Shown here piece after piece: positions 1 through 64,000 of a stretch of DNA of 64,000 nucleotides. Position 1 is the first letter of the stretch; every line of letters starts with the position of its first letter. This stretch comes from Salinispira pacifica. GTDB taxonomy: Bacteria; Spirochaetota; Spirochaetia; DSM-27196; Salinispiraceae. Both the position numbers and the translations under genes were made by a program. Where the stretch lies: contig NC_023035.1 in NCBI RefSeq assembly GCF_000507245.1, forward strand, positions 3,143,570 to 3,207,569. Direction: 5' to 3'. Below the pieces are notes generated by a model, which searched no databases, was not told the DNA's origin, and saw nothing but the letters and a program-made list of their open reading frames with translations.

Positions 1-260
1 TGGGGAACCCGGGCTCCGGGAGAATTGAGCTCCACGGAAATTCTGGTGCCGGGAAATACGGAATTGTCTGAACCTTCGCCCCCCTCCCGGACATACCATT
101 CAATGGTGGGGTCGCCCATGCCCAGTAGGGTACAGGAGAAAAACATCACAGGAACACAGCATATAAAGATCAGGAACAGAGGAAGCCGCCTTTGTTCTCC
201 GGTTCTTCCCCTGATCTTTCGGGAGACGCTCCTCTGTTGAAAATTATCGATCTGCAGCAT
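1..260 (-). CDS. Partial membrane/lipoprotein-like protein, N-terminal part only
   Basis: The minus strand is open from the window edge to ATG at 260-258. The reading starts MLQIDNFQQRSVSRK, followed by a hydrophobic stretch (LPLFLIFICCVPVMFFSC) and a polar region (TLLGMGDPTIEWYV). The hydrophobic run ending in FFSC resembles a lipobox, so a secreted lipoprotein is possible, although its 25-residue basic lead is long for a signal peptide. The frame stays open upstream of the ATG to a stop at 330-332 and encodes another hydrophobic stretch (SIFQLVFPVLWLYYYG), but only a TTG offers a start there. No clear Shine-Dalgarno marks either start. The family is not recognisable from this fragment. It is divergent from the patatin-like gene at 354. 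Confidence 0.5.
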   Translation of the reverse strand, partial: MLQIDNFQQRSVSRKIRGRTGEQRRLPLFLIFICCVPVMFFSCTLLGMGDPTIEWYVREGGEGSDNSVFPGTRISVELNSPGARVP

Positions 261-318
261 GCCGTAATAATACAACCACAGGACGGGGAATACCAGCTGG
301 AAGATTGAATAACCCCCC

Positions 319-347
319 TTGCCCCGCGCTCAAGCTGGAAGCATACT
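319..347 (+). promoter_or_regulatory. Sigma70-like promoter of the patatin-like gene (candidate leaderless)
   Basis: TTGCCC at 319-324, a 17-nt spacer, then CATACT at 342-347. The ATG at 354 starts only 6 nt after the -10 box, so transcription would begin at or next to the start codon. No Shine-Dalgarno is needed or clearly visible. Confidence 0.4.
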
Positions 348-353
348 GTCTAT

Positions 354-1657
354 ATGGGAATTTTCAGAAAAGGAAAAACATCCGGGCGCAGATATCATTC
401 AGGACTGGTGCTTGCCGGCGGCGCAGCCCGGGGGCATACCAGATCGGCGCCTGGGAGACACTGAGGAAGCACGGCTTCCGCTTCGACGGGTTTACCGGAA
501 CCAGCGTGGGGGCACTGAATGCAACACTCATGGCCCAGGGTGACTGGGACTTTGCCGTTGAACTGTGGTCCAACCTGGGCATACAGGATGTGTTGACTCT
601 CCCGGATTTTCTCCAGGGTGAGGACATCTCCAAGTTATCCTGGAGAAAAACCGTAGCACTGCTGCAGGAGGTGCGCCGCTCCGGCGGACTGGATTCCTCC
701 CCTCTGCTGAACATGCTCCGTACCCGCAGCAAAGAGGAAAAACTGCGGAAATCCGGGGTGGATCTGGGGGTGGTCACATTCGGAGTCTCCAAGTTCCGGC
801 CGCTGAAGATTTTCCTGGACGAAATGGAGCCGGGCAGCCTTCCGGATTATCTCTATGCCAGCGCTTCCTTTCCCCTCTTCAAAATGGCAAAGATTGAGGA
901 TAAGCGTTTTACCGACGGCGGTGTGTGGGATAATCTCCCATGGTCCATGCTTACCGAACGGGGATACCGGGATCTGGTAATCATTGATATTTCCGCCTAC
1001 GGCATGGTCCGCCGCCCGGATCCGGAGAACCGCAGAATTCTCTACATTAAAAACAGCCTGCCGCTCCCCCATCTTATGGATTTCAGCCGGAAGAGTCTGG
1101 ATTACTCCCGGAAACTGGGCCGCCTGGACAGCATGAGAATTCTGGGAGATGTGGGAGGCCTGGAGTATTATATCGATCCATCAAAGGACTCGAAGAATCG
1201 CCTGGGCAGAATTGAGGATAACGGAAGGGTGATTATTTCCCAGGACCTTCCTGATAATCTGAAAAAGATACGCTCAGGGGGACTTGCGGTGTTTGAAGCA
1301 GCCGCCAAAGCATACGGTATTCCCCGGGCAGAATATTACAGCGTGGATACCCTCTTCCGGGAAATCCGGGAAAAAGACCGGAAGCTCGTCCAGGGCATAC
1401 GGAACGGCAGAGAGGAGGGAGGACTGAACCCCGGGACCATCCGGGATATCCTCTTCGACATCGCAAAACAGAAGATGGGCGACCACGAGCGTTTAAGCGA
1501 AAATCCTCCCATACTCTGGCTCATGGGGGGAAAAATCCTCCTGCCGAAGCAAAGCGGATATATAAAAAGCATGCTGAAAGTGCTTTATCCTGAACTGGAA
1601 ACCGCACTTCAATTCAGACAACTCTTTGATTTCCCGGAATTGAACGCAGAATCCTGA
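354..1657 (+). CDS. Patatin-like phospholipase, interrupted by a one-base frameshift
   Basis: This is a patatin/RssA-like serine acyl hydrolase, expected to release fatty acids from lipids. From ATG 354 the frame reads MGIFRKGKTSGRRYHSG and then LVLAGGAARG, the glycine-rich oxyanion motif. One G is missing from the run at 430-434, and the protein continues in the next frame with AYQIGAWE, GTSVGALNA (the GxSxG nucleophile Ser, about residue 51) and DGGVWDN (the catalytic Asp, DGG). Restoring one G gives a full domain of about 435 residues. The uncorrected frame could start at 305, but that would replace the oxyanion loop with an unrelated arginine-rich sequence. The C-terminal 150 residues are not recognised. 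The gene converges with the SRPBCC gene at 1660. The frameshift is more likely a sequence error than decay, because the rest of the frame is intact. Confidence 0.8.
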
Positions 1658-1659
1658 AG

Positions 1660-2100
1660 TCAGCTGTCTAAAGATTCAGCATACTCCTTAAAACGTTTCA
1701 TATCCTCTTCGGTCTGTTTTCGGAATGCACCCGGCGCCAGGAACGCCATCAGTTTCATGAATCCCCGCATGCGGAAGTCATTTATCTGTATCCAGCGGGT
1801 GCCGCCGGTTTCCCGGCTTTCAAAATGGTTCTCGCAGGTGTTTTCCACCCCCCGCACCCGGTACAGGAAGGTTATCTCATCAGGAAGCTGGTCACGGAGA
1901 ATTTCCTCTTCCATCTCCAGCTCATCCTTACCCAGTTTATACTTAATACGGGTTCTGGATCCTTCCTTCCCCGAATCCCCTTCCAGATGGTCCCTGCGCT
2001 GCAACCCTTCCTGCCACTGTTCCATGTGGACAGGATCCATAAAAATGCGGGTCAGACGTTCCCGTGGGAGATCTATATATATTTCATTCTGATATTTCAC
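1660..2100 (-). CDS. SRPBCC-family (polyketide cyclase/START-like) protein
   Basis: A 146-residue protein of the SRPBCC (START/Bet v 1-like) type, which folds around a hydrophobic ligand cavity. The layout is typical: an N-terminal strand (VKYQNEIYIDLP), the amphipathic MEQWQEGL helix region, a central antiparallel sheet (SRTRIKYKLGKDELEMEEEI, then DEITFLYRVRG) and a long C-terminal helix. I chose GTG at 2100-2098 because AGGAG lies five bases before it; an in-frame ATG at 2130 lacks a ribosome site. The ligand and function are unknown. It is convergent with the patatin-like gene and divergent from the ABC transporter operon. Confidence 0.65.
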   Translation of the reverse strand: MKYQNEIYIDLPRERLTRIFMDPVHMEQWQEGLQRRDHLEGDSGKEGSRTRIKYKLGKDELEMEEEILRDQLPDEITFLYRVRGVENTCENHFESRETGGTRWIQINDFRMRGFMKLMAFLAPGAFRKQTEEDMKRFKEYAESLDS

Positions 2101-2305
2101 TTCTTCTCCTAAGCCTTGAGCCGCAGACAATACTATTGCAAATAACCGGTCGGAAAAAGCCGGGTTACATCCGTTTCGTACTTTTTTCGTTGACCCCGTA
2201 CATGAAGAAAGATAATCAGTTGAAACTCAAGGCTATTTCCAAAATCTTTGATTTTTGAATGCTGGGTACTTCACAGTTTTTACACCGGATAGAGGCAAAC
2301 ACTCA

Positions 2306-4805
2306 ATGAAGCATGAGAAAAACATCTCCAAGGATCATCTGCATCTGATGCTCACCGTGATCTGTCTGGCCGCTGGAGTTTCCTTCCTGCTGTCTTTAAT
2401 CATCTTTCCTGACATTACCCGGGGATATACCCTGGGTGAGAATATCGATTGGAACCGGGCCGCAGAACATCTGGAGGTTCTCAGCTCCCGGGAGCACGGA
2501 GGAAGGCTGAGCGGAAGTCCGGGCAACCGGAAATCTCTTGCATATGCGTCAGATCAATTCAAAGCCATGGGCCTCGCCCCCTGGGGAGACGATAACGGTT
2601 ATCTGCAGCATTTCTCCGGGATTGTGCCGGATATGGACACCTCCCCCGATTTCCGCATCACTGTCCCCGATTCGCCGCAGGTCCTTCAGTTTCAGATGTA
2701 TGAGGATTACAGTGTTCACAGTGCGTTCTACGGCACAGGAATTGATTTTTCCGGTGATATTCTCATCTGCAGCAGGACTCTCAACAGCTATCCCCGGGAG
2801 CTGCTTGAAAATCGACTGATCATAGCCCCCAGAACCAGCTATATGCTCCCCAGTCTGGAAACTGCACGAGCCGCAGGCGCCGCAGGAGTATTTTTCACAG
2901 CCGCCGCCAACTGGTACGGCGCCAGAGATGTAAACAAACCCTCGGAAAAACAGATTTCCATTCACCGGAAACTGGGCACCGATTTTTTCTCCGGAGACAT
3001 ACGCCCCGCTGCAGTGGCCCGGCTCAAACAGCTTGCAACGGAGGTAGAACATGCTCTCCTGGTCCCGGGTGCTTCAATTGCAGTGGAACTGAATTTTCCC
3101 GTGGCCTCCAGTGCAAATGTGCTGGCGCTGCTGCCGGCCCGGTCACGTTCTGCCCAAAAGCAGAGCGGGGGGGCATAGCCCGGGGCAGAAATCAGCGGTC
3201 ACAGGCAGAGCCCTGATCATTTCCGCCGATATTGACGGCAGAGGAAGGGGGCCGGAAGGGATGGTTTTTCCTTCCACCTCCAAACAGGCCGCATCCACGG
3301 CGTTACTTATTGAGCTTGCCAGAGCGGCGGCAGAAGCACCGGCGCCGCCGAAACGGGACATTGTATTTGCATTGTGGAACTCATCGGAAATTGACGGAGC
3401 GGGAGCTGAATTCTTCACCAGAAATCCGGAACTGGATCTGGGACAGAGTGATATTATTCACATTCAGAATGCAGGAATGGGAGGAATCCAGACTTCCGTG
3501 GTAAGTGACGGACGGCACGGAGGAATCATCAGCAGCCTCATCACCCAATATGGGGCAAACCGGGGTCTGCCGGCGGTCAAGGCCAGTCCCGATTCCCGGG
3601 GCAGCATCATCCCGTTTATGAATTTACGCATTCCTGCGATAGTGCTGGAAGCATCATCCCCGGCTCCCGACGGAATTCTCAACACCAGCCATACAGTTGA
3701 TCTTCAGGCACTTGCGCTCAGGGGGAAGGTGCTGGGAGATTATCTCGACTGTGAACTTTTTACCCCCCCCCCTTTTCTGAGCATTCTGCCCCGCTCCATG
3801 CTTCTCGCCGCAGCACTTCTGTTCAACCTGATCCTTCTGGTGAGGATTCTGGAACAGCTCAGCAGAATTCCAGGCTCACGGGATATTTGGGAGCGGATCT
3901 ATTTTCATCCTGCCAGCGGATTCATTCGAAAGTCCGCCTCGTACCTGCTCCCCGCCGCATTGGCAATGTTTCTGTTCATCCTGATCATCCAGCTTCCTCC
4001 GGACAGTCAGGTAAACCGCAGCACAGGGCAGGACAGCATTTCTACCCACCTCCTGTTGAAAAACAGCTGGAATTTTGTGCGCGATTTCTTCCGGGGGAAT
4101 CTGCGTACCAGCGCCGACAGCGGAACAATCATCAGCATTTTACTCACATCCGGGCTGCAGAGTCTGAAACTGATCGGCGGAGCCCTGGGCGTTTCGGCCC
4201 TGGCTGCCTTTCTCACAGCGCGCAGGAGCGTACAGGGTCCCCATGCGTTCAGCCAGGGCAGACGCTCCATATCCCCGGGCGGCATCCTGGGAGCATCGGT
4301 TCCGGGTATCGTGGTAATCCTTGCCATGCTCTCTCTGTATGTGGCGGTTTCAGAGATCTGGCCCCAGCTCAGCAGGAACCTGCAGCTCCAGCAGAGTCTC
4401 TTTCCCCTGATCAGTATCAGCATCCTTCCCGCAGCCTACAGCGCACGGATGACCGGCCTGCGGATCGACCGGGAAATGCAGCGCTCCTATATTCTGGCGG
4501 CCAGAGCCCGGGGCTACAGCCCCCGGCGGATTTTCCGCACCCAGCTGCTTAGGCCTCTGGCAGGAAGTTTCGGTGAAAACCTCCCGTCCCTCATGGCATT
4601 AATTCTCACCAATCTGATCCTTGTTGAATACCTGTTCAACTACAAAGGCCTGGTGTTCTACCTTCTCTATTTTTACCAGCGCCACGATGCATCCAGTTTC
4701 ATCAGCGTCTCCCTGGCGCTGCTTCTGCTTTACTCCCTTGTCTCTCTGGCAGGAGGGGCAATGGCCATGATCTTTCAACCTATGAAAACACGGAGGCTGG
4801 TATGA
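2306..4805 (+). CDS. Degenerate M28 peptidase-like domain fused to DppB-type ABC permease (frameshifted)
   Basis: From ATG 2306 the protein has an N-terminal membrane anchor (LMLTVICLAAGVSFLLSLII) and then a region resembling the start of M28 aminopeptidases (HLEVLSSREHGGRLSGSPGN, FKAMGLAPWGDD). A PA-like insert (RAAGAAGVFFTAAANWYG) and an M28-like core (GRALIISADIDG, RDIVFALWNSSEIDG, LNTSHTVDL) follow. The zinc ligands look lost: where M28 enzymes carry H-x-D, D-N and E-E, this protein has ADID, STSKQ and SE. The last ~400 residues are a binding-protein-dependent permease with a clear EAA loop (YILAARARGYSPRRIF). The frame breaks at a run of seven G (3167-3173); removing one G joins both halves into about 832 residues, nearly the length of the next gene. 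Its TGA overlaps the next ATG (ATGA), which implies translational coupling. Confidence 0.75.
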
Positions 4806-7276
4806 AACCGAACATCCGCACATGTGCCATAGTCACCGCTTCCATTATCCTTCTCTCGCTTCTTGTCATGATGATATTCGCCGAACAGTTGGCCCCCAGA
4901 AGTCCTTACACCATGCAGAGCATCAGATCATGGACAGAGGACGGGCGGCTGATATTTCAAAAGGCCCCCTACCCCCCTTCCAGGCGCTTTCCACTGGGAA
5001 GTGATGAATTCGGAAGAGATATTCTCAGCAGAATTATTCATGGAAGCCGGATCACCATTCCCCTTGCATTCTGCATCGTGCTGCTGCGCTTCGCTCTGGC
5101 AGTGCCCCTTGGAATCAGAGCCGCCTTCGGAGGAAAAATCGCCGCCGGATTGATTCATCAATTCAGTCTGATATTCAACGCCATCCCCGCCCTGCTTATC
5201 AGCCTGATCATTCTCAAACTTGAACTGTTTCAAAGCCTGGATACCATGGCTTCCGCACTGGCCTTCACGGCGGTGCTGGCAGGGGTAACCTGGTCCCGAA
5301 CCGCCCATATCATCCTTGAGCGAAGCAGCAATATCCTTTCCATGCAGTTCATCCGCAGTGAGATCGCAATCGGAAAGTCACCGTGGATGATTACCAGAAA
5401 AAATCTCATTCCCCACCTGCTTCCTGAAACTCTTGTTCTGTTTTTCATGGAGATAGGGTCTGCTCTCACCCTGCTGATGCAGCTGGGGATTTTTGCAGTG
5501 TTTTTGGGAAACCTCAGGATAGTCAGGGATACCACCAACGGCATTATCAGCTATTTTAATGTGAGTTTTGAACCGGAATGGGCCAGCATGCTGGGAACGG
5601 CCAGAAACATGATTTCCACTGCTCCCTGGATGGTGATATATCCTGCGCTGGCGTTTTTTATTACCGTATTGGGGTTTAATCTCTTCGCAGAGGGGCTGCG
5701 GCAGTTTCTTCCGGGACCGGGCCAGGCGGCATCTCCAGGATCCACTGCTTCGGTGACTGATTCGGCCACTGATTCAGTAACCGATTCGGCCTCGGCTGCG
5801 GGCAGAGGCCCGGACACAAAAACAACAGGGAGGAAAGGAAAGCGGCTTCTCCCAAAAATCGTTTTCTCTTCGGCGGTCCTTGGAGCAGTCATTCTGATGC
5901 TCCTGCTGCCCAGTCCCGTGCCGGAGCAAAGCTGGAAGAGCTTTCCTTCCGCCCTCACCGCTCCGGTACGCCCGGGGAGCGGCGATGCGGCCATGCGGGC
6001 ACGGGCTATGGGGAAGCAATTCCGGGAAATGGGCATGCTTCCCGTACACGGAGATTCATATGAATGGCATCCCCAGCGGCCGGCTGAGTATTACCAGGGA
6101 AGCACCGGGATCCGGATCACCCTGCCTGCAGGGAATGAGGCGGAGCCGGTTTCTCTGAAACCCGAACCCGGTTCCTGCATGGTACGAAAATTTTCACTCT
6201 CAGATATCCATACCCGGGGTTCTGCCTCGCAATCGGATAATTTGCCCGATACTTCCGTTCATATTTCTCTGGAGGATATTCCCCTGGTGGACGGCAGGAA
6301 TATGGATTTGCTCAGTTTCTCACGGGACGATGCTGCAGGAATCCGGGGATCATTTCTTGTGACAGACCCACTTATGTATCCTGAACAGGCCTTTCAGGCT
6401 GCAATCCGAAGAATAGCCGGATTCCCCGAAATCCAGGGGGTCATTATTCTCAGCGCCCCCCGCCGCATCTCCCCGGACACGGCGGCGGAAGCCGGCGAAT
6501 ACACCGAAATACTTATCGAACGTGCCCTGTTCCCGCCCATCTCCGGGCAACTTCCCCCACGGTCCCGGAACCTTCTGCGGACTTCCCCGGCAGAAGGAAG
6601 CCTCTCTCTGGAGTTTACCGTTCATAAAGTTGAAGCCCAGCCGGCATATATTACCGGACTCATTCAGGGCACCGACCCCGGTCTGGCAGGCAAGGCCATT
6701 ATGATTACCATGGACTACCTGTCCGCATCCCGCATGCCGGGGCTGGCTGAATGGCAGCTGAACCTTATTGAATCACTCTCCGGCCCCTTCCGGGGCTCCT
6801 GGTCATATATCATTTGTCTCACACCAGGCGGCGGGCAGCCCGGCTTCCAGGGTCTTGCGGAATATATTGACCGCATGCCGGTGAACTACAGTGATATTGA
6901 ACTGCATATTAATCTCAGCGGCATGTCCCTCTCAGGTCAGGAAGGGCTGGGATTCAACCGGCAGCAGGCCCCGGTTACCCGTACCTACGCCTGGTCAATT
7001 GCACTGCTCATGGAAGAGGAACTGCAGGCCTTGAGCAGAAAGCAGGATATTCCCCTCTACTCCATGGAGTCCAGGCTGCAGACCGTACAGTACTACTTTC
7101 CGCTGAACCCGGAAGTGAACGCTCACTTCTGGGAACACGGCATCGCAAGCGTGTTCCTGCAAAGCAGTCCGGAAATCCTCCGAAATGCAGGGAAAGCTCT
7201 GGCATCAATCATCCTCAACAGCATGTATATGAACAATCATCCTTACAGCGAACACCCAGGAGCCGGTGGAACATGA
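4802..7276 (+). CDS. DppC-type ABC permease fused to degenerate M28 peptidase-like domain
   Basis: An 824-residue protein. Residues 1-310 are a DppC/OppC-like permease: first membrane span, the family signature PLGSDEFGRDILSRIIHGSR, and further spans with an EAA-type loop (IRSEIAIGKSPWMITRKNLIPHL). A Ser/Thr/Asp linker with 12-bp repeats (VTDSATDSVTDSAS) and a second anchor (about 345-370) lead to a ~440-residue extracytoplasmic domain. That domain shares the M28-like start (ARAMGKQFREMGMLPVHGD) and core strands (GKAIMITMDY) but shows no zinc-binding His/Asp/Glu set. The order is the mirror image of the upstream gene, permease first and peptidase-like domain second. It overlaps both neighbours by ATGA (4802-4805 and 7273-7276). 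The domain may replace a binding protein; that is inference. Confidence 0.75.
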   Translation: MKPNIRTCAIVTASIILLSLLVMMIFAEQLAPRSPYTMQSIRSWTEDGRLIFQKAPYPPSRRFPLGSDEFGRDILSRIIHGSRITIPLAFCIVLLRFALAVPLGIRAAFGGKIAAGLIHQFSLIFNAIPALLISLIILKLELFQSLDTMASALAFTAVLAGVTWSRTAHIILERSSNILSMQFIRSEIAIGKSPWMITRKNLIPHLLPETLVLFFMEIGSALTLLMQLGIFAVFLGNLRIVRDTTNGIISYFNVSFEPEWASMLGTARNMISTAPWMVIYPALAFFITVLGFNLFAEGLRQFLPGPGQAASPGSTASVTDSATDSVTDSASAAGRGPDTKTTGRKGKRLLPKIVFSSAVLGAVILMLLLPSPVPEQSWKSFPSALTAPVRPGSGDAAMRARAMGKQFREMGMLPVHGDSYEWHPQRPAEYYQGSTGIRITLPAGNEAEPVSLKPEPGSCMVRKFSLSDIHTRGSASQSDNLPDTSVHISLEDIPLVDGRNMDLLSFSRDDAAGIRGSFLVTDPLMYPEQAFQAAIRRIAGFPEIQGVIILSAPRRISPDTAAEAGEYTEILIERALFPPISGQLPPRSRNLLRTSPAEGSLSLEFTVHKVEAQPAYITGLIQGTDPGLAGKAIMITMDYLSASRMPGLAEWQLNLIESLSGPFRGSWSYIICLTPGGGQPGFQGLAEYIDRMPVNYSDIELHINLSGMSLSGQEGLGFNRQQAPVTRTYAWSIALLMEEELQALSRKQDIPLYSMESRLQTVQYYFPLNPEVNAHFWEHGIASVFLQSSPEILRNAGKALASIILNSMYMNNHPYSEHPGAGGT

Positions 7277-8316
7277 CAGACCAACACGATGTACAGCAGC
7301 CGGTAATTCAAATGAAAAATCTCTCAGTTCGCTTTCCCGCCCCCGGGGGAAGCATTACCGCGGTACGGAACCTGAGTTACACCCTGTCTCCGGGAAGCAT
7401 CAGCGGAATCCTGGGAGAATCGGGAAGCGGAAAATCTGTGAGCAGCCGTTCTCTGGCGGATCTGGCTGCAGGAGGAACCCGGCAGGCTGAATCCCTTCGC
7501 TACCGGGGCAAGGATCTGATGAACATGCAGGAAGACGAGCTGGGCCGGATCAGGGGAAACGAGATTGCGTATATCTTTCAAAATCCCCGTGAAAGTCTGA
7601 ATCCCTACACGAGCATCGGTACTCAGTTCCGCCAGCTTCTCCGTACATCTTCCCGGCAGTCTTTCAGTGAGTCCTTCCGGCAATCTTTCCGGCATTCCTC
7701 AAGGGGGGCGGGCCGGGCAGAGGAGGCAAGGGAAGAGCAGATACACCGGGCATTGGAGGAAGCAGGCCTTCCGGAAACAGAGCGGATTCTTCAGATGTTC
7801 CCCCATCAGCTCAGCGGAGGGCAGAATCAGCGGGTGAACATTGCCATGGCCCTCCTGCTCAGAGCGGATGTGATAATTGCAGATGAACCCACCAGTGCGG
7901 TGGACAGTCACCTCCGGGGTCAGATTCTTTCCCTTCTGGAGCGGATCAACCGGGAACACGGAACCACAATACTGATCATTACCCATGATTTTGCGGTAAT
8001 CAGGAGGCTGTGCAGCAGGGTGCTGGTGATGTACGGAGGCCTTCTTGTGGAAGATGGTCCGGTGGAGGAGATTATGAGCATCCCCCGGCATCCCTACACC
8101 CGGGAGCTTCTCCAATGCAGCGCATCACTGGAGTCCGCATCAGAAAGTGCCGACGGCGGGAAGAGCACACGGCAGGCAGGTATTTTCCGACGTCTCAGAA
8201 GTGCTATTGCCCTCAGCATCCCCTGCGGGCCGAAAGGAAACCGTACTGGAAGCACGGGGGATATCCAGGCATTTTCTCATTCAAACCAACCCCTTTCGTC
8301 CGCCGGACCGGATTGA
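7273..8316 (+). CDS. Oligopeptide-type ABC transporter ATPase, DppD-like
   Basis: The first nucleotide-binding subunit of the peptide-type transporter. It has Walker A GESGSGKS (residues ~49-56), Q-loop FQNPRESLNP, signature LSGGQNQRV, Walker B VIIADEPTSAVD and H-switch ITHDF, so it should be an active ATPase. A Ser/Phe/Arg-rich insert with short repeats (RQSFSESFRQSFRHSSRG) lies between the Q-loop and the signature. After HPYTRELLQ the sequence stops resembling DppD, lacks the usual Cys-rich tail, and runs 170 bases over the next ATPase in another frame. Either the tail is divergent, or this and the next frame were one YejF/GsiA-like double ATPase broken by an indel between 8130 and 8300. 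ATGA overlap with the upstream permease. Confidence 0.8.
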   Translation: MTDQHDVQQPVIQMKNLSVRFPAPGGSITAVRNLSYTLSPGSISGILGESGSGKSVSSRSLADLAAGGTRQAESLRYRGKDLMNMQEDELGRIRGNEIAYIFQNPRESLNPYTSIGTQFRQLLRTSSRQSFSESFRQSFRHSSRGAGRAEEAREEQIHRALEEAGLPETERILQMFPHQLSGGQNQRVNIAMALLLRADVIIADEPTSAVDSHLRGQILSLLERINREHGTTILIITHDFAVIRRLCSRVLVMYGGLLVEDGPVEEIMSIPRHPYTRELLQCSASLESASESADGGKSTRQAGIFRRLRSAIALSIPCGPKGNRTGSTGDIQAFSHSNQPLSSAGPD

Positions 8317-8947
8317 TGCTCTGAAAGATGTGGATCTGCGGCTGTACAAGGGAGAAGTTCTTGGACTTGTAGGCGAAAGCGGAAGCGGCAAATCCACCAT
8401 GGGCAGCATCCTTACCGCCCTGCAGAGACCGGACTCCGGACAGGTTTTATTCCGCAACCGGGATATTTTCACCCGGACTCCCCGGGAACTGCGGAAGATC
8501 CGCAAGGAACTTCAACTCATTTTTCAGCAGAGCGGAAACGTACTGGATCCCAGAATGACAACCGGAGCCATTCTCACCGAAGCCCTGAGCCTTCATAATA
8601 TCTGCAGCCGGGAGGAACAACCCCATGAACTGAAACGGCTGCTGGAGCTGGTTGGACTTCACGAGGATACCCTTCAGCGGTATCCCGGAGAACTCAGCGG
8701 AGGCATGCTTCAACGGGTGATCATCGCCCGCGCCGTGTCCACCAGACCCTCGGTAATAATCTGCGATGAACCGGTGTCTGCCCTGGATGTCTCGGTGCAG
8801 GGACAGGTGCTGAACCTTCTGAAGGATCTCCAGGAAGAGCTGGAATTAAGCTATATCTTTATCTCCCATGATATTGATGTGATCCGTCACATGGCTGACA
8901 GGGTCGCCGTTCTGGAATCCGGAGAACTGAGGGAAGGGAAAATTTGA
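8147..8947 (+). CDS. Oligopeptide-type ABC transporter ATPase, DppF-like
   Basis: The second ATPase of the transporter. Homology begins near VLEARGISRHFLIQ and continues with Walker A GESGSGKST, Q-loop IFQQSG, signature LSGGMLQRV, Walker B VIICDEPVSALD and the H-switch ISHDI. The only in-frame start upstream of the homology is GTG 8147, with no ribosome site, well inside the previous gene. This supports either a DppD-DppF fusion split by a frameshift or a start by coupling. The protein ends at GELREGKI, about 50 residues before DppF proteins usually end, so the C-terminal regulatory tail is missing. The operon stops here, and no substrate-binding protein gene is adjacent. Confidence 0.8.
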   Translation: MPTAGRAHGRQVFSDVSEVLLPSASPAGRKETVLEARGISRHFLIQTNPFRPPDRIDALKDVDLRLYKGEVLGLVGESGSGKSTMGSILTALQRPDSGQVLFRNRDIFTRTPRELRKIRKELQLIFQQSGNVLDPRMTTGAILTEALSLHNICSREEQPHELKRLLELVGLHEDTLQRYPGELSGGMLQRVIIARAVSTRPSVIICDEPVSALDVSVQGQVLNLLKDLQEELELSYIFISHDIDVIRHMADRVAVLESGELREGKI

Positions 8948-9021
8948 GTCTCCGACTCCCTGGGTATCAGCGGCTGCATCAGGCCGGGAAGCCAGGGAAA
9001 TAGTTGACGAAACTACCAAAG

Positions 9022-9045
9022 TTTATGTGACAGGCATCACATAAA
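9022..9045 (+). promoter_or_regulatory. CRP-like palindromic operator upstream of nifJ
   Basis: A perfect 24-bp inverted repeat, TTTATGTGA-N6-TCACATAAA, whose core TGTGA-N6-TCACA matches the E. coli CRP consensus. Its centre is about 73 bp before the predicted start of nifJ transcription, close to the class I position. A CRP/FNR-family activator or repressor probably binds here; no regulator gene of that family is in the window. Confidence 0.7.
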
Positions 9046-9071
9046 ACCGCATTTCTGACACAATTACTCTC

Positions 9072-9100
9072 TTGCAAACTCCTTTCCCACGGTTTATTAT
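9072..9100 (+). promoter_or_regulatory. nifJ promoter
   Basis: TTGCAA (9072-9077), a 17-nt spacer and TATTAT (9095-9100) form a good sigma70-like promoter. Transcription should start near 9107, which rules out the longer in-frame start at TTG 9072 and supports ATG 9153. Confidence 0.6.
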
Positions 9101-9152
9101 GAGTGTGTACCAAAAAATAGTGCCATCAAAAACCACGAAAAAGAGGATCACT

Positions 9153-12100
9153 ATGTCAGATAAAAAAATGGTGATTGTCGACGGAAACGCCGCAGTCGCC
9201 CACGTTGCACACGCAACCAACGAGGTAATCGCCATCTATCCGATTACCCCCTCCTCTCCTATGGGTGAGCTTTCAGATGAGTTCTCCGCCAAAGGCAAGG
9301 AGAATATATTCGGTACTACACCCCATGTAGTAGAGATGCAGAGTGAAGCAGGAGCCGCCGGAGCAGTACACGGCGCACTGGCAACAGGTGCACTTACCAC
9401 CACCTTTACCGCCAGCCAGGGCCTTCTTCTGATGATTCCAAACATGTTCAAGATTGCAGGTGAACTGACCCCCACAGTCTTTCACATTGCCGCCAGGGCC
9501 ATCGCCGCCCAGGGATTGAGCATTTTCGGGGATCATTCGGATGTCATGGCAGCACGTTCCACCGGATTTGCCATGCTGGCTTCCAACAACGTCCAGGAAG
9601 CCATGGATAATGCCCTCATAGCCCAGACCGCCACCCTTGAAAGCAGAGTTCCCTTTCTGCATTTCTTCGACGGGTTCCGGACCAGTCATGAAGTTCACAA
9701 GATCGAGGAAGTTTCCTATGAAACCATGAAGGAAATGATCGATATGAAGATGGTTCAGGCTCACCGGGCACGGGGTCTGGATCCCGAACGCCCCAGTATC
9801 ACGGGAACCAGCCAGAATCCCGACGTGTACTTCGCAAGCCGGGAAACGGTGAACAAATACTATGACGCCACACCGGAAATTGTGCAGAACGCCATGGATA
9901 AGTTTGCGAAACTTACCGGCCGTCAGTACAGAATTTTTGATTATTACGGTGCACCGGATGCAGAGCGGATTATCATTCTTATGGGATCCGCAGCTGAAAC
10001 CACCGAAGAAACCGTAGATTATCTCAATGCCCAGGGCGAAAAAGTGGGACTTGTTAAAGTTCATCTGTTCCGCCCCTTCAGCACGAAGCACTTCATCGAC
10101 GCTCTTCCTGCAACGGTTAAATCCATCGCAACCCTGGACATGACCAAGGAAGCCGGCTCACTGGGTGAACCCCTGTATGAGGATGTCCGTACGGCCATCG
10201 GCGAAGCAATGGCTGAGGGCAGCGCAGCCTTCAAGGAATATCCCGCAGTTGTGGGCGGCCGCCACGGTCTGGGTCTCCAGCAGCACGGAACCACCCCTGC
10301 CATGATCAAGGCGGTATTCGACAACCTTGCAGCAAAGACTCCCAAGAACCATTTCACCGTTGGGATTAACGACGATGTAACAAACACCAGCCTGCCCTAC
10401 GATGAAAGCTTCATCACCGAGAGTGAGGACGTGCACCGGGCAGTGTTCTTCGGACTGGGTTCCGACGGAACCGTGGGGGCCAATAAAAACAGCATCAAGA
10501 TTATCGGCGGAGCCACTGACAACTACGCCCAGGGCTATTTCGTATATGACTCCAAAAAAGCGGGCACAACGACAGCCAGTCACCTCCGCTTCGGACCCAA
10601 GCATATCCGCAGCACCTACCTCATTCAGGACTCAAACTTTATTGCATGTCACAAATTTGCGTTCCTGGAAAAGGTAGAGATGCTCAGCATGCTGAAGAAG
10701 GGAGGAACCTTCCTCCTGGCCAGCCCCTACAGCAAGGATGAGGTTTGGGACAAACTTCCCGTTGAGGTACAGAAGCAGATCATCGAAAAAGAAGCGAAAT
10801 TCTACGTAATCGATGCCATGCGCCTGGCGGAAAAGATGGGTATGGGAAACCGTATCAACGTCATTATGCAGACCGCATTCTTCAAAATTTCCGGAATCCT
10901 TCCGGAAGCAGAAGCGGTGAATCTGATTAAAGATGCGATTGTCAAAACCTACTCCAAAAAAGGTAAAGACATTGTGGATGCCAACATCCGCACCGTTGAT
11001 GCAGCCCTGAGTCATGTTGAACAGGTTGACTATCCCAAAACCGCCAGCAGCAAAATCACCAAACCCGCTCTTATTCCCGATGGAGCACCCCAATTTGTGA
11101 AGGAAGTGACCGGAGAAATCATGGCAAACCGGGGACACAAGATCCCCCTCTCAAAACTGCCGGATGACGGAACCTTCCCTGTGGGCACCACCAAATACGA
11201 GAAGCGGAATATTGCCGAAAGCATCCCTGTATGGGATCCTCAGGTATGTATTCAGTGCGGAGACTGTTCCGCAGTATGTCCCCATGCCACCATCCGGATG
11301 AAAGCATATGATGACGGCTTCCTGGAAAAAGCTCCGGACACCTTCAAAAGCTGCGATGCCAAAGGCAAGGACCTTGCCGGCATGAAATTCACCATCCAGG
11401 TAGCTCCCGAAGACTGTACCGGCTGCGGCGCATGTGTGAACATCTGTCCCGCCTTCGCCAAAGACGCCGACGGCAACAAAACCGACCGGAAAGCCATCAA
11501 CATGGAGCTCCAGGCTCCCCTGAGAGATCAGGAAAAAGAAAACTGGGAGTACTTCCTGACCATCCCCAATATTGCCCGGGATAAGGTGAACAAGAAAAAC
11601 ACCAAAGGAAGTCAGCTTCTGGAACCCCTCTTTGAGTTCTCCGGTGCATGTGCAGGATGCGGTGAAACCCCTTATGTGAAACTTCTCAGTCAGATGTTCG
11701 GCGACCGCACGGTGATCGCAAATGCCACAGGATGTTCATCCATCTACGGCGGTAACCTGCCCACAACCCCCTACACCACACGGGCTGACGGTAGAGGTCC
11801 CGCCTGGTCAAACTCCCTCTTTGAAGATGCTGCAGAGTTCGGTTTCGGATACCGCCTCACCGCAGATAAAATGGGTGAGTACAGCCGTGAACTGGTTGCC
11901 AAGGCCAAGGATCAGAAAGTTATCGATGCGGCCCTGGCTGACGAAATCCTTGGCAACAACCAGGAAACTGAAGAACTGATCGAATCCCAGCGTGTCGCCG
12001 TGGGCACGATGAAGGAGATTCTCAGGAAGAAGTCCGATGCATTCAATGAAGAGCTGCTTTCCGTGGCAGACTACCTGGTGAAAAAATCCGTATGGATCCT

Positions 12101-12734
12101 GGGCGGAGACGGATGGGCGTTCGACATCGGTTTCGGAGGCCTGGACCATGTAATCGCCTCAGGCAAGAATGTGAATATTCTGGTAATGGACACCGAAGTG
12201 TACTCCAATACCGGCGGCCAGATGTCCAAGGCAAGTCCCACCGGTGCAATCGCCAAGTTCGCCTTCGGCGGTAAACCCACTAAAAAGAAAGACCTGGGAG
12301 CCATTGCCATGAGCTACGGCTACGTCTATGTGGCAAAGATCTCCATGGGATATAACCGCATCCAGACAATCAAAGCCTTTCAGGAAGCGGAAGCATACGA
12401 CGGTCCCTCCATTATCATGGCCTACAGTCACTGTATCGCCCACGGTATTAAGGACATGGGGCAGGGTATGCAGCATCAGAAGGCTGCGGTTGATTCGGGC
12501 ATGTATCCTCTCTACCGGTTCAACCCTGAGCTGGCGGAAGCGGGTAAGAATCCCCTTCAGCTTGACAGCAAGGAGCCCAAGATCGATCTGGAAGACTATA
12601 TGTACGATCAGATCCGGTTCCGGAGTCTGAAGGCATCCAACCCGGAAGCTGCCGCCAAATATCTTGAGCATGCAAAGCGAGATATTGAGCTTGAATACAA
12701 GCAGCTGCGCTACATGGCCGACCGTCCGTTCTAA
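9153..12734 (+). CDS. nifJ: Pyruvate:ferredoxin (flavodoxin) oxidoreductase
   Basis: A single-chain PFOR of 1193 residues, the usual length. It converts pyruvate and CoA to acetyl-CoA and CO2 with reduction of ferredoxin, the central step of fermentative pyruvate use. Domains in order: TPP/pyrimidine-binding (VAHATNEVIAIYPITPSSPMGE), transketolase C-like, gamma domain, and a 2x[4Fe-4S] ferredoxin domain (CIQCGDCSAVCPH near residue 699 and CTGCGACVNICP near 755). The TPP/proximal-cluster domain follows (CAGCGETPYVKL near 832, GDGWAFDIGFGG, EVYSNTGGQMSKASP). ATG 9153 follows an AGAGGA ribosome site. The gene stands alone between its own promoter with a CRP-like palindrome and a strong terminator at 12798. 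A high, regulated expression level is likely. Confidence 0.97.
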   Translation: MSDKKMVIVDGNAAVAHVAHATNEVIAIYPITPSSPMGELSDEFSAKGKENIFGTTPHVVEMQSEAGAAGAVHGALATGALTTTFTASQGLLLMIPNMFKIAGELTPTVFHIAARAIAAQGLSIFGDHSDVMAARSTGFAMLASNNVQEAMDNALIAQTATLESRVPFLHFFDGFRTSHEVHKIEEVSYETMKEMIDMKMVQAHRARGLDPERPSITGTSQNPDVYFASRETVNKYYDATPEIVQNAMDKFAKLTGRQYRIFDYYGAPDAERIIILMGSAAETTEETVDYLNAQGEKVGLVKVHLFRPFSTKHFIDALPATVKSIATLDMTKEAGSLGEPLYEDVRTAIGEAMAEGSAAFKEYPAVVGGRHGLGLQQHGTTPAMIKAVFDNLAAKTPKNHFTVGINDDVTNTSLPYDESFITESEDVHRAVFFGLGSDGTVGANKNSIKIIGGATDNYAQGYFVYDSKKAGTTTASHLRFGPKHIRSTYLIQDSNFIACHKFAFLEKVEMLSMLKKGGTFLLASPYSKDEVWDKLPVEVQKQIIEKEAKFYVIDAMRLAEKMGMGNRINVIMQTAFFKISGILPEAEAVNLIKDAIVKTYSKKGKDIVDANIRTVDAALSHVEQVDYPKTASSKITKPALIPDGAPQFVKEVTGEIMANRGHKIPLSKLPDDGTFPVGTTKYEKRNIAESIPVWDPQVCIQCGDCSAVCPHATIRMKAYDDGFLEKAPDTFKSCDAKGKDLAGMKFTIQVAPEDCTGCGACVNICPAFAKDADGNKTDRKAINMELQAPLRDQEKENWEYFLTIPNIARDKVNKKNTKGSQLLEPLFEFSGACAGCGETPYVKLLSQMFGDRTVIANATGCSSIYGGNLPTTPYTTRADGRGPAWSNSLFEDAAEFGFGYRLTADKMGEYSRELVAKAKDQKVIDAALADEILGNNQETEELIESQRVAVGTMKEILRKKSDAFNEELLSVADYLVKKSVWILGGDGWAFDIGFGGLDHVIASGKNVNILVMDTEVYSNTGGQMSKASPTGAIAKFAFGGKPTKKKDLGAIAMSYGYVYVAKISMGYNRIQTIKAFQEAEAYDGPSIIMAYSHCIAHGIKDMGQGMQHQKAAVDSGMYPLYRFNPELAEAGKNPLQLDSKEPKIDLEDYMYDQIRFRSLKASNPEAAAKYLEHAKRDIELEYKQLRYMADRPF

Positions 12735-12760
12735 CGGCAGTTTTCATTCTGATATTCGTG

Positions 12761-12782
12761 ATGACCGGCAAGCACCGGTCAT
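12761..12782 (+). other. Stem-loop after nifJ
   Basis: ATGACCGG-6 nt-CCGGTCAT, an 8-bp perfect stem just ahead of the intrinsic terminator. It has no U-tract of its own; it could stabilise the nifJ mRNA 3' end. Confidence 0.4.
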
Positions 12783-12797
12783 TCAGAACAAAATCCG

Positions 12798-12825
12798 GCC
12801 CGGGAGATTCTCCCGGGCTTTTTTT
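12798..12825 (+). terminator. Intrinsic terminator of nifJ
   Basis: GCCCGGGAGA, a one-base centre, then TCTCCCGGGC, immediately followed by seven T: a near-perfect rho-independent terminator. Confidence 0.9.
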
Positions 12826-12853
12826 GTGCGCAACCGGCAGAAAACGGTATACT
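12824..12853 (+). promoter_or_regulatory. Promoter of the tocopherol-cyclase-like gene (candidate leaderless)
   Basis: TTGTGC (12824-12829), an 18-nt spacer and TATACT (12848-12853). The ATG follows after 6 nt at 12860, so the predicted transcription start coincides with the start codon. The -35 box overlaps the T-run of the nifJ terminator. Confidence 0.5.
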
Positions 12854-12859
12854 TGAAGG

Positions 12860-13951
12860 ATGAGAAAACCATTTCGATCACATCTGTACCAGGGGCCGCC
12901 CCTGGACGTTTCCCGGTTGCCCTCCCCGGCCGGCGCAGAAGCTGTATCAGCCACAGACGGGGACACCGGCCGACTGGGGGATGAAGGCTCCAAACGGGGA
13001 TACTTTGAAGGCTGGTACTTCAAACAGACGTTTTCAGACGGCAGAGTAATTGCCTTGATTCCCGGAGTAAGTCTTGGATCAAGCCCTCATGCGTTTATTC
13101 AGATCAATGATTCAGTTCTCGGAAGCTGCTACATCAGATTTTCATTGGATACACTCAGCATAGACCGAAATGCGCTGAACATCCGGATTGCCGGAAATCT
13201 CTTCAGCCTTCAGGGACTTGAGCTGGATCTGGAAAGTCCGCGGGGAGTTTATCAGGGCAGAGTGGGCTTTTCCGAAGTCAGCATGCTTCCGCCAACCCTT
13301 CTTCGGCCAGGCATTATGGGTCCATTCAGCTACATCCCCGGCATGGAATGCTACCACGGACTTGTTTCCATGGATCATCGCTTACACGGCGGCATCCGCA
13401 TTACCCTTCCCGGACAAACTGCAGAATCCACGATGCTCTCCGCAGAGGGCGGACGGGGATATATTGAAAAAGACTTCGGAAGTTCGTTTCCCCACGCATG
13501 GATCTGGATGCAGGCAAACCATTTTTCGGATTCCGGAGCCTCCATTATGCTCAGCTACGCCCATATTCCCCTGGGTTCACGGGGTTTCCCGGGGCAGCTG
13601 GGCTTTTTCCGCCATCCCGAGTTCGCACCCCGGGGCACAGTGTTCGGAACCTACAGCCGCCGGAAAATCCGCAGCACCCGTATTTCCGGCGAAGGACGGC
13701 GCATTGACTGCCGGATCGCAGACAAAGAACGGGGCGGCAATTTCCGGCTGGCCGTTCAGGGGATTACCGACGGGGGACGGGAACTCATTGCGCCGGCCCG
13801 GGGAAACATGGAAAGGCGCATTAAAGAAACGGTCTCCGGAACCATAAGACTCACTCTGTATTCCGGGACCGAGCTGCTCTGGGAAGCTGAAAGCAACGGC
13901 GCAGGCATGGAAATCCAGGGACCGGTGGAGCGCCTGCTGAAACTTGACTGA
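12860..13951 (+). CDS. Tocopherol-cyclase-like protein
   Basis: A 363-residue protein resembling the tocopherol cyclase-like family (Pfam Tocopherol_cycl). It shows the family hallmarks GYFEGWYFK near residue 48, FSYIPGMECYHGLVSMDH in the middle, and EKDFGSSFPHAWIWMQANHF. Plant and cyanobacterial members cyclise tocopherol precursors; in bacteria without tocopherol synthesis the role is not known to me, and none of those genes is present here. There is no signal peptide, and the N-terminal 40 residues are Pro/Gly-rich and variable. The gene is single, divergent in function from its neighbours, and transcribed from the probable leaderless promoter at 12824. The start codon is supported by that promoter rather than by a ribosome site. 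Confidence 0.75.
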   Translation: MRKPFRSHLYQGPPLDVSRLPSPAGAEAVSATDGDTGRLGDEGSKRGYFEGWYFKQTFSDGRVIALIPGVSLGSSPHAFIQINDSVLGSCYIRFSLDTLSIDRNALNIRIAGNLFSLQGLELDLESPRGVYQGRVGFSEVSMLPPTLLRPGIMGPFSYIPGMECYHGLVSMDHRLHGGIRITLPGQTAESTMLSAEGGRGYIEKDFGSSFPHAWIWMQANHFSDSGASIMLSYAHIPLGSRGFPGQLGFFRHPEFAPRGTVFGTYSRRKIRSTRISGEGRRIDCRIADKERGGNFRLAVQGITDGGRELIAPARGNMERRIKETVSGTIRLTLYSGTELLWEAESNGAGMEIQGPVERLLKLD

Positions 13952-14033
13952 TGCCGGCGGAACACCGGCTCATCGCCCGCAGCGGCGGCCCCCAGGACTG
14001 CGGCGGGCTCAAGGGGCAGCGGCGAATATCCGT

Positions 14034-15494
14034 CTACTGTGCCTGTGAGGCGGGGTGCAATCCCGGATCATCCGGGGTGAACACCGAAGGACGGAAGCCC
14101 GGTTGGGTGTTTACCTGGAAATCCTTCTCCAGACAGTGGCCGATTCCAAGGAGACGGGCTTCGCTCCAGGGTTTCCCCACCAGGGATAATCCCAGAGGGA
14201 GGCCGTAGAGATCTCCCATGGGCAGGGTAAGAGAGGGCCAGCCGCTCACCGCCGCAGGACTGCTGCTGCCTCCTCTGGCACAATCCCCCAGAACCGGATC
14301 AATGAGCCATGCGGGATTATTGGAAGGCATAACCAGGGTATCCAGCGTATGTGCCGCAAACATGGCAGCCAGGCCCTGTTCCACCGCAAGCCGGGCGCAG
14401 GTTTCCCGGGCGGCTGCATATGACTGGTCTGCCCTGCCGGAAGTCTTCCAGGACATCTCAAACAGTTCCTGAGCGAAAAACGGCATCACCTCCGCGGCAT
14501 GTTTGGTGTTATAGGCCATTACATCGCCGAGATCTGCAAAACCCGAACCGCTGCGCCTTTGGCTCAAATAATCACGAATATCATCTTTAAACTCGCAGAG
14601 CAGAACGGTGAACTCGGCCTCGTTCAGTTCCTTTCCCCCTGGTAATCCATCCAGCTCGATAAGCTCGGCTCCGAGCTCCCTGATCCGGGAAATCCGGGAA
14701 AAATAGAGATTCAGAACCCCGGGATCAAAGCCTTCGGGCTTTTTCAGCACCCCCACACGGATGCCGCGTAAATCTCTCATCCCCAAAAATGCCTCCGGTG
14801 AGTCTGCCCCTTCCCGTTCGTTCAGAAGAGTTGCAGCGTCCTCCGGATCCTCTCCTTCGATTGCGGACAGGAGCCAGGCAGCTGAAGCAATACTTCGGGC
14901 AATAGGACCGGCGGTATCCTGGCTGCCGGATATGGGAATAATTCCGCCTCGGCTTACCCTGCCCACACCGGGTTTCAGCCCCACCACTCCGTTCATCGCC
15001 GACGGGCAGATAATAGAGCCGTCGGTTTCCGTTCCGATTGCCATTTCGGTGTATCCTGCGGCCACCGCCGCTGCTGAACCGGAGCTGGAACCGCAGGCTG
15101 TGCGGTTCAGAGCGTGGGGGTTGCGGGTAAGCCCTCCGGCAGAGCTCCAGCCGCTTACACTGCGGGTGGACCGGAAATTGGCCCATTCGCTGAGGTTGGT
15201 CTTACCCGCCACAACGGCGCCTTTCTCCTTCAGCTTTCCAACAATGAAGGCATCTTTCTGCACCGGCACATCTCTCAGCGCAAGGCTGCCGCCGCTGTTA
15301 CCCAGCTCAACGGTGTCTATGTTATCCTTCACAAGCACCGGCACCGGAGAAGATTCTGTCTTCCCCTGGCCCCGGAAATTCAAAGATTCCGGATCTGCGA
15401 TGGTAATGCATGCCCGGGTTACCCGGTTTCCCCGTCGGGGGTCATTAATCAGGTCGAAAAACTTGTCCGGCTCAATAGAATTTTGATGGCTCAT
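14034..15494 (-). CDS. Amidase signature family hydrolase
   Basis: A 486-residue amidase-signature enzyme that should hydrolyse an amide bond. It has the Ser-cisSer-Lys triad: Lys in VLVKDNID (about residue 58), the Gly/Ser-rich loop CGSSSGSAAAVAAGY, and the nucleophile region GTETDGSIICPSAMNGVVGLKP. There is no gatB or gatC nearby and the C-terminus differs from GatA, so a peptide or aliphatic amidase is more likely than the tRNA amidotransferase subunit. ATG 15494 is preceded by AGGAG at good spacing. It is the last gene of a minus-strand group with trmH-like and histidine kinase genes upstream; the 42-bp gap allows co-transcription. No signal peptide is seen, so it should be cytoplasmic. 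The substrate is unknown. Confidence 0.85.
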   Translation of the reverse strand: MSHQNSIEPDKFFDLINDPRRGNRVTRACITIADPESLNFRGQGKTESSPVPVLVKDNIDTVELGNSGGSLALRDVPVQKDAFIVGKLKEKGAVVAGKTNLSEWANFRSTRSVSGWSSAGGLTRNPHALNRTACGSSSGSAAAVAAGYTEMAIGTETDGSIICPSAMNGVVGLKPGVGRVSRGGIIPISGSQDTAGPIARSIASAAWLLSAIEGEDPEDAATLLNEREGADSPEAFLGMRDLRGIRVGVLKKPEGFDPGVLNLYFSRISRIRELGAELIELDGLPGGKELNEAEFTVLLCEFKDDIRDYLSQRRSGSGFADLGDVMAYNTKHAAEVMPFFAQELFEMSWKTSGRADQSYAAARETCARLAVEQGLAAMFAAHTLDTLVMPSNNPAWLIDPVLGDCARGGSSSPAAVSGWPSLTLPMGDLYGLPLGLSLVGKPWSEARLLGIGHCLEKDFQVNTQPGFRPSVFTPDDPGLHPASQAQ

Positions 15495-15536
15495 GTACTA
15501 TATCTCCTGTATGGTTTGGCGGCATCTGCGTCCCGC

Positions 15537-16370
15537 CTATGAACCTGCAGCCCGGCTCAAGGCATAGAAAAATATTCCCGCAGCAACTCCCACATTCAGG
15601 CTGTCAACATCCTCATTCATGGGAATCTCCAGAAGGGCATCAGCCTGTTTCAGCAGAGCAGGCCGGATCCCGGTGAATTCATGACCCAGCAGAAGGATCT
15701 CAGCCGGGCCAGGCTTGCTTTCCCGGGACTGATCGGCGCCGTTCATTCCGGATCGGTACCCGGAAAGATCAACAGCTCCGTGTTCCCGCGTTTCCGCAGC
15801 AAGCAGGCGGAACCCTTTGGTTTTCAGTTCTGCAATATCGGTTTCAGGTTCATGGGTATAGAGCAGGGGCATGGAGAACACCCAGCCGGCACTGGCCCTC
15901 ACAGCCTTTCTGCTGAAGGGATCGGCAGATTTGGGCCCCAGAATGATGCCGCCCAGGTTGAACGCACGGGCGCTGCGGATTATCGCACCAAGATTGCTCC
16001 CCTCCTGAATGCCGCTGCAGTCTGCAAATAGACGCTTCCCGGGAGCGGCGTGAAGAAGAGACCCGATGGAGCCAAGATGCGTAAATTCCGGCCGCTGAAA
16101 CGCAGCCAGCACCGCCCGGTGGAATTTAAACCCCACGATACCGCCGATCTCTCCGGGCTCCCGGATGATCACCGGGCATTCCGGGGAGGCCAATTTCTCA
16201 TAATGTGTGCGGTTTGCCGGGGTGCTTAACACTGACCGGATTTTCAGGGAACTGTCAAAGAGGCGGTCCACCAGGGTCCTGCCTTCGGCGATTCCGATGG
16301 AAAGTTCCCGGAGTTCCTTGTCTTTCAACTGAAAATAATCGTTCAGATACCGGTCTTCAGAATCCTGCAT
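15537..16370 (-). CDS. TrmH/SpoU-family RNA 2'-O-methyltransferase
   Basis: A SPOUT methyltransferase of 277 residues. The N-terminal ~100 residues resemble the substrate-binding extension of TrmH/RlmB-type enzymes. The catalytic part carries the three SpoU motifs: IQEGSNLGAIIRSARAFN (motif 1), LLLGHEFTGI (motif 2), and IPMNEDVDSLNVGVAAGIF (motif 3). It would transfer methyl from S-adenosylmethionine to a ribose in tRNA or rRNA; the target cannot be read from sequence. GAGGAG precedes ATG 16370. The start lies 11 bp after the histidine kinase gene, so the two are probably co-transcribed, though no functional link is obvious. Confidence 0.88.
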   Translation of the reverse strand: MQDSEDRYLNDYFQLKDKELRELSIGIAEGRTLVDRLFDSSLKIRSVLSTPANRTHYEKLASPECPVIIREPGEIGGIVGFKFHRAVLAAFQRPEFTHLGSIGSLLHAAPGKRLFADCSGIQEGSNLGAIIRSARAFNLGGIILGPKSADPFSRKAVRASAGWVFSMPLLYTHEPETDIAELKTKGFRLLAAETREHGAVDLSGYRSGMNGADQSRESKPGPAEILLLGHEFTGIRPALLKQADALLEIPMNEDVDSLNVGVAAGIFFYALSRAAGS

Positions 16371-16381
16371 GCGGCGGCTCC

Positions 16382-18745
16382 TCAGGTCCCCGGATGCTCA
16401 ACAGGAACAGATATCAGAAACAGCAGGCCGCCGCCCTGCCGTCTGTTCACAGATATTACTCCCTTCAAATGATACTGAACCAGATTATGCACCAGATGAA
16501 GTCCCATTCCCACCAGGCCTTTGCCCCTCTTGGTGGTGAAAAACGGTTCAAATATACGGTTCACGTTGCCCTGGGAAACTCCTGCTCCGCCGTCCTCGTA
16601 ACGGATGGTAAGCTGTTCGCCCCGGACCGCCGCCTGGATCCCAATTTCACCCTTCTGTGCCGATTCATATCCGTGTTGAATGCTGTTATGAATCAGCTCC
16701 TGAAATACCTGTTCCAGAGCTTCCGCATCATTATACACCTCCAGCTGCTCAGGACAGTCAATCCGCATATCCAGGTTTGCCCCCCGGGTTGAGGTGCTTC
16801 GGCTATACAGAATGTCAAACACATCCCGGGGGCGAAATCTGCTGAGTTTCTGCTGCCCCGGCTGTACGCTCAATGAGCGGAAGGTATCCACCAGATCCCC
16901 AGCTCTGCGAAGATTTCTCTGAAGGGAGTCGGAGGCTTCCCCCACCTGATGCAGGAATTTGATAACCTCACCTATTCCGTATGCCTCCCCGGGATTCTCA
17001 GACGACCGCCGGACCGATTCCTGATCCGCATCAGCAGAGATCTCATGTTCAAATGATCCGAGGATTTCCCGGCTTCGGTCCTGGAGGAAGGATGCCAGTG
17101 TGATGCTGGAGCCGATGGGAGTGTTCAGCTCATGTCCCACCCCGGCAATGAGGCGGCTCATCTCGGTGAGGCGTTCGACCCGGCTCAGTTCTCTCTGTGC
17201 ATGCTGGAGCTCATCCAGGAGTGCCTCCCGTTCCCGTTCCCGCTGTGATGCCTGATGGATGAGCGTCCAACGGTAGAGGTATCCGGAGAGTTCATAGGCA
17301 ATATGCTCAGGAAGATCCAAGGCATCGGGAGTTACCGCTGCCACGATGTATCCAAGGGGGGTGCTGTTATGCTGAAGGGGGACCGTATGAATCCGGTGAG
17401 CCGGGGTGCAGATTATTTCGGAAAGATCCGGTGGTAACAGCCGTTCGCCCCGGCGGATTTTCCGGGTATCGGGAGTAAGAAGGACCACCCGCCGTTCTCC
17501 GCAGGAGGTATCAACATAGAAGCCCTGATCCATCCTGAGAAGCTGCTCATCGCCGGACTCCTCATTCTGCAGCATCACCAGCAGCACCCGGACTCCGGCA
17601 TACATCAGAGTGTCCGCAAGCTCGGGAAAACATCGGCTGAGTCTGGGCTGTTCCAGCAATATCTTTGTAAACTTAAGCCGGAACTGCTGACGTTCCTTGA
17701 TCCTCAAATCTCCCAGCAGCAGCTCCCGGGCCCGGTTTACCTGAGTGCCTTTCAGCGCATGGCCTGTGGAGGGACGAAAAACAGGCACAGAGGCAATCCG
17801 GCTATCCAGAGCCTCAGGCTTTTCCTTGGAGTTTGGGTGTTCCTCCGTATTTCCGGCCCCAGACTCTTGTTCATTGATCAGAGCAAGCATGGTTTCCGCA
17901 GCCTTTTTTCCCATTTCTCTGATGGGAAACTGCACCGTCGAAAGAGGGGGATTCATGGCAGATGCATATTCAAAATCATCAAATCCGCTGAGCATAACAT
18001 CTTCAGGAATGGAAATGGAATGTTCGGAAAGGGCCTGGGAAGCGCCGAAGGCACTCAAATCGTTGGCACATACAATCAGATCCGGTAATTCCTTGCCGCT
18101 ATGCAGAAAATCATGGATCCGGGACCGGGCGGTGAAGGAGGTAAAGTCCCCCTGAATATAATATTCGGGATCAAATTTCATGGAAGCGTGCTGAAGGGCA
18201 TCCAGAAACGCTCTGTACCGCTCTTCTGCTTCAATATTTCCGGGAGGTCCCGCCAGGAATGCCGGGTTTTTGAATGTTCCGGTGGTGACAAGCCCGCAGA
18301 CCAAATCGTACATGCCCCGGTAATTATCCGCATTGATGCATGGCAGGTCTTCCAGCTCGCTGCCCACATTCACCACAGGTCTGCCGGACAACGGGTTGAT
18401 GATTTTTGAGCGGAGCAGCCCTTCCTGTTCCCGGTATGCCAGTCCGCCTCCATAGATAATAAATCCGGATGCGGGAACCCGTGAACTCAGCTGGTAAATC
18501 CAGTTTCCGGATTCTCCCCCGCCCGGGTCCGGCGGCAGCTCGGAATCCTTGTCTCCGCAGCCGTCAATGCTCTCCTCTCCAACATTTTCAACGGGATAAT
18601 TCTCCTCAAGGAGATACCCGCCGTTCACGCTGATCCACGGAATTCCATGTGCATCGAAAACCTCGCCGATTCCCGCAGCCAGTTCCCAGGAAACAAAAAA
18701 TGAGTAGCCGGGCTGAAGAAGAAGTACCGGGTCGACCGTTTTCAT
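16382..18745 (-). CDS. Histidine kinase with LacI-type periplasmic-binding-like sensor domain
   Basis: A 787-residue protein with no HTH and no membrane span. Residues 1-320 look like the ligand-binding half of LacI/GalR regulators (VNGGYLLEENYPVENV, FLAGPPGNIEAEERYRAF, PDLIVCANDLSAFGASQAL, EDVMLSGFDDFEYASAMNPPLSTV). A GAF-like region and a coiled coil follow, then a HisKA-like segment with the phospho-acceptor in VGHELNTPIG (about residue 537). The ATPase lid has N-box QELIHNSIQHGY, G-boxes YEDGGAGV and GMGLHLVHNL, and F-box FEPFFTTK. It should sense a small cytoplasmic ligand, probably a sugar, and phosphorylate an unlinked response regulator; none lies next to it. GGAG precedes ATG 18745. 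It is the first gene of the kinase-trmH-amidase group. Confidence 0.85.
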   Translation of the reverse strand: MKTVDPVLLLQPGYSFFVSWELAAGIGEVFDAHGIPWISVNGGYLLEENYPVENVGEESIDGCGDKDSELPPDPGGGESGNWIYQLSSRVPASGFIIYGGGLAYREQEGLLRSKIINPLSGRPVVNVGSELEDLPCINADNYRGMYDLVCGLVTTGTFKNPAFLAGPPGNIEAEERYRAFLDALQHASMKFDPEYYIQGDFTSFTARSRIHDFLHSGKELPDLIVCANDLSAFGASQALSEHSISIPEDVMLSGFDDFEYASAMNPPLSTVQFPIREMGKKAAETMLALINEQESGAGNTEEHPNSKEKPEALDSRIASVPVFRPSTGHALKGTQVNRARELLLGDLRIKERQQFRLKFTKILLEQPRLSRCFPELADTLMYAGVRVLLVMLQNEESGDEQLLRMDQGFYVDTSCGERRVVLLTPDTRKIRRGERLLPPDLSEIICTPAHRIHTVPLQHNSTPLGYIVAAVTPDALDLPEHIAYELSGYLYRWTLIHQASQREREREALLDELQHAQRELSRVERLTEMSRLIAGVGHELNTPIGSSITLASFLQDRSREILGSFEHEISADADQESVRRSSENPGEAYGIGEVIKFLHQVGEASDSLQRNLRRAGDLVDTFRSLSVQPGQQKLSRFRPRDVFDILYSRSTSTRGANLDMRIDCPEQLEVYNDAEALEQVFQELIHNSIQHGYESAQKGEIGIQAAVRGEQLTIRYEDGGAGVSQGNVNRIFEPFFTTKRGKGLVGMGLHLVHNLVQYHLKGVISVNRRQGGGLLFLISVPVEHPGT

Positions 18746-18831
18746 CCATTCACTCCGTTTTTCTGTTGGAAAACAATTGAAAGATGTTCACATACGTATT
18801 CTGATATGAATTTCACCGGATGGCAAGGATT

Positions 18832-19440
18832 TCAGTTTAGATGAAGAAAGTCGTAATCTTCATCCTCTTCGTCTTCAACGTCTTTCAGAACTTCATCCCA
18901 GAGCCCGGGGATCTCATACAGCCCCTTGGGCAGAAATGCAAAACTTTGATCCATCAATTCTTCCCGCTCATCTTCGTTCATATAAGGTGCATGGTCGTGA
19001 AAGTACTCGTCGGGGTTGAGAAAAATCACTACAGGAAGGGTCAGAGCAATCAGTTCCTCCCCGGCCTTCCGCTGCAGATCCTCGGGCCAGAGGTTGCTGC
19101 CGGTGAGAAATCCTTCGCACCACTGGGAGGGCCTGCACTCCCGCCAGCTCTCCATGTTCCCGGGGAAATAGGGGGTGAACCGCTGCTCATGGAGTGCCTC
19201 AATGACCCCGGTGAGCATTGTCCTCAGGTCCTCTTCCAGTTCGGCGGTCTCTTCAGAGGACTCCTTGTGCACCATGGAGCGAAGCCATTGGTTTTCCGGC
19301 AGAGCCACCGGGCTCAACGCCACTGCGCTCAGGTAGCCGTGCCAGAAATCTCCGGGGATCTCTTCCTGATGATACACCGCAAGCTGGCCTGCTGCTTTTT
19401 CCAGTTTCTGTAATTCCACTCCGAATGATCGGCTTTCCAT
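18832..19440 (-). CDS. UPF0149 (YecA/YgfB-like) family protein
   Basis: A 202-residue acidic protein with the two UPF0149 motifs: FWHGYLSAVALSP near the N-terminus and WCEGFLTGSNLWPEDL in the middle. The C-terminus ends in an acidic run (DVEDEEDEDYD) instead of the SEC-C zinc finger found in some YecA proteins. The biochemical role of the family is poorly known. ATG 19440 is chosen because AGGAG lies eight bases upstream; the frame extends to 19485 without a ribosome site. It sits 47 bp downstream of the SNF2 helicase gene on the same strand. Confidence 0.75.
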   Translation of the reverse strand: MESRSFGVELQKLEKAAGQLAVYHQEEIPGDFWHGYLSAVALSPVALPENQWLRSMVHKESSEETAELEEDLRTMLTGVIEALHEQRFTPYFPGNMESWRECRPSQWCEGFLTGSNLWPEDLQRKAGEELIALTLPVVIFLNPDEYFHDHAPYMNEDEREELMDQSFAFLPKGLYEIPGLWDEVLKDVEDEEDEDYDFLHLN

Positions 19441-19487
19441 ATATGTTTCTCCTATTGTACTGCGCTGCGGCCGCTTCATGGGCAAGA

Positions 19488-22310
19488 TCAGCGGAACAGC
19501 TCCATCATCTCTTCCCTGCTGAGGTGGCTCAGCAGACTGCCGCCGCCATTAATAATTTCATCCGCAAGGGTACTCTTTTGCTGCTGAAGCATCAGAATCT
19601 TCTCTTCTATGCTTTCTTTCACAATGAGCTTGAATGCGCTCACGTTTTTCGTCTGGCCCATCCGGTGAGCCCTGTCTATGGCCTGCTGTTCCGCCGCAGG
19701 ATTCCACCAGGGATCGAATATAATGACCGAATCGGCGGCAGTGAGGTTGATACCAACGCCTCCGGCCTTGAGGCTTAAAAGAAATACCCGGGTGTCAGGA
19801 TCATTCTGAAAGCGCTGCACTTCCTGGTCCCGCTCCCGGGTTTTTCCCGTGAGCAGCACATGCTTCCAGCCTTCTTCCCGGCATAATCCGGCAATTGTTT
19901 CCAGGCTTCCGATAAACTGACTGAAGATCAGCACCTTATGGTCTTCACTGAGAATATCAGACATAAGCAGCCGGAGGGCATCCATCTTTGCCGATCCCAC
20001 CCCCCGGTACGCCGGATCCGCCAGAGGCGGGTGGATGGCAAGCTGTCTCAGCCTGAGCAGGGACTGAAACATGAGACTTCCTTTGAGACGGGCGTCGCTC
20101 TCCTGCTGAATCTCCTCCATAAGCCTGAGACGGGCCTCATCGTACATCCTGCGCTGTTCATCCTCCATTTCAACATAGCGCACTATCACTTCTTTCCCGG
20201 GCAGTTCTCCCAATACTTCATCTTTCGTCCGCCGGAGAATAAAAGGGCGCACAAGCTCCTTCAGTTCATCCAGAAGATTTTCATCACCTTCCCGCTGAAT
20301 TCCCCGGAAAAACTGGCCGTAGAATTTGCGGGGACTGCCCAGAACTCCGGGATTCAGAAAGTCCATCTGGGCGAACAATTCCATTACTGAGTTCTCTATG
20401 GGTGTGCCGGTCAGGCTCACTCTGTGGCGTGATTTCAGAGACCGGACCGCCTTGAACACCTGGGACTGTATGTTCTTAATGTAATGGGCTTCATCCAGAA
20501 TGACAAAATTCCATGTCTCATCCAGCAATACCGAAAGATCATTCCTGAGCGTCTGATAGCTCACAAGAACCACGTCGTACTCCCGAAGTTCCGCCGCATC
20601 CCGGGCTCTTCCGCCCCCCTCATGTCTCATAATACTCAAAGAGGGGGCAAAACGACGGGCCTCTGCAGCCCAGTTGGCCATTGTAACCACCGGGGTAATT
20701 ATCAGTGCCGTGCCCAACTGAGACATCTCTTTCCGCCGTAACAGCAGACTGAGCGTCTGAAGGGTTTTTCCCAGCCCCATATCATCCGCCAGACAGGGGT
20801 TCATTCCATTGGATACCATGTATTCCAGCCATGAATATCCGTAATGCTGATAGGTACGGAGTTCTGTTTTCAAACCCGCCGGCTGATCACAGAGAGGGAT
20901 TCGGGACACATCCTCCAGCAGATTCTTCATTTCCAGTACGTGACGCAGCTGTTCCTGATCACCCGTATCCAGCTGGGAATAGATTCTGTCCAGCAGTACC
21001 ATATTCAGGGAGGAAGTCTGGAGCACACCCCGGGTATCCATACCCCTCCGCTTCAGATACTCCAATTGCTTCAGATCCCGTTCTTTCAGGATCACATACG
21101 CAGACGAGGTACTGAGCAGACCGGGAATATCCGCATCTGAACTATGTTGAATGTTGTGCTTCCCCCCGGGAGTGAGGGCTGAAACCTTGATCCCCAGCAT
21201 ATCCAGGTCGTTTTCTATAGAGAGGGAGAGTTCGCCCCTGGAATACACCGGCCGGTTTTCCACCAGAACGGGGATATTCTCGTCAAGGAGAGCTCTGCCC
21301 CGGTGGATCAGGAAGTCCGCAACATCACGGTCTATCTGGAAATCATGTGCGGGGCCGTCTTTGAACAGGTCTGCATAAATTCCTCTTTCGTACACCAGAT
21401 CGGGATTGATCAGTTCTTTCAGGCGGGTGAAAAACCGTTCCTCAAATTCCAGATCCCGGACAATTCCCTCCTGGTCCGATTCATCAGACCCGGTATACGG
21501 ACTCTGCTTTTTCGCGGCAGAGCGGTACGAAACTTCCGCATCTCCATAACGGAAAAACAGCTGTATGCCCGTGCCGCCGCTGTTCTGTTCAATTCTCAGC
21601 AGAGGGCGGACACCCTCATCACCCTGTCTCAGATCGCTGAAATCCGGTGCCGGGGAGTGTTCGCCCGCCGGCCCCGCCGGATCTGCATCGGCAACGATTC
21701 CGTCTGCAGATTTCTCAGTTGATTTCTCAGTTGATTTCTCAGTTGATTTCTCAGTTGATTTCTCAGTCGATTCCTCATCAGATTGATCAGCGGTATTTTC
21801 AACAGAATCTCCCCCGGATCTTCCACCCGGATAGCCGGATGGTTCGGCCCTGTCCGCCGCGGTTGCCCGTGATCCGGATTCTGACACATGGTGGGGGGAC
21901 GGGGAGGCTGGAAAAGAAAACAGATCCTCCTGAAACAGGTCAGCCTCCGTAGAACTTCCCATCGTCCCGGTGCCGCCCCGGCCTTCCAGGACTTCTCTAA
22001 AATCGTTTATCCGGGACTCATCCATACCCGGGATCAACCCGTCAATGGCAGCACGTATGAGCAGAGCCGAGGTATGAACGCAGAAACCGCCGTTGCCGCA
22101 GCTGCAGCCCGGTATCAAATCCCCGTCGTAAAAATCGAGCTCGACTTCAAACTGCCTGCCCGAGTCATCAAAAATATCCGCTGCTATGCCGTGTCCGGTG
22201 GTATATGGAGGCATAATTTGATGATTACGCAGTATGCGAAGACTCCGCTGAAGGTCTCCCCTCTGCAGAATCCTGCCTGATTGAGATATATGAAGAGTTT
22301 TTAGAGACAC
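19488..22310 (-). CDS. SNF2-family helicase with SWIM zinc finger
   Basis: A 940-residue Swi2/Snf2-type DNA translocase. A SWIM zinc-binding motif (CSCGNGGFCVH, about residue 66) lies near the N-terminus, followed by a low-complexity acidic linker containing repeated EKST units. The two-lobe ATPase has motif I DDMGLGKTLQTLSL (about residue 508), motif II DEAHYIKN, motif III SLTGTPIENSVMELF, and the C-lobe motifs VLIFSQFIGSL, LLSLKAGGVGINLTAAD and QAIDRAHRMGQ. This is the RapA/HepA-like bacterial group, which remodels protein-DNA or polymerase complexes. GTG 22310 overlaps the last 10 bases of the upstream pseudouridine synthase gene, so translation is probably coupled. UPF0149 follows downstream. 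Confidence 0.92.
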   Translation of the reverse strand: MSLKTLHISQSGRILQRGDLQRSLRILRNHQIMPPYTTGHGIAADIFDDSGRQFEVELDFYDGDLIPGCSCGNGGFCVHTSALLIRAAIDGLIPGMDESRINDFREVLEGRGGTGTMGSSTEADLFQEDLFSFPASPSPHHVSESGSRATAADRAEPSGYPGGRSGGDSVENTADQSDEESTEKSTEKSTEKSTEKSTEKSADGIVADADPAGPAGEHSPAPDFSDLRQGDEGVRPLLRIEQNSGGTGIQLFFRYGDAEVSYRSAAKKQSPYTGSDESDQEGIVRDLEFEERFFTRLKELINPDLVYERGIYADLFKDGPAHDFQIDRDVADFLIHRGRALLDENIPVLVENRPVYSRGELSLSIENDLDMLGIKVSALTPGGKHNIQHSSDADIPGLLSTSSAYVILKERDLKQLEYLKRRGMDTRGVLQTSSLNMVLLDRIYSQLDTGDQEQLRHVLEMKNLLEDVSRIPLCDQPAGLKTELRTYQHYGYSWLEYMVSNGMNPCLADDMGLGKTLQTLSLLLRRKEMSQLGTALIITPVVTMANWAAEARRFAPSLSIMRHEGGGRARDAAELREYDVVLVSYQTLRNDLSVLLDETWNFVILDEAHYIKNIQSQVFKAVRSLKSRHRVSLTGTPIENSVMELFAQMDFLNPGVLGSPRKFYGQFFRGIQREGDENLLDELKELVRPFILRRTKDEVLGELPGKEVIVRYVEMEDEQRRMYDEARLRLMEEIQQESDARLKGSLMFQSLLRLRQLAIHPPLADPAYRGVGSAKMDALRLLMSDILSEDHKVLIFSQFIGSLETIAGLCREEGWKHVLLTGKTRERDQEVQRFQNDPDTRVFLLSLKAGGVGINLTAADSVIIFDPWWNPAAEQQAIDRAHRMGQTKNVSAFKLIVKESIEEKILMLQQQKSTLADEIINGGGSLLSHLSREEMMELFR
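21709..21780 (-). repeat. 12-bp tandem repeat in the SNF2 linker
   Basis: Six head-to-tail 12-bp units on the plus strand (GATTTCTCAGTT), four perfect and the last two diverged. On the coding strand they encode EKST repeats between the SWIM motif and the helicase core. The 12-bp unit keeps the frame when copy number changes. Confidence 0.9.
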
Positions 22311-23338
22311 AACAGGCGAATCTCCCCGGGATCGCGCAAATTCAGCGAGAACTCCCGTTGTATGAGGCCGGAATAATCAGCAGGCAGGGCAGCTGCAAAG
22401 CATTCTCTCCCCTGACCGTCTGCCGCCCCCGAGTCTGATTTCTTCTGGGATGCATCCGGCGGGAAACATAACACTGCGCTGTGAAGAGCCTGGTGATCCA
22501 GAATCAGCGTTTCCCGGTCAGCGTTCTCAAGTTCACCGGAGATAAACCTCAGGAAAATTTCCTCCTCGGGACCGTAGATCTTGTCTCCCACCACCGGATA
22601 GCCCAGACTCGAAAGTGTGGCTCTGATCTGATGGGTACGGCCGGTTCGCAACTCCGCCGCCAACAGCGAGTATTCCGAGTTGGAACAAAGGGATCTGAAG
22701 CGTGTTTCAGCGCTTTTGGCCGGGATGCCGTCAGGAAACGAAGGAGAGAACCGCTGCTTTTTCCGGATTATGCTGCTCCTGTCCTGGAATATCCAACCGT
22801 CGGCGTCGAAGGAATCTTCTATCCGCCCGTGAACCATTACCAGGTATTTCTTTATTTGTCCGTATCGACGTTCTTCACTCTGAAACAGCCATCTTCCCCG
22901 GGGGGTGAGGGCGGCCACAATAATTCCGCTGGTCTCCCGGTCGAGACGGTTCACCATGGTCACCTCCGGAAAACGTGTTTTCAGCATGCTCCAGAGAGTA
23001 TTATTCCGGTAAATGCCGCCGGGATGAGAAGGCAGGTTCGGAGGTTTATTGATGACAAGATAATCGGCGGTCCGGTGAATAATCCGATAGTCGCCGTTCA
23101 CATCAGGTTCGCGTATCCCACGGGGCAGATATTCAATGGTTTCTCCGGCTTCCATAATCCGCTGGGAGCCGCATTCCCGGCCGTTCACTCTCACCCGCCC
23201 CTGTTCAATTTCCCCGATCCACTGTTCCATGGAAAGGTATGTGAACCGGGAACTGAGAAGCCGGAGAAGAGAGATTCCGCTGTTTTTCGTTTCAACCACG
23301 ATGCTGTGGATTGCAGGGGTATTTTGATCCCGATTCAT
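22301..23338 (-). CDS. RluA-family pseudouridine synthase
   Basis: A 345-residue RluA-type enzyme that isomerises uridine in rRNA or tRNA. The N-terminal S4-like RNA-binding part (FTYLSMEQWIGEIEQGRVRVNG) is followed by the catalytic domain with YLVINKPPNLPSHPGG, the catalytic-Asp motif VNRLDRETSG, and the C-terminal motif ELRTGRTHQIRATLSSLGYPVVGDKIYG. The last ~60 residues are not conserved. The gene ends 10 bases inside the SNF2 helicase gene. The target site cannot be assigned. A weak promoter (TTGCAG, 17 nt, TACATT) ends 9 nt before ATG 23338. Confidence 0.92.
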   Translation of the reverse strand: MNRDQNTPAIHSIVVETKNSGISLLRLLSSRFTYLSMEQWIGEIEQGRVRVNGRECGSQRIMEAGETIEYLPRGIREPDVNGDYRIIHRTADYLVINKPPNLPSHPGGIYRNNTLWSMLKTRFPEVTMVNRLDRETSGIIVAALTPRGRWLFQSEERRYGQIKKYLVMVHGRIEDSFDADGWIFQDRSSIIRKKQRFSPSFPDGIPAKSAETRFRSLCSNSEYSLLAAELRTGRTHQIRATLSSLGYPVVGDKIYGPEEEIFLRFISGELENADRETLILDHQALHSAVLCFPPDASQKKSDSGAADGQGRECFAAALPADYSGLIQREFSLNLRDPGEIRLLCL

Positions 23339-23454
23339 GGATGAATGAATGTATCAGCTCGGCTCAAGCTCTGCAATATGAATAGAGAGCCCCAAAGAAT
23401 GTTGAAAACCTTATCTGTCATGACCGGACGCCCGGTGGGGGTGCATACCTACGA

Positions 23455-24072
23455 TCAGTTCATGGAGGGCTTGGATCCGGTTTCTCCCATGATCCAGTAC
23501 AGGCCGCCCTTTTTTTTCAGTGCATCCCTCCAGCCCACCTCCGGATTGGGTGAGAAAATAATATCGCTGCTGGACGGCTGGGTTACCCATGCTTTTTGGT
23601 CCAGCTCCGCCTCCAGCTGGCCGTTTGCCCAGCCGGAATATCCGGCGAAAAACCGAAGCTTGGGTCTGTGGGTATAGGGAAGATCATCCCAGCTGTCGTG
23701 AATAAACTGAAGGACGGGTCGAACATCCGGTTCAAAATAGATGTTGTCGTGAATCAATATGGCGGCCTCACTTCGATAATCTTCCGGAAGTCCCTGCTGA
23801 ACCAGAAAAATATATTCCTGCTGTACAGGTCCTCCCACGAAAATCGGAATATGGGATGCACTGTGATCACCGAACTGCTCGGGAAAGAGGTCCCCCAGGG
23901 TGCTGTTGGAGGGACGGTTCACCACGAGCCCCAGGGCACCGGCGCTGTCATGGCTGATAATCAGCACCACGGTGAACTGGAAATTGGGGTCGGTAAGTTC
24001 CGCCTCTGAGATAATAAATTTTCCGCCCAGAAAATCTGCGTTTCCCGGGAACAGCGGCCCGGTTTCAGCCAT
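23455..24072 (-). CDS. AlgH/YqgE (UPF0301) family protein
   Basis: A 205-residue UPF0301 protein with the characteristic opening LGGKFIISEAELTDPNF, the conserved ALGLVVNRPS segment, a GGPVQ strand and the aromatic FFAGYSGWANGQLEAEL motif. AlgH was first linked to alginate control in Pseudomonas, but its biochemical activity is uncertain; no alginate genes are present here. ATG 24072 is preceded by GGAAAGGA. An extended -10 promoter lies at 24146. No signal peptide is seen. Confidence 0.88.
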   Translation of the reverse strand: MAETGPLFPGNADFLGGKFIISEAELTDPNFQFTVVLIISHDSAGALGLVVNRPSNSTLGDLFPEQFGDHSASHIPIFVGGPVQQEYIFLVQQGLPEDYRSEAAILIHDNIYFEPDVRPVLQFIHDSWDDLPYTHRPKLRFFAGYSGWANGQLEAELDQKAWVTQPSSSDIIFSPNPEVGWRDALKKKGGLYWIMGETGSKPSMN

Positions 24073-24145
24073 GTATACATCCTTTCCGCCTTTTTGGAAG
24101 CCGGCAGATAACCCATACGCAGTTTAAACATACAACTGAGGGCGA

Positions 24146-24151
24146 AGTATA
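24146..24151 (-). promoter_or_regulatory. Extended -10 promoter upstream of the algH-like gene
   Basis: On the minus strand, TGCTATACT gives an extended -10 (TG-n-TATACT) with transcription starting near 24139, about 67 bases before ATG 24072. No good -35 box at 17 bases. Confidence 0.4.
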
Positions 24152-24167
24152 GCAAATCACCGGGCCT

Positions 24168-25208
24168 TTAACCAGCATGCTGCTCCCGGGGATAGCGGTA
24201 TACCCGGCCCTGCCGGTCTTTCAGTATATAACCGGCATCACCATCCTGCGACACGGTTTCCCGGGTGAGCGGAATCTTTCCGCCTCCCCCGGGTAAATCC
24301 ACAGCATAGGTGGGCATGGCCATTCCCGAAAGCCGGGATCGAAGTTCATCCATCAGATCGAGCCCTTCATTGATGCCGGTGCGGAAGTGGGATGTACCGG
24401 CAGCCAAATCACCCTGAAAAAGATAATAGGGTTTCACCCTCATTTGGATCAGGCCCCGGAACAGCGCTTCCAGGGTATCAGCCGAGTTGTTGATTCCCCT
24501 GAGTAGAACCGCCTGATTGAGGACCGGGATTCCACCGTCCACAAACCGGGATACCGCCTGTTCAAACTCCGGAGTGAGCTCCCGGGGATGATTTGCATGG
24601 GTAACCACCCACAGGCGTTTATCCGCTGCGGCCGAGAGGGTCTGGACCAGATCCCTGGTGATGCGGGATGGAAGCACCACGGGCATTCGGCTTGCCAGCC
24701 TGAACAGAAGTCTTCGCCCGGGCACTGCATTTTTCAGCATGATAATGACTTCAGACAGCTCCCTGTCGGACATCATCAGAGGATCGCCGCCGCTGAGTAG
24801 AACCTCCTGGACCTGGGGGGTCTTTTTCAGGTACTCAGCAGCGGCATCCAGTTCACCAGAGGAGATTCGCCCGTCGGAACTTCCGGTGAAATGCCGTCGG
24901 AAACAATGCCTGCAGTAGGTTGCGCAGCGGTCATTCACCAGGATCAGAATTCTGTCATGATAATGATGAATGACCCGGGGACTTACGCTGTACTGTTCGT
25001 CCGCAATGGGATCGCTGGACTCTTCAGGAAGGGTGATTTGCTCCTGGGGCCTGGGAATATATTGAGCGGCAATCGGATCGGAGTCGGGATTCTCATTTTC
25101 CGCCAATGAGGCATAATACCGGGAAACTCCATAGGGGATTCGGGTGGCGGGATCCACTGCGCTGATAATTTCATGGATAGTAAGATCTTTCACAGCTCTT
25201 TTGTACAA
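24168..25208 (-). CDS. Lysine 2,3-aminomutase-family radical SAM enzyme (KamA/EpmB-like)
   Basis: A 346-residue radical SAM, PLP-dependent aminomutase-family protein. The iron-sulfur motif CATYCRHC (about residues 95-102) is followed by VLLSGGDPLMMSD, typical of lysine 2,3-aminomutases and EpmB. At 346 residues it is closer to EpmB (EF-P lysylation) than to catabolic KamA of ~410 residues, but neither efp nor epmA is adjacent, so the substrate stays open. The start is uncertain: TTG 25208 gives the longest frame and GTG 25193 is an alternative; neither has a strong ribosome site. Divergent from the EAL gene. Confidence 0.82.
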   Translation of the reverse strand: MYKRAVKDLTIHEIISAVDPATRIPYGVSRYYASLAENENPDSDPIAAQYIPRPQEQITLPEESSDPIADEQYSVSPRVIHHYHDRILILVNDRCATYCRHCFRRHFTGSSDGRISSGELDAAAEYLKKTPQVQEVLLSGGDPLMMSDRELSEVIIMLKNAVPGRRLLFRLASRMPVVLPSRITRDLVQTLSAAADKRLWVVTHANHPRELTPEFEQAVSRFVDGGIPVLNQAVLLRGINNSADTLEALFRGLIQMRVKPYYLFQGDLAAGTSHFRTGINEGLDLMDELRSRLSGMAMPTYAVDLPGGGGKIPLTRETVSQDGDAGYILKDRQGRVYRYPREQHAG

Positions 25209-25302
25209 CGTATCCGGAGGCTTTTCATAGTACCGGAAAGCTTTTTCAATTCACCCTTTTTTTACCGCAGAAGGTGCATTATGATTATCAGAAGGAATGG
25301 AC

Positions 25303-26940
25303 ATGTCTGAAGCTATGAACATTAAGCAGATCATGAAACTCGCCCTGGACGGCAGTCCTGATCCCACCCTGGCCTTCACCGTGAACGGCGATATCATTTT
25401 TTCAAACACGGCTGCCCGTAACCTCTTTGATGAAGAATGCGAACCGGGAAAAACCATCACGGATGTGGCCTCCAAACTTCCGGAAAAAGACCCCCTGCTC
25501 TCCCAGTTCGAAAAAGCCGCCGGGAAAGGCAGGGCCTTCGTAACCGAGCTGATGCCCCTGAACACCCGGAGACTGTATCAGCGCAGATTTATTCCCATCA
25601 TGGCTCAGACCCAGGTAGTGGGAGTATACCTGTATCTCAGAGCGCGGGAGACGGCAGGTTCGCCGGAAATGGATACCACCCGTTCCCTGGACCTCCTGCT
25701 GGAAACCGAGCTTGAACATTCCGGCAGAGATCCCCGGGACCAGCGGCTTGCCCTCTTCATGATCCAGATACGGAATTTCAGCGAACTGCGGGCTCTCTAC
25801 GGCAACGGCATCACAGAAACCATTATGGATCACCTGAACATGACCATCCGCAGCAGTTTGCGGGATAATGATCTGCTGTTTCAGATTGACGCGGATCGGC
25901 TCCTTGCCATGGTCACCCGCTACGCCTGGAAGAGCGACCTGCTGATCATCGCCCAGAGAATCGAAGATCAAATTGCAATTCCCTTCCATACCAGAGAAAC
26001 CGTGCTCCACCTTCTCCCTTCCATAGGTATCGCCATGTTTCCGGATGACGGCGAGACGAAAGATCTGCTGCTGAGCAACGTTCAGACCGCTCTGAACAGG
26101 GCGGTTGAACAGGAAGTTCCGTACATGATGTACAATCCCGAACTCCATGACAGAGCTATGGAACGCTTGATGATCAGGGGGGATCTGAATCGTGCAATCA
26201 GGGAACAGGAGCTTGAGTTATATTACATGCCCATAGTGAATGATTCCCGGGAAATTATCGGCCTGGAAGCCCTCCTGCGCTGGAATCATCCCCAAAGAGG
26301 ATTAATGACCCCGGACAGTTTCCTCCCCATTGCCGTTCACAGCCGGATCATCGGAAATATCACCAAATGGGTAATGTACAAAGTAATTCAGCACCAGAAA
26401 AACGAGCTATCGGATTTTCCCGTATACAGTTCGTTCAATATTTCTGCCCAGGACCTGAATGACGACTTTTTTCTCGACAGTCTGAAAACTGCCATGGGCA
26501 GGGACTTCGATCCCGCAAGACTCCGGGTGGAGCTTACGGAAAATGAGATCATGTCCGACTTCTCGGTTAATGCTGCCAAAATGCAGAAGCTCCAGAAATC
26601 CGGGATCGGGGTGATGGTTGATGATTTCGGAACCGGTCACTCGTCCCTGACCTATCTCAGCGAGCTTCCCGCTTCTTATCTGAAGGTTGACAGAAGCTTT
26701 CTCAAAGACGTTTCCCATGACGAAGGCAGCATGGAATTTCTGAAAATTGCAATCCAGCTGGGCCATGTCCGGAACAAGAAGGTGGTTCTGGAAGGCGTGG
26801 AAACCGAGGAGTTATGGGATCTTCTCAACCAATCAGGATCGGATCTGTTCATGGGCATGGCGTTGGGCGAACCCCTGCCCCTGAAAGACACCATTGCCCT
26901 GCTGGAAAGGCATTTCGCAAATTTGCCGGGAACAGGTTAA
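25303..26940 (+). CDS. Degenerate GGDEF plus EAL-domain cyclic-di-GMP phosphodiesterase
   Basis: A 545-residue cytoplasmic protein. The N-terminal PAS-like segment (residues ~1-110: PDPTLAFTVNGDIIFSNTAARNLF) leads to a GGDEF-like domain whose active loop reads QIDADR in place of GGDEF, so no cyclase activity is expected. The EAL domain keeps its catalytic set: GLEALLRW (about residue 320), NIS, ELTENE, VDDFGTGHSSL, LKVDRSF and VLEGVET. It should therefore hydrolyse cyclic di-GMP, perhaps controlled by the PAS or dead GGDEF domain. ATG 25303 is six bases after GAAGGA, which favours it over ATG 25297. First gene of a signalling cluster with a cyclase-like gene and a chemoreceptor. Confidence 0.9.
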   Translation: MSEAMNIKQIMKLALDGSPDPTLAFTVNGDIIFSNTAARNLFDEECEPGKTITDVASKLPEKDPLLSQFEKAAGKGRAFVTELMPLNTRRLYQRRFIPIMAQTQVVGVYLYLRARETAGSPEMDTTRSLDLLLETELEHSGRDPRDQRLALFMIQIRNFSELRALYGNGITETIMDHLNMTIRSSLRDNDLLFQIDADRLLAMVTRYAWKSDLLIIAQRIEDQIAIPFHTRETVLHLLPSIGIAMFPDDGETKDLLLSNVQTALNRAVEQEVPYMMYNPELHDRAMERLMIRGDLNRAIREQELELYYMPIVNDSREIIGLEALLRWNHPQRGLMTPDSFLPIAVHSRIIGNITKWVMYKVIQHQKNELSDFPVYSSFNISAQDLNDDFFLDSLKTAMGRDFDPARLRVELTENEIMSDFSVNAAKMQKLQKSGIGVMVDDFGTGHSSLTYLSELPASYLKVDRSFLKDVSHDEGSMEFLKIAIQLGHVRNKKVVLEGVETEELWDLLNQSGSDLFMGMALGEPLPLKDTIALLERHFANLPGTG

Positions 26941-26978
26941 AATCCGACCCGACCCCAGGAGACCCGGAGAAGTACTAC

Positions 26979-27857
26979 ATGAGAGCCAATTTACGGAAAG
27001 ATGGAGAGCGCACCGCATATCTGGTTGCCAGGGAAGAGTACCGGGCGGAGCTGCGGATATCTTTGTTCAGAACAGGATTCATCCTGATTCTTCTGGCGGT
27101 GAGTGCCGCCCGGAGCCTTGCGTCAGGAATTTCTCTGTATCCTCAACTGCTTCCTTTGCTCATCCTGCTGGGGCTTTCGATTTTCATGCTGGCGGATATC
27201 TGGTGGCTGGGACGATCCCGGCTATTCATCCGCTTTTATAAGCCCGCTCACAAATATCTGATTATTATTCTGGATCTGCTGAGATTTTCCGTCGGATCCA
27301 GCTATTTTACCCTCCTCATGTTCAACGCGGGCTTCGCCACCGTCTTTGTTCTTCTCTCAAGGAGAGAGTTTCAAGCTGATATTCAGCGGGTTGTGCCGCT
27401 CAGCGCCCTGTTCACAGCGCCGGCGCTGGCCATGCCCCTCATTTCTGCATATGTAAGCCGCCGTGTAGCACATATGGTTCGGCTGAACAGCATTCAGCAG
27501 CAGCTGGAACGCTACCTTCCCCCTGCATTGACCCGGGAGAGCCTGGAAAAGAGCAAAATCCCCATAGATGAAGGCTTCGGTCACCGGGGGGATGTGGTCT
27601 TCGGCAGCATAGGCGGCCAGCAGCGCAGGGATTTTACCGCCGTCGGAGATACGGTGAACACCGCATCCCGGCTTCAAAGCATTTCACGAAAACTTGATTC
27701 GGATATCATCATCAGTGAAGATCTATTGAAAGAGCTAAACAAAAAGATACTGCGGAACCTTGAGCTGAAAGATTACGGCAGGGCCAGTGTCAGGGAAAAA
27801 CAGAAGCCCTTTCGCATATACGGCATACAAATACCTGGCATGAATAATTCCAGATGA
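26979..27857 (+). CDS. Membrane class III adenylate cyclase-like protein with internal deletion
   Basis: A 292-residue protein with four or five hydrophobic segments (RTGFILILLAVSAAR, LLPLLILLGLSIFMLAD, YLIIILDLLRFSV, a segment near FTLLMFNAGFATVFVLL, and LSALFTAPALAMPLISAY). A cyclase-type lead-in follows (LERYLPPALTRESL). The catalytic domain then jumps to its second half: HRGDVVFGSIGGQQRRDF and AVGDTVNTASRLQ, which holds the transition-state Asn and Arg. The first half, with the metal-binding Asp motifs and the substrate Lys (roughly 130 residues), is absent with no frame break. As read it cannot be an active cyclase on its own. GGAGA precedes ATG 26979. It lies 38 bp after the EAL gene and before the chemoreceptor. 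Confidence 0.75.
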   Translation: MRANLRKDGERTAYLVAREEYRAELRISLFRTGFILILLAVSAARSLASGISLYPQLLPLLILLGLSIFMLADIWWLGRSRLFIRFYKPAHKYLIIILDLLRFSVGSSYFTLLMFNAGFATVFVLLSRREFQADIQRVVPLSALFTAPALAMPLISAYVSRRVAHMVRLNSIQQQLERYLPPALTRESLEKSKIPIDEGFGHRGDVVFGSIGGQQRRDFTAVGDTVNTASRLQSISRKLDSDIIISEDLLKELNKKILRNLELKDYGRASVREKQKPFRIYGIQIPGMNNSR

Positions 27858-27930
27858 ACTATACTGTATTACGCAAATGGAGGTAATTAATACACAGCTG
27901 TATTATCTCATCTTCCGTTCAGGAGCATTC

Positions 27931-29571
27931 ATGAAACTTACTGACAAAATCAAGCATATCTATGACGACAGCAGTATTACCATCCAGCAGAAGGCGGTGA
28001 CACTGTTTCTAATCTGCATTGTCATTCCGGCAATGTTTATCACCATGGGTGCCATCCGGTTCAGCGAGGGCAGTATTATGGTTGCCCTGGGGGAATGGCT
28101 GATTGCCGGACTGCTTGCTTCCGGGACTGTGCTCATATACCGGGGGAAATTCAAGTTTGTAAGCTACATGCTGCTCATCACATTCTGGATAGCCCCCATC
28201 GCACTCTTCGTGCTGAATTTCCGCACTCCCTCAATGCAGAATATCAACGCCGTTTTCCAGCTTGCCGCCTACCAGCTGGCGGTTCTGGTGACCACTCCGA
28301 TTCTCGCCTACAGAAACCGACAGGTGATCCTCATGCTCATCCTCACCTTCCTGGTGAATTTTCTGCTGTTTATTCTGTATATTTCCCCCACCCTGCAGGC
28401 CGGGGGAAACGGGGAACATCTCCTTCAGAATTATGTGATCTCCTTTGCTCTAATCGCCTCGGCTTCGTATTTCAGCTTCCAGGTGTTCCGTAATCAGTAT
28501 AATTCTCTGAGGCTTCTGGAGGAGGAGGCTGATCGGGACACCCGACGTTACCAGCGGATCAATAATGTGCTTCAGTCCACCACCCAGGCATTTAATGTGG
28601 GAGAAACGCTGACGTCCACCGCGCAGCAGAGCCTTGATGTGGCCCAGTCCATGTCGGAACGGGTTGAAGAGATCCAGAAGGAAATATCAACCCTTTCGGA
28701 AGGTATGGATGCCGGCGAACAGCGCAACCGCCAGATGGAAGACGCGAACCGCACTGTTGCGGATAACATGACCCGGCAGAACCACGCCATTGATCAAAGC
28801 TCCAGCGCCATCGAACAGATCAGTGCGCAAATACGGAACATGAGCGACAACGCATCCAGCAAGCAGGAGCTCATGAACTCCTTGGTTGAAATGTCCCGTG
28901 AAGGCATGGACCAGGTTGAGGAAACCATCGACGACTTCAAGGAGATCACCCGGAGCTCCGAGAGCATCGTGGAAGTGATTGAGGTAATAGAAGGAATATC
29001 AAGCCGGACCAACCTGCTTGCCATGAACGCCGCCATCGAAGCCGCCCACGCCGGAGATGCGGGCAAGGGCTTCGCCGTCGTGGCCGATGAGATCAGGAAG
29101 CTGGCGGAGGAAACCCAGGAAAACTCCCGGGTAATCCGTGAGACTCTGGTGGGGAGCAATGAAAAGATCGCCCAGGCCACTGAACACAGCACCATTCTCC
29201 GGGAAGCATTTTCCCGTATTAACGACAGCATTGAAGATGTATCACAGGCTCTCATGGAACTCATTTCCGGAATGGCCGAGCTCAGCGAGGGAACCGGCGA
29301 TATTAACGGTTCCATTGAACATTTACGGCAAAGCAACGGCCTGGTTAACCGTTCGATGGAAACCATGAAGCGGGAGATTGATGCCAATACCGATCAGAAC
29401 ACCCAGCTCAGGGAGATGGGAGAGCGAATCCGCGTAGCGGTTACCGAGCTGGAGGAACTTGCATCCAGGATTCTGGATCAAAGCTCCCAGGTCACCGCAA
29501 TCGGCGAACAGAACGGCAGAAACTTTGAACAGCTGGAGAAACAGATTGAGATCGCCCGGAAGGACGAATAA
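27931..29571 (+). CDS. Methyl-accepting chemotaxis protein with multi-span membrane sensor
   Basis: A 546-residue chemoreceptor. Residues ~20-190 form about six membrane spans with very short loops instead of a periplasmic ligand domain, so it may sense membrane state, redox or energy. No HAMP is evident; a helical connector (LLEEEADRDTRRYQR) leads to the signalling coiled coil, whose hairpin tip is SRTNLLAMNAAIEAAHAGD followed by AGKGFAVVADEIRKLAEET. Methylation-type Glu/Gln pairs flank it. ATG 27931 follows AGGAG with good spacing; an upstream in-frame ATG at 27877 has none. The receptor should bind CheW/CheA encoded elsewhere. A repeat array and a stem-loop follow. Confidence 0.93.
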   Translation: MKLTDKIKHIYDDSSITIQQKAVTLFLICIVIPAMFITMGAIRFSEGSIMVALGEWLIAGLLASGTVLIYRGKFKFVSYMLLITFWIAPIALFVLNFRTPSMQNINAVFQLAAYQLAVLVTTPILAYRNRQVILMLILTFLVNFLLFILYISPTLQAGGNGEHLLQNYVISFALIASASYFSFQVFRNQYNSLRLLEEEADRDTRRYQRINNVLQSTTQAFNVGETLTSTAQQSLDVAQSMSERVEEIQKEISTLSEGMDAGEQRNRQMEDANRTVADNMTRQNHAIDQSSSAIEQISAQIRNMSDNASSKQELMNSLVEMSREGMDQVEETIDDFKEITRSSESIVEVIEVIEGISSRTNLLAMNAAIEAAHAGDAGKGFAVVADEIRKLAEETQENSRVIRETLVGSNEKIAQATEHSTILREAFSRINDSIEDVSQALMELISGMAELSEGTGDINGSIEHLRQSNGLVNRSMETMKREIDANTDQNTQLREMGERIRVAVTELEELASRILDQSSQVTAIGEQNGRNFEQLEKQIEIARKDE

Positions 29572-29590
29572 TTCTGTGCAACCGAGGGCC

Positions 29591-29696
29591 ATGGTATCCG
29601 CGGGTACCCGCCATACTGCCCGCAGAGCGTGCAATGGTCCACGCGGATCCTGGGATGGTTCCCGCGGAGCGTGCCGTGCTCCCTGCGGAGCATGAT
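29591..29696 (+). repeat. Degenerate 21-bp direct repeat array
   Basis: Five consecutive units of 21-22 bp (29591-29612, 29613-29633, 29634-29654, 29655-29675, 29676-29696). They share a frame like ATGGTTCCCGCGGAGCGTGCC with a CCGCGG-like core. The array lies between the convergent chemoreceptor and treS genes. I see no gene in it. Confidence 0.6.
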
Positions 29697-29704
29697 CATA
29701 GACC

Positions 29705-29723
29705 CCGGCGATTGTATCGCCGG
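29705..29723. terminator. Stem-loop between convergent genes
   Basis: CCGGCGAT-TGT-ATCGCCGG, a perfect 8-bp stem with a 3-nt loop, six bases past the treS stop codon. There is no long U-tract on either strand, so it is a weak terminator or a mRNA end stabiliser. Confidence 0.5.
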
Positions 29724-29728
29724 TCATC

Positions 29729-31543
29729 TTATACAGAAACCCACAATACCCCCCGGGGCGGAAGCTGAATCCGGGAAGCTTCTTTCGGATCTCCCGAGGG
29801 AACTGTTCCGGCCTCAGGGTCATGGGGATTCACTTCAGATTCCAGGTCATTTTCCCGTAATCCGCTCCAGCTGAGTATGGGACGGTGGGAAGCCGGAAGC
29901 TCAATGCTCAGCTCACGGCTTTGACTCAGGTTATAGTACAGTTCAAATCCGTCTTCTTTTATCAGCTTCAGGCCGATGGCTGAGCCCCGGCTATCATTAA
30001 TCACCTCGCGCTCTTCCCCAGCCGCATTGGATATCTGCGGATGGGAGAGCCGGCAATGGATTGCAGCCGCCATGTTCCGGTAATGCCAGGCCTCATCGCT
30101 GGAGCCGTCAGCCAGGCGTCCGTCGATCCGGTTCCAGTTGAGAGGCCCCCGCACCAGGTTCCTGCTGTCCACAAAACCGGTATGCTCCTGCTGATACCGG
30201 GCGAACTCAACATTATTCCCCTCAAGAACCTCATCTCCGTAATAAATCACCGGGTTTCCGCTCATCCCCAGCAGGAGCAGATGGGCGAAGAGCACTTCCC
30301 TGGGAGTGTCGAAAAGCTCAGCAAGACGGGCTGAAATCCCTTCGCCGTTCCGGAAATCCCACTCCGGACGCTTGCAGAGCTTTCCGTGGAGAAATTCCCG
30401 CTCTTCCGGACTCACCATCTCAAGGGTGAGCTCATCATGAAGCCGCAGGAAGGTGAACCACTGGTTTTCCCGGGATATGGCGGGGGTTACCCCCGGCTTC
30501 ATCACATCCACGATGGGTTCGGCTGATTCCTGGAGAATGGAACGGTACATTCTCGGCATCAGGGGAAAATGATAGGCGGCCTGACATTCGTCGTTATCAC
30601 CGAAATAACTCACCACCTCCCTGGGAGGCTGACAGGCCTCTGCAAGGAGAAGAACATCCTCCTGAATCAGCTCAACGCTTTTCCGGAGAATTTTGATGAT
30701 ATCATGGGTTTTCCCAAGGTTTTCGCAGTTGGTTCCCTCTTCCTTCCAGAGATACGGTGCAGCATCCAGCCGGAACCCACGGATTCCCCGCTGGATCCAG
30801 TAGCTGAACACCCGGATAATTTCAGACAGGACCCTGGGGTTCCGGTAATTCAGGTCGGGCTGATGGGGATAAAAGCGGTGAAAGTAGTACTTGTCGGCTG
30901 CAGGGGAATACGTCCAGTTTGAATCCAGCATCCCTTTAAAGATAATCCGGGCCTGGGAGTACCCCCGGTTATCCTCGGACCAGATGAAATAATCGCGGTA
31001 TGGGTTGTCCTCAGCTTTCAGAGCGTTTTGAAACCAGTCATGCTGACTGCTCACATGATTCACCGCCACATCGAATATGATGGCTATTCCCCGCTCCGCA
31101 GCCTTGCGGATAAATTCATCGAAGATTTCTCTCCGTTTCAGCTCATCCAGACCTTCCTGGAAGAGATTCTTTCTAATGGAACGGTAATCGGATATATCGA
31201 ACCCTTCGTCCTTCATGGGCGAAGAGAGAACCGGCAGAAGCCAGAGGCAATTCACCCCCAGCTCGGCAAGATAATCAAGACGGGAAATAATGCCGCTGAT
31301 GTTTTCATTGAAATGCTGGGCATAGAGGGCATACACCACCAGGTCTTCGTACCATGGATGAGTTGCCGGGAGGGAGGATGCTTGGTCGGTCTTGCGGACC
31401 ACCCTGCCGGGAGCTCCTGAGGCCTGAAGCAGTTCCCAGGTTTCACGGCATTCCTGTTTCCACCTTCCGTCGGGAACCACTCCCTCATACACATTCCGCC
31501 ACATGGTTTCATAATCGGTAAACGATATATTTTCAGCGCCCAC
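29729..31543 (-). CDS. treS: Trehalose synthase-like GH13 enzyme (maltose alpha-D-glucosyltransferase)
   Basis: A GH13 protein of 604 residues resembling trehalose synthase, which interconverts maltose and trehalose. Typical stretches are YEDLVVYALYAQHFNE, the first conserved region DVAVNH, GFRLDAAPYLW with the nucleophile Asp (about residue 259), EGTNCENLGKTHD, LLLAEACQP with the acid/base Glu, and LRLHDELTLEMV with the third carboxylate. The pair EGTNCENL and GDNDECQAAYHFPLMPRM is characteristic of TreS. GTG 31543 is chosen because GGGAGG precedes it; the longer TTG start at 31576 would overlap the divergent regulator's -35 box. It is divergent from a LacI regulator and amylosucrase, so it should act in disaccharide or osmolyte metabolism. 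No maltokinase or branching enzyme is adjacent. Confidence 0.82.
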   Translation of the reverse strand: MGAENISFTDYETMWRNVYEGVVPDGRWKQECRETWELLQASGAPGRVVRKTDQASSLPATHPWYEDLVVYALYAQHFNENISGIISRLDYLAELGVNCLWLLPVLSSPMKDEGFDISDYRSIRKNLFQEGLDELKRREIFDEFIRKAAERGIAIIFDVAVNHVSSQHDWFQNALKAEDNPYRDYFIWSEDNRGYSQARIIFKGMLDSNWTYSPAADKYYFHRFYPHQPDLNYRNPRVLSEIIRVFSYWIQRGIRGFRLDAAPYLWKEEGTNCENLGKTHDIIKILRKSVELIQEDVLLLAEACQPPREVVSYFGDNDECQAAYHFPLMPRMYRSILQESAEPIVDVMKPGVTPAISRENQWFTFLRLHDELTLEMVSPEEREFLHGKLCKRPEWDFRNGEGISARLAELFDTPREVLFAHLLLLGMSGNPVIYYGDEVLEGNNVEFARYQQEHTGFVDSRNLVRGPLNWNRIDGRLADGSSDEAWHYRNMAAAIHCRLSHPQISNAAGEEREVINDSRGSAIGLKLIKEDGFELYYNLSQSRELSIELPASHRPILSWSGLRENDLESEVNPHDPEAGTVPSGDPKEASRIQLPPRGVLWVSV

Positions 31544-31562
31544 GTTTCCTCCCTGATTTATC

Positions 31563-31590
31563 TTGACAATACGCAAAAATACACTATCAT
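31563..31590 (+). promoter_or_regulatory. Promoter of the lacI-type regulator at 31653
   Basis: TTGACA (31563-31568), a 16-nt spacer and TATCAT (31585-31590); start of transcription near 31597. Confidence 0.6.
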
Positions 31591-31602
31591 GAAAGCAGGT
31601 TT

Positions 31603-31620
31603 TATGAAAGCACTTTCATA
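31603..31620 (+). promoter_or_regulatory. LacI-family operator between treS and its regulator
   Basis: TATGAAAG-CA-CTTTCATA, a perfect 18-bp inverted repeat of the TGAAA-n-C/G-TTTCA type bound by LacI/GalR/CcpA proteins. It sits just downstream of the regulator's transcription start and upstream of treS, so it can control both directions. A half site (ATGAAAGCA) precedes it at 31589-31597. Confidence 0.65.
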
Positions 31621-31652
31621 CTCATTCCACAGCTGACTCCCGGGGGCGCTGC

Positions 31653-32654
31653 ATGGTGAAAAAAGCGACAATTTATGACGTAGCCCGGGAATCGGGAGTG
31701 AGCATCAGTACCGTCAGCAGGGTGCTGAACGCACCGGCCAAGGTTAACGAAGGCACCAGAAAATCGGTTCTGGATGCGATTTCCCGGCTCTCCTTCGTTC
31801 CCCGGGCAGACGCAATGGCCAGGGCCAGACAGCGGATGAACCGGATTGCGGTAATCACACCCTTTTTCACAGAAGCATCCTTTGTTCAGAGAATCCGCGG
31901 TGTGAGTCAGAGCTTGAACCCCGGGGAGTACGAGCTGATCATCTATACGGTGAAAAGCCGGCGTCAGCTGGAAGAGCACATAGACATGATCTGTGCGGGA
32001 GAACGGGTGGATGCGGTGATTATTCTGTCATTGAATATTCCGCCGGACCGTATACAGGTTCTGCAGGAATCCGGGCTGCCTCTGGTATCCGTGGAAAACA
32101 TCCTGCCGGGCTTTTCCTCGGTGGCCGTTGATAATCACCGCGGAGGATACCTGGGGGCCGGCTACCTGATGAAGCGGGGCTACACCCTTCTTGCCTTTGC
32201 CGGCGAACGGTCCTTCCACGACTTCACCCTGGAATCAACATCCCAGCGCCTCAGAGGCTTTCTGGATGCCCTTGAGGCAACCCAGACTCCCAAGGTCGAG
32301 GACTTCATCTATATGGGGGAGATCGGCGATAATTCTCTCATCCAATGGTTCAGCAATCTCTTTTCCAGAGCAGTACATCCCCAGGCGGTTCTCTGCTCCT
32401 CCGACCTCATCGCAGCGAAATTAATTCAAACCGCCGGACAACTGGGCAAGAGCATTCCCCGGGACATTGCAATCCTGGGTTTCGATAACCTGGATATGGC
32501 CGAATATCTCAACCTGAGTACGGTGAATCAGCACCTGGATTATTCGGGGCAGCTGGCAGGAAGCATGCTGAAGGAAATCCTGGAATCTGAAGGTGAACGG
32601 GAAAACCAGACAGTTTTTCTGGACCTTGAAGTGGTTCAGCGGGGAACCTGCTGA
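31653..32654 (+). CDS. LacI-family transcriptional regulator of the treS/amylosucrase locus
   Basis: A 333-residue LacI/GalR regulator. The HTH is ATIYDVARESGVSISTVSRVLN at residues 5-26, with hinge helix RADAMARARQ. The periplasmic-binding-like core includes MNRIAVITPFF, DAVIILS, LPLVSVENI, AVLCSSDLIAAKLIQ and RDIAILGFDNLDMAEYLNLSTV. It probably represses the divergent treS and its own operon with amylosucrase through the palindrome at 31603; the inducer is likely a di- or trisaccharide, which is inference. ATG 31653 gives the canonical N-terminus. Amylosucrase starts 107 bp downstream. Confidence 0.9.
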   Translation: MVKKATIYDVARESGVSISTVSRVLNAPAKVNEGTRKSVLDAISRLSFVPRADAMARARQRMNRIAVITPFFTEASFVQRIRGVSQSLNPGEYELIIYTVKSRRQLEEHIDMICAGERVDAVIILSLNIPPDRIQVLQESGLPLVSVENILPGFSSVAVDNHRGGYLGAGYLMKRGYTLLAFAGERSFHDFTLESTSQRLRGFLDALEATQTPKVEDFIYMGEIGDNSLIQWFSNLFSRAVHPQAVLCSSDLIAAKLIQTAGQLGKSIPRDIAILGFDNLDMAEYLNLSTVNQHLDYSGQLAGSMLKEILESEGERENQTVFLDLEVVQRGTC

Positions 32655-32761
32655 GGTGAACCATCGGGATACAACTGAAGATCAGGAGGCGGAGAACCTG
32701 GAATCAAGCTCTTCCCGGGAGTCAGGGGCCGCCCCCAGCTGAGAACAGGGAGCAAACACAT

Positions 32762-34792
32762 ATGAACGGCAGGAAAAAAGATACATCTTCTGGAACGGTT
32801 CAGCAGGCAACCGGCGGGAGTGAAGCGGTACAGGCATTGGGGCTGTTGAGGGAACGGCTGGCGCATCAATTGAAATCCCTGAAAGGAACCAGGCGTCTTC
32901 TTCTGGAAAAAAATCTGGACATCCATTTCCCCGACCTCTTCCAGGCCATGAGGGAGCTGTATGGAAGCCGCTGGGACTTTTTCTATCAGCTTGAGACATT
33001 GATCGGATCACTCATTGAATCGGTGAGCGAACGCCCGGAAGATCTGATCCGGCTGGATGCTTCCAGAATTGAAGAGCCTCACTGGTACGAAAATCAGAGA
33101 ATGGTGGGAGCCATGCTCTATGTTGACCGCTTTGCAGGGGACCTGCAGCAGGTAAAATCCCATATTCCGTATCTGAAAAAGCTGGGAATCACCTATCTCC
33201 ATCTCATGCCGCTGTTCAAAGCGCCGGAAGGTGAAAGCGACGGAGGGTACGCCATATCAAGCTACCGGAAGGTTGATTCCCGTCTGGGAACAATGGAGGA
33301 CCTGGAAGAACTGTCTGCAGCTCTGAGAAAGGAAGGAATCTCTCTGGTTCTGGATTTTGTGTTCAACCACACAAGTGATGAACACGATTGGGCCATGGCC
33401 GCCAGACAGGGAGATCCATCCCGGGAGGAATTCTATTTTGTGCTCCGGGACCGGGATGAAATGGAGGAGTACAACGCCCATCTCAGGGATATTTTTCCGG
33501 ATGTACGGAAGGGCAGCTTCACCTGGAACGACGAGCTTGCAGGATGGGTGTGGACCACCTTCAATTCCTTCCAGTGGGACCTGAACTACGGAAACCCCGG
33601 TGTTTTCAGAGCAATGGTTGAGGAAATGCTGTTTATCGCAAACCGGGGTACCGAAGTACTCCGGCTGGATGCTCTGGCCTTTGTATGGAAGGAAAAGGGA
33701 ACGGTAAGTGAAAATCTTCCAAAGGCCCATACCCTCATCAGCATGTTCCGATCGGCGGCCAGAATTGCCGCACCGGCCATGGTATTCAAATCCGAAGCCA
33801 TCGTTCATCCGGATGAGGTTGCAAAATACATCAGCCCCCGGGAGTGCGAGCTTTCCTACAACCCCATGCTGATGGCTCTGCTTTGGGAATCCCTTGCCAC
33901 GCGAAAAACCGACCTGCTCCAGCATTCTCTTCAGAAACGCTTCCAGATTCCCCAAGCCTGCAGCTGGGTGAATTATGTACGATCACATGATGATATCGGC
34001 TGGACCTTTGCCGACGAGGACGCCCGGGAACTGGGTATAAACGGGAACGATCACCGGGGCTTTTTAAATGACTTCTATACCGCACGCTTCCCCGGATCCT
34101 TTGCCCGGGGAGTTCCTTTCCAGCTCAACCCCGCCACAGGCGACTGCCGCATCAGCGGTAGCTGCGCCAGCCTCAGCGGAATTGAACAGGGACTGGAGGA
34201 ACTGAGAGCCGGTGACCAGGAGGGAGACCAGTCTGAACGTCATCTGGAAGAAGGAATTCGACGGCACCTTCTGATCCATGGAATTATTATCAGCATCAGC
34301 GGCATCCCACTGATTTATATGGGGGATGAATTTGCACAGCTCAACTGGTACGATTATCAGAACGACCAGAATTTCAGTCAGGACAGCCGATGGATTCACC
34401 GTCCGCCGTTTGATTGGGACCGGATTAACTCCCTGATGAAAAATACGGAGAAAGCTGCCGACCAGGGATATGCCGCCCGCATATTTGAACAGCTGGGAAA
34501 AATGATCGGCATCAGAAAAGAACACCCCGCTTTCGGTGAGAGCAGAACCACGGTTCTCGGGGTGGAAAACCCCCACATTCTGGCATACATGGTGGGAAAC
34601 GCATCCGAACAGATTCTGGTGGTAAGCAACTTCAACGAATGGACAGAAGAAATCCAGAGCAATCATATGCGGCTTCAGGGCGTATGGCCGAAGGTCGTGG
34701 ATCTGCTAACCGGTGATCGGTATGACCTGGGAGAAAATTCCACACTGAAAATTCCCCCGCTGAGCCAGCTCTGGCTTTCCAAGCTTCGGTGA
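32762..34792 (+). CDS. Amylosucrase-like GH13 enzyme
   Basis: A 676-residue GH13 subfamily-4-type protein. Amylosucrases split sucrose and transfer glucose to alpha-1,4 glucan; some relatives are plain sucrose hydrolases. Family features are the N-terminal helical domain (residues 1-110), MLYVDRFAGDLQQV, GITYLHLMPLFKAPEGESDGG, LDFVFNHTSDEHDWA, FNSFQWDLNYGNPGVF, the nucleophile in VLRLDALAF (about residue 300), the acid/base in VFKSEAIV (about 343), and VRSHDDIGW (about 408). The insert RFPGSFARGVPFQLNPATGDCRISG matches the B' region. There is no signal peptide, so it should be cytoplasmic. It is co-oriented with the LacI regulator. Whether it polymerises or hydrolyses is not decidable from this reading. 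Confidence 0.85.
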   Translation: MNGRKKDTSSGTVQQATGGSEAVQALGLLRERLAHQLKSLKGTRRLLLEKNLDIHFPDLFQAMRELYGSRWDFFYQLETLIGSLIESVSERPEDLIRLDASRIEEPHWYENQRMVGAMLYVDRFAGDLQQVKSHIPYLKKLGITYLHLMPLFKAPEGESDGGYAISSYRKVDSRLGTMEDLEELSAALRKEGISLVLDFVFNHTSDEHDWAMAARQGDPSREEFYFVLRDRDEMEEYNAHLRDIFPDVRKGSFTWNDELAGWVWTTFNSFQWDLNYGNPGVFRAMVEEMLFIANRGTEVLRLDALAFVWKEKGTVSENLPKAHTLISMFRSAARIAAPAMVFKSEAIVHPDEVAKYISPRECELSYNPMLMALLWESLATRKTDLLQHSLQKRFQIPQACSWVNYVRSHDDIGWTFADEDARELGINGNDHRGFLNDFYTARFPGSFARGVPFQLNPATGDCRISGSCASLSGIEQGLEELRAGDQEGDQSERHLEEGIRRHLLIHGIIISISGIPLIYMGDEFAQLNWYDYQNDQNFSQDSRWIHRPPFDWDRINSLMKNTEKAADQGYAARIFEQLGKMIGIRKEHPAFGESRTTVLGVENPHILAYMVGNASEQILVVSNFNEWTEEIQSNHMRLQGVWPKVVDLLTGDRYDLGENSTLKIPPLSQLWLSKLR

Positions 34793-34880
34793 TCATTGGA
34801 ACAGACAGGACTGCTCCGGGTGTTGTATACATAAACGGGGTCTCCCACGGAAAACCCCGGATTGATCACAAGGAGTTTTC

Positions 34881-35741
34881 ATGAAATCCAAACGAATTAT
34901 ATTTCCGTTTTTTGCCTTCTTTCTCCTGCTTGGCCTCCCCGGCATTTCCGCCGAAGGAGGGGAAGAGATTCAGCAGGACCGTTTTACCGATATCCGGGAA
35001 ATTTCCGTCTCAGCGCCTGACTGGGATATTCTCCTGGGCCCCTCCAGCCGGGACTCCAGAGTCCGGCTCAGCGATTATCAATCCCGGGACTACCGCATAG
35101 ATATCGCCCAAACCGGGGACAGATTGAATATCGAGATACGCCCGAAGAGGGCCCTCCGCATATTTTCCACCGGTCAGCCGAAGCTCTCCTTAACCGTGCC
35201 TGAAAATGCCCTGCTGGAGATCAGCACGGCTTCGGGTGACATCCGTCTCCAGGAGGTGATTACCGGTGAACTCAGAGTATCCAGCGCATCAGGTGATATG
35301 GAAGGAAGGGGGATCAGCGGCAGCCTGGAATTCTCCAGCGCTTCCGGGGACCTTGACCTGGGAGGGATGCAGGGAGACATTTCGGCAAAAACCAGCTCCG
35401 GCGATATCCAGATCCGCAGGGTGGAAGGTCTCATGAGCTTCCAGAGCAGCTCCGGTGAAATAATGATTGGAGAAGCCACCGGCGGACTGGAAGCCAAGAC
35501 CTCCAGCGGAGATATACGCTTCGAAAACCTCTCCATATTCCAGGGAGCCCGCTTCGCCAGTGTATCCGGCGATATCGAACTGGATGTGCTTGGTACGCTT
35601 TCAGAGTACAGCATCGAGTGCAAAAGTACATCAGGAGATATCCGGGTATTCGACTACCGTACCGAGGACAGGCTGAATGCCGGAGATGGGGATGTGCCTC
35701 TTACCGCAGCCACCACCAGCGGCGATATCAGCATCTATTAG
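34881..35741 (+). CDS. Secreted DUF4097-like beta-solenoid protein
   Basis: A 286-residue protein with a cleavable signal peptide (KSKRIIFPFFAFFLLLGLPGISAEG). The body is a run of 17-19-residue units centred on S-A/S/T-S-G-D/E-I/M (ISTASGDIRL, VSSASGDMEG, FSSASGDLDL, AKTSSGDIQI, FQSSSGEIMI, AKTSSGDIRF and so on), the pattern of DUF4097 'putative adhesin' proteins, which form right-handed beta folds. It should be periplasmic or outer-surface. AAGGAG precedes ATG 34881. It is not obviously linked to the flanking sugar genes; the ~90-bp gap contains TTGTATAC but no clear promoter. The function is unknown. Confidence 0.8.
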   Translation: MKSKRIIFPFFAFFLLLGLPGISAEGGEEIQQDRFTDIREISVSAPDWDILLGPSSRDSRVRLSDYQSRDYRIDIAQTGDRLNIEIRPKRALRIFSTGQPKLSLTVPENALLEISTASGDIRLQEVITGELRVSSASGDMEGRGISGSLEFSSASGDLDLGGMQGDISAKTSSGDIQIRRVEGLMSFQSSSGEIMIGEATGGLEAKTSSGDIRFENLSIFQGARFASVSGDIELDVLGTLSEYSIECKSTSGDIRVFDYRTEDRLNAGDGDVPLTAATTSGDISIY

Positions 35742-35792
35742 TCACCAAATCATAGGCCGGTAATCAATAATCGGCATGCAGACTGCCGTGGT

Positions 35793-35822
35793 CCCGCCGC
35801 ATTTCCCGTGAAACACGGCGGG
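35793..35822. terminator. Stem-loop between convergent genes
   Basis: CCCGCCG and CGGCGGG pair around a loop that itself holds TTTC-CCGT-GAAA. It lies between the converging DUF4097-like and GH13 genes. Without a U-tract it is a weak terminator. The rest of the 175-bp gap is GC-rich and shows no gene. Confidence 0.45.
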
Positions 35823-35916
35823 TCGGGATGTTAGCGGGCGGGTACAGCCGCTGCCCGGGACCCGGCAGCTGCCCCGGATACGGCCGCTGATCCTGCATTC
35901 AGCAGGGACGACCGCA

Positions 35917-38304
35917 TCAGTCTGATTCAAGAAGTATCCCTTGAGCATTTTCCAGTCTGATGGTTGCGGTAATATCGAAACTGCTTCCCGGCGGATTCAG
36001 TGATCCCTGGAGATCCGGGGTGGCTGCTGTCAATTTCCAGCCGTAGGTCAACTCCTCCCGTCCGGCCATAAGCGCAGCCGGCTGGATAGTTTTGGGTTCT
36101 CCCTCCATGTTGGCCAGAAACAGGATTTTCCGGCCTCCGTCAGGACTGGTTCGAATACCGTGAATGATCACCGCACCGTCCGCAGGCCGCAGCATATCCG
36201 CATAATCCCCTTTTTGGGGGGCGGCCCCCAGCCACCGGTTCGACCTGAGAAAACTTCTGAGTTTATAGCCGTATGCTGATGCGCTCCGGTCCGTGTCCTG
36301 AAGGTAGTTGCTCACCCTGCATATTTCATGCACATCCTCCATCCAGTCCCGGGCCAGAAATACCAGCCCTTCGGCATCCAAGCGGCCCGGCCCCTGGAGG
36401 TCCAGCTCATTGAGCAGCTCCGCCGCTCTCCCCGGTTCCTGGTCCGCCAGCTGGAGACAGTGATTTAAGCTCTTTACAAAACGCCTGAGCCCCTGAAGAC
36501 TTGAGAAGCCTCTGGCTTTCAGGCGGCTGAACACCCAGTCTCTGGAGAAAAGATTTTCTGTAAGCACCCAGTCCAGAAAGTACGCCTCTTCGGACATTAC
36601 TTTTGCAGCCCAGCGCCGGTCGGTGTTACGAATAAAACTCCAGGGCACATGCATGTTTGACTGGAGGAAATCCATGGGGATCCCGGGCATAAACAGATCA
36701 AACAGCCGGACGGCGGGATTATCGTAGGCTTTCCGGAAAATATCCGGCAGATTATCCCCCAGATAGGTATTGATTCTCGATTCCGGATCCACCTGGGTAC
36801 CCCGCCTGAGGGTGTCGTGGTTTGAAGTACCGGTAATCCATTTATCTCCATACAGAAACACTTCCTGTATCCTCCACCATTTCATGGCCCAGAAGGTGAA
36901 GAGGAACGGAGTATTGTGGGCGAAGGTGAGAGGCCCCCATTGAACTACATTGGGCAGTTTCTTGGTGATCTCCCGGTAACTGGATTTCAGCTCCCAGTCA
37001 TCCCGGGGCCAGGGCCGACCGTCCTCAAAAATCATCCATGGTCGGTAGGTCCACTCCCCCGCCCTCTGTTCCACACGGTTCATCAGCTCCAGAAAATCAT
37101 CGTCATGAATCATCTGTCCAGATTCGGGATCATAGTTTTTGAAATCCTGGGCTCCGTCAACACGTACACCGTCGACACCGAAATCGCTTTTCCGCCTCTG
37201 CATCTCCAGAATTACTCCCCGAACCATGGGATCGGAATAGCTTACGTTCTGACCGTACATATTGGCACCTGCAAAATACCGGGAATTGAGCAGATCCATG
37301 GCCTGATTATCCAGATGGCCGTATACCACATCCAGAACCATCCGGATGGGTGAACCGTGGAAATTATGAAGGGTTTCGATGAGCTCAAGAAATTCGTGGG
37401 GCCGGCGTGTTTCCAGAAGTACAGGATTCACTGCGGGAGAGCCCAGGGTGATGGTATCATATCCCCAGTTCAAACTGTCCGGTTTACGGAGATTCACCAC
37501 GAGTTCATTCTGCCGGCGGGCAGTTTCACTCCAGAAATCCGGGCCCCCTTCATAGAGAATTGCAGGTTCGATGGGCATGAGCTGAATTGCATCATATTCA
37601 ATATAGTTCATCTCCCAGCTTTCCAGAGTCTCGCCCCGGGAGAGCTTTCGGGAAATTTCCCGGTATATGCGGGTAAGCCCCGCCAGACTGCCTTCGGGAT
37701 TGGATGTGGCACAGTGGAGTTCAAGCATGTTCACCGGATCTCCGATCCGCAGGACCCCGTCATCTTCTTTTTTCACATCATCGGACTGAAAGAGTGAACG
37801 GAAATACTCCATGTCTTTCCGACCGGCAAGCATTCCCTCAATGTCGTAAAGCTCAGCCGGAGCTGCAGCCCCGAAGGGTATGGAGGCGGCCAGGGGATCC
37901 AGAATGTAGCGTTTCTCCCCGCTGTTGTTTTCATAAACCAGCCGATACAGGGGACCGAGATGTTCCCGGGTGCCCGGAGTCAGATCTTCCAGTACCGCAA
38001 AGCAGAACTCGCCTTCCCGTACTACGGGAAAATCCTCCACCTGAAACACCAGACTTTGGCTGGCCAGGCTGAAATCCGGTTCCTGCTCCGTGATTAATAT
38101 TTCCAGCCGGAGGGTATCGGGGCGAGGTTCAGCCTCGGAAAGCTCCGGAGTCCAGAAAAGAAAGGTTGCCTGACCGGACCCCAGATAGCGGCCGCCCATC
38201 TGCCGGCTTATCCTCTGTGCTGCGGCAAAATCTTCAGGAGCCGATTGTAAAGATTCTCCAAACTCATCCTTGAATTTGTTCTGTTGGTTATTTGCAATTT
38301 TCAT
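35917..38304 (-). CDS. GH13 glycosidase, glucosylglycerol hydrolase-like
   Basis: A 795-residue GH13-type protein with a long N-terminal domain (about 1-200) before the barrel. Catalytic motifs: FGVDGVRVDGAQDFK (nucleophile Asp, about residue 380), WMIFEDGRPWPRDDW (acid/base Glu, about 425), and GTSNHDTLRRG (about 496). Segments such as LNWGYDTITLGSPAVNP, YGHLDNQAMDLLNSRYFAGANMYGQ and QWGPLTFAHNTPF resemble glucosylglycerol hydrolases (GghA) as I recall them; that is less certain than GH13 itself. There is no signal peptide, so the substrate is probably imported by the transporter encoded just upstream. GAGG precedes ATG 38304. It is the last gene of the LacI-controlled operon. Confidence 0.72.
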   Translation of the reverse strand: MKIANNQQNKFKDEFGESLQSAPEDFAAAQRISRQMGGRYLGSGQATFLFWTPELSEAEPRPDTLRLEILITEQEPDFSLASQSLVFQVEDFPVVREGEFCFAVLEDLTPGTREHLGPLYRLVYENNSGEKRYILDPLAASIPFGAAAPAELYDIEGMLAGRKDMEYFRSLFQSDDVKKEDDGVLRIGDPVNMLELHCATSNPEGSLAGLTRIYREISRKLSRGETLESWEMNYIEYDAIQLMPIEPAILYEGGPDFWSETARRQNELVVNLRKPDSLNWGYDTITLGSPAVNPVLLETRRPHEFLELIETLHNFHGSPIRMVLDVVYGHLDNQAMDLLNSRYFAGANMYGQNVSYSDPMVRGVILEMQRRKSDFGVDGVRVDGAQDFKNYDPESGQMIHDDDFLELMNRVEQRAGEWTYRPWMIFEDGRPWPRDDWELKSSYREITKKLPNVVQWGPLTFAHNTPFLFTFWAMKWWRIQEVFLYGDKWITGTSNHDTLRRGTQVDPESRINTYLGDNLPDIFRKAYDNPAVRLFDLFMPGIPMDFLQSNMHVPWSFIRNTDRRWAAKVMSEEAYFLDWVLTENLFSRDWVFSRLKARGFSSLQGLRRFVKSLNHCLQLADQEPGRAAELLNELDLQGPGRLDAEGLVFLARDWMEDVHEICRVSNYLQDTDRSASAYGYKLRSFLRSNRWLGAAPQKGDYADMLRPADGAVIIHGIRTSPDGGRKILFLANMEGEPKTIQPAALMAGREELTYGWKLTAATPDLQGSLNPPGSSFDITATIRLENAQGILLESD

Positions 38305-38457
38305 ATATATTTACCTCAGTCTGTTCCAGAAAGATGCTGAAACCCGTATGCATGCAGCCGGGGAAGATGCTTCATCCCCCCGAATGCTCCCTGCGAAAAA
38401 AAGGCAGCGGATAAGGGGGTAGATATCCACTGCCGGAATTATTACATATCAGGGGTA

Positions 38458-38488
38458 CATCCCTCTCTGTTAGGGGCAGAGAGGGATG
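38458..38488 (-). other. Intercistronic stem-loop before the GH13 gene
   Basis: CATCCCTCTCTG-7 nt-CAGAGAGGGATG, a perfect 12-bp stem in the 197-bp gap between the second permease and the hydrolase. It probably stabilises or partially terminates the transporter mRNA. The rest of the gap shows no gene. Confidence 0.7.
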
Positions 38489-38501
38489 CTGATTTTACTT
38501 T

Positions 38502-39458
38502 CTATCCTTTCACCGAACCTGCCATCATACCTCTGATGAAGTAACGCTGGAGTGCAAAGAACACAACCAACGGCAGAATCATTGAGATGAAGGCTCCTGC
38601 TGTCAGCGTTTGCCAGTCCTGGCCTCGTGAACCCACCAGTTCCTGCAGACGGGTAGTCACCAGGATGATGTTTCCCCGTGTGAGAAAAACCAGGGCAACA
38701 AGCAGATCGTTCCATACCCAGAGAAACTGGAATATGGCGAAGGATGCAATTGCGGGAACCGAAAGGGGAAGAACCAGCCTGGTAAAAGACATCCAGGGAG
38801 TGGCACCGTCAAGATATGCCGACTCAATGATTGATCCCGGTATGCCCGAAATATAGCCGTATAATATGTAGGTGGCCAACGGCAACCCGAAGCCCGTATG
38901 AGCAAGCCATATTCCCAGGAATGACCCGTTCAGCCCCAGCCTGGTGTAAATCCGCAGGATTGGTATCAGACTCATCTGTAGCGGGACAACAAGCAGCCCC
39001 ACAATAATAAACAGCACTGCCCGCCTGCCGACCCAATTCAGCCAGGCTATTGCGTAGGCTGCGAAGGCGGCAATGGTGATTGGAATTATGGTGGAGGGAA
39101 TTACCACCAACAGGCTGTTGAGAAACGCCCGGCCCATTGCACCACCCTGCCCGGTGGATGTACCCAGAACCCGTTCATAGTTGTCCAGGGTCAGCCCCTC
39201 CGGGGGCGGGTTTCGCCAGCGCTGGGATCCGTCTTCATTCAGCCGGGGTGAAAAGTCTCCAAACACTTCCCACCAGCCGTAGTTATTGATCTGCTGCGGA
39301 TGCCGGAAAGAAGAAACAAGCAGGCCCATTGTGGGGACGGTCCAGATAATTACAAGGATCAGCATCACCAGGTAAATCGGCAGCTTGCCCAATCTGATTT
39401 GCTTCTTGGGCTCCAGATCCACTTCTTTATAGTTTTCTGCTTTATAGGTATCTGCCAT
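38502..39458 (-). CDS. Sugar ABC transporter permease, MalG-like
   Basis: A 318-residue permease of the CUT1 (MalG) type with six membrane spans. The EAA loop is ESAYLDGATPWMSFTRLVLPLS, and the C-terminus reads LQRYFIRGMMAGSVKG, which is typical. A periplasmic loop after the first span (NYGWWEVFGDFSPRLNEDGS) is longer than in MalG. ATG 39458 is chosen because GGAG lies seven bases upstream; GTG 39464 overlaps the previous stop. It works with the MalF-like partner and the lipoprotein at 40601. No ATPase is encoded nearby, so a shared MsmK/UgpC-type ATPase is expected elsewhere. Confidence 0.9.
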   Translation of the reverse strand: MADTYKAENYKEVDLEPKKQIRLGKLPIYLVMLILVIIWTVPTMGLLVSSFRHPQQINNYGWWEVFGDFSPRLNEDGSQRWRNPPPEGLTLDNYERVLGTSTGQGGAMGRAFLNSLLVVIPSTIIPITIAAFAAYAIAWLNWVGRRAVLFIIVGLLVVPLQMSLIPILRIYTRLGLNGSFLGIWLAHTGFGLPLATYILYGYISGIPGSIIESAYLDGATPWMSFTRLVLPLSVPAIASFAIFQFLWVWNDLLVALVFLTRGNIILVTTRLQELVGSRGQDWQTLTAGAFISMILPLVVFFALQRYFIRGMMAGSVKG

Positions 39459-39460
39459 GA

Positions 39461-40540
39461 TCACACTCCGTTATCGCGCATATTTCTGATGTTTTGAATA
39501 ACAAACGGGACCACGAAGATGAACAGAAGTACAGCCAGGGAGGAACCTACGCCGAAGTTACCCTGCTGAAATGTCTGGTCATACATGGCCGAGGCTACAA
39601 CATCTGTATTGTAGTCTCCGCTGGTCATCACGAATACAATATCGAATGCTTTCAGAACCAGGAACAGAATGGTGGTCATCACCATGATGATGCTGTTTCT
39701 GATGTACGGAATGGTGATCTGAAAGAAGATTCTGAAAGGACCTGCACCGTCAATACGGGCCGCCTCATGCAGATCCGCCGGAACGTTCTTGATAGCAGAC
39801 GAGAGAATCACCATTGCAAACCCGGTCTGCAGCCAGATCATGATGAACATCAACAGGAAATTGTTCCACGGCTCCTGTATGAGCCATGCAATGGATTCAT
39901 TTCCCATGGCATTCCGGATTGCATTCAACAGTCCGATTTCACTTCCGAAGGGCGCCTTGTAATAGATAAACCGGAAGATTACACCGGCACCCACAAAACT
40001 GATCGCCATTGGAAGGAAAATAAGTGCTTTAAACACCTTTTCCGCGGTGGGATTGAGCTTATCCACAAGCACGGCAATAACAAGCCCCAGTGAAACTGCA
40101 ACAGTGGGAACAACAACCACCCACATGAGAGTGTTTCTCAGAGTAATGAGCATTTTCCCGTCGGAAAAAATATGCACATAATTCTGAAGTCCCACGAAGT
40201 TGGTGCTGGTTCTGTCGTAGAAACTGAGGATGATTGTCCGGACTGCCGGATAAACCAGATACACACCCAGTATAAAAATGGCGGGAAAAATATAGAAATA
40301 CGCAACGATTTTATCCCGGCGTTTTTCCCCGGTCATTTCGGCCACGTTATTTCCCGACCAGTACAGTGCCCATATTCCGCCGATCCCCACAACTATTACC
40401 AGAATCGCGTTAACAAATGTGGGGATACCACTGTCTTTATTACCGATTATGGAAAAGGCAAAAATCAGCAGGGCGAGAACGAGTACCAGCCAGAAAATGG
40501 CCAGCAGTAGTTTTTGAAATCGCGCTTCTTGAACGACCAT
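39461..40540 (-). CDS. Sugar ABC transporter permease, MalF-like
   Basis: A 359-residue CUT1 permease. Two N-terminal spans (LLLAIFWLVLVLALLIFAF and TFVNAILVIVVGIGGIWALYWSG) come before the usual MalF-like core (FYIFPAIFILGVYLVYPAVRTIILSFYDR). The EAA loop is EAARIDGAGPFRIFFQITIPYI. ATG 40540 follows GGAGG at five bases, so the upstream TTG at 40552 is rejected. The stop overlaps the start region of the MalG-like gene, giving coupled expression. It is preceded by a strong stem-loop that separates it from the binding-protein gene. Confidence 0.9.
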   Translation of the reverse strand: MVVQEARFQKLLLAIFWLVLVLALLIFAFSIIGNKDSGIPTFVNAILVIVVGIGGIWALYWSGNNVAEMTGEKRRDKIVAYFYIFPAIFILGVYLVYPAVRTIILSFYDRTSTNFVGLQNYVHIFSDGKMLITLRNTLMWVVVVPTVAVSLGLVIAVLVDKLNPTAEKVFKALIFLPMAISFVGAGVIFRFIYYKAPFGSEIGLLNAIRNAMGNESIAWLIQEPWNNFLLMFIMIWLQTGFAMVILSSAIKNVPADLHEAARIDGAGPFRIFFQITIPYIRNSIIMVMTTILFLVLKAFDIVFVMTSGDYNTDVVASAMYDQTFQQGNFGVGSSLAVLLFIFVVPFVIQNIRNMRDNGV

Positions 40541-40560
40541 GCGTGCCTCCAAATAGGAAC

Positions 40561-40583
40561 AGGCGGCGGAACCTCCGCCGCCT
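40561..40583 (-). other. Intercistronic stem-loop after the binding-protein gene
   Basis: AGGCGGCGGA-ACC-TCCGCCGCCT, a perfect 10-bp GC-rich stem with a 3-nt loop and no U-tract. In many sugar operons such structures keep the binding-protein mRNA more abundant than that of the permeases; that role here is inference. Confidence 0.75.
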
Positions 40584-40600
40584 GAAACCTTTAGCCGTGA

Positions 40601-41950
40601 TTACTCGGGATACGATTCATCGATGTTATCGAGGATCTGATCCACGTTTTCACCTTGATTGTTCACCCAGTCAACCATTCCGGTCCAGAATGTACCTGCA
40701 CCGACTGCGCCGGGCATAAGGTCCGATGCATCGAAACGGAAGGTATCGGCTTCACGGATAATTTCCGCATATCCCCGTTCAACAGGAGAAGGATACCAGT
40801 CAAGTGAAGCATCGTTGTGAGGACTTACAAATCCGCCTGCTTCCACCCATGCCTTGGTTGAAATTCCCTGGCTCAGGTAGCGCATTGCCGCCCGTACTTC
40901 CGGCCGGTCGGTAAATGCAGAATAGATGTCTCCTGCACCCAGTACCGGCTTACCTTCTTCTTCATCGATGGAAGGAAGATAGAAGTAGTCAATCAGACCC
41001 TGTTCAACTTCGTCTCCGCCTTCGGGGAAGAATCCGGTAATGAAACTTGCCTGACGGTGCATGAGAGCAAACGGAGGATCCTGCAGCAGGGGAGTGGGGC
41101 CGTCACCGAAGGGAACGGTAAGAATCGCATCTGTTCCGCCCAGTACGTAGTCTTCGTTGAACCAGATTTCACCGATAATATCCAGCGCACGCTTGATTTC
41201 CGGGCTGTTGAACGGCAGTTCGCCGGCAACCCATGCATCGTACACTTCGGGGGGCTCAGTTCTCAGCAGAACATCTTCAACCCAGTCGGTTGCAACCCAT
41301 CCGGTTGCACCGGAGCTTTCCATGCTGATGGACCACGGAGTGTATCCGTCTTCAACCATTTGGTCAGAGAGTGCAAGAAGTTCGTCCCAGGTCTGGGGAA
41401 TTTCATAGCCTTCATCTTCAAACACGGGTTTTGCATACCATACAAGGCTCTTCAGGTTCGCACGGTACCAAACACCGGCAATCACATCATCAACATAGGA
41501 CAGGTCAATCCATGCGTCTGAATACTGTTCCTGAAGATAATCCATGCTGAACCATTCACCCATATCCTGGATATATCCCTGACGGGTCAAATCCGCCATC
41601 AGTCCCGGCTGGGGAAAAGCTGCGATATCCGGGGGATCTCCGCCTTCGGAGCGTACCCGCACCAGTGTTTCAAAGTCTCCGGAGCCTTCGTATACAATGT
41701 CGATTCCAGTAGCTTCTTCGAAGGGCACCATAGTCTCTTCAAATCGCTCGGCGTCAACATCTACAAATGCACCGAAAATATTCACGGTGGTACCGGACAG
41801 GTCCTCACCGTCTGTCCAAGCATTGTTAACGTATTCTTCGTTAACCGGTTCTGATGCAGCATCTTCCGCATCGTCTCCGCATCCTGCAAACAGCAGAACG
41901 AATGCAGCCAGTACTGTAATAAGTAGTACAGACCATTTAGTTCGTGGCAT
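40601..41950 (-). CDS. Sugar-binding lipoprotein of an ABC transporter (CUT1)
   Basis: A 449-residue extracellular solute-binding protein family 1 lipoprotein. The signal peptide ends in a clear lipobox (LLFAGC), followed by an acidic linker (GDDAEDAASEPVNEEY). Core features are TVNIFGAFVDVDAERFEETM, RSEGGDPPDIAAFPQPGLMADL, SLVWYAKPVFEDEGYEIPQTWDEL and FAGA-type gating regions rich in Trp. The protein is very acidic, in keeping with a saline habitat. ATG 41950 sits six bases after GAGGAGG, so the TTG at 41956 is not needed. The ligand is probably the substrate of the GH13 enzyme downstream, perhaps glucosylglycerol; that is inference. Confidence 0.9.
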   Translation of the reverse strand: MPRTKWSVLLITVLAAFVLLFAGCGDDAEDAASEPVNEEYVNNAWTDGEDLSGTTVNIFGAFVDVDAERFEETMVPFEEATGIDIVYEGSGDFETLVRVRSEGGDPPDIAAFPQPGLMADLTRQGYIQDMGEWFSMDYLQEQYSDAWIDLSYVDDVIAGVWYRANLKSLVWYAKPVFEDEGYEIPQTWDELLALSDQMVEDGYTPWSISMESSGATGWVATDWVEDVLLRTEPPEVYDAWVAGELPFNSPEIKRALDIIGEIWFNEDYVLGGTDAILTVPFGDGPTPLLQDPPFALMHRQASFITGFFPEGGDEVEQGLIDYFYLPSIDEEEGKPVLGAGDIYSAFTDRPEVRAAMRYLSQGISTKAWVEAGGFVSPHNDASLDWYPSPVERGYAEIIREADTFRFDASDLMPGAVGAGTFWTGMVDWVNNQGENVDQILDNIDESYPE

Positions 41951-42008
41951 AGCCAACCTCCTCTTCTATTTCCGAAACCGCCATACTGCGATCTCACTTA
42001 CAACTTTT

Positions 42009-43046
42009 TCAGGGTGAGACGTTGCTCACCGTGCTGATACACGAATCCCTGATCACAAGACCCGGTTTGAATATCTTCTGCACCGGCTCTCCGTCATCAG
42101 TTCCGTTGATCAGCTCATTAATTCTCAGGCAGGCCTGGTGATCCATATCTTCGGTGGGCTGATGCACAGTGGTCAGCCGGGGAGTGGTATATTCACCGAT
42201 GAGAATGTCATCATAGCCCACAACGGAGATATCCTCGGGGACCCGTATGCCCAGCTCCCTGAGCTCATGGATGATTCCCAGGGCGATAACGTCAGCCTGG
42301 GCAAAGATGGCATCGATCCGGTGGATTGCACCCCGCCGCTGCTGGACAATCTGCCTGCCGAAATCAAAACTGCATTCACCTTCTATGAGCATTTCCGGAT
42401 TGAAGCTGATACCGTGCTCGTGGAGAGCCCTTTTGAACCCGGCACTCCGTTCCAGAAACTGAATCTCTCCGCCGCCTTCGCTGACAGAGAGAATATTGTT
42501 CCGCCCCAATTGAATGAGATGGCTTGTGGCAATATAGGCCCCGTATTCATGGTCGGTGAGATAGTAATTAAGATGCTCATAGGTAAAATTCTGAGGCTTG
42601 AAATGGAGCAGTACAAACGGGACCTGCTGCTTCATAAGAAATTCATAGTCGGAATAGCTGATATCAGGATGCAGAAGAATGAACCCGTCCACCTTACCGG
42701 CGCTCACCAGGCGGCGGATATTATTGGACCCCTGAATGCTGTCGCTGGGGAAAGAAACGATGTAATCCTGGAAGCTGTTCTGCTCTTCGTGGGTAATTTT
42801 CCGCATGAGTGAATCAAGAAAAAATGAGGCTTTATCCATTTTCGCAGCGATAATTCCCACAGTACCCACCTTGCCTCCCCGGAGGCGTTTGGCATTGGCG
42901 TTGTATTCAAAGCCCAATTCATTGGCAATCTTCTTGATCTGCTCACGACGTGCAGGTGAAATGGAAGGATGATCGTTGAGACTCCGGGATACAGTGGAAT
43001 GACTCACACCGGCGATCTTCGCAATATCCCGGATTGTAACCTTCAC
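42009..43046 (-). CDS. LacI-family regulator of the sugar uptake operon
   Basis: A 345-residue LacI/GalR repressor. HTH VTIRDIAKIAGVSHSTVSRSLND at the N-terminus, hinge NANAKRLRGGKV, then the ligand core (GTVGIIAAKMD, GFILLHPDISY, QVPFVLLHFKPQ, DAIFAQADVIALGIIHEL, EDISVVGYDDILIGEYTTPRLTTV). GTG 43046 follows AGGAGG with five-base spacing, and starting there leaves the operator at 43070 outside the coding region. The binding-protein gene begins 58 bp downstream without its own promoter, so the regulator is the first gene of the operon it presumably represses. Confidence 0.92.
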   Translation of the reverse strand: MKVTIRDIAKIAGVSHSTVSRSLNDHPSISPARREQIKKIANELGFEYNANAKRLRGGKVGTVGIIAAKMDKASFFLDSLMRKITHEEQNSFQDYIVSFPSDSIQGSNNIRRLVSAGKVDGFILLHPDISYSDYEFLMKQQVPFVLLHFKPQNFTYEHLNYYLTDHEYGAYIATSHLIQLGRNNILSVSEGGGEIQFLERSAGFKRALHEHGISFNPEMLIEGECSFDFGRQIVQQRRGAIHRIDAIFAQADVIALGIIHELRELGIRVPEDISVVGYDDILIGEYTTPRLTTVHQPTEDMDHQACLRINELINGTDDGEPVQKIFKPGLVIRDSCISTVSNVSP

Positions 43047-43069
43047 ATCGCCCTCCTGAAACACCCTGT

Positions 43070-43081
43070 GCACACGTGTGC
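43070..43081 (-). promoter_or_regulatory. LacI-type operator O1 of the sugar operon
   Basis: GCACACGTGTGC, a perfect palindrome with the central CG common in LacI-family sites, placed at about +8 to +19 of the predicted transcript, where a bound repressor would block RNA polymerase. Confidence 0.7.
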
Positions 43082-43094
43082 GTCACTAAGAAAA

Positions 43095-43123
43095 ATCCTA
43101 AACCCAGTCAGTTTCCCTGTCAA
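43095..43123 (-). promoter_or_regulatory. Promoter of the lacI-sugar transporter operon
   Basis: On the minus strand TTGACA (43123-43118), a 17-nt spacer and TAGGAT (43100-43095); transcription should start near 43088, just ahead of operator O1. Confidence 0.7.
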
Positions 43124-43220
43124 ACATTTTTTTTCACTTTTATTTCTTTTACCAGCATGTGTTTATACAGATAAATAATTACAGACATCAAAAACTTCCT
43201 GTTTCCACTCCCAAAAGCAC

Positions 43221-43232
43221 GCACTCGTGTGC
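43221..43232 (-). promoter_or_regulatory. LacI-type operator O2 (auxiliary)
   Basis: GCACTCGTGTGC, identical to O1 at 11 of 12 positions, within a longer palindrome ACGCAC-TCGT-GTGCGT. The two centres are 151 bp apart. It lies between the sugar-operon promoter and the mvaS promoter. Confidence 0.6.
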
Positions 43233-43344
43233 GTAGATAGCGCACCGCCTGGCGCATTCACGGAAAAAACTGACCGGAAAAATTAGAAAAAACCGTATAC
43301 TTTTTACTTCTCTCTTTTTATTTTACAGATATTCTGATATACAT

Positions 43345-43364
43345 ACTGTGATGTTTATCACAGT
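43345..43364 (+). promoter_or_regulatory. CRP-like palindromic operator upstream of mvaS
   Basis: ACTGTGA-N6-TCACAGT, a perfect inverted repeat with the CRP core TGTGA-N6-TCACA. It is centred about 40 bp before the predicted mvaS transcription start, overlapping the -35 region, the class II activator position. Confidence 0.7.
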
Positions 43365-43381
43365 TAACCACGTTGCGTGAT

Positions 43382-43387
43382 TATATT
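43382..43387 (+). promoter_or_regulatory. mvaS promoter -10 box
   Basis: TATATT; 17 bases upstream is CACAGT, a poor -35 box inside the CRP-like site, which fits an activator-dependent promoter. The 439-bp space between the divergent lacI (43046) and mvaS (43485) genes holds these regulatory sites and no gene that I can see. Confidence 0.45.
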
Positions 43388-43484
43388 AAAAAACATTTCA
43401 ATATGTGAACTTTTTTCTTGCCCATGTGTGCGGCGGGAATTATGTTTGGTATATAGTAACAGCGGCAGAACAAGAGAGGATTTT

Positions 43485-44768
43485 ATGAAAAAACGATCAG
43501 TAGGAATCAGTGACATTGCACTTTACATTCCTTCACCTAAAATCACCCTGGATACCATCCTGGACTCCCGGGTGAAGGAAGACCCTGATTTTGAGCGTCG
43601 GCTCCGTCGGGCCATCGATGTCACCGGGCAGAAGGCTATCCGCTTTCCGGATGTTTTTGAAGACAACGCAACAATAGCCGCAAACTCAGCCAAACGTCTT
43701 CTCGACCAGAACACCGACCGGGATCTGGAAAAACTGCGATATCTTACTGTGGGAACGGAGACTTCCGTAGATATGAGCAAACCCATCTCCGCATATGTGG
43801 AAGGGATGCTCCAGCGTGCAGATTACCGCCTGCCCACCACCATCTCCAGCTTTCAAGTACAGCATGCCTGTGCAGGAGGCACTCTGGCAATGCTGTCAGT
43901 ATCGGCACTGCTTCAGGCCAGCCCCAGAACCGATGAGCGGGGAATGGTGATCTGCTCGGATATCGCCCGATACGATGCACCTTCCACGGCAGAGATCACC
44001 CAGGGAGCCGGATCAGTGAGCCTCCTCGTGGAAAATGATCCCGACCTGGTGGAACTGGACCTTGAGACCCAGGGGTACTCGTCATCGGATGTGGACGATT
44101 TCTTCCGCCCTCTGGGAAGTACAACCGCCAAAGTGAAGGGACGCTACTCTGTACAGTGTTATCATGAGGCACTGGATGAAGCGCTGGAGGATCACGCCCA
44201 GCGAGTAGGACGCCCGCTGAAGGAAATTATCGGAGAAACAGATATGTTTGTATTCCACGTTCCCTTCGCTCAGATGGCTTCCAACGCAATCAAGCGGATG
44301 CTGAATCAGCATATGGACCTGAGGGATGTTGATGCGGAAAATTTCCTCAATGCCCGTGGATTCTACAAGGCCCTTGAAGCCACCGCACAGGTGGGAAACA
44401 TCTATACCGGGGCACTCTATCTGAATCTTGCAGCACAGCTCAGCGAGAACTATAAACTTTATGGTAAGGATATCGTAGGAAAGAAGATTCTGCTCACCAG
44501 CTACGGAAGCGGCAACACCATGATCGTTATTTCAGGAACCGTTTCGGCCAAGGCCCCTGAGCGTCTGGCCCGCTGGAATGTTTCTTCCCAGCTGAACCAT
44601 GACCGGTCAGCGAGCTGGGATGAGTATGAACAGTGGATCAAGCTTCCCACGGATCCTGAGTCAATCAACAGCATTATTCAGGAACGGGAGGGTCAGACTC
44701 CTTCTGATATATTTGTTTTACAGGGAATTCGGGAAGACGGATACAGAGAATACAGCTACAAGAAATAA
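43485..44768 (+). CDS. mvaS: Hydroxymethylglutaryl-CoA synthase
   Basis: First enzyme of the mevalonate pathway: condenses acetoacetyl-CoA with acetyl-CoA to HMG-CoA. The 427-residue protein has the thiolase-fold arrangement, with the catalytic Cys in QVQHACAGGTLAM (about residue 128), the Glu-bearing VGTETSVDMSKP region, and the active-site His in FHVPFAQM. ATG 43485 is preceded by GAGAGGA; a longer reading to 43377 has no ribosome site. It begins the operon mvaS, fni-mvaA, mvaD, mvaK2, mvaK1, the order known from Borrelia. A CRP-like site controls the promoter region. It ends 9 bp before the fused gene. No start-up thiolase gene is in the window. Confidence 0.95.
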   Translation: MKKRSVGISDIALYIPSPKITLDTILDSRVKEDPDFERRLRRAIDVTGQKAIRFPDVFEDNATIAANSAKRLLDQNTDRDLEKLRYLTVGTETSVDMSKPISAYVEGMLQRADYRLPTTISSFQVQHACAGGTLAMLSVSALLQASPRTDERGMVICSDIARYDAPSTAEITQGAGSVSLLVENDPDLVELDLETQGYSSSDVDDFFRPLGSTTAKVKGRYSVQCYHEALDEALEDHAQRVGRPLKEIIGETDMFVFHVPFAQMASNAIKRMLNQHMDLRDVDAENFLNARGFYKALEATAQVGNIYTGALYLNLAAQLSENYKLYGKDIVGKKILLTSYGSGNTMIVISGTVSAKAPERLARWNVSSQLNHDRSASWDEYEQWIKLPTDPESINSIIQEREGQTPSDIFVLQGIREDGYREYSYKK

Positions 44769-44777
44769 CGGATCAGC

Positions 44778-47399
44778 ATGAACAATCAAACCCATAAACA
44801 CCATTCCGAGATTTCTTCGGATCAGCACTCCGGAGATTCAGCGGAGCAGATGGGCAGCCGGAAGGCTGCCCATATTAATATCTGCACAGACGAAACGTAT
44901 CCCGTAGAGGGAGGAAACAGCGCTTTTTCCGGGGTGAAGTTCATTCACAGCAGTCTGCCGGAGCTGGACTACGACCAAATCGACAGCAGCTGTGATTTCC
45001 TCGGCTTCCGCTTGTCGGCTCCGGTGATGATATCCTGCATGACCGGAGGCTCGGACCAGGGATACAGACTGAACAAAATTCTTGCAGAGGCCGCCCAGAA
45101 GAAAAAGGTGGCGGTTGGAACCGGCAGCCTTCGAATTCTTCTGCGAAAACCTGAAGTGATCGATCACTTCAGGCTGAAGGAAATGGCTCCGGATGTTCCG
45201 GTAATCGGAAACATCGGGGCGGTTCAGCTGCCGGAAATGATGGCCGACGATAAGGCTCTGCTCAGGCAATTCTACGATATTCTCAGAGAGCTGAAGCTGG
45301 ATGCCCTGGCCGTTCACCTGAATCCCGGACAGGAACTGTTCCAGGAGGGGGGAGACAGGAATTTCCGGAACATCCTGGCAAGCATTCGGGAGCTGTGTGC
45401 GTGGAGCGAGCTTCCCGTTATTGTCAAGGAAACCGGAGCGGGCATTCCCCCTGCCGAGGCCGCAGCCCTGTTTGCCTCGGGGGTGCGCTATGTTGATATT
45501 GCCGGATCCGGGGGAACCAACTGGCTTTCGGTGGAAGCCTTCAGGGAAGAACATGACAGACGGCTCCAGGGCAGGGATCATCAGCCCATTCCCCGGGAGC
45601 TTCACGGCTTTGAAGATTGGGGAATCCCTTCGGCCCCCGGTCTGTCGGCCCTGAGCAGCTACTGCAGAAAACGGGGACTGGTACCCTCCAACGGAGGCAT
45701 CATATCATCGGGTGGACTGAGGGATCCCATGGATTACCCCCGGGCCCTTGCCTTGGGAGGGGATCTGGCCGCAGCCGCACTTCCCTTCATCCGGCTGGCC
45801 CGCAGCGGCGGAGCTGCAGCTGTGGAATCATATCTGGACGAAATTTTCCTCACACTCCGGAGAACCATGCTTCTTACCGGCAGCGCCACCATCCATGAGC
45901 TGAAGCAAGCGCCCCTGCTGATCGACCCGGACTTCAGCAGATACAGCGAGCAGCTGCTGCAAACGGCCCGGCAGTCTGCGGGAACGCACCGGGGGCAGCA
46001 GCCCCATATCTCCCGGGAAAAAACCCCTCCGGAACCCCCTCCGGAAACATCCCCGGAAACATCCCCGGAAACATCCCCGGAAACATCTCCGGAAAGATCC
46101 CCGGCCCTGAATGACCGTAAATTCCGAAAATACAATATCCACCGGAGAAGACGGATGCTTGCCAACGATCCGGTGCTGAACCTGGACAGGGAAGCGGTGA
46201 ATGCCGGAGGACATTCCGACAGCATGCTGGATCTTGCGGATGTGATGGTGGAATCCGCAGTGGGATTCATGCCCGTACCCATGGGAATTGCCAAGGGCTT
46301 CCTGATAGACGGCAGGCTTCACCACCTGCCTCTCTCGGTGGAAGAGCCTTCGGTGATCGCGGCGGCAAGCTACGCCGCAGGAATAATTGCAAGGAACGGC
46401 GGGTTTGAAACCTCCGCAGATGAACCGCTGATGAGCGCGTATATTTATCTTGATATTTCATCCCGGTCAGGCGATCCCTCCCCGGAAGCCATTCGCTCAG
46501 CTCTGAAGTCGGTAAAAGATGAAGAGCAGCGGCTGAAAGATCTGCTGTCACCGGTACTTGAATCCATGACACGGCGAGGCGGAGGATACCGCAGCATGGA
46601 AGCTTCATGGCTTGAAGAAAGCCGGACGCTCCGGGTGGAGCTCACCCTGGATGTCCGGGACGCCATGGGGGCAAATATCCTCAACACCGCAGCAGAAACC
46701 ATCTCTCCTCTGCTGGAAGAGATAACCGGCGGTGAGAAACTCATGGCCATTCTCAGCAACGATGCGGTAAAACGCAGGGCCAAAGCCCGGTTTGCAATCC
46801 CCTTCACCGCCCTCAGCAGAGGAAAATACAGCGGAAGAGAGCTTGCAGAGCGCATCGTGAAACTCTATGAAATAGCCGATGAAGATCCGTCACGGGCGGT
46901 AACCCATAACAAGGGGATTATGAACGGTATCTCCAGCCTTGCCCTTGCAACCGCAAACGATACACGGGCCACCGAGGCCGCCGCCCATGCCTGGGCTGCC
47001 AGGAGCGGGCGCTACCGGAGCTTAAGCGTGTTCCGCATTGAGGGTGACCGGCTGGTGGGCGAACTGGAGCTGCCACTGGCACTGGGCACCGTCGGGGGAG
47101 GGATCTCCTTCCATCCGGCGGCCCGGTTCGCCCTGGATATCCTGGGAAAACCCGATGCTCCCGCCCTTTCACGGATGGCTGCAGCCCTGGGACTGGCCCA
47201 GAACTTCGCCGCCATATCGGCCCTTGCCGGGGAGGGAATTCAGAAAGGGCACATGAAACTGCATTCAGGACGTCTTGCATATAAAGCCGGAGCCCGGGGG
47301 GACAGCATCCCCCTCCTTGTGGAAAAAATTCAGCAGTCAGGCGTATACAATATGGAGCAGGCCCGTCGGCTGCTCGAAGAGATTGGCAGGAACAGATAA
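44778..47399 (+). CDS. Fusion of type 2 isopentenyl-diphosphate isomerase and class II HMG-CoA reductase
   Basis: An 873-residue two-enzyme fusion. Residues ~30-390 are a type 2 (FMN-dependent) IPP isomerase: SAPVMISCMTGGSDQG, VGTGSLRILL, DVPVIGNIGAVQL, ALAVHLNPGQELFQEGGDRNF, PVIVKETGAGI, DIAGSGGTNW and ISSGGLRDPMD. A P-E-T-S repeat linker (about 422-441) leads to a class II HMG-CoA reductase (~455-873) with SVEEPSVIAAAS (catalytic Glu), DVRDAMGANILNTAAE, NKGIMNGI (catalytic Lys), GTVGGGISFH and the C-terminal catalytic His in GIQKGHMKLH. The two make mevalonate and equilibrate IPP/DMAPP, steps 2 and last of the pathway, so substrate channelling between them is not expected. In Borrelia they are adjacent separate genes. 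The stop overlaps mvaD's start (ATGA). Confidence 0.93.
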   Translation: MNNQTHKHHSEISSDQHSGDSAEQMGSRKAAHINICTDETYPVEGGNSAFSGVKFIHSSLPELDYDQIDSSCDFLGFRLSAPVMISCMTGGSDQGYRLNKILAEAAQKKKVAVGTGSLRILLRKPEVIDHFRLKEMAPDVPVIGNIGAVQLPEMMADDKALLRQFYDILRELKLDALAVHLNPGQELFQEGGDRNFRNILASIRELCAWSELPVIVKETGAGIPPAEAAALFASGVRYVDIAGSGGTNWLSVEAFREEHDRRLQGRDHQPIPRELHGFEDWGIPSAPGLSALSSYCRKRGLVPSNGGIISSGGLRDPMDYPRALALGGDLAAAALPFIRLARSGGAAAVESYLDEIFLTLRRTMLLTGSATIHELKQAPLLIDPDFSRYSEQLLQTARQSAGTHRGQQPHISREKTPPEPPPETSPETSPETSPETSPERSPALNDRKFRKYNIHRRRRMLANDPVLNLDREAVNAGGHSDSMLDLADVMVESAVGFMPVPMGIAKGFLIDGRLHHLPLSVEEPSVIAAASYAAGIIARNGGFETSADEPLMSAYIYLDISSRSGDPSPEAIRSALKSVKDEEQRLKDLLSPVLESMTRRGGGYRSMEASWLEESRTLRVELTLDVRDAMGANILNTAAETISPLLEEITGGEKLMAILSNDAVKRRAKARFAIPFTALSRGKYSGRELAERIVKLYEIADEDPSRAVTHNKGIMNGISSLALATANDTRATEAAAHAWAARSGRYRSLSVFRIEGDRLVGELELPLALGTVGGGISFHPAARFALDILGKPDAPALSRMAAALGLAQNFAAISALAGEGIQKGHMKLHSGRLAYKAGARGDSIPLLVEKIQQSGVYNMEQARRLLEEIGRNR
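46043..46102 (+). repeat. 12-bp tandem repeat in the isomerase-reductase linker
   Basis: Five 12-bp units of the GGAAACATCCCC type (the last two with one change each), encoding S/P-E-T-S repeats between the two enzyme domains. Confidence 0.9.
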
Positions 47400-48491
47400 T
47401 GACCGAAGCATGTGCACACCCGAATCTTGCCCTGATCAAATACTGGGGAAAAAGCGATTCAGCCAACAATCTGCCCGCAACTTCCAGCCTGGGAATCAGT
47501 CTGGATGCATTCCATACCCGAACCAGAGCAGATTTTCTCCATGGAGAAGAACAGTTCAGCAGCGGTTCCCCGACGACTCCGGCATAGGCCGGCTGTCCCA
47601 GGGGGATATCCGCCTCAGCTGGGAACTGAGCATCAACGGAACCCCCCAGGATCCCCGCCGCTTTAACGGATTTTTCAGCAATCTCATCCGCAGAGGCATG
47701 GAGTTCAGAGACAGCGGAGCACTACCTGCCAGCGGCCACTTCCGGATTACCAGCAGCAGCAATTTTCCCACCGCTGCGGGACTGGCAAGCTCTGCCAGCG
47801 GCTTCGCCGCCCTTGCCGGTGCGGCCGCCGGTGAACTGGGAATTCCCCGATCCCCGGAACTGCTCTCGGATATAGCCCGGGCAGGCTCGGGTTCCGCCAG
47901 CAGATCGGTGTTTCCCGGGTTTGTAGGATTTCCCCGGGGCGGGGAAAGCTCCAGCTGCATCTACGGCCAGGACCACTGGCCGGAAATGCGCTGCATCATT
48001 GTCCGGGTCAGCGACGGCGCAAAGGATATTTCAAGCAGGAAGGCCATGGAGGAATCCAGGAAAACGTCTCCCTATTATTCTGCCTGGCTTGAAGATTCTC
48101 AAACCCTGTATGAACAGGCGGTCAGTGCGGTTGAACGGCGGGATCTTTCCAGCCTGGGTCCTCTCATCAGACAAAGCTATCTTCGAATGTTTTCCACCAT
48201 GTTCAGCGCAGCAGACCCGATTATCTATTGGCAGCCGGGGAGCCTGCAGATCCTTCAGCTGTCCCGGGAGCTGCGATCCGGGGCATTCAGGTGTACGAAA
48301 CCATGGATGCAGGTCCCCAGGTGAAATTAATCACCCTGGCAGATGAAGTGGGTGCAATCGAAGATGCCCTGAAACAGCTCCCGGAGAAAATTACATGGTC
48401 AATCAGCCGTGTCGGCGGCGGCCTGCATGTATCAACGGAGTCTTCACCTGAAAACGGCCAATCCCACGGGGATTCCGGGAGGCGGGAGTGA
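47399..48491 (+). CDS. mvaD: Diphosphomevalonate decarboxylase, interrupted by two one-base frameshifts
   Basis: GHMP-fold enzyme that converts mevalonate diphosphate to IPP with loss of CO2. Three frames together make one ~364-residue protein: HPNLALIKYWGKSDS and LPATSSLGISLD in the first frame, then SGHFRITSSSNFPTAAGLASSASGFA and ARAGSGSASRSVFPGFVGF in the second, then GIQVYETMDAGPQVKLITL in the third. The first break is in CCCC at 47568-47571 (one C short) and the second in GGGG at 48280-48283 (one G short). The motifs on each side are intact and in the right order, so sequence error is the likely cause. It overlaps the isomerase-reductase stop (ATGA) and the mvaK2 start (GTGA). As printed, no single reading frame covers the enzyme. 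Confidence 0.9.
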
Positions 48492-49509
48492 ACGATCGAA
48501 AGAATGAAAGCGCAATAGTTGCCCGGGCTCCGGGGAACCTTCTTATATGCGGAGAATACATGATTCTGGAAGCAGGGGGCCAGGGCATTGCCATGGCCTG
48601 CGGCCCCAAGGCTGAAGGCAGAGCCTGGCCTGCGGAGGGTCCCAAGAGCGTGGTACATGCCATTACCGGCGACGGGGCCATCAGCCTGAATACTGCAATG
48701 GACAACCCCGCCCGCCGTTTATTATCAACGTCTACCGTTCCATTATGAGCGATCTGGAAGCCATGGGGCTGACTGTGCCCGGGCTGGAAATCGAGGTGGA
48801 CACCCGCAGCTTTTTCCGTCAGGGTCGGAAAATGGGGCTGGGCAGTTCTGCGGCGGCAACCGTCATTCTTGCTTCCCTGATGTATGCCTTCTCCGGAGAT
48901 GCAGTGGAACATGACACCCGCAAAAGCCGGCAGGAGATTGCAGAGATCGCAGTACGGGCCCACCGCCACGCCCAGGGAAAGCGGGGCAGCGGATACGATA
49001 TTCTCACCAGCTGTTACGGTTCTCTGGGCGTCTTTACTGGCGGAGAACACCCCCAGTGGCGACATCTCAGGGATGATCATCCCATTTTCAATCTTCACAG
49101 CTACAGTTTTCCCGGTCCCGAAGAGGTGGACAGCAGAGAAGCGGTCAAAAAATATCACGACTGGAAGATCCAGTCTCCCGGAAAATCCGGTCAGTTTTTC
49201 CATGACTCCCAGACGCTGATGAAGCGAATGGAGGAAAGCAGCAGCGAAGATGAGGTGCTCCGTCTCATTACCGAACTCAGGATGCTGTATACCGAACTGG
49301 GAGAGGTTATCGGGGTGGGCAGCTGGATTTCCCCTCCAAGCCCCTTCTATGAAAAGTCAGCATGGAAGGGCAGCGGGGCAGGCAATGAGCTTGGACTGCT
49401 GTTCCTCAGCCGGAGCAGCCGTCTGGAACTGGACGCTCCCTACGAGTCTCTCACCCCGGATCATGAAGGGCTGCGCTTGTTCAGCTCCCGAGGCGATGCT
49501 ATACTTTGA
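48488..49509 (+). CDS. mvaK2: Phosphomevalonate kinase, interrupted by a one-base frameshift
   Basis: GHMP kinase that phosphorylates mevalonate 5-phosphate. Frame one from GTG 48488 gives VARAPGNLLICGEYMILEAGGQG and runs to ITGDGAISLNTAMDNP. It breaks in CCCC at 48706-48709 (one C short), then continues as PPFIINVYRSIMSDLEAMG. The ATP loop KMGLGSSAAATVILASL, HAQGKRGSGYDILTSCYGSLGVF, and the C-terminal kinase motif region WKGSGAGNELGLLFL follow in the second frame. The corrected protein has about 340 residues, normal for the family. Its start overlaps mvaD's stop. The kinase order K2 then K1 matches Borrelia. Likely a sequence error rather than a pseudogene. Confidence 0.88.
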
Positions 49510-49550
49510 ATCGCACACCGGCTCACAGCATCAGCGGCGCAGGAGTTTCA

Positions 49551-50630
49551 ATGTCTTCCCCGGGTAACACCGCCACATATTCAGCCCACGGCAAGCTGCT
49601 CCTCTTCGGTGAGCATGCCGCGGTATACGGGTATCCTGCCCTGGGAACCTCTCTTCCCATTGATCTCGGCATACGGGTACAGCCCGGAGCCGCTTCAGCC
49701 CGAAAGTTGAATATGCCGGATCATCTCTTCCCCGGATTAACAGCGGAGGAGGAGGATGCTGCGCTCAAGCTGCTCATACAGGCGAGAAAACTGATTCCCG
49801 GCCTCCACTTCCCCCCCGCAACATACATTCTCAAAGGCAGCATTCCCCGTTCGTCGGGTTTCGGCAGCTCCGCAGCCCTCTGTGTTGCCCTGGCCAGATA
49901 TGTTTTCTCCCTCTCGGATAAAGCTGAACAGGGTCTCGCCCATTTACTGCCGAAATTTCAGCACGGCTGGTCCGATGCCGAACAGCAGCAGTATTTGCTG
50001 TGGCATATTGCCAACGATCTGGAAAAAGTATTTCACGGGTCTCCTTCGGGTATCGATACGGGCCTGGCCATCCGGTCAGGTCTTACGGCATTTTTTCCCC
50101 GGTCACGCCGTCTTCCCGACGTTCTTCCCCTTCCCTCCCCCGGGGAAGATATCTGGCTGCTCTATGGAGCAGTGCCCCGGGTGGGCAACACCAAAGATCT
50201 GGTGGGAGGTATTCAGAAAGGAATGCTGGAAGAACGGCCGAAAGTGGTTGAGGCCATTGGAAAACTGGGAGATATTGCCCACCGGGCCATAGATCTTCTC
50301 AATTCAGAACACCCGCTCAATGGGGAACAGGGGGGCCGAAATGAGCATCCCGGATCAATTTCGGGGCTTTTAGGAACCCTGGCAGACAAAGCCGGAGAGC
50401 AGCTGAAAATCCTTCAGCTCAATTCACCCCACATGGACAGGCTTCTGGATAAAGCCCGGAAGTTCGGTGCCGCCGGCGGAAAACTCAGCGGTGCCGGAGG
50501 CGGAGGCGCTTTTTGGATCAGCACATCCGGAGAAGATCAGGCCAGGGACCTGAGAGAACAGCTCACCGCCTTCGCCATGAACAGAAAGATTCCCCTGAGC
50601 GAGCCCCTGAACCTCATGAAACTGCACTAG
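49551..50630 (+). CDS. mvaK1: Mevalonate kinase
   Basis: GHMP kinase that phosphorylates mevalonate, the entry to the phosphorylated half of the pathway. The 359-residue protein contains YSAHGKLLLFGEHAAVYGYPALG (N-terminal substrate loop), the ATP-binding loop IPRSSGFGSSAALCVAL, the catalytic Asp region FHGSPSGIDTGLAI, and the C-terminal KLSGAGGGGAFW motif. ATG 49551 follows AGGAG with five-base spacing, so the longer reading from 49506 is rejected. It is the last gene of the mevalonate operon, 41 bp after mvaK2, and converges with the zinc-ribbon protein at 50643. Confidence 0.95.
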   Translation: MSSPGNTATYSAHGKLLLFGEHAAVYGYPALGTSLPIDLGIRVQPGAASARKLNMPDHLFPGLTAEEEDAALKLLIQARKLIPGLHFPPATYILKGSIPRSSGFGSSAALCVALARYVFSLSDKAEQGLAHLLPKFQHGWSDAEQQQYLLWHIANDLEKVFHGSPSGIDTGLAIRSGLTAFFPRSRRLPDVLPLPSPGEDIWLLYGAVPRVGNTKDLVGGIQKGMLEERPKVVEAIGKLGDIAHRAIDLLNSEHPLNGEQGGRNEHPGSISGLLGTLADKAGEQLKILQLNSPHMDRLLDKARKFGAAGGKLSGAGGGGAFWISTSGEDQARDLREQLTAFAMNRKIPLSEPLNLMKLH

Positions 50631-50642
50631 TCCATTACCCGC

Positions 50643-51407
50643 TTATAAGTGCAGCCTCCGCCGGGCCCGTTCGCTGTGCCCCACCACATACACAATAACA
50701 AAATAGATAATTCCTATGGGGATGAGACTGGCGGCGACAATAAGACTCCACCCCCGGTTGATCTGAACACCCAGAAGAACAGAAACAAGCAGATCAATGC
50801 TCCCGATATACAAACTGAGCAGGATGAACAGAATCCAGCCCTTTCCCGCCGCTCCCGGAGGCTGAAGCGTGTAAAAGAAGAGCATGATAATCACGAAGGT
50901 TGAAAGACAGATCAATCCTCCGAAGTCCACAGCCCACTGCAGCCCGGGACTCCCGTGAAGAGCATCCACAAGCACAAGGAACCCGAAGGTAACCAGAGTG
51001 TTCAGCAGCATGAGGATCCAGAACCTTCCTTTTCGGCTCCGCCTCCGCTCTTCTTCCCGTAAATTCCGCTCACTGCGGTAAAATACCAGGGGAGGAAGAC
51101 CGATGTAGAACCACAGCAGCATCAGAGAGGAAAGAACCGTGGGAGACCAGGTAAGCGTCTTGTTCACAAAAAGGTCTACAATGAGGCTGATGGCTGCGGG
51201 AACCAGCAGCACCGCTGCACTCACCGCAGCGAGGAGCCAGGGCCGGCGTCTGAGATCGCCGGTGAACCCTTCAAGCCGGGTTTGAGGTTGGCTCAGGGAA
51301 TCCGGAGCAGTCTCCGGAGAGCTGTGCTGGAGTTGTGCGGAACACAGAGGACAGTACTCGTGCATATCATTTTGAACCCCCACCCCGCATTCTGGACAAT
51401 ACTTCAT
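50643..51407 (-). CDS. Zinc-ribbon multi-span membrane protein (DUF6320-like)
   Basis: A 254-residue protein. An N-terminal zinc ribbon (YCPECGVGVQ-8-YCPLCSAQL, residues 3-25) is followed by about six membrane spans. The arrangement resembles DUF6320 proteins that sit beside acetyltransferase-like genes in other bacteria, as I recall. Its ATG overlaps the stop of the acyltransferase-like gene (ATGA), so the two are coupled and likely act together at the membrane. The function is unknown. Confidence 0.65.
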   Translation of the reverse strand: MKYCPECGVGVQNDMHEYCPLCSAQLQHSSPETAPDSLSQPQTRLEGFTGDLRRRPWLLAAVSAAVLLVPAAISLIVDLFVNKTLTWSPTVLSSLMLLWFYIGLPPLVFYRSERNLREEERRRSRKGRFWILMLLNTLVTFGFLVLVDALHGSPGLQWAVDFGGLICLSTFVIIMLFFYTLQPPGAAGKGWILFILLSLYIGSIDLLVSVLLGVQINRGWSLIVAASLIPIGIIYFVIVYVVGHSERARRRLHL

Positions 51408-52732
51408 GAACCGCTCCTGGAATAATTGCTGCTTATGCGTACATCGTGACCTTCCCGGCGCAAAAGCCGGAAAAACCGCCTCTCGATTACAGTTTCATTA
51501 ATCATTTTTCCGAAACTGATGCTCAGGGTGTCACCGCTGCTGATGACGCTCACCGCCTGCTTCATCACCGGACTGGGGGGAGGATAAAAATCCACCCAGT
51601 CCACCTCCTTCATCTCCTCCGGGGAGAGTGAAAAGCTGCCCATATTGGAAAGACTGGTGGTGAACCTGCTGTCCCCCAGCCTGCGGTAACTGAGGGAAAG
51701 CACAATATTTTTCAGCAGAAGGGGAATCAGCCGTACAGAGATTTTCCGTTCAGTCCGGGCATGCCGGGCGAACTGCCGGCGGAGGTTCTGGCGGTGCTTC
51801 TGACCCCGCATGTAATGATGCACAAACCGGATCAGCTCCTCAAAGCTGTATCTGCCCAGGCGGGGGTCAATTTCCGGATCCACATACACAAAAAAATTCC
51901 GCATGGTGCGGCTGTTGAAAATGGGTCGGAGGTTCACCGGCACAAGGATCCGCAGGGGCCGGGAATATCTGGCAGGAATACGGTGATTGGCATCCTGAAG
52001 AGCAAACCAGTAGTCCTGGAGGGCGTAGAACAGCAATGAAGTGAGATACTCGGTTACGCTCACCCCCAGCTGTGAACAACGGCTGCGAACACTCTCCAGA
52101 GATACATATCCTGAGACTATCCGGTACTCCCCCCTGGGAAGCAGGGCAAAGGGCACATGAAACGCCCTGGGCGGCAGAGGGCTGTTGGGTACGCTCTTCA
52201 TGCCATGTTCAAGATAACTGTCCACCCATTCGCCGGGCTCCGGGTCAGAGTGATCCGCTTCCCCGGAAAAGCCCGGTGTCCGTGCCAGCAGATACTCGCG
52301 TATGAGATGTTTCAGGAACTCCATGGCCCCGCCCCCGTCACTGAGGGCGTGGGACATCTCCAGGCTGATCCGACGCTGATACACATAAATTTTCAGAAGC
52401 ACCCGATGGGTTTTAATGGCACGGAAATCCATGCAGGGCCATTGGAAGTCGGGATGAATTTCCCGGGGATCCACAGATTTTTCTTCCAGATAATACCAGA
52501 ATACTCCCCTGTGAAGCTGAACGGAAAAATAGGGGTAACGCTGCATGGTTTGCATGAGAGCGGTACGCAGGGGCTCGTATTCAACCCTGTGCTTCAGCAC
52601 CACAGAAAGTCTGAAGAGGCTTGTATAGCGCTGGCTGAGAACCGCCGGCCAGATTTTGGCAGAATGATCCAGAGGATACCAGGTCCCCCGTTGCGAACCA
52701 TTCCCCCGGGTGCGTGAACGTTTCCCTTTCAT
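51404..52732 (-). CDS. CoA-dependent acyltransferase superfamily protein (alcohol acetyltransferase-like)
   Basis: A 442-residue protein of the chloramphenicol-acetyltransferase/condensation-domain superfamily. It shows the HxxxDG catalytic motif in MSHALSDGGGAMEFLKHL and the C-terminal structural motif region SISFGKMINETV. The closest type is alcohol/wax acetyltransferase-like (AATase). The acyl donor and acceptor are unknown. ATG 52732 lies 8 nt after a sigma70-like -10 box, so the transcript would begin at the start codon; the frame extends to 52777 but that lies upstream of the promoter. It is coupled to the zinc-ribbon membrane protein downstream. No signal peptide is seen. Confidence 0.7.
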   Translation of the reverse strand: MKGKRSRTRGNGSQRGTWYPLDHSAKIWPAVLSQRYTSLFRLSVVLKHRVEYEPLRTALMQTMQRYPYFSVQLHRGVFWYYLEEKSVDPREIHPDFQWPCMDFRAIKTHRVLLKIYVYQRRISLEMSHALSDGGGAMEFLKHLIREYLLARTPGFSGEADHSDPEPGEWVDSYLEHGMKSVPNSPLPPRAFHVPFALLPRGEYRIVSGYVSLESVRSRCSQLGVSVTEYLTSLLFYALQDYWFALQDANHRIPARYSRPLRILVPVNLRPIFNSRTMRNFFVYVDPEIDPRLGRYSFEELIRFVHHYMRGQKHRQNLRRQFARHARTERKISVRLIPLLLKNIVLSLSYRRLGDSRFTTSLSNMGSFSLSPEEMKEVDWVDFYPPPSPVMKQAVSVISSGDTLSISFGKMINETVIERRFFRLLRREGHDVRISSNYSRSGS

Positions 52733-52740
52733 ACGAGGGA

Positions 52741-52769
52741 AGTATACCCGTGACTTCCTTCCCTGGCAA
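52741..52769 (-). promoter_or_regulatory. Promoter of the acyltransferase-like gene (candidate leaderless)
   Basis: On the minus strand TTGCCA (52769-52764), a 17-nt spacer and TATACT (52746-52741), with ATG 52732 after 8 nt. There is no Shine-Dalgarno between. Confidence 0.6.
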
Positions 52770-52775
52770 ATGGGC

Positions 52776-52804
52776 AAAAAAAGCCGGCTTTCGAAAAAGC
52801 CGGC
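52776..52804 (-). terminator. Intrinsic terminator of fba
   Basis: On the minus strand GCCGGCTTT-TTCG-AAAGCCGGC followed by seven T. A second stem (TTTCCCG/CGGGAAA, about 52806-52828) lies between the stop codon and this terminator. Confidence 0.9.
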
Positions 52805-52842
52805 GATTTTCCCGGAAAACGGGAAATATGTTCCTGTGGGAG

Positions 52843-53916
52843 TTAGAAATCGAACTTGTTCACGGCGTTCAGTTCATCGAATGCCTGATACAACCGTTTC
52901 ACCACACCTTTTTCTCCAAGATGGAGCCAGGAGCGTGGGTCGATTTTCTTTTTGTTGGGCTTGTCTGCCCCTTCGGGGTTCCCGATCTGACTCTGAAGAT
53001 ATGCGGAGTTTTCTTCCACATATTTCACGATGGGCTGAGTAAACGCCCACTGAGTATCAGTGTCGATATTGAACTTGATGGCACCGTAACCCACTGCTTC
53101 TTTGATATCTTCCTTGCTGGAACCGGATCCGCCGTGGAATACAAAGTTAACAGGTTTTTCCCCGGTTCCCCGCTTTTCGGCGATGAACTTCTGGCTGTTA
53201 TCCAGGATTTCCGGACGAAGAACAACATTACCGGGCTTGTATACCCCGTGGGTGTTTCCGAACGCTGCGGCCACAGTGAACTTGCCCACATTGATCAAGG
53301 CATCGTATGCCTGGAGTACTTCCTCGGGCTGGGTATAGAGTTTTGAGCTGTCAACAGCACTGTTGTCCACACCGTCTTCTTCACCACCGGTTACACCCAG
53401 TTCGATTTCAAGCAGCATGTTGATCTTGGCCATACGCTCAAGCATTTTTGCGCTGATTTCAAGGTTTTCTTCGATGGGTTCCTCGGAGAGGTCCAGCATG
53501 TGGGAGGAGAAGAGAGGTTCGCCGTTGCTCTTGAAAAACTCTTCACCTTCAGCAACCATTCCTTCAACCCAGGGAATCAGCTTCTTTGCTGCGTGGTCGG
53601 TATGAAGAATTACGGGAACTCCGTACAGTTCCGCCATCCGGCGGATATGGTGGGCACCGGATACTGCACCGGCAATCGCCGCACGCTGGTCGGTGTTGTC
53701 TGCAAATTTTCCCGCATTAAATACCGCTCCGCCATTTGAAAACTGAATAATTACCGGTGCCTTCGCTTCCTTCGCAGCCTGCAGGGATGCGGCGATGGAA
53801 TTGGAACCGATAACGTTCATTGCGGGAAGGGCACACTTCTGTTCTTTACAGTATGCGAGAACTTCATCGAGCTGAGAACCGGTAATAACACCGGGCTTAA
53901 GCTTCAGGTTTGCCAT
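52843..53916 (-). CDS. fba: Class II fructose-bisphosphate aldolase
   Basis: Zinc-dependent aldolase of glycolysis and gluconeogenesis that splits fructose 1,6-bisphosphate. The 357-residue protein has the class IIA layout: LPAMNVIGSNSIAASLQAA, PVIIQFSNGGAVFNAGK, the zinc-site His in PVILHTDHAAKKL, ELGVTGGEEDGVDN, AAFGNTHGVYKPGNV, and FVFHGGSGSSKEDI. ATG 53916 is preceded by AGGAG. It is a single gene closed by an intrinsic terminator. Confidence 0.96.
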   Translation of the reverse strand: MANLKLKPGVITGSQLDEVLAYCKEQKCALPAMNVIGSNSIAASLQAAKEAKAPVIIQFSNGGAVFNAGKFADNTDQRAAIAGAVSGAHHIRRMAELYGVPVILHTDHAAKKLIPWVEGMVAEGEEFFKSNGEPLFSSHMLDLSEEPIEENLEISAKMLERMAKINMLLEIELGVTGGEEDGVDNSAVDSSKLYTQPEEVLQAYDALINVGKFTVAAAFGNTHGVYKPGNVVLRPEILDNSQKFIAEKRGTGEKPVNFVFHGGSGSSKEDIKEAVGYGAIKFNIDTDTQWAFTQPIVKYVEENSAYLQSQIGNPEGADKPNKKKIDPRSWLHLGEKGVVKRLYQAFDELNAVNKFDF

Positions 53917-54098
53917 GGGATACTCCTGTGCCGATCTGCTGCTGTATCTTGGGGGTCCACCGGTAATCAGGTGCCGGTGATTTCCTTTTATTCACCTCAT
54001 AATGAGATATGCAGTCGGCGAAGATTTAATTTGAGATGAATTCTGGTTCTATTTTTACGTTTCCGCTCATGTTTGTCAATGATCTGCGCTGCCCCCCA

Positions 54099-54127
54099 TT
54101 GTCAGCTTTCCCATGCTTGCCTATATT
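54099..54127 (+). promoter_or_regulatory. Promoter of the metalloprotease-like/glutaredoxin/FTR operon (candidate leaderless)
   Basis: TTGTCA (54099-54104), a 17-nt spacer and TATATT (54122-54127); ATG 54135 follows after 7 nt. An AGGGG run lies between, but the predicted transcript would not contain it. Confidence 0.55.
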
Positions 54128-54134
54128 AGGGGAC

Positions 54135-54956
54135 ATGAATCAGGATCAGGTTAAAGACACCCTTCTCCGGCTGGAACCGGATGTGGAAGAATTCGCCGTC
54201 ATTTTCTCCGGCAAGCAAAGTAAAAAAGTTCATGGATTATATCATCCCGAAACCCGTGAAATCATTCTGCACAACAGGAACTTCAACGGTGATTCCGCCC
54301 TGTTATACACGGCAATCCATGAGTTCGCCCATCATATTCATTTCACAACATCGGAAACGCCGGTGAGCAACCGGGCCCACACCACGGCATTTCGGAGCAT
54401 CTTTCACAAACTGCTGCTGAAAGCCGAAGAGATGGGCATTTATGAGAATACACTGAATGGAATCCCCGAGCTTCAGGATCTGGCCGAGCAGATGCGCAGT
54501 CGCTTTATTCAGGCCAACGGAGAACTAATGAAGGACTTCGGTCACGCACTCATGGAAGCGGAAAAGCTGTGCAGGAAGCATAACGCACGTTTTGAAGATT
54601 TCGTTGAGAGGGTGCTTCAGCTTCCGAAAAATACCGCAAATACTCTCATGAAGGTTAAGGCAATGGATCTTCCCTCGGACCTGGGTTTTGACAACATGAA
54701 AACTCTGGCCGGGGTTCGCAACAAAGATGCCAGACATGAGGCAATCGAATCCTTTCGCAACGGCCTGAGTCCTGATATGGTGAAACAGGGACTGAAGGAG
54801 CGGCAGCCGGCAAGACAGCAGGATCCGGTAAAAAAGCTTGAGAGCGAAAAGAAACGGATAGAAAAAAGCCTGAACAGCCTCCGCAGCCGCCTGGAGGAAA
54901 TTGAACACGAACTGGAAAGAGTGATGTATACTGAGCAACAGGGAGCGGAACTATGA
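54135..54956 (+). CDS. HExxH metalloprotease-like protein with C-terminal coiled coil
   Basis: A 273-residue protein I cannot place in a named family. Residues 61-70 read IHEFAHHIHF, a gluzincin-type HExxH zinc site, with a possible third ligand in NRAHTTAF (about residue 82), a spacing reminiscent of SprT-like proteases. The middle part is helical, and the last 50 residues form a charged coiled coil (PVKKLESEKKRIEKSLNSL, RSRLEEIEHELERV). There is no signal peptide. ATG 54135 follows a strong promoter by 7 nt; the upstream frame to 54036 is therefore excluded. Its stop overlaps the glutaredoxin start (ATGA), so it is the lead gene of a three-gene redox operon. Confidence 0.65.
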   Translation: MNQDQVKDTLLRLEPDVEEFAVIFSGKQSKKVHGLYHPETREIILHNRNFNGDSALLYTAIHEFAHHIHFTTSETPVSNRAHTTAFRSIFHKLLLKAEEMGIYENTLNGIPELQDLAEQMRSRFIQANGELMKDFGHALMEAEKLCRKHNARFEDFVERVLQLPKNTANTLMKVKAMDLPSDLGFDNMKTLAGVRNKDARHEAIESFRNGLSPDMVKQGLKERQPARQQDPVKKLESEKKRIEKSLNSLRSRLEEIEHELERVMYTEQQGAEL

Positions 54957-55261
54957 GTTATATTGAATCTGTTGATTACAAAAAAGTGGAGGGCAGCAAA
55001 ACGAAGCCGGCTCTGCGGGTGTATGCCCTTTCCACCTGCGCATTCTGCGAGAAAGCAATGAATTTTCTGAAGGAACATGAATACGCCTACGAGTATCTAT
55101 TCATGGATCTTATCGACAGGGAAGTCAAGAAAAGCATTAAGGCTGAATTAAAGGAAAAACACGGCAGCATTCCACTGTTCCCCCTTCTGGTTGTGGACGG
55201 CGAACAGGCGGTATCCGGTTTCACTGAAGAGAAATGGCGGGAGTTGTTAGACATTGAGTAA
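54953..55261 (+). CDS. Glutaredoxin-like protein
   Basis: A 102-residue thioredoxin-fold protein with a CAFC active site (STCAFCEKAMNFL, about residues 28-31), a cis-Pro region (FPLLVVDG) and a C-terminal SGFTEEKW helix, as in glutaredoxins and NrdH-like proteins. It overlaps both neighbours: ATGA with the upstream gene, and eight bases with the FTR-like gene downstream. The link to FTR suggests that it is the reductase's disulfide partner; that is inference. Confidence 0.82.
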   Translation: MSYIESVDYKKVEGSKTKPALRVYALSTCAFCEKAMNFLKEHEYAYEYLFMDLIDREVKKSIKAELKEKHGSIPLFPLLVVDGEQAVSGFTEEKWRELLDIE

Positions 55262-55598
55262 GAAAGAAAAATCATTGGAAGATGTTGACCGGTTTATTTT
55301 CCGGGTTGCGGATAAACAGGGCTGGGGTGTCAACAAGGATCCTGAGTTCCTTCATCATATAAAAAAAGGACTGCAGACAACATACAACAGACACGGTTTC
55401 TTTCTCTGTCCATGCAGAGACGGCGCCGGAGACCGGGAGGCCGATAAAGATATTGTCTGCCCCTGTGTGTACAATGTTCCCGATCAGAAAGAATACGGGC
55501 ATTGCTTCTGCGGTCTGTTCTTCGATAAAAAATATCAGGATGAGGGCGGTGAGTTTCAGCAGATACCCGACCGGCGTCCTGACGAGTACTACGACTAG
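55254..55598 (+). CDS. Ferredoxin:thioredoxin reductase catalytic chain-like protein
   Basis: A 114-residue protein with the cysteine pattern of the FTR catalytic subunit: FLCPCRDG, IVCPCVYNV and GHCFCGLFFD. In FTR these bind a [4Fe-4S] cluster next to a redox-active disulfide that passes electrons from ferredoxin to thioredoxin-type proteins. TTG 55254 is the start, overlapping the glutaredoxin stop. No variable chain is present, as in other non-photosynthetic bacteria with this protein. It may draw on ferredoxin reduced by the PFOR encoded at 9153. Confidence 0.88.
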   Translation: MSKKEKSLEDVDRFIFRVADKQGWGVNKDPEFLHHIKKGLQTTYNRHGFFLCPCRDGAGDREADKDIVCPCVYNVPDQKEYGHCFCGLFFDKKYQDEGGEFQQIPDRRPDEYYD

Positions 55599-55693
55599 TC
55601 CACGGCTCTTCCAGGCAGCTGACATTTCATGGCGCCGCCATTCTACACGGCTGTCGATCTAAGCCCCCGCCCTTCCAGGCCGGGGCGCAGGTT

Positions 55694-56830
55694 TCAGCTG
55701 TGTGAGATCAATCCCTCAAGCATTGAAAGAAAATCATCCACGGTTTCATCCGCTGTGTCCCAGCTGCACATCAGCCGGTAGCTTTCTTCGTCCCAGTTGT
55801 AGAAGCGAAAGCGGTCCTGGAGCGCAGCCCCCCATTTCCGGGGAATGGTGAGAAAAACGGCATTCGCCTGGGGGGGGTGGATAATGCGAATCTTGCCTCC
55901 CCGGTCATTCGTCAGTACATCCCGGTGCCGGGAAATAATCTCATTGACCCCCTGCTGCAGACGCCTGGCCGCCTCATTTGCCCGAAGCGCATTTTTCAGC
56001 CAGAGCGAACTACCGAAAAGAGCATTGAACTGTGCCGATATATAGCGCATTTTGGAGGCCAGCTGAGCACCCTGTTTCCGGTAAAACTCCAGATCGCCGT
56101 TCTCCTGGGCACCGTTCATCAGAATAACCGCCTCCCCGAACATCAGACCGTTTTTCGTACCTCCAAGAGAAAGCGCATGTACCCCCGCATCCAGAGTCAT
56201 GGAGCGGAGAATGTCCCGGCCCAGAGAAATCAGCTCATCATCGGAAAGCCGGGCCCAGCCGGGATGGGATGACGCCAGCACCGAGGCCACGGCATTGGAA
56301 ATCCGCGCACCGTCCATATGAAACAGCAGCCCCTCTTCTCTGCACAGATCACCGATCGCCCTGAGCTCTTCAGGACTGTACACCAGCCCAAGCTCGGTAC
56401 TCTGGGTAATGCTTACCATTCCCGGCTGGGTGCTGTGCACAAATCCTCTTCTGCCCAATTTGGCGGGAATATCTTCAGCACGGATTTTCCCCCCGTCATG
56501 GGGGAGATGCTCAATTTTGTTTCCCGAAATCGCCTCCAGGCTGCCGCATTCATCTTCCTCCAGATGCGCAGTAGGGGGTGCGAGAACCGAGTTATATCCT
56601 TTCAGCAGACTTCGGATGGAGATCACATTTGCGGCGGTGCCGTTGTATACAAGATACGCCCGGCTGTTTGCACCGAAAACGGTCTTCATCTCCGCATGAA
56701 ATTTTTCGGTAATGCCGTCCTCTCCATAGCTGACGGCATGGCCGATACTGTTGGCCTGTTCCATGGCCTGAAAAATCTCCGGATGCACACCGGATGCGTT
56801 GTCACTGGCAAAAAAAATATCGCTGCTCAT
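55694..56830 (-). CDS. ltaE: Low-specificity L-threonine aldolase-like PLP enzyme
   Basis: A 378-residue beta-eliminating lyase/threonine aldolase-family protein, which cleaves L-threonine to glycine and acetaldehyde. Features: FASDNASGVHPEIFQAM (N-terminus), FGANSRAYLVYNGTAANV, HLEEDECG, LLFHMDGARISNA (PLP-contacting Asp), and the PLP-Lys in SLGGTKNGLMFGEAV. AGGGAG precedes ATG 56830. It ends convergent with the FTR operon; the gap of about 95 bp contains a GC-rich imperfect stem. The substrate could be a related beta-hydroxy amino acid. Confidence 0.9.
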   Translation of the reverse strand: MSSDIFFASDNASGVHPEIFQAMEQANSIGHAVSYGEDGITEKFHAEMKTVFGANSRAYLVYNGTAANVISIRSLLKGYNSVLAPPTAHLEEDECGSLEAISGNKIEHLPHDGGKIRAEDIPAKLGRRGFVHSTQPGMVSITQSTELGLVYSPEELRAIGDLCREEGLLFHMDGARISNAVASVLASSHPGWARLSDDELISLGRDILRSMTLDAGVHALSLGGTKNGLMFGEAVILMNGAQENGDLEFYRKQGAQLASKMRYISAQFNALFGSSLWLKNALRANEAARRLQQGVNEIISRHRDVLTNDRGGKIRIIHPPQANAVFLTIPRKWGAALQDRFRFYNWDEESYRLMCSWDTADETVDDFLSMLEGLISHS

Positions 56831-56851
56831 GATGTATCTCCCTGTTGTATA

Positions 56852-58093
56852 TCACATTCCCAGCTGTCCGGTGATAAATTCCCGGAATTTCCGGGCGTGG
56901 TTGTGGCCGGGCTGGGTATTCAGCACTTTATCGCAATCGGATATGGCATCCGAATAGTTGCCCATGGAATAATACAGCTGAGCCCGGGAGAGCAGAGCGT
57001 CGTTATTCCCGCCGTTCAACGCCAGACAGGAATCGAACTCAATCAAGGCTTCCTGCTCCCTGCCCAGCTGGCGAAGAGTGAGTCCCAGATAATGGTGGGC
57101 CCGCTCATTTTCGGGATTTACCTCAAGAGAACTGCGGAAATCTGTCTCCGCTTCTTCGTATCGGGATACGGCAAACAGGGCCATCCCCCGATGAAGAAAC
57201 ACCATGGTTCGGATGCTCTCGGGGGCATCTTCGGACAAAATGCGCTCATAAATTTCAATTGCGGTTTCATAGTGATGGGCGTTATGGGCGTACAGGGCCT
57301 TCAGCAGCTGGCTCTCCTGGGTTTCCGTACTCACACTCTGGAGAAGCGGGTGATCGGGAAAACTGCCCAGGCTGTCCGCCGGGGGAGCAGTTTTGGCATC
57401 CTCCTCCATATCCTGGCTTTGAACCATGGACATAAACGCCACCCTCCGTCTGTCCAACTGATGCTGCAGCTCTCTCTGATATACCCGGATTTCGTGGAAA
57501 ATCATATCCGAAAGGGATAGGTTGGCGTTCAGAGCCGCCAGTTTCCGGCGGAGATTCACATCGAAGGGGGTTATCTGGGATTTATACACCATTTCATGCT
57601 CCACCTCCGCCCAGGCATCCTGAAGAATGGTGCGAAGTTGAATTTCCGTAACCAGGTCCTTGCTTAGATGGAAGCTCTCGGTGAGATCCTCCGGGAGGTT
57701 AATAAGAAAGTGCAGGGAATCGTAGCCGAACTCCTTGAAGGAAAATTCCGCCCCCTTCTTCTCCCGTTCCCTGATGCTGAAGTTGCCGGTAAGCATATTT
57801 TCCACCGCGGTGAGATCATCAATAAAGGGACAGACAATCCGGATTCCCAGCACGTCACTGATCAGCACACTGTCATGCTGGCCGTTTTCGCTGCTGCGAC
57901 GTTGAATTTTCTGATAATAACTTGAGAAACTCTTCACCCGGTATTTCACCGTTGCACGAATCCGCTTCCTGTCCAGAAGGCTGCGCAACCTTCGATGCAG
58001 CTCATAAAGTGCACGTTCAAAACTGTCCACATGCTCTTCATATTCCTGCTGGAGCAAATGCCGGGCTTTCACCGGTAATGTTACATGTACCAT
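56852..58093 (-). CDS. RelA/SpoT-domain protein with C-terminal TPR repeats
   Basis: A 413-residue protein. Residues ~20-215 match the (p)ppGpp synthetase domain: RIRATVKYRVKSFSSYYQKI, SDVLGIRIVCPFIDD, the GYxSIH-like EFGYDSLHFL, and VTEIQLRTILQDAWAEVEHE. No HD hydrolase domain is present. A linker follows, then three or four TPR units (HYETAIEIYERILSEDAP, VSRYEEAETDFRSSLEVNP, LGREQEALIEFDSCLALN, MGNYSDAISDCDKVLNTQP). This is a small alarmone synthetase-like enzyme with a protein-interaction module. ATG 58093 lies six bases after the REC-PAS gene's stop, so co-transcription is likely. Activity is probable but not proven. Confidence 0.88.
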   Translation of the reverse strand: MVHVTLPVKARHLLQQEYEEHVDSFERALYELHRRLRSLLDRKRIRATVKYRVKSFSSYYQKIQRRSSENGQHDSVLISDVLGIRIVCPFIDDLTAVENMLTGNFSIREREKKGAEFSFKEFGYDSLHFLINLPEDLTESFHLSKDLVTEIQLRTILQDAWAEVEHEMVYKSQITPFDVNLRRKLAALNANLSLSDMIFHEIRVYQRELQHQLDRRRVAFMSMVQSQDMEEDAKTAPPADSLGSFPDHPLLQSVSTETQESQLLKALYAHNAHHYETAIEIYERILSEDAPESIRTMVFLHRGMALFAVSRYEEAETDFRSSLEVNPENERAHHYLGLTLRQLGREQEALIEFDSCLALNGGNNDALLSRAQLYYSMGNYSDAISDCDKVLNTQPGHNHARKFREFITGQLGM

Positions 58094-58099
58094 GTACTC

Positions 58100-58936
58100 T
58101 TATTCTATCATATTTCCGGATGTTTTGCCCTCAAGATTGTTCAGGTTCAGGATGGAAAGAAAGCAGCCCTGGAGAATGGATGTCTGCTCATCAATAATAC
58201 ATTGAGGAATTATATAGCAGGGAATATGAACCCGGTCATAGGCAATTACCGCATGGAAGGGTTCGGGGCAGATACCCCGGGGCAGACGAATGGGACCTGC
58301 ATGTTCCGACCGGAAGATCCGGAAAAATATTTCTGCATCAGACACAAATTTTCTGGCATCCTGACCTTTCAGCCGGTTCTCTTCTGTACCGAGGGTCCGG
58401 AGAATCTTCCTGTTCACATAGCGGATATACCCCCGGTCATCCAGAAGACAGTATCCCTGATTCATGTTTTCCAGAAGCTGCTGAATCTGTATCTCCTGGG
58501 ATCGGATCCTGGCTTCGCTTCTGGCTTTATACAGGGCTATGGAGAGAGCCATCCGCAGCTGATGATCGGTGAAGGGTTTTGCCACGAACCCGAAGGGCAT
58601 CGATTCGGGGACCCTCCGGATCACCTCTTCTTCCCTCAACCCGCTGATAAACACAACAGGAATATCATATTTCTCTCTCAGGCTTTCGGCAGCATCGATG
58701 CCGCTGTCCTGGCCTTCCAATTCGATATCCATCAGAATAATATCCGGCAGAGAATCCATGAACTGATTTTCAAGATCCGCGGATGAATTGCAGACCCCGT
58801 GAATGGAGTATCCCAGCCTGAGAAGGGACCGCTGGATGGCCGATGCGATAATAAACTCATCTTCCACCACAAGTACGCGTGCTTCGCGTTCTGAACGGTC
58901 AAGTGAGTTCGATGTAAGAAAAAAATCCGTCAACAT
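58100..58936 (-). CDS. Response regulator with receiver and PAS domains
   Basis: A 278-residue protein. The receiver domain (residues ~18-135) has VLVVEDEF (acidic pair), the phospho-acceptor in DIILMDIELEG (about residue 67), a Ser in VVFISGL and the Lys in FVAKPFTDHQL. A short coiled coil joins it to a PAS domain (LLENMNQGYCLLDDRGYIRYVNRKIL). There is no DNA-binding or enzymatic output, so it probably acts by binding a partner, and the RelA/SpoT-TPR protein encoded six bases downstream is the obvious candidate. The cognate kinase is not adjacent. Confidence 0.88.
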   Translation of the reverse strand: MLTDFFLTSNSLDRSEREARVLVVEDEFIIASAIQRSLLRLGYSIHGVCNSSADLENQFMDSLPDIILMDIELEGQDSGIDAAESLREKYDIPVVFISGLREEEVIRRVPESMPFGFVAKPFTDHQLRMALSIALYKARSEARIRSQEIQIQQLLENMNQGYCLLDDRGYIRYVNRKILRTLGTEENRLKGQDARKFVSDAEIFFRIFRSEHAGPIRLPRGICPEPFHAVIAYDRVHIPCYIIPQCIIDEQTSILQGCFLSILNLNNLEGKTSGNMIE

Positions 58937-58996
58937 GACTGCTACCCAAGACCCATGGCCGGGATACCGGCGGGGAGATGTCAGAATCTCCGCATA

Positions 58997-60106
58997 TCAG
59001 ACATTGAATTTGAAATGCATCACATCCCCGTCTTTTACAATATATTCCTTGCCTTCCATCCGGAGCTTTCCCGCTTCCCGGATTTTGGCCTCGGAACCAA
59101 GTTCAAACAAGTCGCTGCAGTGGTACACTTCAGCCTTTATAAATCCCTTTTCAAAATCGCTGTGAATAACACCCGCCGCCTGGGGGGCCTTGTCTCCATG
59201 ATGATAGGTCCATGCCCGGACCTCCTTTTCACCGGCGGTGAAGAAGGTGCGCAAACCCAGAAGATCGTAACCTTCCCTGATCAATGCGGATAATCCGCTT
59301 TCTTCCAGGCCCATTTCATCCAGGAATTCCCGACGCTCCTCCTCTGTCTCCAGATCGGCGATCTCTTTTTCCAGTTGACCGCAGAGCACCACCACGCCGG
59401 CGCTTTCGGTATCGGCGATGGCCTTTACCTTCTGCACATGGGGGTTCTCGCCGTGAATATCATTTTCATCCACATTGCAGAGATAGAGCATCTTTTTCCG
59501 GGTGATCAGGTGCATATCACGGATGAGGGCTTCCTGTTCCTCGTCCAGTTCAAGGCTGCGGGCGGGTTGGCCTTCCTGGAGAAGCTCCTTCAGTTGAACC
59601 AGAACGGGCTGAAGGCTCTTGGCCATGGCCTGAACTTTCTTGTCTGCGCTCCGGGCCTCCTTTTCCAGCCTTGCAAAGCGTTTTTCCACGGTTTCCAGGT
59701 CGGCAAGAGCCAGTTCCACATTGATGGTTTCAATATCGCTTGCGGGATCTATGCTGTTATCAACATGAATAATATCGTCATTTTCGAAACAGCGTACCAC
59801 GTGGACAATCACCCCCACTTCCCGGATATGTGAAAGGAATTTGTTTCCCAGACCTTCACCCTTGCTGGCGCCCTTCACCAGACCTGCAATATCAACAAAT
59901 TCAACCGCAGCGGGAATGAGCTTCTGAGGGGGGATCAACTCGGCAATTCGGGTGAGCCGGGAATCGGGCACGGTCACCAGGCCCACATTGGGTTCGATTG
60001 TACAGAACGGATAATTGGCTGCTTCAGCGGGGGCAGAGGTCAGTGCAGAAAAAATGGTGGATTTACCCACATTGGGCAGTCCCACAATACCGCAGTTAAG
60101 GGGCAT
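58997..60106 (-). CDS. ychF: YchF/OLA1-family ATPase/GTPase
   Basis: A 369-residue Obg-related P-loop protein, universally conserved and ribosome-associated. It has the G1 loop [33 protein letters not shown] (G3), a coiled-coil hairpin insert, LCNVDEND in place of canonical NKxD, and the C-terminal TGS-like domain ([26 protein letters not shown], ending HFKFNV). Length and sequence match the family throughout. AGGAG precedes ATG 60106. The 199 bp to the divergent thioredoxin gene contain that gene's promoter and nothing else that I recognise. Confidence 0.96.
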
Positions 60107-60268
60107 GGATACTCCTGTTTGTATATCATTACACAGTAAATTTGTTTCGGATTAGATGCGTTCAAAAATCAGCTTTGAAGACACCCGGTGTGGAGCGTAG
60201 TGTAGTTGGTTTCCCGGCGGAAATCAATAATGGGGGACGGCGGAACAGAAAAAACGCGGATCTGAGAC

Positions 60269-60297
60269 TTGAATATATATTGATAAATATATATAAC
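60269..60297 (+). promoter_or_regulatory. Promoter of the thioredoxin-like gene (candidate leaderless)
   Basis: TTGAAT (60269-60274), a 17-nt AT-rich spacer and TATAAC (60292-60297); GTG 60305 follows after 7 nt with no Shine-Dalgarno. Confidence 0.55.
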
Positions 60298-60304
60298 AAT
60301 CAGC

Positions 60305-60631
60305 GTGAAAGAGATACAGAGTTTCAGCGAACTGAAAACCAATATAGAAAACAGCCGGATGCTTCTGGGATATTTTTCAGCCCCGGATTGCGGTGTCTGC
60401 ACGGCATTGAAGCCCAAGGTTCTGGAAATCCTGCAGGATTACCCGGAAATTGAGTCAGTCTATGTGAACGTGAGGGAGCAGCAGGAAGCTGCAGCCCAGC
60501 ACGCCATTTTCACCATCCCGGGGATCCTGGTTTTCGCAGAGGGAAAAGAGGCCGTCAGGGAAGCCCGCTTTGTGCACGTGGATGAGTTGAGAGAGAAGAT
60601 TCACCGGCTTCACTCCATGCTGTTCGCGTAA
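60305..60631 (+). CDS. Thioredoxin-family protein
   Basis: A 108-residue thioredoxin-fold protein without a signal peptide. The active site is CGVC ([16 protein letters not shown], about residues 29-32) and the cis-Pro loop is FTIPGILVF. The acidic Cys pair spacing and length are those of small cytoplasmic thioredoxins. GTG 60305 is the only sensible start and lies 7 nt after a sigma70-like promoter. The last 22 bases overlap the 3' end of purE on the other strand. Confidence 0.85.
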
Positions 60632-61122
60632 TCGCTCCAGCCCAGACGCTCCAGGCGCTCAATTTTTTCATCCACCTGCCCCTTCAAGCCTGAGGCATAC
60701 TCCTCCACCCGCCTTCGCACTCCAGAATCCGACAGAGCGATAATCCGTGCGGCCAGCAATCCGGCATTCTTGGCACCATTAATTGCAACCGTTGCCACGG
60801 GAATTCCCCCGGGCATCTGAACAATGGACAACAGCGAATCCAGGCCGTTCAGGCTCCGGGTTTTCACCGGTACACCGATCACCGGCAGACTGGTGAGGCT
60901 TGCAACCATCCCCGGCAGATGGGCGGCCCCTCCGGCGCCTGCAATAATTGCCGAAATACCCCGGCCCGCGGCCTTCTCTGCGTATTCGAACATTCTCCGG
61001 GGAGTTCTGTGGGCGGATACAACCGTGATTTCATATTCGATTCCCAGTTCATCCAGAACCGCCGCAGCCTCTTTCATAACCGGAAGGTCCGAATCGCTGC
61101 CCATGATAATTCCAACTTTCAT
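60610..61122 (-). CDS. purE: N5-carboxyaminoimidazole ribonucleotide mutase
   Basis: Class I PurE (170 residues) that converts N5-CAIR to CAIR in purine synthesis, acting after PurK. Signature segments: [51 protein letters not shown] and [21 protein letters not shown] precedes ATG 61122. It is the downstream gene of a purK-purE pair, separated by a ~230-bp spacer with an 18-bp tandem repeat array. Confidence 0.97.
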
Positions 61123-61248
61123 GCATCTCCTCCATTGCGCCGGGTAATTGTGAAGTACTCATCTGTATAGTTCATGTTTTCATTATTGATGTGTTCCGCC
61201 GGAGATTGCAATAAGGCAGGTTCCTGTCTCCGGATTCGGTATGTTTCA

Positions 61249-61356
61249 GGTCGATGCGTTCTATGCCGTCCATACGGCCTGTGCCGCCTCTGTGGCTTAT
61301 ACAACCTCTGCGGCTTATACGACCTGCACAGCCTGTACCACCTCCACAGCCTATAC
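61249..61356 (-). repeat. 18-bp tandem repeat array across the purK stop codon
   Basis: Six consecutive 18-bp units (61249-61266, 61267-61284, 61285-61302, 61303-61320, 61321-61338, 61339-61356), consensus on the minus strand GTATARGCYGYRGAGGTN. The copies nearest purK are most alike and the distal two are diverged. The first unit contains the purK stop codon. The remaining purK-purE spacer shows no gene. Confidence 0.85.
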
Positions 61357-62571
61357 GGCCCGAACACTCACCGTCCGCTCAAGCTGTTCGGCCTGTTTCA
61401 GGGCGATCTCCAGATCCGAGTTCAGCACGGTGATGTGGCCCATCTTCCTCAGCGGGCGCACCTCCTCTTTTCCGTACCAGTGCATGTAGGCTCCGGGGCT
61501 GCTCATCAGTTCGGTGAAGCCGGAAATTGCCGGTGTGCCCCGGGCTGAAGCTTCGCCCAGGAGATTGATCATCACCGCCGGGCTGCGCAGCTGCGGTGAT
61601 CCCAGGGGAAGGCCGCACACCGCACGGATAAACTGCTGAAACTGGCTGGTCTCAGCTGCTTCAATACTCCAGTGTCCGGAGTTATGGGGCCGGGGAGCCA
61701 CTTCGTTGATCAGAATTTCTCCATCTGAGGTGAGAAACAATTCCACGGCAAACAAGCCGGCGGCCTCAAGGGCATCTACTGCGGCTCTGGCCAGTTCCAT
61801 TGCACGGCGTGACTGAACTTCGCTGATCCGGGCGGGCACACAAACCGAGTTGCAGATTTGGGAGCGTGAGTCGAATACCATCTCAACCACCGGGTAGACC
61901 CGGCTCTCGCCTTCCGGATTCCGGGCTATAAGAACAGCAAGCTCCATGGTGAAATCCACAGCTTCCTCAATCATGGAGGGACCCTTCAGAGCCCGGGCTT
62001 TCAGATCAGCGGGAGAAGCAGGTTCCAGGCGGGTTACTCCCCTGCCGTCGTAGCCGCCGGCCCGGGTCTTTTGTATGCAGGGTAAGCCGAAGTTTTCAAG
62101 CTCACCGGCCAGCTGCTCGTCAGCTAACGTCTCCGGGTCGTCCAGAGCCCGGAATGCAGGAACAGCAAGTCCCGCATCCTTGAAAAGCTGCTTCTGGACC
62201 AATTTGTCCTGGATTATCTCCAGAGCTCCGGGCCGGGGGTGGACCCGGGTGCCTGCAGCCTGGGCTTCATACAGGGCATTCACATCGATATGTTCAATTT
62301 CATAACTCAGCACATCAACCCGGGCGGCAAGCTCAAGAATTGCACGGGAATCGGTGAGACTGCCCTGGATGCACTCATCGGCAATACCGTATGCGGGAGG
62401 TCTGGGGGAGGGATCCAAAACAATGGTGTGAATTCCCATATTTCTCGCTTCCTGGCACACCATTCTGCCCAGCTGTCCGCCGCCCACCAGCCCAAGACGG
62501 AATCCCAGGGGGAAACCCTGAGAATCGAGCTGAGAAACACCCTGAGAAAACCTCTGATTGCTGCCGGCCAT
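61351..62571 (-). CDS. purK: N5-carboxyaminoimidazole ribonucleotide synthase
   Basis: ATP-grasp enzyme (406 residues) that carboxylates AIR to N5-CAIR for PurE. Features: the Rossmann-like GLVGGGQLGRMVCQEARNMG after a ~25-residue variable N-terminal tail, DVLSYEIEHID, PCIQKTRAGGYDGRGV (ATP-grasp Lys), MELAVLIARNPEGE, GEILINEVAPRPHNSGHWSIEA, and the C-terminal NLLGEA and HWYGKEEVRPLRKMGHIT. GAGGGGG precedes ATG 62571. A promoter lies at 62605. The gene ends inside the first copy of the 18-bp repeat array. Co-transcribed with purE. Confidence 0.96.
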   Translation of the reverse strand: MAGSNQRFSQGVSQLDSQGFPLGFRLGLVGGGQLGRMVCQEARNMGIHTIVLDPSPRPPAYGIADECIQGSLTDSRAILELAARVDVLSYEIEHIDVNALYEAQAAGTRVHPRPGALEIIQDKLVQKQLFKDAGLAVPAFRALDDPETLADEQLAGELENFGLPCIQKTRAGGYDGRGVTRLEPASPADLKARALKGPSMIEEAVDFTMELAVLIARNPEGESRVYPVVEMVFDSRSQICNSVCVPARISEVQSRRAMELARAAVDALEAAGLFAVELFLTSDGEILINEVAPRPHNSGHWSIEAAETSQFQQFIRAVCGLPLGSPQLRSPAVMINLLGEASARGTPAISGFTELMSSPGAYMHWYGKEEVRPLRKMGHITVLNSDLEIALKQAEQLERTVSVRAV

Positions 62572-62604
62572 AGCACCCCCTCGTTCTCGTTGCCGTGAAA
62601 CACC

Positions 62605-62633
62605 ACTATGGTAAAAATCCTTTGGGTGGTCAA
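62605..62633 (-). promoter_or_regulatory. purK-purE promoter
   Basis: On the minus strand TTGACC (62633-62628), a 17-nt spacer and CATAGT (62610-62605); start of transcription near 62598, leaving a short leader that contains the purK ribosome site. Confidence 0.55.
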
Positions 62634-62756
62634 GAAAGCTTCTTCAGCGGCGGCGGGCATATGTGCATAGCCCTGCCCCTGGATTCCGGTGCAGCCCGGG
62701 GATGAATGGAAAAACGTTCTGGACATACCGGCGGGAACGTTGCAGACTTATACATT

Positions 62757-64000
62757 ATGGGTGAAAAAATCATGTTCGGTCACAGCAATATGGACCTGGA
62801 CTGCTTTGGAAGTCTCAGCATGGCCCGGTATCTGTATCCCGGTCACCTGATGGTCAGAAGCGGCCGGATCCATCCTGTGGCCAAGAATCTGTATACCGTC
62901 TACCGGGATCATCTGGAGATGATTACTGCAAAAGAGCTGAAAAAGCACAGCATCGATGAGGTGGTGATAATGGACACCCGGCAGTACGACAGGGTTAAGG
63001 AGTACTTCCGGTTCATTCCCGACTTCAGTGGAAAAATCACCGTGTACGATCATCATTGCGAAACGGATTGCGATATTCCCGGTGCCAGCGTCTACGACGG
63101 CGATTTCGGAGCCAACACCTCCATGCTGTGCATGGAACTGCTGAAGCGCGACATCCATGTTGATGAGAACGACGCAACCATCGCTCTGGCGGGAATCTAT
63201 GCGGACACCGGAAACTTTTCCCACGGCAACGTTACCGGCAGGGATTTTCAGGCCGCCCAGTATCTCATGGAACACGGTGCCTCGCTGAATGCCGTGGGAA
63301 AACTTCTTTCCAAGCTGAGAGAAGAACACCAGGTGAGCTTGTTTCACCGCCTGCTGAACACCATTCAGTTCCACAATATCCAGGGATATTCCATCATCAC
63401 CAGCTGGATGAAACTGGAGGGCCAGATGGCGGGGCTTGCCGCGGTAATTGAGCGGATTTTTGAAGTTGAGGACGCAGATGCCTACATTGCCGTTTTCGAG
63501 CTTGAAAAAGAGGGTTCCCATCTGCTCATCGGGCGGGCGGGAAATCCCCGTATCGATCTGAATATTATTATGAACAGCTTCGGCGGAGCAGGCCATCCCC
63601 AGGCTGCCAGCGCATTAATCAAGAACTCATCGGGATTTCCCATATACGCACACCTGTTGAACATGCTGGAACAGCGGCTGAAGCACGCTCTTACCAGCAT
63701 GGAGCTGATGCGGGAGGCGGTGACTATTTCCCGGAAGATGACACTCCTGGATTCGGCCCTGCGACTTGAAGAGAGCGGCAATTCCGGGGCGCCGGTGGTG
63801 GATGAAGACGAACGTCTGGTGGGGATGATCACCCTCAGGGACATCCAAAAAGGACGAAAAGCCGGACAGATGAACGCACCGGTCCATGCATATATGACCA
63901 GAAATGTGATTCACGCCGACAGAAACACCACCATCCGGGAGATCGAGCAGATGTTTTACCGCCACGATATCGGTCACCTTCCTATCCTCGAAGATGAAAA
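62757..64000 (+). CDS. DHH-family phosphoesterase with CBS domains (3' end outside the window)
   Basis: The frame is open to the right edge (about 414 residues seen). Residues ~1-310 are a DHH/DHHA1 phosphoesterase: FGHSNMDLDCFGSL, EVVIMDTRQYDRV, the DHH motif in VYDHHCETD, GIYADTGNFSHGN, and the DHHA1 motif NSFGGAGHPQAASALI. Two CBS-type segments follow (NSGAPVVDEDERLVGMITLRDI, then MTRNVIHADRNTTIREIEQM and DIGHLPILEDE). The DHH-CBS order is seen in tRNA nucleotidyltransferase/poly(A) polymerase fusions of several bacteria, and the missing part may hold such a domain. ATG 62757 is preferred over ATG 62772, but neither has a clear ribosome site. Confidence 0.85.
   Translation, partial: MGEKIMFGHSNMDLDCFGSLSMARYLYPGHLMVRSGRIHPVAKNLYTVYRDHLEMITAKELKKHSIDEVVIMDTRQYDRVKEYFRFIPDFSGKITVYDHHCETDCDIPGASVYDGDFGANTSMLCMELLKRDIHVDENDATIALAGIYADTGNFSHGNVTGRDFQAAQYLMEHGASLNAVGKLLSKLREEHQVSLFHRLLNTIQFHNIQGYSIITSWMKLEGQMAGLAAVIERIFEVEDADAYIAVFELEKEGSHLLIGRAGNPRIDLNIIMNSFGGAGHPQAASALIKNSSGFPIYAHLLNMLEQRLKHALTSMELMREAVTISRKMTLLDSALRLEESGNSGAPVVDEDERLVGMITLRDIQKGRKAGQMNAPVHAYMTRNVIHADRNTTIREIEQMFYRHDIGHLPILEDE

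Follow-up and report, generated by a model that had tools for sequence, protein, structure and literature searches.

A Dpp/Opp-type ABC transporter with a predicted dead M28 peptidase domain fused to each of its two permeases

Introduction

Can an ABC importer of the Dpp/Opp family catch its substrate without a binding protein? Such importers are taught as requiring one, either separate or tethered, and always of one fold. A locus of Salinispira pacifica, a spirochaete from a salt lake, raises the question directly. Positions 2306-8947 of the 64-kb stretch of DNA analysed here (the window) hold an ABC transporter unit of the Dpp/Opp type, in the order M28-DppB, DppC-M28, ATPase, ATPase. Each of the two permeases bears a large domain resembling an M28 aminopeptidase, and no oligopeptide-binding-protein (SBP_bac_5) gene is present in the unit. 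The genome of strain L21-RPul-D2 is closed, with 3,782,798 bases assembled from PacBio, Illumina and 454 data (PMC4511686). We report here on the genes of this unit, on their relatives in other genomes, and on the role that the fused domains may play.

Results

The four-gene unit of S. pacifica

The features of the locus are collected in Table 1. A first-pass annotation, made from the letters alone, had proposed two consecutive permeases, each fused to an M28-like domain and in opposite domain order, and Pfam, profile and fold comparisons all agree with it. In Pfam searches, the second part of gene 1 matched BPD_transp_1 over the cut-off (E 7.4e-14) and M28 (E 1.3e-4). Gene 2, whose open frame is intact over the 824 residues announced, matched BPD_transp_1 with an E of 3.2e-5 (24.2 bits, for a cut-off of 26.4), and its permease matched the NCBIfam families Opp2C/NikC with E of 6e-34 and 7e-30, under the curated cut-offs. 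The two ATPases matched ABC_tran with E of 2.3e-25 and 2.8e-32, and each has a Walker A, a signature and an H-loop motif. As these motifs and the EAA loops of the permeases are intact in sequence, energy coupling is expected.

All genes had been described as linked by ATGA overlaps. This holds for the junctions of gene 1 with gene 2 and of gene 2 with ATPase 1 (at 4802 and 7273) but not between the two ATPases, whose frames overlap over 8147-8316, up to 170 bases, with no ATGA junction. The flanking genes, named by eye, are patatin-like, SRPBCC-like and pyruvate:ferredoxin oxidoreductase genes, and look unrelated to the transporter. Since no neighbour common to the other loci was seen by eye, the four-gene unit appears to stand alone.

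Table 1. Features of the transporter locus, with positions in the window
Feature	Position	Strand	Description
Gene 1, first part	2306..3178	+	N-terminal TM helix, M28 N-terminal segment, PA-like insert; stop just after G7 run
Gene 1, second part	3111..4805	+	Open frame; homology from about 3186: dead M28 core, TM helix, DppB-type permease
DppB-type permease of gene 1	about 3792-4802	+	Inside second part
G7 run	3167..3173	+	Coincides with gene 1 frame break
C10 run in gene 1	3763..3772	+	In frame; longest homopolymer found in the window
Gene 2, 824 aa	4802..7276	+	DppC/NikC-type permease (about 1-304), extra TM (353-371), dead M28 (about 372-824)
Gene 2 ectodomain, as modelled, 454 residues	5912..7273	+	
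ATPase 1, DppD-like	7273..8316	+	Walker A, LSGGQ, H-loop; Cys-rich C-terminal tail missing
ATPase 2, DppF-like	8147..8947	+	Probable GTG start at about 8201, without an ATG nearby

The fused pair in other genomes

When the full-length gene 2 product was used as query against 393 genomes of the phylum, mostly ordinary permeases were returned. With the C-terminal domain of gene 2 as query, relatives were found in 2 of 46 genomes of the order (the remaining matches being at chance level) and in 4 of 297 genomes of the class, the genome of S. pacifica being included. Among these spirochaetal relatives, two operons are whole (L045 and L046) and one is interrupted by a contig end (L042). The search for the same pair in other spirochaetes, suggested by the first-pass annotation, was thus positive for 3 further genomes, none of them with an adjacent binding protein. 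A gene 1 profile run against GTDB species genomes detected the same operon in clostridial MAGs, and found L046 again, as L050. Outside S. pacifica, the four-gene unit is present in 3 spirochaetal and at least 8 clostridial genomes.

At least 12 loci (the window, L042, L045, L046/L050, L047-L049, L051-L054 and the reduced L083) have the order M28-DppB, DppC-M28, ATPase, ATPase; some of them are partial at contig ends, L046 has frame breaks and L053 masked bases. The homologues measure about 790-840 aa for gene 1 and 735-790 aa for gene 2. The conservation of the same four genes in the same order supports the view that they form one complete unit. The absence of a binding protein from the cluster, also claimed at first, extends to the family: among the matches listed, no SBP_bac_5 gene adjoins the operon in any of the 12 loci. 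No relatives were found among viral contigs. The long fusion tentatively seen in L021 was rejected, this being an ordinary permease adjoining other genes. Intact homologous operons such as L045 rule out an artefact of one genome or of a frame break, and we conclude that the transporter family is real.

Fold and location of the fused domains

By hydropathy, gene 1 encodes one TM helix, about 450 residues, a second TM helix and then the six TM helices of the permease. In gene 2 the permease helices come first, followed by one extra TM helix and 405-453 residues. If the permeases adopt their usual orientation, both ectodomains are likely to lie outside, a placement deduced purely from hydropathy.

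Ectodomains of the gene 1 family were matched by the Pfam M28 model in 8 of 9 rows (best E 2.6e-18), and in a profile search they matched solved M28 enzymes and transferrin receptor 1. A model of the gene 1 ectodomain, P1 (pLDDT 78, pTM 0.79), gave Foldseek E values of 1.5e-24 to 2ek8 and 2.4e-21 to transferrin receptor 1, and was superimposed by VIA-align on 6hc7 with a Z of 33.3 over 368 residues (rmsd 3.3). Nearly its whole length corresponds to an aminopeptidase with a PA insert.

The gene 2 ectodomain of S. pacifica matched no Pfam model. Its profile aligned to that of the gene 1 ectodomain with a probability of 94.5 (hhalign, E 8e-8, 356 columns), and its model, P2, which is of low confidence (pLDDT 64), retrieved M28-type folds (Foldseek E 2.6e-14, VIA-align Z 17.3). 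The assignment is independently supported, because gene 2 domains of a sister type, described below, match Pfam M28 above the cut-off, with E of 1.6e-9 to 3.2e-13. Taken together, Pfam rows, profile comparison, Foldseek and VIA-align rule out a chance match to M28. Along almost all of their length, both ectodomains match M28-type peptidases and not a periplasmic-binding-protein fold, and the models indicate that both (400-450 residues) are M28 aminopeptidase folds with a PA-like insert, the gene 2 model being of low confidence. The fold first suspected in both domains is therefore matched in structure, for gene 2 through this low-confidence model and the profile comparison.

Loss of the zinc site

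Zinc ligands were aligned for 26 fused domains and 3 ordinary M28 controls, the gene 2 domains being less surely aligned at the last His. All 3 controls keep every zinc ligand, whereas the complete two-zinc site (His, Asp, Glu, Asp, His) with the catalytic Glu was found in 0 of the 26 fused domains. The first zinc His is kept in none of them, and the bridging Asp and the last zinc His are each kept in one. Loss of the zinc-binding positions in both domains, noticed already at first reading, is thus upheld by alignment with intact enzymes. Every gene 1 and sister-type domain retains the Asp of the HxD motif, which fits a derived, not a random, sequence. Compared to the rest of the lobe, conservation near the former active site is only weakly raised for P1 (p 0.074) and the sister type (p 0.086), and is not raised for P2 (p 0.83); it thus gives little indication of a retained binding cleft.

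A sister type, and the origin of the two fusions

In a sister type of operon from Clostridia (L079, L080, L082, L084, L085 and L088), a dead M28 domain is present on DppC only. The gene order is ATPase, short DppB without M28, DppC-M28 (about 780-800 aa) and ATPase, continued by genes for an RND-type adaptor, another ABC ATPase and a permease resembling MacB/FtsX. The whole sits between pheST and a ZapA-like/U32-peptidase pair (flanks named by eye), with no binding-protein gene adjoining. Across a broad set of 398 genomes of the phylum, the sister type reached fused length in the seed genome alone; most other matches were frames the size of ordinary M28 proteins, and this type therefore appears lineage-bound. 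The sister-type profile also matched M28-like open frames of 674-695 aa in L105 (5529-7616), L106 (6682-8706) and L107 (2190-4271). In L108 (3075-7234), a binding-protein-like lipoprotein gene, identified by eye, lies less than 3 kb from a 594-aa match to the M28 profile, another instance of the two kinds of gene as neighbours.

L086 (6621-8735) encodes a stand-alone dead M28 membrane protein with a lipobox-like start and several TM helices. Immediately downstream of its gene is an ordinary Dpp operon that has a binding protein of its own. The first-pass annotation had named homologues with a separate domain beside a normal binding protein as the case contrary to its proposal. Such an arrangement was seen in this more distant locus only, and the 12 listed loci are fused.

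In both the DppC and the DppB tree, the fused permeases of both types were separated from 27 ordinary permeases by a 100/100 branch. In the ectodomain tree, the gene 1 domains group with the L086 protein (98/91), close to ordinary M28 enzymes. A 100/98 branch separates them from the domains of gene 2 and of the sister type, a separation to be taken with caution because branches are long. It lends no support to a recent duplication that would have copied one ectodomain into both permeases. The trees point to what were apparently two separate recruitments of M28 domains, several branches being long, with DppC probably the first recipient; the L086 protein is a possible precursor of the gene 1 fusion. 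In the gene 1 trees, spirochaetal L046 branches among clostridial sequences, suggestive of a transfer between phyla.

State of the S. pacifica copy

In S. pacifica, gene 1 is split over two overlapping frames (Table 1). These correspond to one protein, since the homologous operon L045 has an intact gene 1 of 815 aa. The window contains 4 runs of at least seven C or G, and 2 of the 4 are inside gene 1, one of them exactly at the frame break; such runs are compatible with slippage or with on/off switching. The homologues of ATPase 1 keep a Cys-rich C-terminal tail (oligo_HPY region), which is missing from the S. pacifica protein (8130-8316). The gene 2 ectodomain shares no more than 20-23% identity with the others, and is on a long branch of the tree.

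Frame break, missing tail, diverged ectodomain and homopolymer runs together indicate that this copy may be off or decaying. A real family with a non-functional member in S. pacifica, either decaying or reversibly switched off, is a substantial if minority possibility, and is compatible with each of the readings discussed below. In its favour, gene 1 is broken at the G7 run although the PacBio assembly was checked with Illumina and 454 data (PMC4511686), and the C10 run lends itself to slippage. The G7 break is nevertheless possibly a sequencing indel; the frames of gene 2 and of the two ATPases are uninterrupted and their motifs intact, and each part of gene 1 can still be aligned to its homologues.

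Discussion

We estimate at about one half the probability that, in this Dpp/Opp-family transporter, tethered dead M28 pseudo-peptidases replace the binding protein as receptors. A tethered receptor is the simplest reading, because no binding protein is adjacent and each permease carries a large domain. The diffusible protein would be replaced by two dead M28 domains, one attached to each permease half, which would sit over the pore and hold the substrate; as active M28 enzymes bind compounds with a free amino group, a small molecule or peptide of that class is the likeliest candidate. On ATP binding the two domains would pass the substrate to the permeases, in the direction of import rather than export, as do the tethered substrate-binding domains known on the ABC importers GlnPQ (PMC8025302) and OpuA (PMC11065425). 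Peptide nutrition is unlikely in S. pacifica, because this species reportedly grows without using peptides or amino acids (PMC4511686). A more specific version, to which we give slightly less than even odds, is that the flytrap binding protein has been dispensed with and the substrate is caught by a heteropair made up of one dead aminopeptidase per half of the membrane channel, each from its own M28 lineage.

Like the Dpp/Opp/Nik importers (DppABCDF, NikABCDE), the transporter combines two related EAA-loop permeases and two ATPases in one operon. It differs from them by the lack of an adjacent binding protein, by the dead peptidase domain on each permease and by a permease clade of its own. 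An extracytoplasmic domain fused to the permease is shared with GlnPQ and OpuA; there, it has the substrate-binding-protein fold, whereas here it is of the unrelated M28 fold, with one on each of two different permeases. The closest solved folds, covering nearly the whole domain, are M28 aminopeptidases with a PA insert (2ek8; BSAP, 6hc6/6hc7), which are active zinc enzymes without permease fusion, in contrast to the permease-fused domains described here, which have lost the zinc site. In transferrin receptor 1 and nicastrin, a catalytically dead M28 fold is used as a membrane receptor. Both share with our domains the M28 fold, the lost zinc site and the membrane-bound state, and transferrin receptor 1 is among the best sequence and fold matches; they are eukaryotic and outside ABC transporters, whereas the present domains are part of a bacterial one. 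A review of pseudopeptidases (PMC11266112) makes no mention of M28. The first-pass annotation knew of no described transporter of this kind, and we likewise found no description of an M28-permease fusion in the literature searched, which is weak evidence of novelty; as far as searched, the architecture is undescribed.

The transporter could instead be an exporter, the dead M28 domains serving as outer gate, release chamber or anchor. Dpp-type permeases can export without a binding protein, as reported for SapBCDF, a putrescine exporter of E. coli and P. mirabilis (PMC12772348), to which the permease here has a weak sequence resemblance: among NCBIfam families, SapB ranks second for the gene 1 permease of L045 (E 5.6e-12, far below cut-off). 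An RND-type adaptor and a MacB/FtsX-like permease also adjoin the transporter in the sister-type operons. We nevertheless consider export unlikely: the best permease matches are to the import families Opp2B/NikB, NikC and Opp4C, SapBCDF is not known to bear such domains, and operons of the window type are devoid of adaptor genes.

Somewhat less likely still is an importer served by a binding protein encoded elsewhere, for which the dead M28 domains would be a dock or a scaffold. Among the matches listed, SBP_bac_5 genes occur in every operon-bearing genome. S. pacifica itself has an orphan one, with no permeases adjoining (G000:C1:3529703-3530803), and L086 pairs its dead M28 membrane protein with a downstream Dpp operon that includes a binding protein. 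However, of 20 related genomes without the operon, about 16 contain a close relative of this orphan, so it does not appear linked to the operon, and no oligopeptide-binding protein adjoins any of the 12 listed loci. As a separate observation, SBP_bac_5 matches in G548:C124, G552:C103 and G554:C81 fall in frames of 789-845 aa, longer than usual, possibly other fusions.

That the fused domains are still hydrolases, perhaps with another metal or mechanism, trimming substrates at the pore, is highly improbable: L045 gene 1 retains a Glu-Glu pair and L083 gene 1 the bridging Asp and one Glu, but the first zinc His is absent from 26 of 26 domains, and the last zinc His and the bridging Asp from 25 of 26 each, with complete controls.

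For experiments on this transporter family, the homologues are better material than the S. pacifica copy. Possible intermediate stages are seen in the sister form, where a single permease is fused, and in L086, where a dead M28 protein stands by itself next to an ordinary Dpp operon. If the reading of the M28 domains as receptors is true, another fold, that of a dead enzyme, can take over the receptor role in an ABC importer, and the family would offer a defined system for asking what ABC importers need from a receptor. The change from M28 enzyme to receptor, known from the transferrin receptor, would then have a bacterial counterpart, in which it was apparently made twice.

What the first reader, a model, noticed from the sequence alone, without database searches (positions are those of the whole stretch)
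44778..47399. IPP isomerase fused to HMG-CoA reductase through a repeat linker
Type 2 isomerase and class II reductase, adjacent but separate genes in Borrelia as I recall, are here one 873-residue protein. The catalytic motifs of both halves are intact. The two enzymes are not consecutive in the pathway, so the fusion probably serves stoichiometry, FMN/NAD(P)H sharing or localisation rather than channelling. The joint is an in-frame P-E-T-S minisatellite that could vary in length.
Basis: partly seen in the sequence, partly recalled or inferred. Interest (0 to 1): 0.65.

Follow-up and report, generated by a model that had tools for sequence, protein, structure and literature searches.

The report
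Two mevalonate-pathway enzymes fused
In the deposited genome of one salt-lake spirochaete, two enzymes of isoprenoid synthesis that its relatives make as separate proteins are joined into one protein by a short repetitive linker; the fusion is probably real and so far seen only here, but sequence errors just downstream mean it should be resequenced first.

Summary
Confirmed: 44778-47399 is one 873-codon frame encoding a type 2 IPP isomerase (IDI2, residues 28-382) and a class II HMG-CoA reductase (HMGR, 447-829), joined by a (PETS)n linker. It is the only copy of either gene, and this genome (by exact size Salinispira pacifica L21-RPul-D2) has no DXR or IspH, so the mevalonate cluster is its only detected isoprenoid route. 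In 44 relatives read at base level with the two genes adjacent, 0 are fused; in the best-resolved relatives of its own family the genes are unlinked. No published IDI2-HMGR fusion turned up in five literature searches. Caution: the next two genes (MVD, PMK) are frame-broken three times in 1.2 kb, each break one base short at or beside a G/C run. Four further breaks in a 400-kb sample share that signature, so the assembly has systematic homopolymer under-calls. The fusion is probably not such an artefact: separating the genes would need a break in the linker's C-runs plus a second one in a stretch without such a run, and the candidate separate start lacks a ribosome-binding site. Best reading: a lineage-specific, probably bifunctional fusion giving a 1:1 ratio, not channelling. 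Resequencing or the peptide across the joint would settle it.

The parts
44778..47399 (+). Single 873-aa ORF, IDI2-linker-HMGR fusion
44859..45923 (+). Type 2 isopentenyl-diphosphate isomerase domain (residues 28-382), HLNPGQE motif at residues 180-186
   Evidence: TIGR02151 311.6 bits; alignment to solved IDI2 2zru, 1vcf, 1p0k
45991..46114 (+). Linker region; eight G/C runs of four or more
46041..46104 (+). 12-bp minisatellite, 5.3 copies, encodes PETS in the ORF frame
   Evidence: TRF
46108..46114 (+). Out-of-frame TGAATGA: would be stop/start if two one-base errors flanked it; the ATG has no Shine-Dalgarno match
46116..47264 (+). Class II HMG-CoA reductase domain (residues 447-829)
   Evidence: TIGR00532 329 bits, PF00368 298 bits; alignments to solved HMGRs
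46155..46157 (+). In-frame internal ATG (residue 460) with GGAG 7 bases upstream: possible internal start
43485..44768 (+). HMG-CoA synthase, intact (the ORF is listed from a GTG at 43377)
47399..48491 (+). Diphosphomevalonate decarboxylase (MVD), reading frame broken twice (between 47524 and 47626; about 48277-48285)
   Evidence: relatives match three frames; profile split in two
48488..49509 (+). Phosphomevalonate kinase (PMK)-like, reading frame broken once (about 48700-48720)
49506..50630 (+). Mevalonate kinase, intact
   Evidence: TIGR00549 142.3 bits, below the cut-off of 163.05

Best explanation
A real, lineage-specific gene fusion. In an ancestor with the usual HMGCS-IDI2-HMGR-MVD-PMK-MVK cluster, IDI2 and HMGR were adjacent and packed end to start. 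A small deletion or stop loss removed the stop of IDI2 and the start of HMGR, and a 12-bp minisatellite expanded into a Pro-Glu-Thr-Ser linker. The product is most likely one bifunctional polypeptide with two independently folding enzymes, made 1:1, with no substrate channelling because the two steps are not consecutive. The fusion was probably tolerated because the termini it joins vary in length and sequence in relatives. Shown: the open frame, domain identities, intact motifs, single copy, absence in relatives. Inferred: that it is translated as one chain, that both activities work, and that it has little effect beyond fixed stoichiometry.
For: One stop-free frame with both domains above curated cut-offs, only copy in the genome. 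Motifs match solved homologues. No DXR or IspH, so the route must work. 21 G/C runs of four or more in the two enzyme parts, none broken. Splitting the genes would need a second break in 46114-46122, where there is no G/C run of four or more, whereas each of the seven breaks found has such a run in its interval. The candidate separate start (ATG 46111) has no Shine-Dalgarno match, while 21 of 27 relatives have one of at least 4 bases at an HMGR start candidate within 40 bases of the IDI2 stop. Upstream of the repeat, codon usage favours the ORF frame from 45940 to 46034. The P/E/T/S composition resembles two other in-frame 12-bp linkers of this genome, STEK and EETT. Both halves group with their own family in trees. 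IspDF is a known fusion of non-consecutive isoprenoid steps (PMC13001223 passage).
Against: The same assembly breaks MVD and PMK three times just downstream, and they look like sequence errors. Two such one-base errors on either side of the TGAATGA at 46108-46114 would restore a normal overlapping gene pair, and the sign needed matches that of the seven known breaks. Codon usage inside the repeat does not tell the frames apart; the least costly two-break path scores 2.4 nats better than one continuous frame before any penalty for breaks. The architecture occurs in no other genome examined. No expression evidence.
Confidence: 0.72

Rival explanations
1. Assembly artefact: the genes are separate and overlapping as in relatives; two one-base under-calls, one in the C-runs of the linker and one just after ATG 46111, make one false open frame.
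For: Seven homology-supported breaks in this assembly (two in MVD, one in PMK; argH, an ABC permease, an acyl-ACP thioesterase and, less firmly, a B12/radical-SAM gene in a 400-kb sample) all have the one-base-short sign and a G/C run of four or more in the break interval. TGAATGA lies in the right frames. Relatives are all unfused.
Against: The second break would have to fall in 46114-46122, because the FRK motif at 46122 fixes the frame, and that stretch has no G/C run of four or more. ATG 46111 has no Shine-Dalgarno match. No break in the 21 G/C runs of the enzyme parts. The paper reports 365x PacBio coverage with Illumina and 454 checking (PMC4511686).
Confidence: 0.17
2. The fused frame is real but separate enzymes are also or mainly made, by internal initiation at ATG 46155 or by proteolysis of the linker.
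For: In-frame ATG 46155 has GGAG at 7 bases. Long Pro/Glu/Thr/Ser linkers are often protease-sensitive (general knowledge).
Against: A start at residue 460 would drop the FRK segment that relatives keep. No expression data.
Confidence: 0.09
3. The fusion is an adaptive device: a metabolon or control point tying entry (HMGR) to exit (IDI2) of the pathway, or sharing NAD(P)H.
For: Both enzymes use reduced nicotinamide or flavin cofactors and sit at opposite ends of the pathway (established knowledge).
Against: In its own family the two genes are unlinked in G001 and G002, so co-location is not generally required. No relative shares the fusion.
Confidence: 0.1

Closest known systems
Separate fni (IDI2) and mvaA (HMGR) in the spirochaete mevalonate cluster, e.g. 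Borrelia BB0684 and BB0685
   Same: Same enzymes and same gene order HMGCS-IDI2-HMGR-MVD-PMK-MVK
   Different: There two genes; here one ORF with a PETS linker
Enterococcal MvaE (acetoacetyl-CoA thiolase-HMGR fusion; recalled, only the search listing was seen)
   Same: A bacterial HMGR fused to another mevalonate-pathway enzyme at its N-terminal side
   Different: The partner there is the thiolase, upstream in the pathway; here IDI2, several steps downstream
IspDF of the MEP pathway
   Same: Fusion of two non-consecutive isoprenoid enzymes (PMC13001223 passage)
   Different: Different pathway and unrelated domains; described there as common, whereas this fusion is seen once

Membership tests
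Type 2 IPP isomerase (TIGR02151) | Full-length match above curated cut-off | tested here: met
   311.6 bits against 281.3, profile 2-336 of 338
Type 2 IPP isomerase (TIGR02151) | HLNxxQE active-site motif (function label recalled) | tested here: met
   HLNPGQE in the ORF; HLNxxQE in the 15 IDI2 rows of relatives and aligned to solved IDI2
Type 2 IPP isomerase (TIGR02151) | FMN-dependent isomerase activity | not testable with these tools
   needs an assay
Class II HMG-CoA reductase (TIGR00532) | Full-length match above curated cut-off | tested here: met
   329 bits against 259.95, profile 23-394 of 395
Class II HMG-CoA reductase (TIGR00532) | Catalytic Glu, Lys, Asp, His (P. mevalonii numbering recalled: E83, K267, D283, H381) | tested here: met
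   VEEPS, HNKGIMNG, NDTRA and GHMKLH aligned to solved HMGRs
Class II HMG-CoA reductase (TIGR00532) | NAD(P)H-dependent reduction of HMG-CoA | not testable with these tools
   needs an assay
Bifunctional fused pathway enzyme | Both domains in one stop-free frame in the deposited genome | tested here: met
Bifunctional fused pathway enzyme | Sequence of the joint confirmed independently (reads or a second strain) | not testable with these tools
   no reads and no second strain on hand; the assembly has nearby one-base breaks
Bifunctional fused pathway enzyme | Same architecture conserved in relatives | tested here: not met
   0 fused in 44 genomes read at base level; 65 of 392 phylum genomes have matches, only this one spans both halves without a stop

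The most novel reading that the evidence does not exclude
A genuine new bifunctional enzyme in which the pathway's entry-controlling reductase and its exit isomerase share one chain, so that DMAPP supply is stoichiometrically tied to mevalonate flux, in a carotenoid-making halophile with no detected MEP route. Its linker is one of several 12-bp minisatellites that this genome uses between domains and could vary in length.
Probability: 0.2. Interest if true: 0.5.

Novelty: new variant of a known kind. Interest (0 to 1): 0.36.

Why it matters
If real, it is a fusion of mevalonate-pathway enzymes not found in the papers searched here, a natural scaffold that joins the reductase to the isomerase and might interest isoprenoid engineering, and a fusion event in a cluster whose members are otherwise separate. 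If it is an artefact, it shows how systematic homopolymer under-calls in a complete PacBio genome can create a convincing fusion. Either way MVD, PMK, argH and other genes of this type strain's record need correction or explanation.

Tried and rejected
Rejected: fusion in other genomes suggested by large open_frame_aa values in the genome search (G007, G015 and others); base-level reading shows separate genes with stop codons, and that column cannot be used as evidence of fusion. The 764-aa open frame around IDI2 in G054 is an upstream shadow frame plus a short tail, not a fusion (by eye).

Considered and set aside: real decay of MVD and PMK, because there is no DXR, no IspH and no second MVD and the strain makes carotenoids (PMC4511686, abstract and section 21). 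Programmed frameshifting at MVD and PMK: no slippery heptamer seen by eye, not tested further. A broken IS5-type transposase in L031 was left out of the break count because such elements often shift frame by design (recalled).

Led nowhere: AlphaFold2 on the fusion with a 6-row alignment gave mean pLDDT 55.5 and pTM 0.40, too poor to use; the linker is coil at pLDDT about 30, but much of the HMGR half is poor too. Mixed alignment A2 misaligned the C-terminal part of the IDI2 rows, so only its N-terminal part was used for the HLNxxQE check. Codon usage cannot tell the frames apart inside the repeat. A first codon model trained with the window included favoured the ORF frame there and was replaced by one trained without it.

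How break sites were picked: of 112 frame switches between neighbouring coding stretches in the 464 kb scanned (98 in the sample, 14 in the window), I printed 18, chosen for a missing or poor start, and tested six pairs by family profiles. Four pairs were counted as broken genes: argH, the permease and the thioesterase clearly, the B12/radical-SAM gene less firmly. One was the transposase; one (window 3143) was not resolved. Other switches were not tested, so the genome-wide number is a lower bound, and the uniform sign could be partly a matter of selection. The first MVD break was not among the 112 switches; it was found by homology.

Full report
What is there. The window lies in a 3,782,798-bp single-contig genome, the exact size published for Salinispira pacifica L21-RPul-D2 (PMC4511686, abstract and sections 18 and 21 read, other passages by search). 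ORF 44778-47399 is open for 873 codons. Its N-terminal part is a type 2 isopentenyl-diphosphate isomerase and its C-terminal part a class II HMG-CoA reductase, both above curated cut-offs, with active-site motifs that align to solved homologues. Between them lies a 12-bp minisatellite read as P-E-T-S. No other match to either half exists in the genome. DXR (PF02670) and IspH (PF02401) are absent, while both families are found in 10 of the 14 control genomes, so the mevalonate cluster is the only isoprenoid route detected.

Relatives. Of 61 genomes searched, most from the same order, 49 have a match and only this one covers both halves without a stop; seven others align through one in-frame stop. 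Of 29 loci from that search (L002-L030), 27 hold both genes and 0 are fused. The frame offset between the two genes is 0 in 8, +2 in 13 and +1 in 6 of these 27. Twenty more pieces fetched later hold both genes in 18 and are fused in 0; one repeats a genome already read, so 44 distinct genomes were read at base level. The order holds 46 genomes in this collection and only this one is fused. In a phylum sample of 392 genomes, 65 have a match at 1e-20 or better and only this one spans both halves without a stop (the stricter run is). A named scan returned 80 loci, examined together with seven phylum loci: 7 of 87 hold both genes, 0 fused; some of these are the same contigs as above by length. In the two well-assembled relatives of the same family (G001, G002) HMGCS-IDI2 and HMGR-MVD-PMK-MVK lie on different long contigs, and G003 has them on two short contigs, so the cluster is split exactly where it is fused here. 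Trees put both halves with these family members (support 0.97 and 0.93), so the parts are inherited vertically and the fusion is the novelty.

MVD, directly downstream and the only copy, matches relatives in three successive frames, and PMK in two. Each step is one base short and has a G or C run of four or more in its interval. In a 400-kb sample of the same genome three further genes are clearly broken in this way by profile continuity (argH profile 9-314 then 314-390; an ABC permease 4-98 then 136-268; an acyl-ACP thioesterase N-domain then C-domain) and a B12/radical-SAM gene less firmly. The paper lists 53 pseudogenes among 3500 genes. As isoprenoids are indispensable (established knowledge) and the strain makes carotenoids, MVD and PMK should work, so I infer systematic homopolymer under-calls in the assembly, despite 365x PacBio coverage with Illumina and 454 checking.

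Does that undo the fusion? In the other two frames the joint holds TGAATGA (46108-46114). If one base were missing upstream and one just after the ATG, IDI2 would end and HMGR start there in the usual overlapping way. Against this: conserved FRK at 46122 confines the second error to 46114-46122, which has no G/C run of four or more; the ATG has no Shine-Dalgarno match, whereas 21 of 27 relatives have one of four bases or more at a start candidate within 40 bases of the IDI2 stop; and the two enzyme parts contain 21 such runs without a break, against three breaks among the 28 runs of MVD and PMK. For it: the sign required is that of the seven known breaks, and codon usage within the repeat is neutral; the least costly two-break path even scores 2.4 nats better before any penalty for breaks. 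A single error would leave HMGR with no ATG, GTG or TTG start upstream of FRK. I judge the fusion real with about 80% probability; the confidence of 0.72 is for the reading that it is also one working bifunctional chain.

How it probably works. Two enzymes that fold separately, joined by a flexible linker, give 1:1 stoichiometry. HMGR acts early and IDI2 after MVD, so direct channelling is not expected; IspDF shows that fusions of non-consecutive isoprenoid steps occur (PMC13001223 passage). In relatives the IDI2 C-terminus and the HMGR N-terminus are of variable length and sequence, which would make joining them harmless. Two other proteins of this genome have in-frame 12-bp minisatellites at what look like domain boundaries, STEK in an SNF2-type helicase and EETT in a 1066-aa protein (domain reading by eye), so the linker type is not special to this gene. 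An in-frame ATG at residue 460 with GGAG could allow internal starts.

Literature. Five searches listed no paper that by title or abstract reports an IDI2-HMGR fusion; a search for enterococcal MvaE was read as a listing only. The 2026 preprint on Borrelia HMGR (PMC13370337, searched for terms) uses 'fusion' only for a purification tag in the passages shown and does not mention Salinispira. Borrelia's gene order and the separate BB0684/BB0685 are from passages of PMC3364977.

Verdict. The fusion is probably a genuine, so far unique variant of known enzymes, of moderate interest, and needs one PCR product or one peptide to be settled.

Noticed in passing
window 47399-49509: MVD (two breaks) and PMK (one break) are frame-broken in the assembly, each one base short with a G/C run in the break interval, although the genome has no other detected route to isoprenoids.
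   Followed up: yes
L040 about 13118 and about 14929; L045 about 7043; L046 about 8576: argH, an ABC permease, an acyl-ACP thioesterase and probably a B12/radical-SAM gene are also broken with the same sign; two lie within 2 kb of each other. Suggests systematic homopolymer under-calls in this complete genome.
   Followed up: partly
window 21709-21777 (minus-strand ORF 19488-22310); L043 9973-10043 (ORF 8181-11381): Two further 12-bp in-frame minisatellites coding tetrapeptide linkers, (STEK)n in an SNF2-type helicase and (EETT)n in a 1066-aa protein.
   Followed up: partly
L053/L056 (G002), L054/L057 (G001): In relatives of the same family the mevalonate cluster is split between IDI2 and HMGR, the very place where this genome has the fusion.
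   Followed up: partly
L006 (2538-2658), L007 (2514-2616): IDI2 C-terminal tails in another family carry short repeats (ADSGDNRSDSGDNRADS in L006), another sign of length-variable tails at this joint.
   Followed up: no
L031 9345-10930, minus strand: IS5-type transposase split in two overlapping frames at an A-rich stretch, possibly programmed frameshifting.
   Followed up: no
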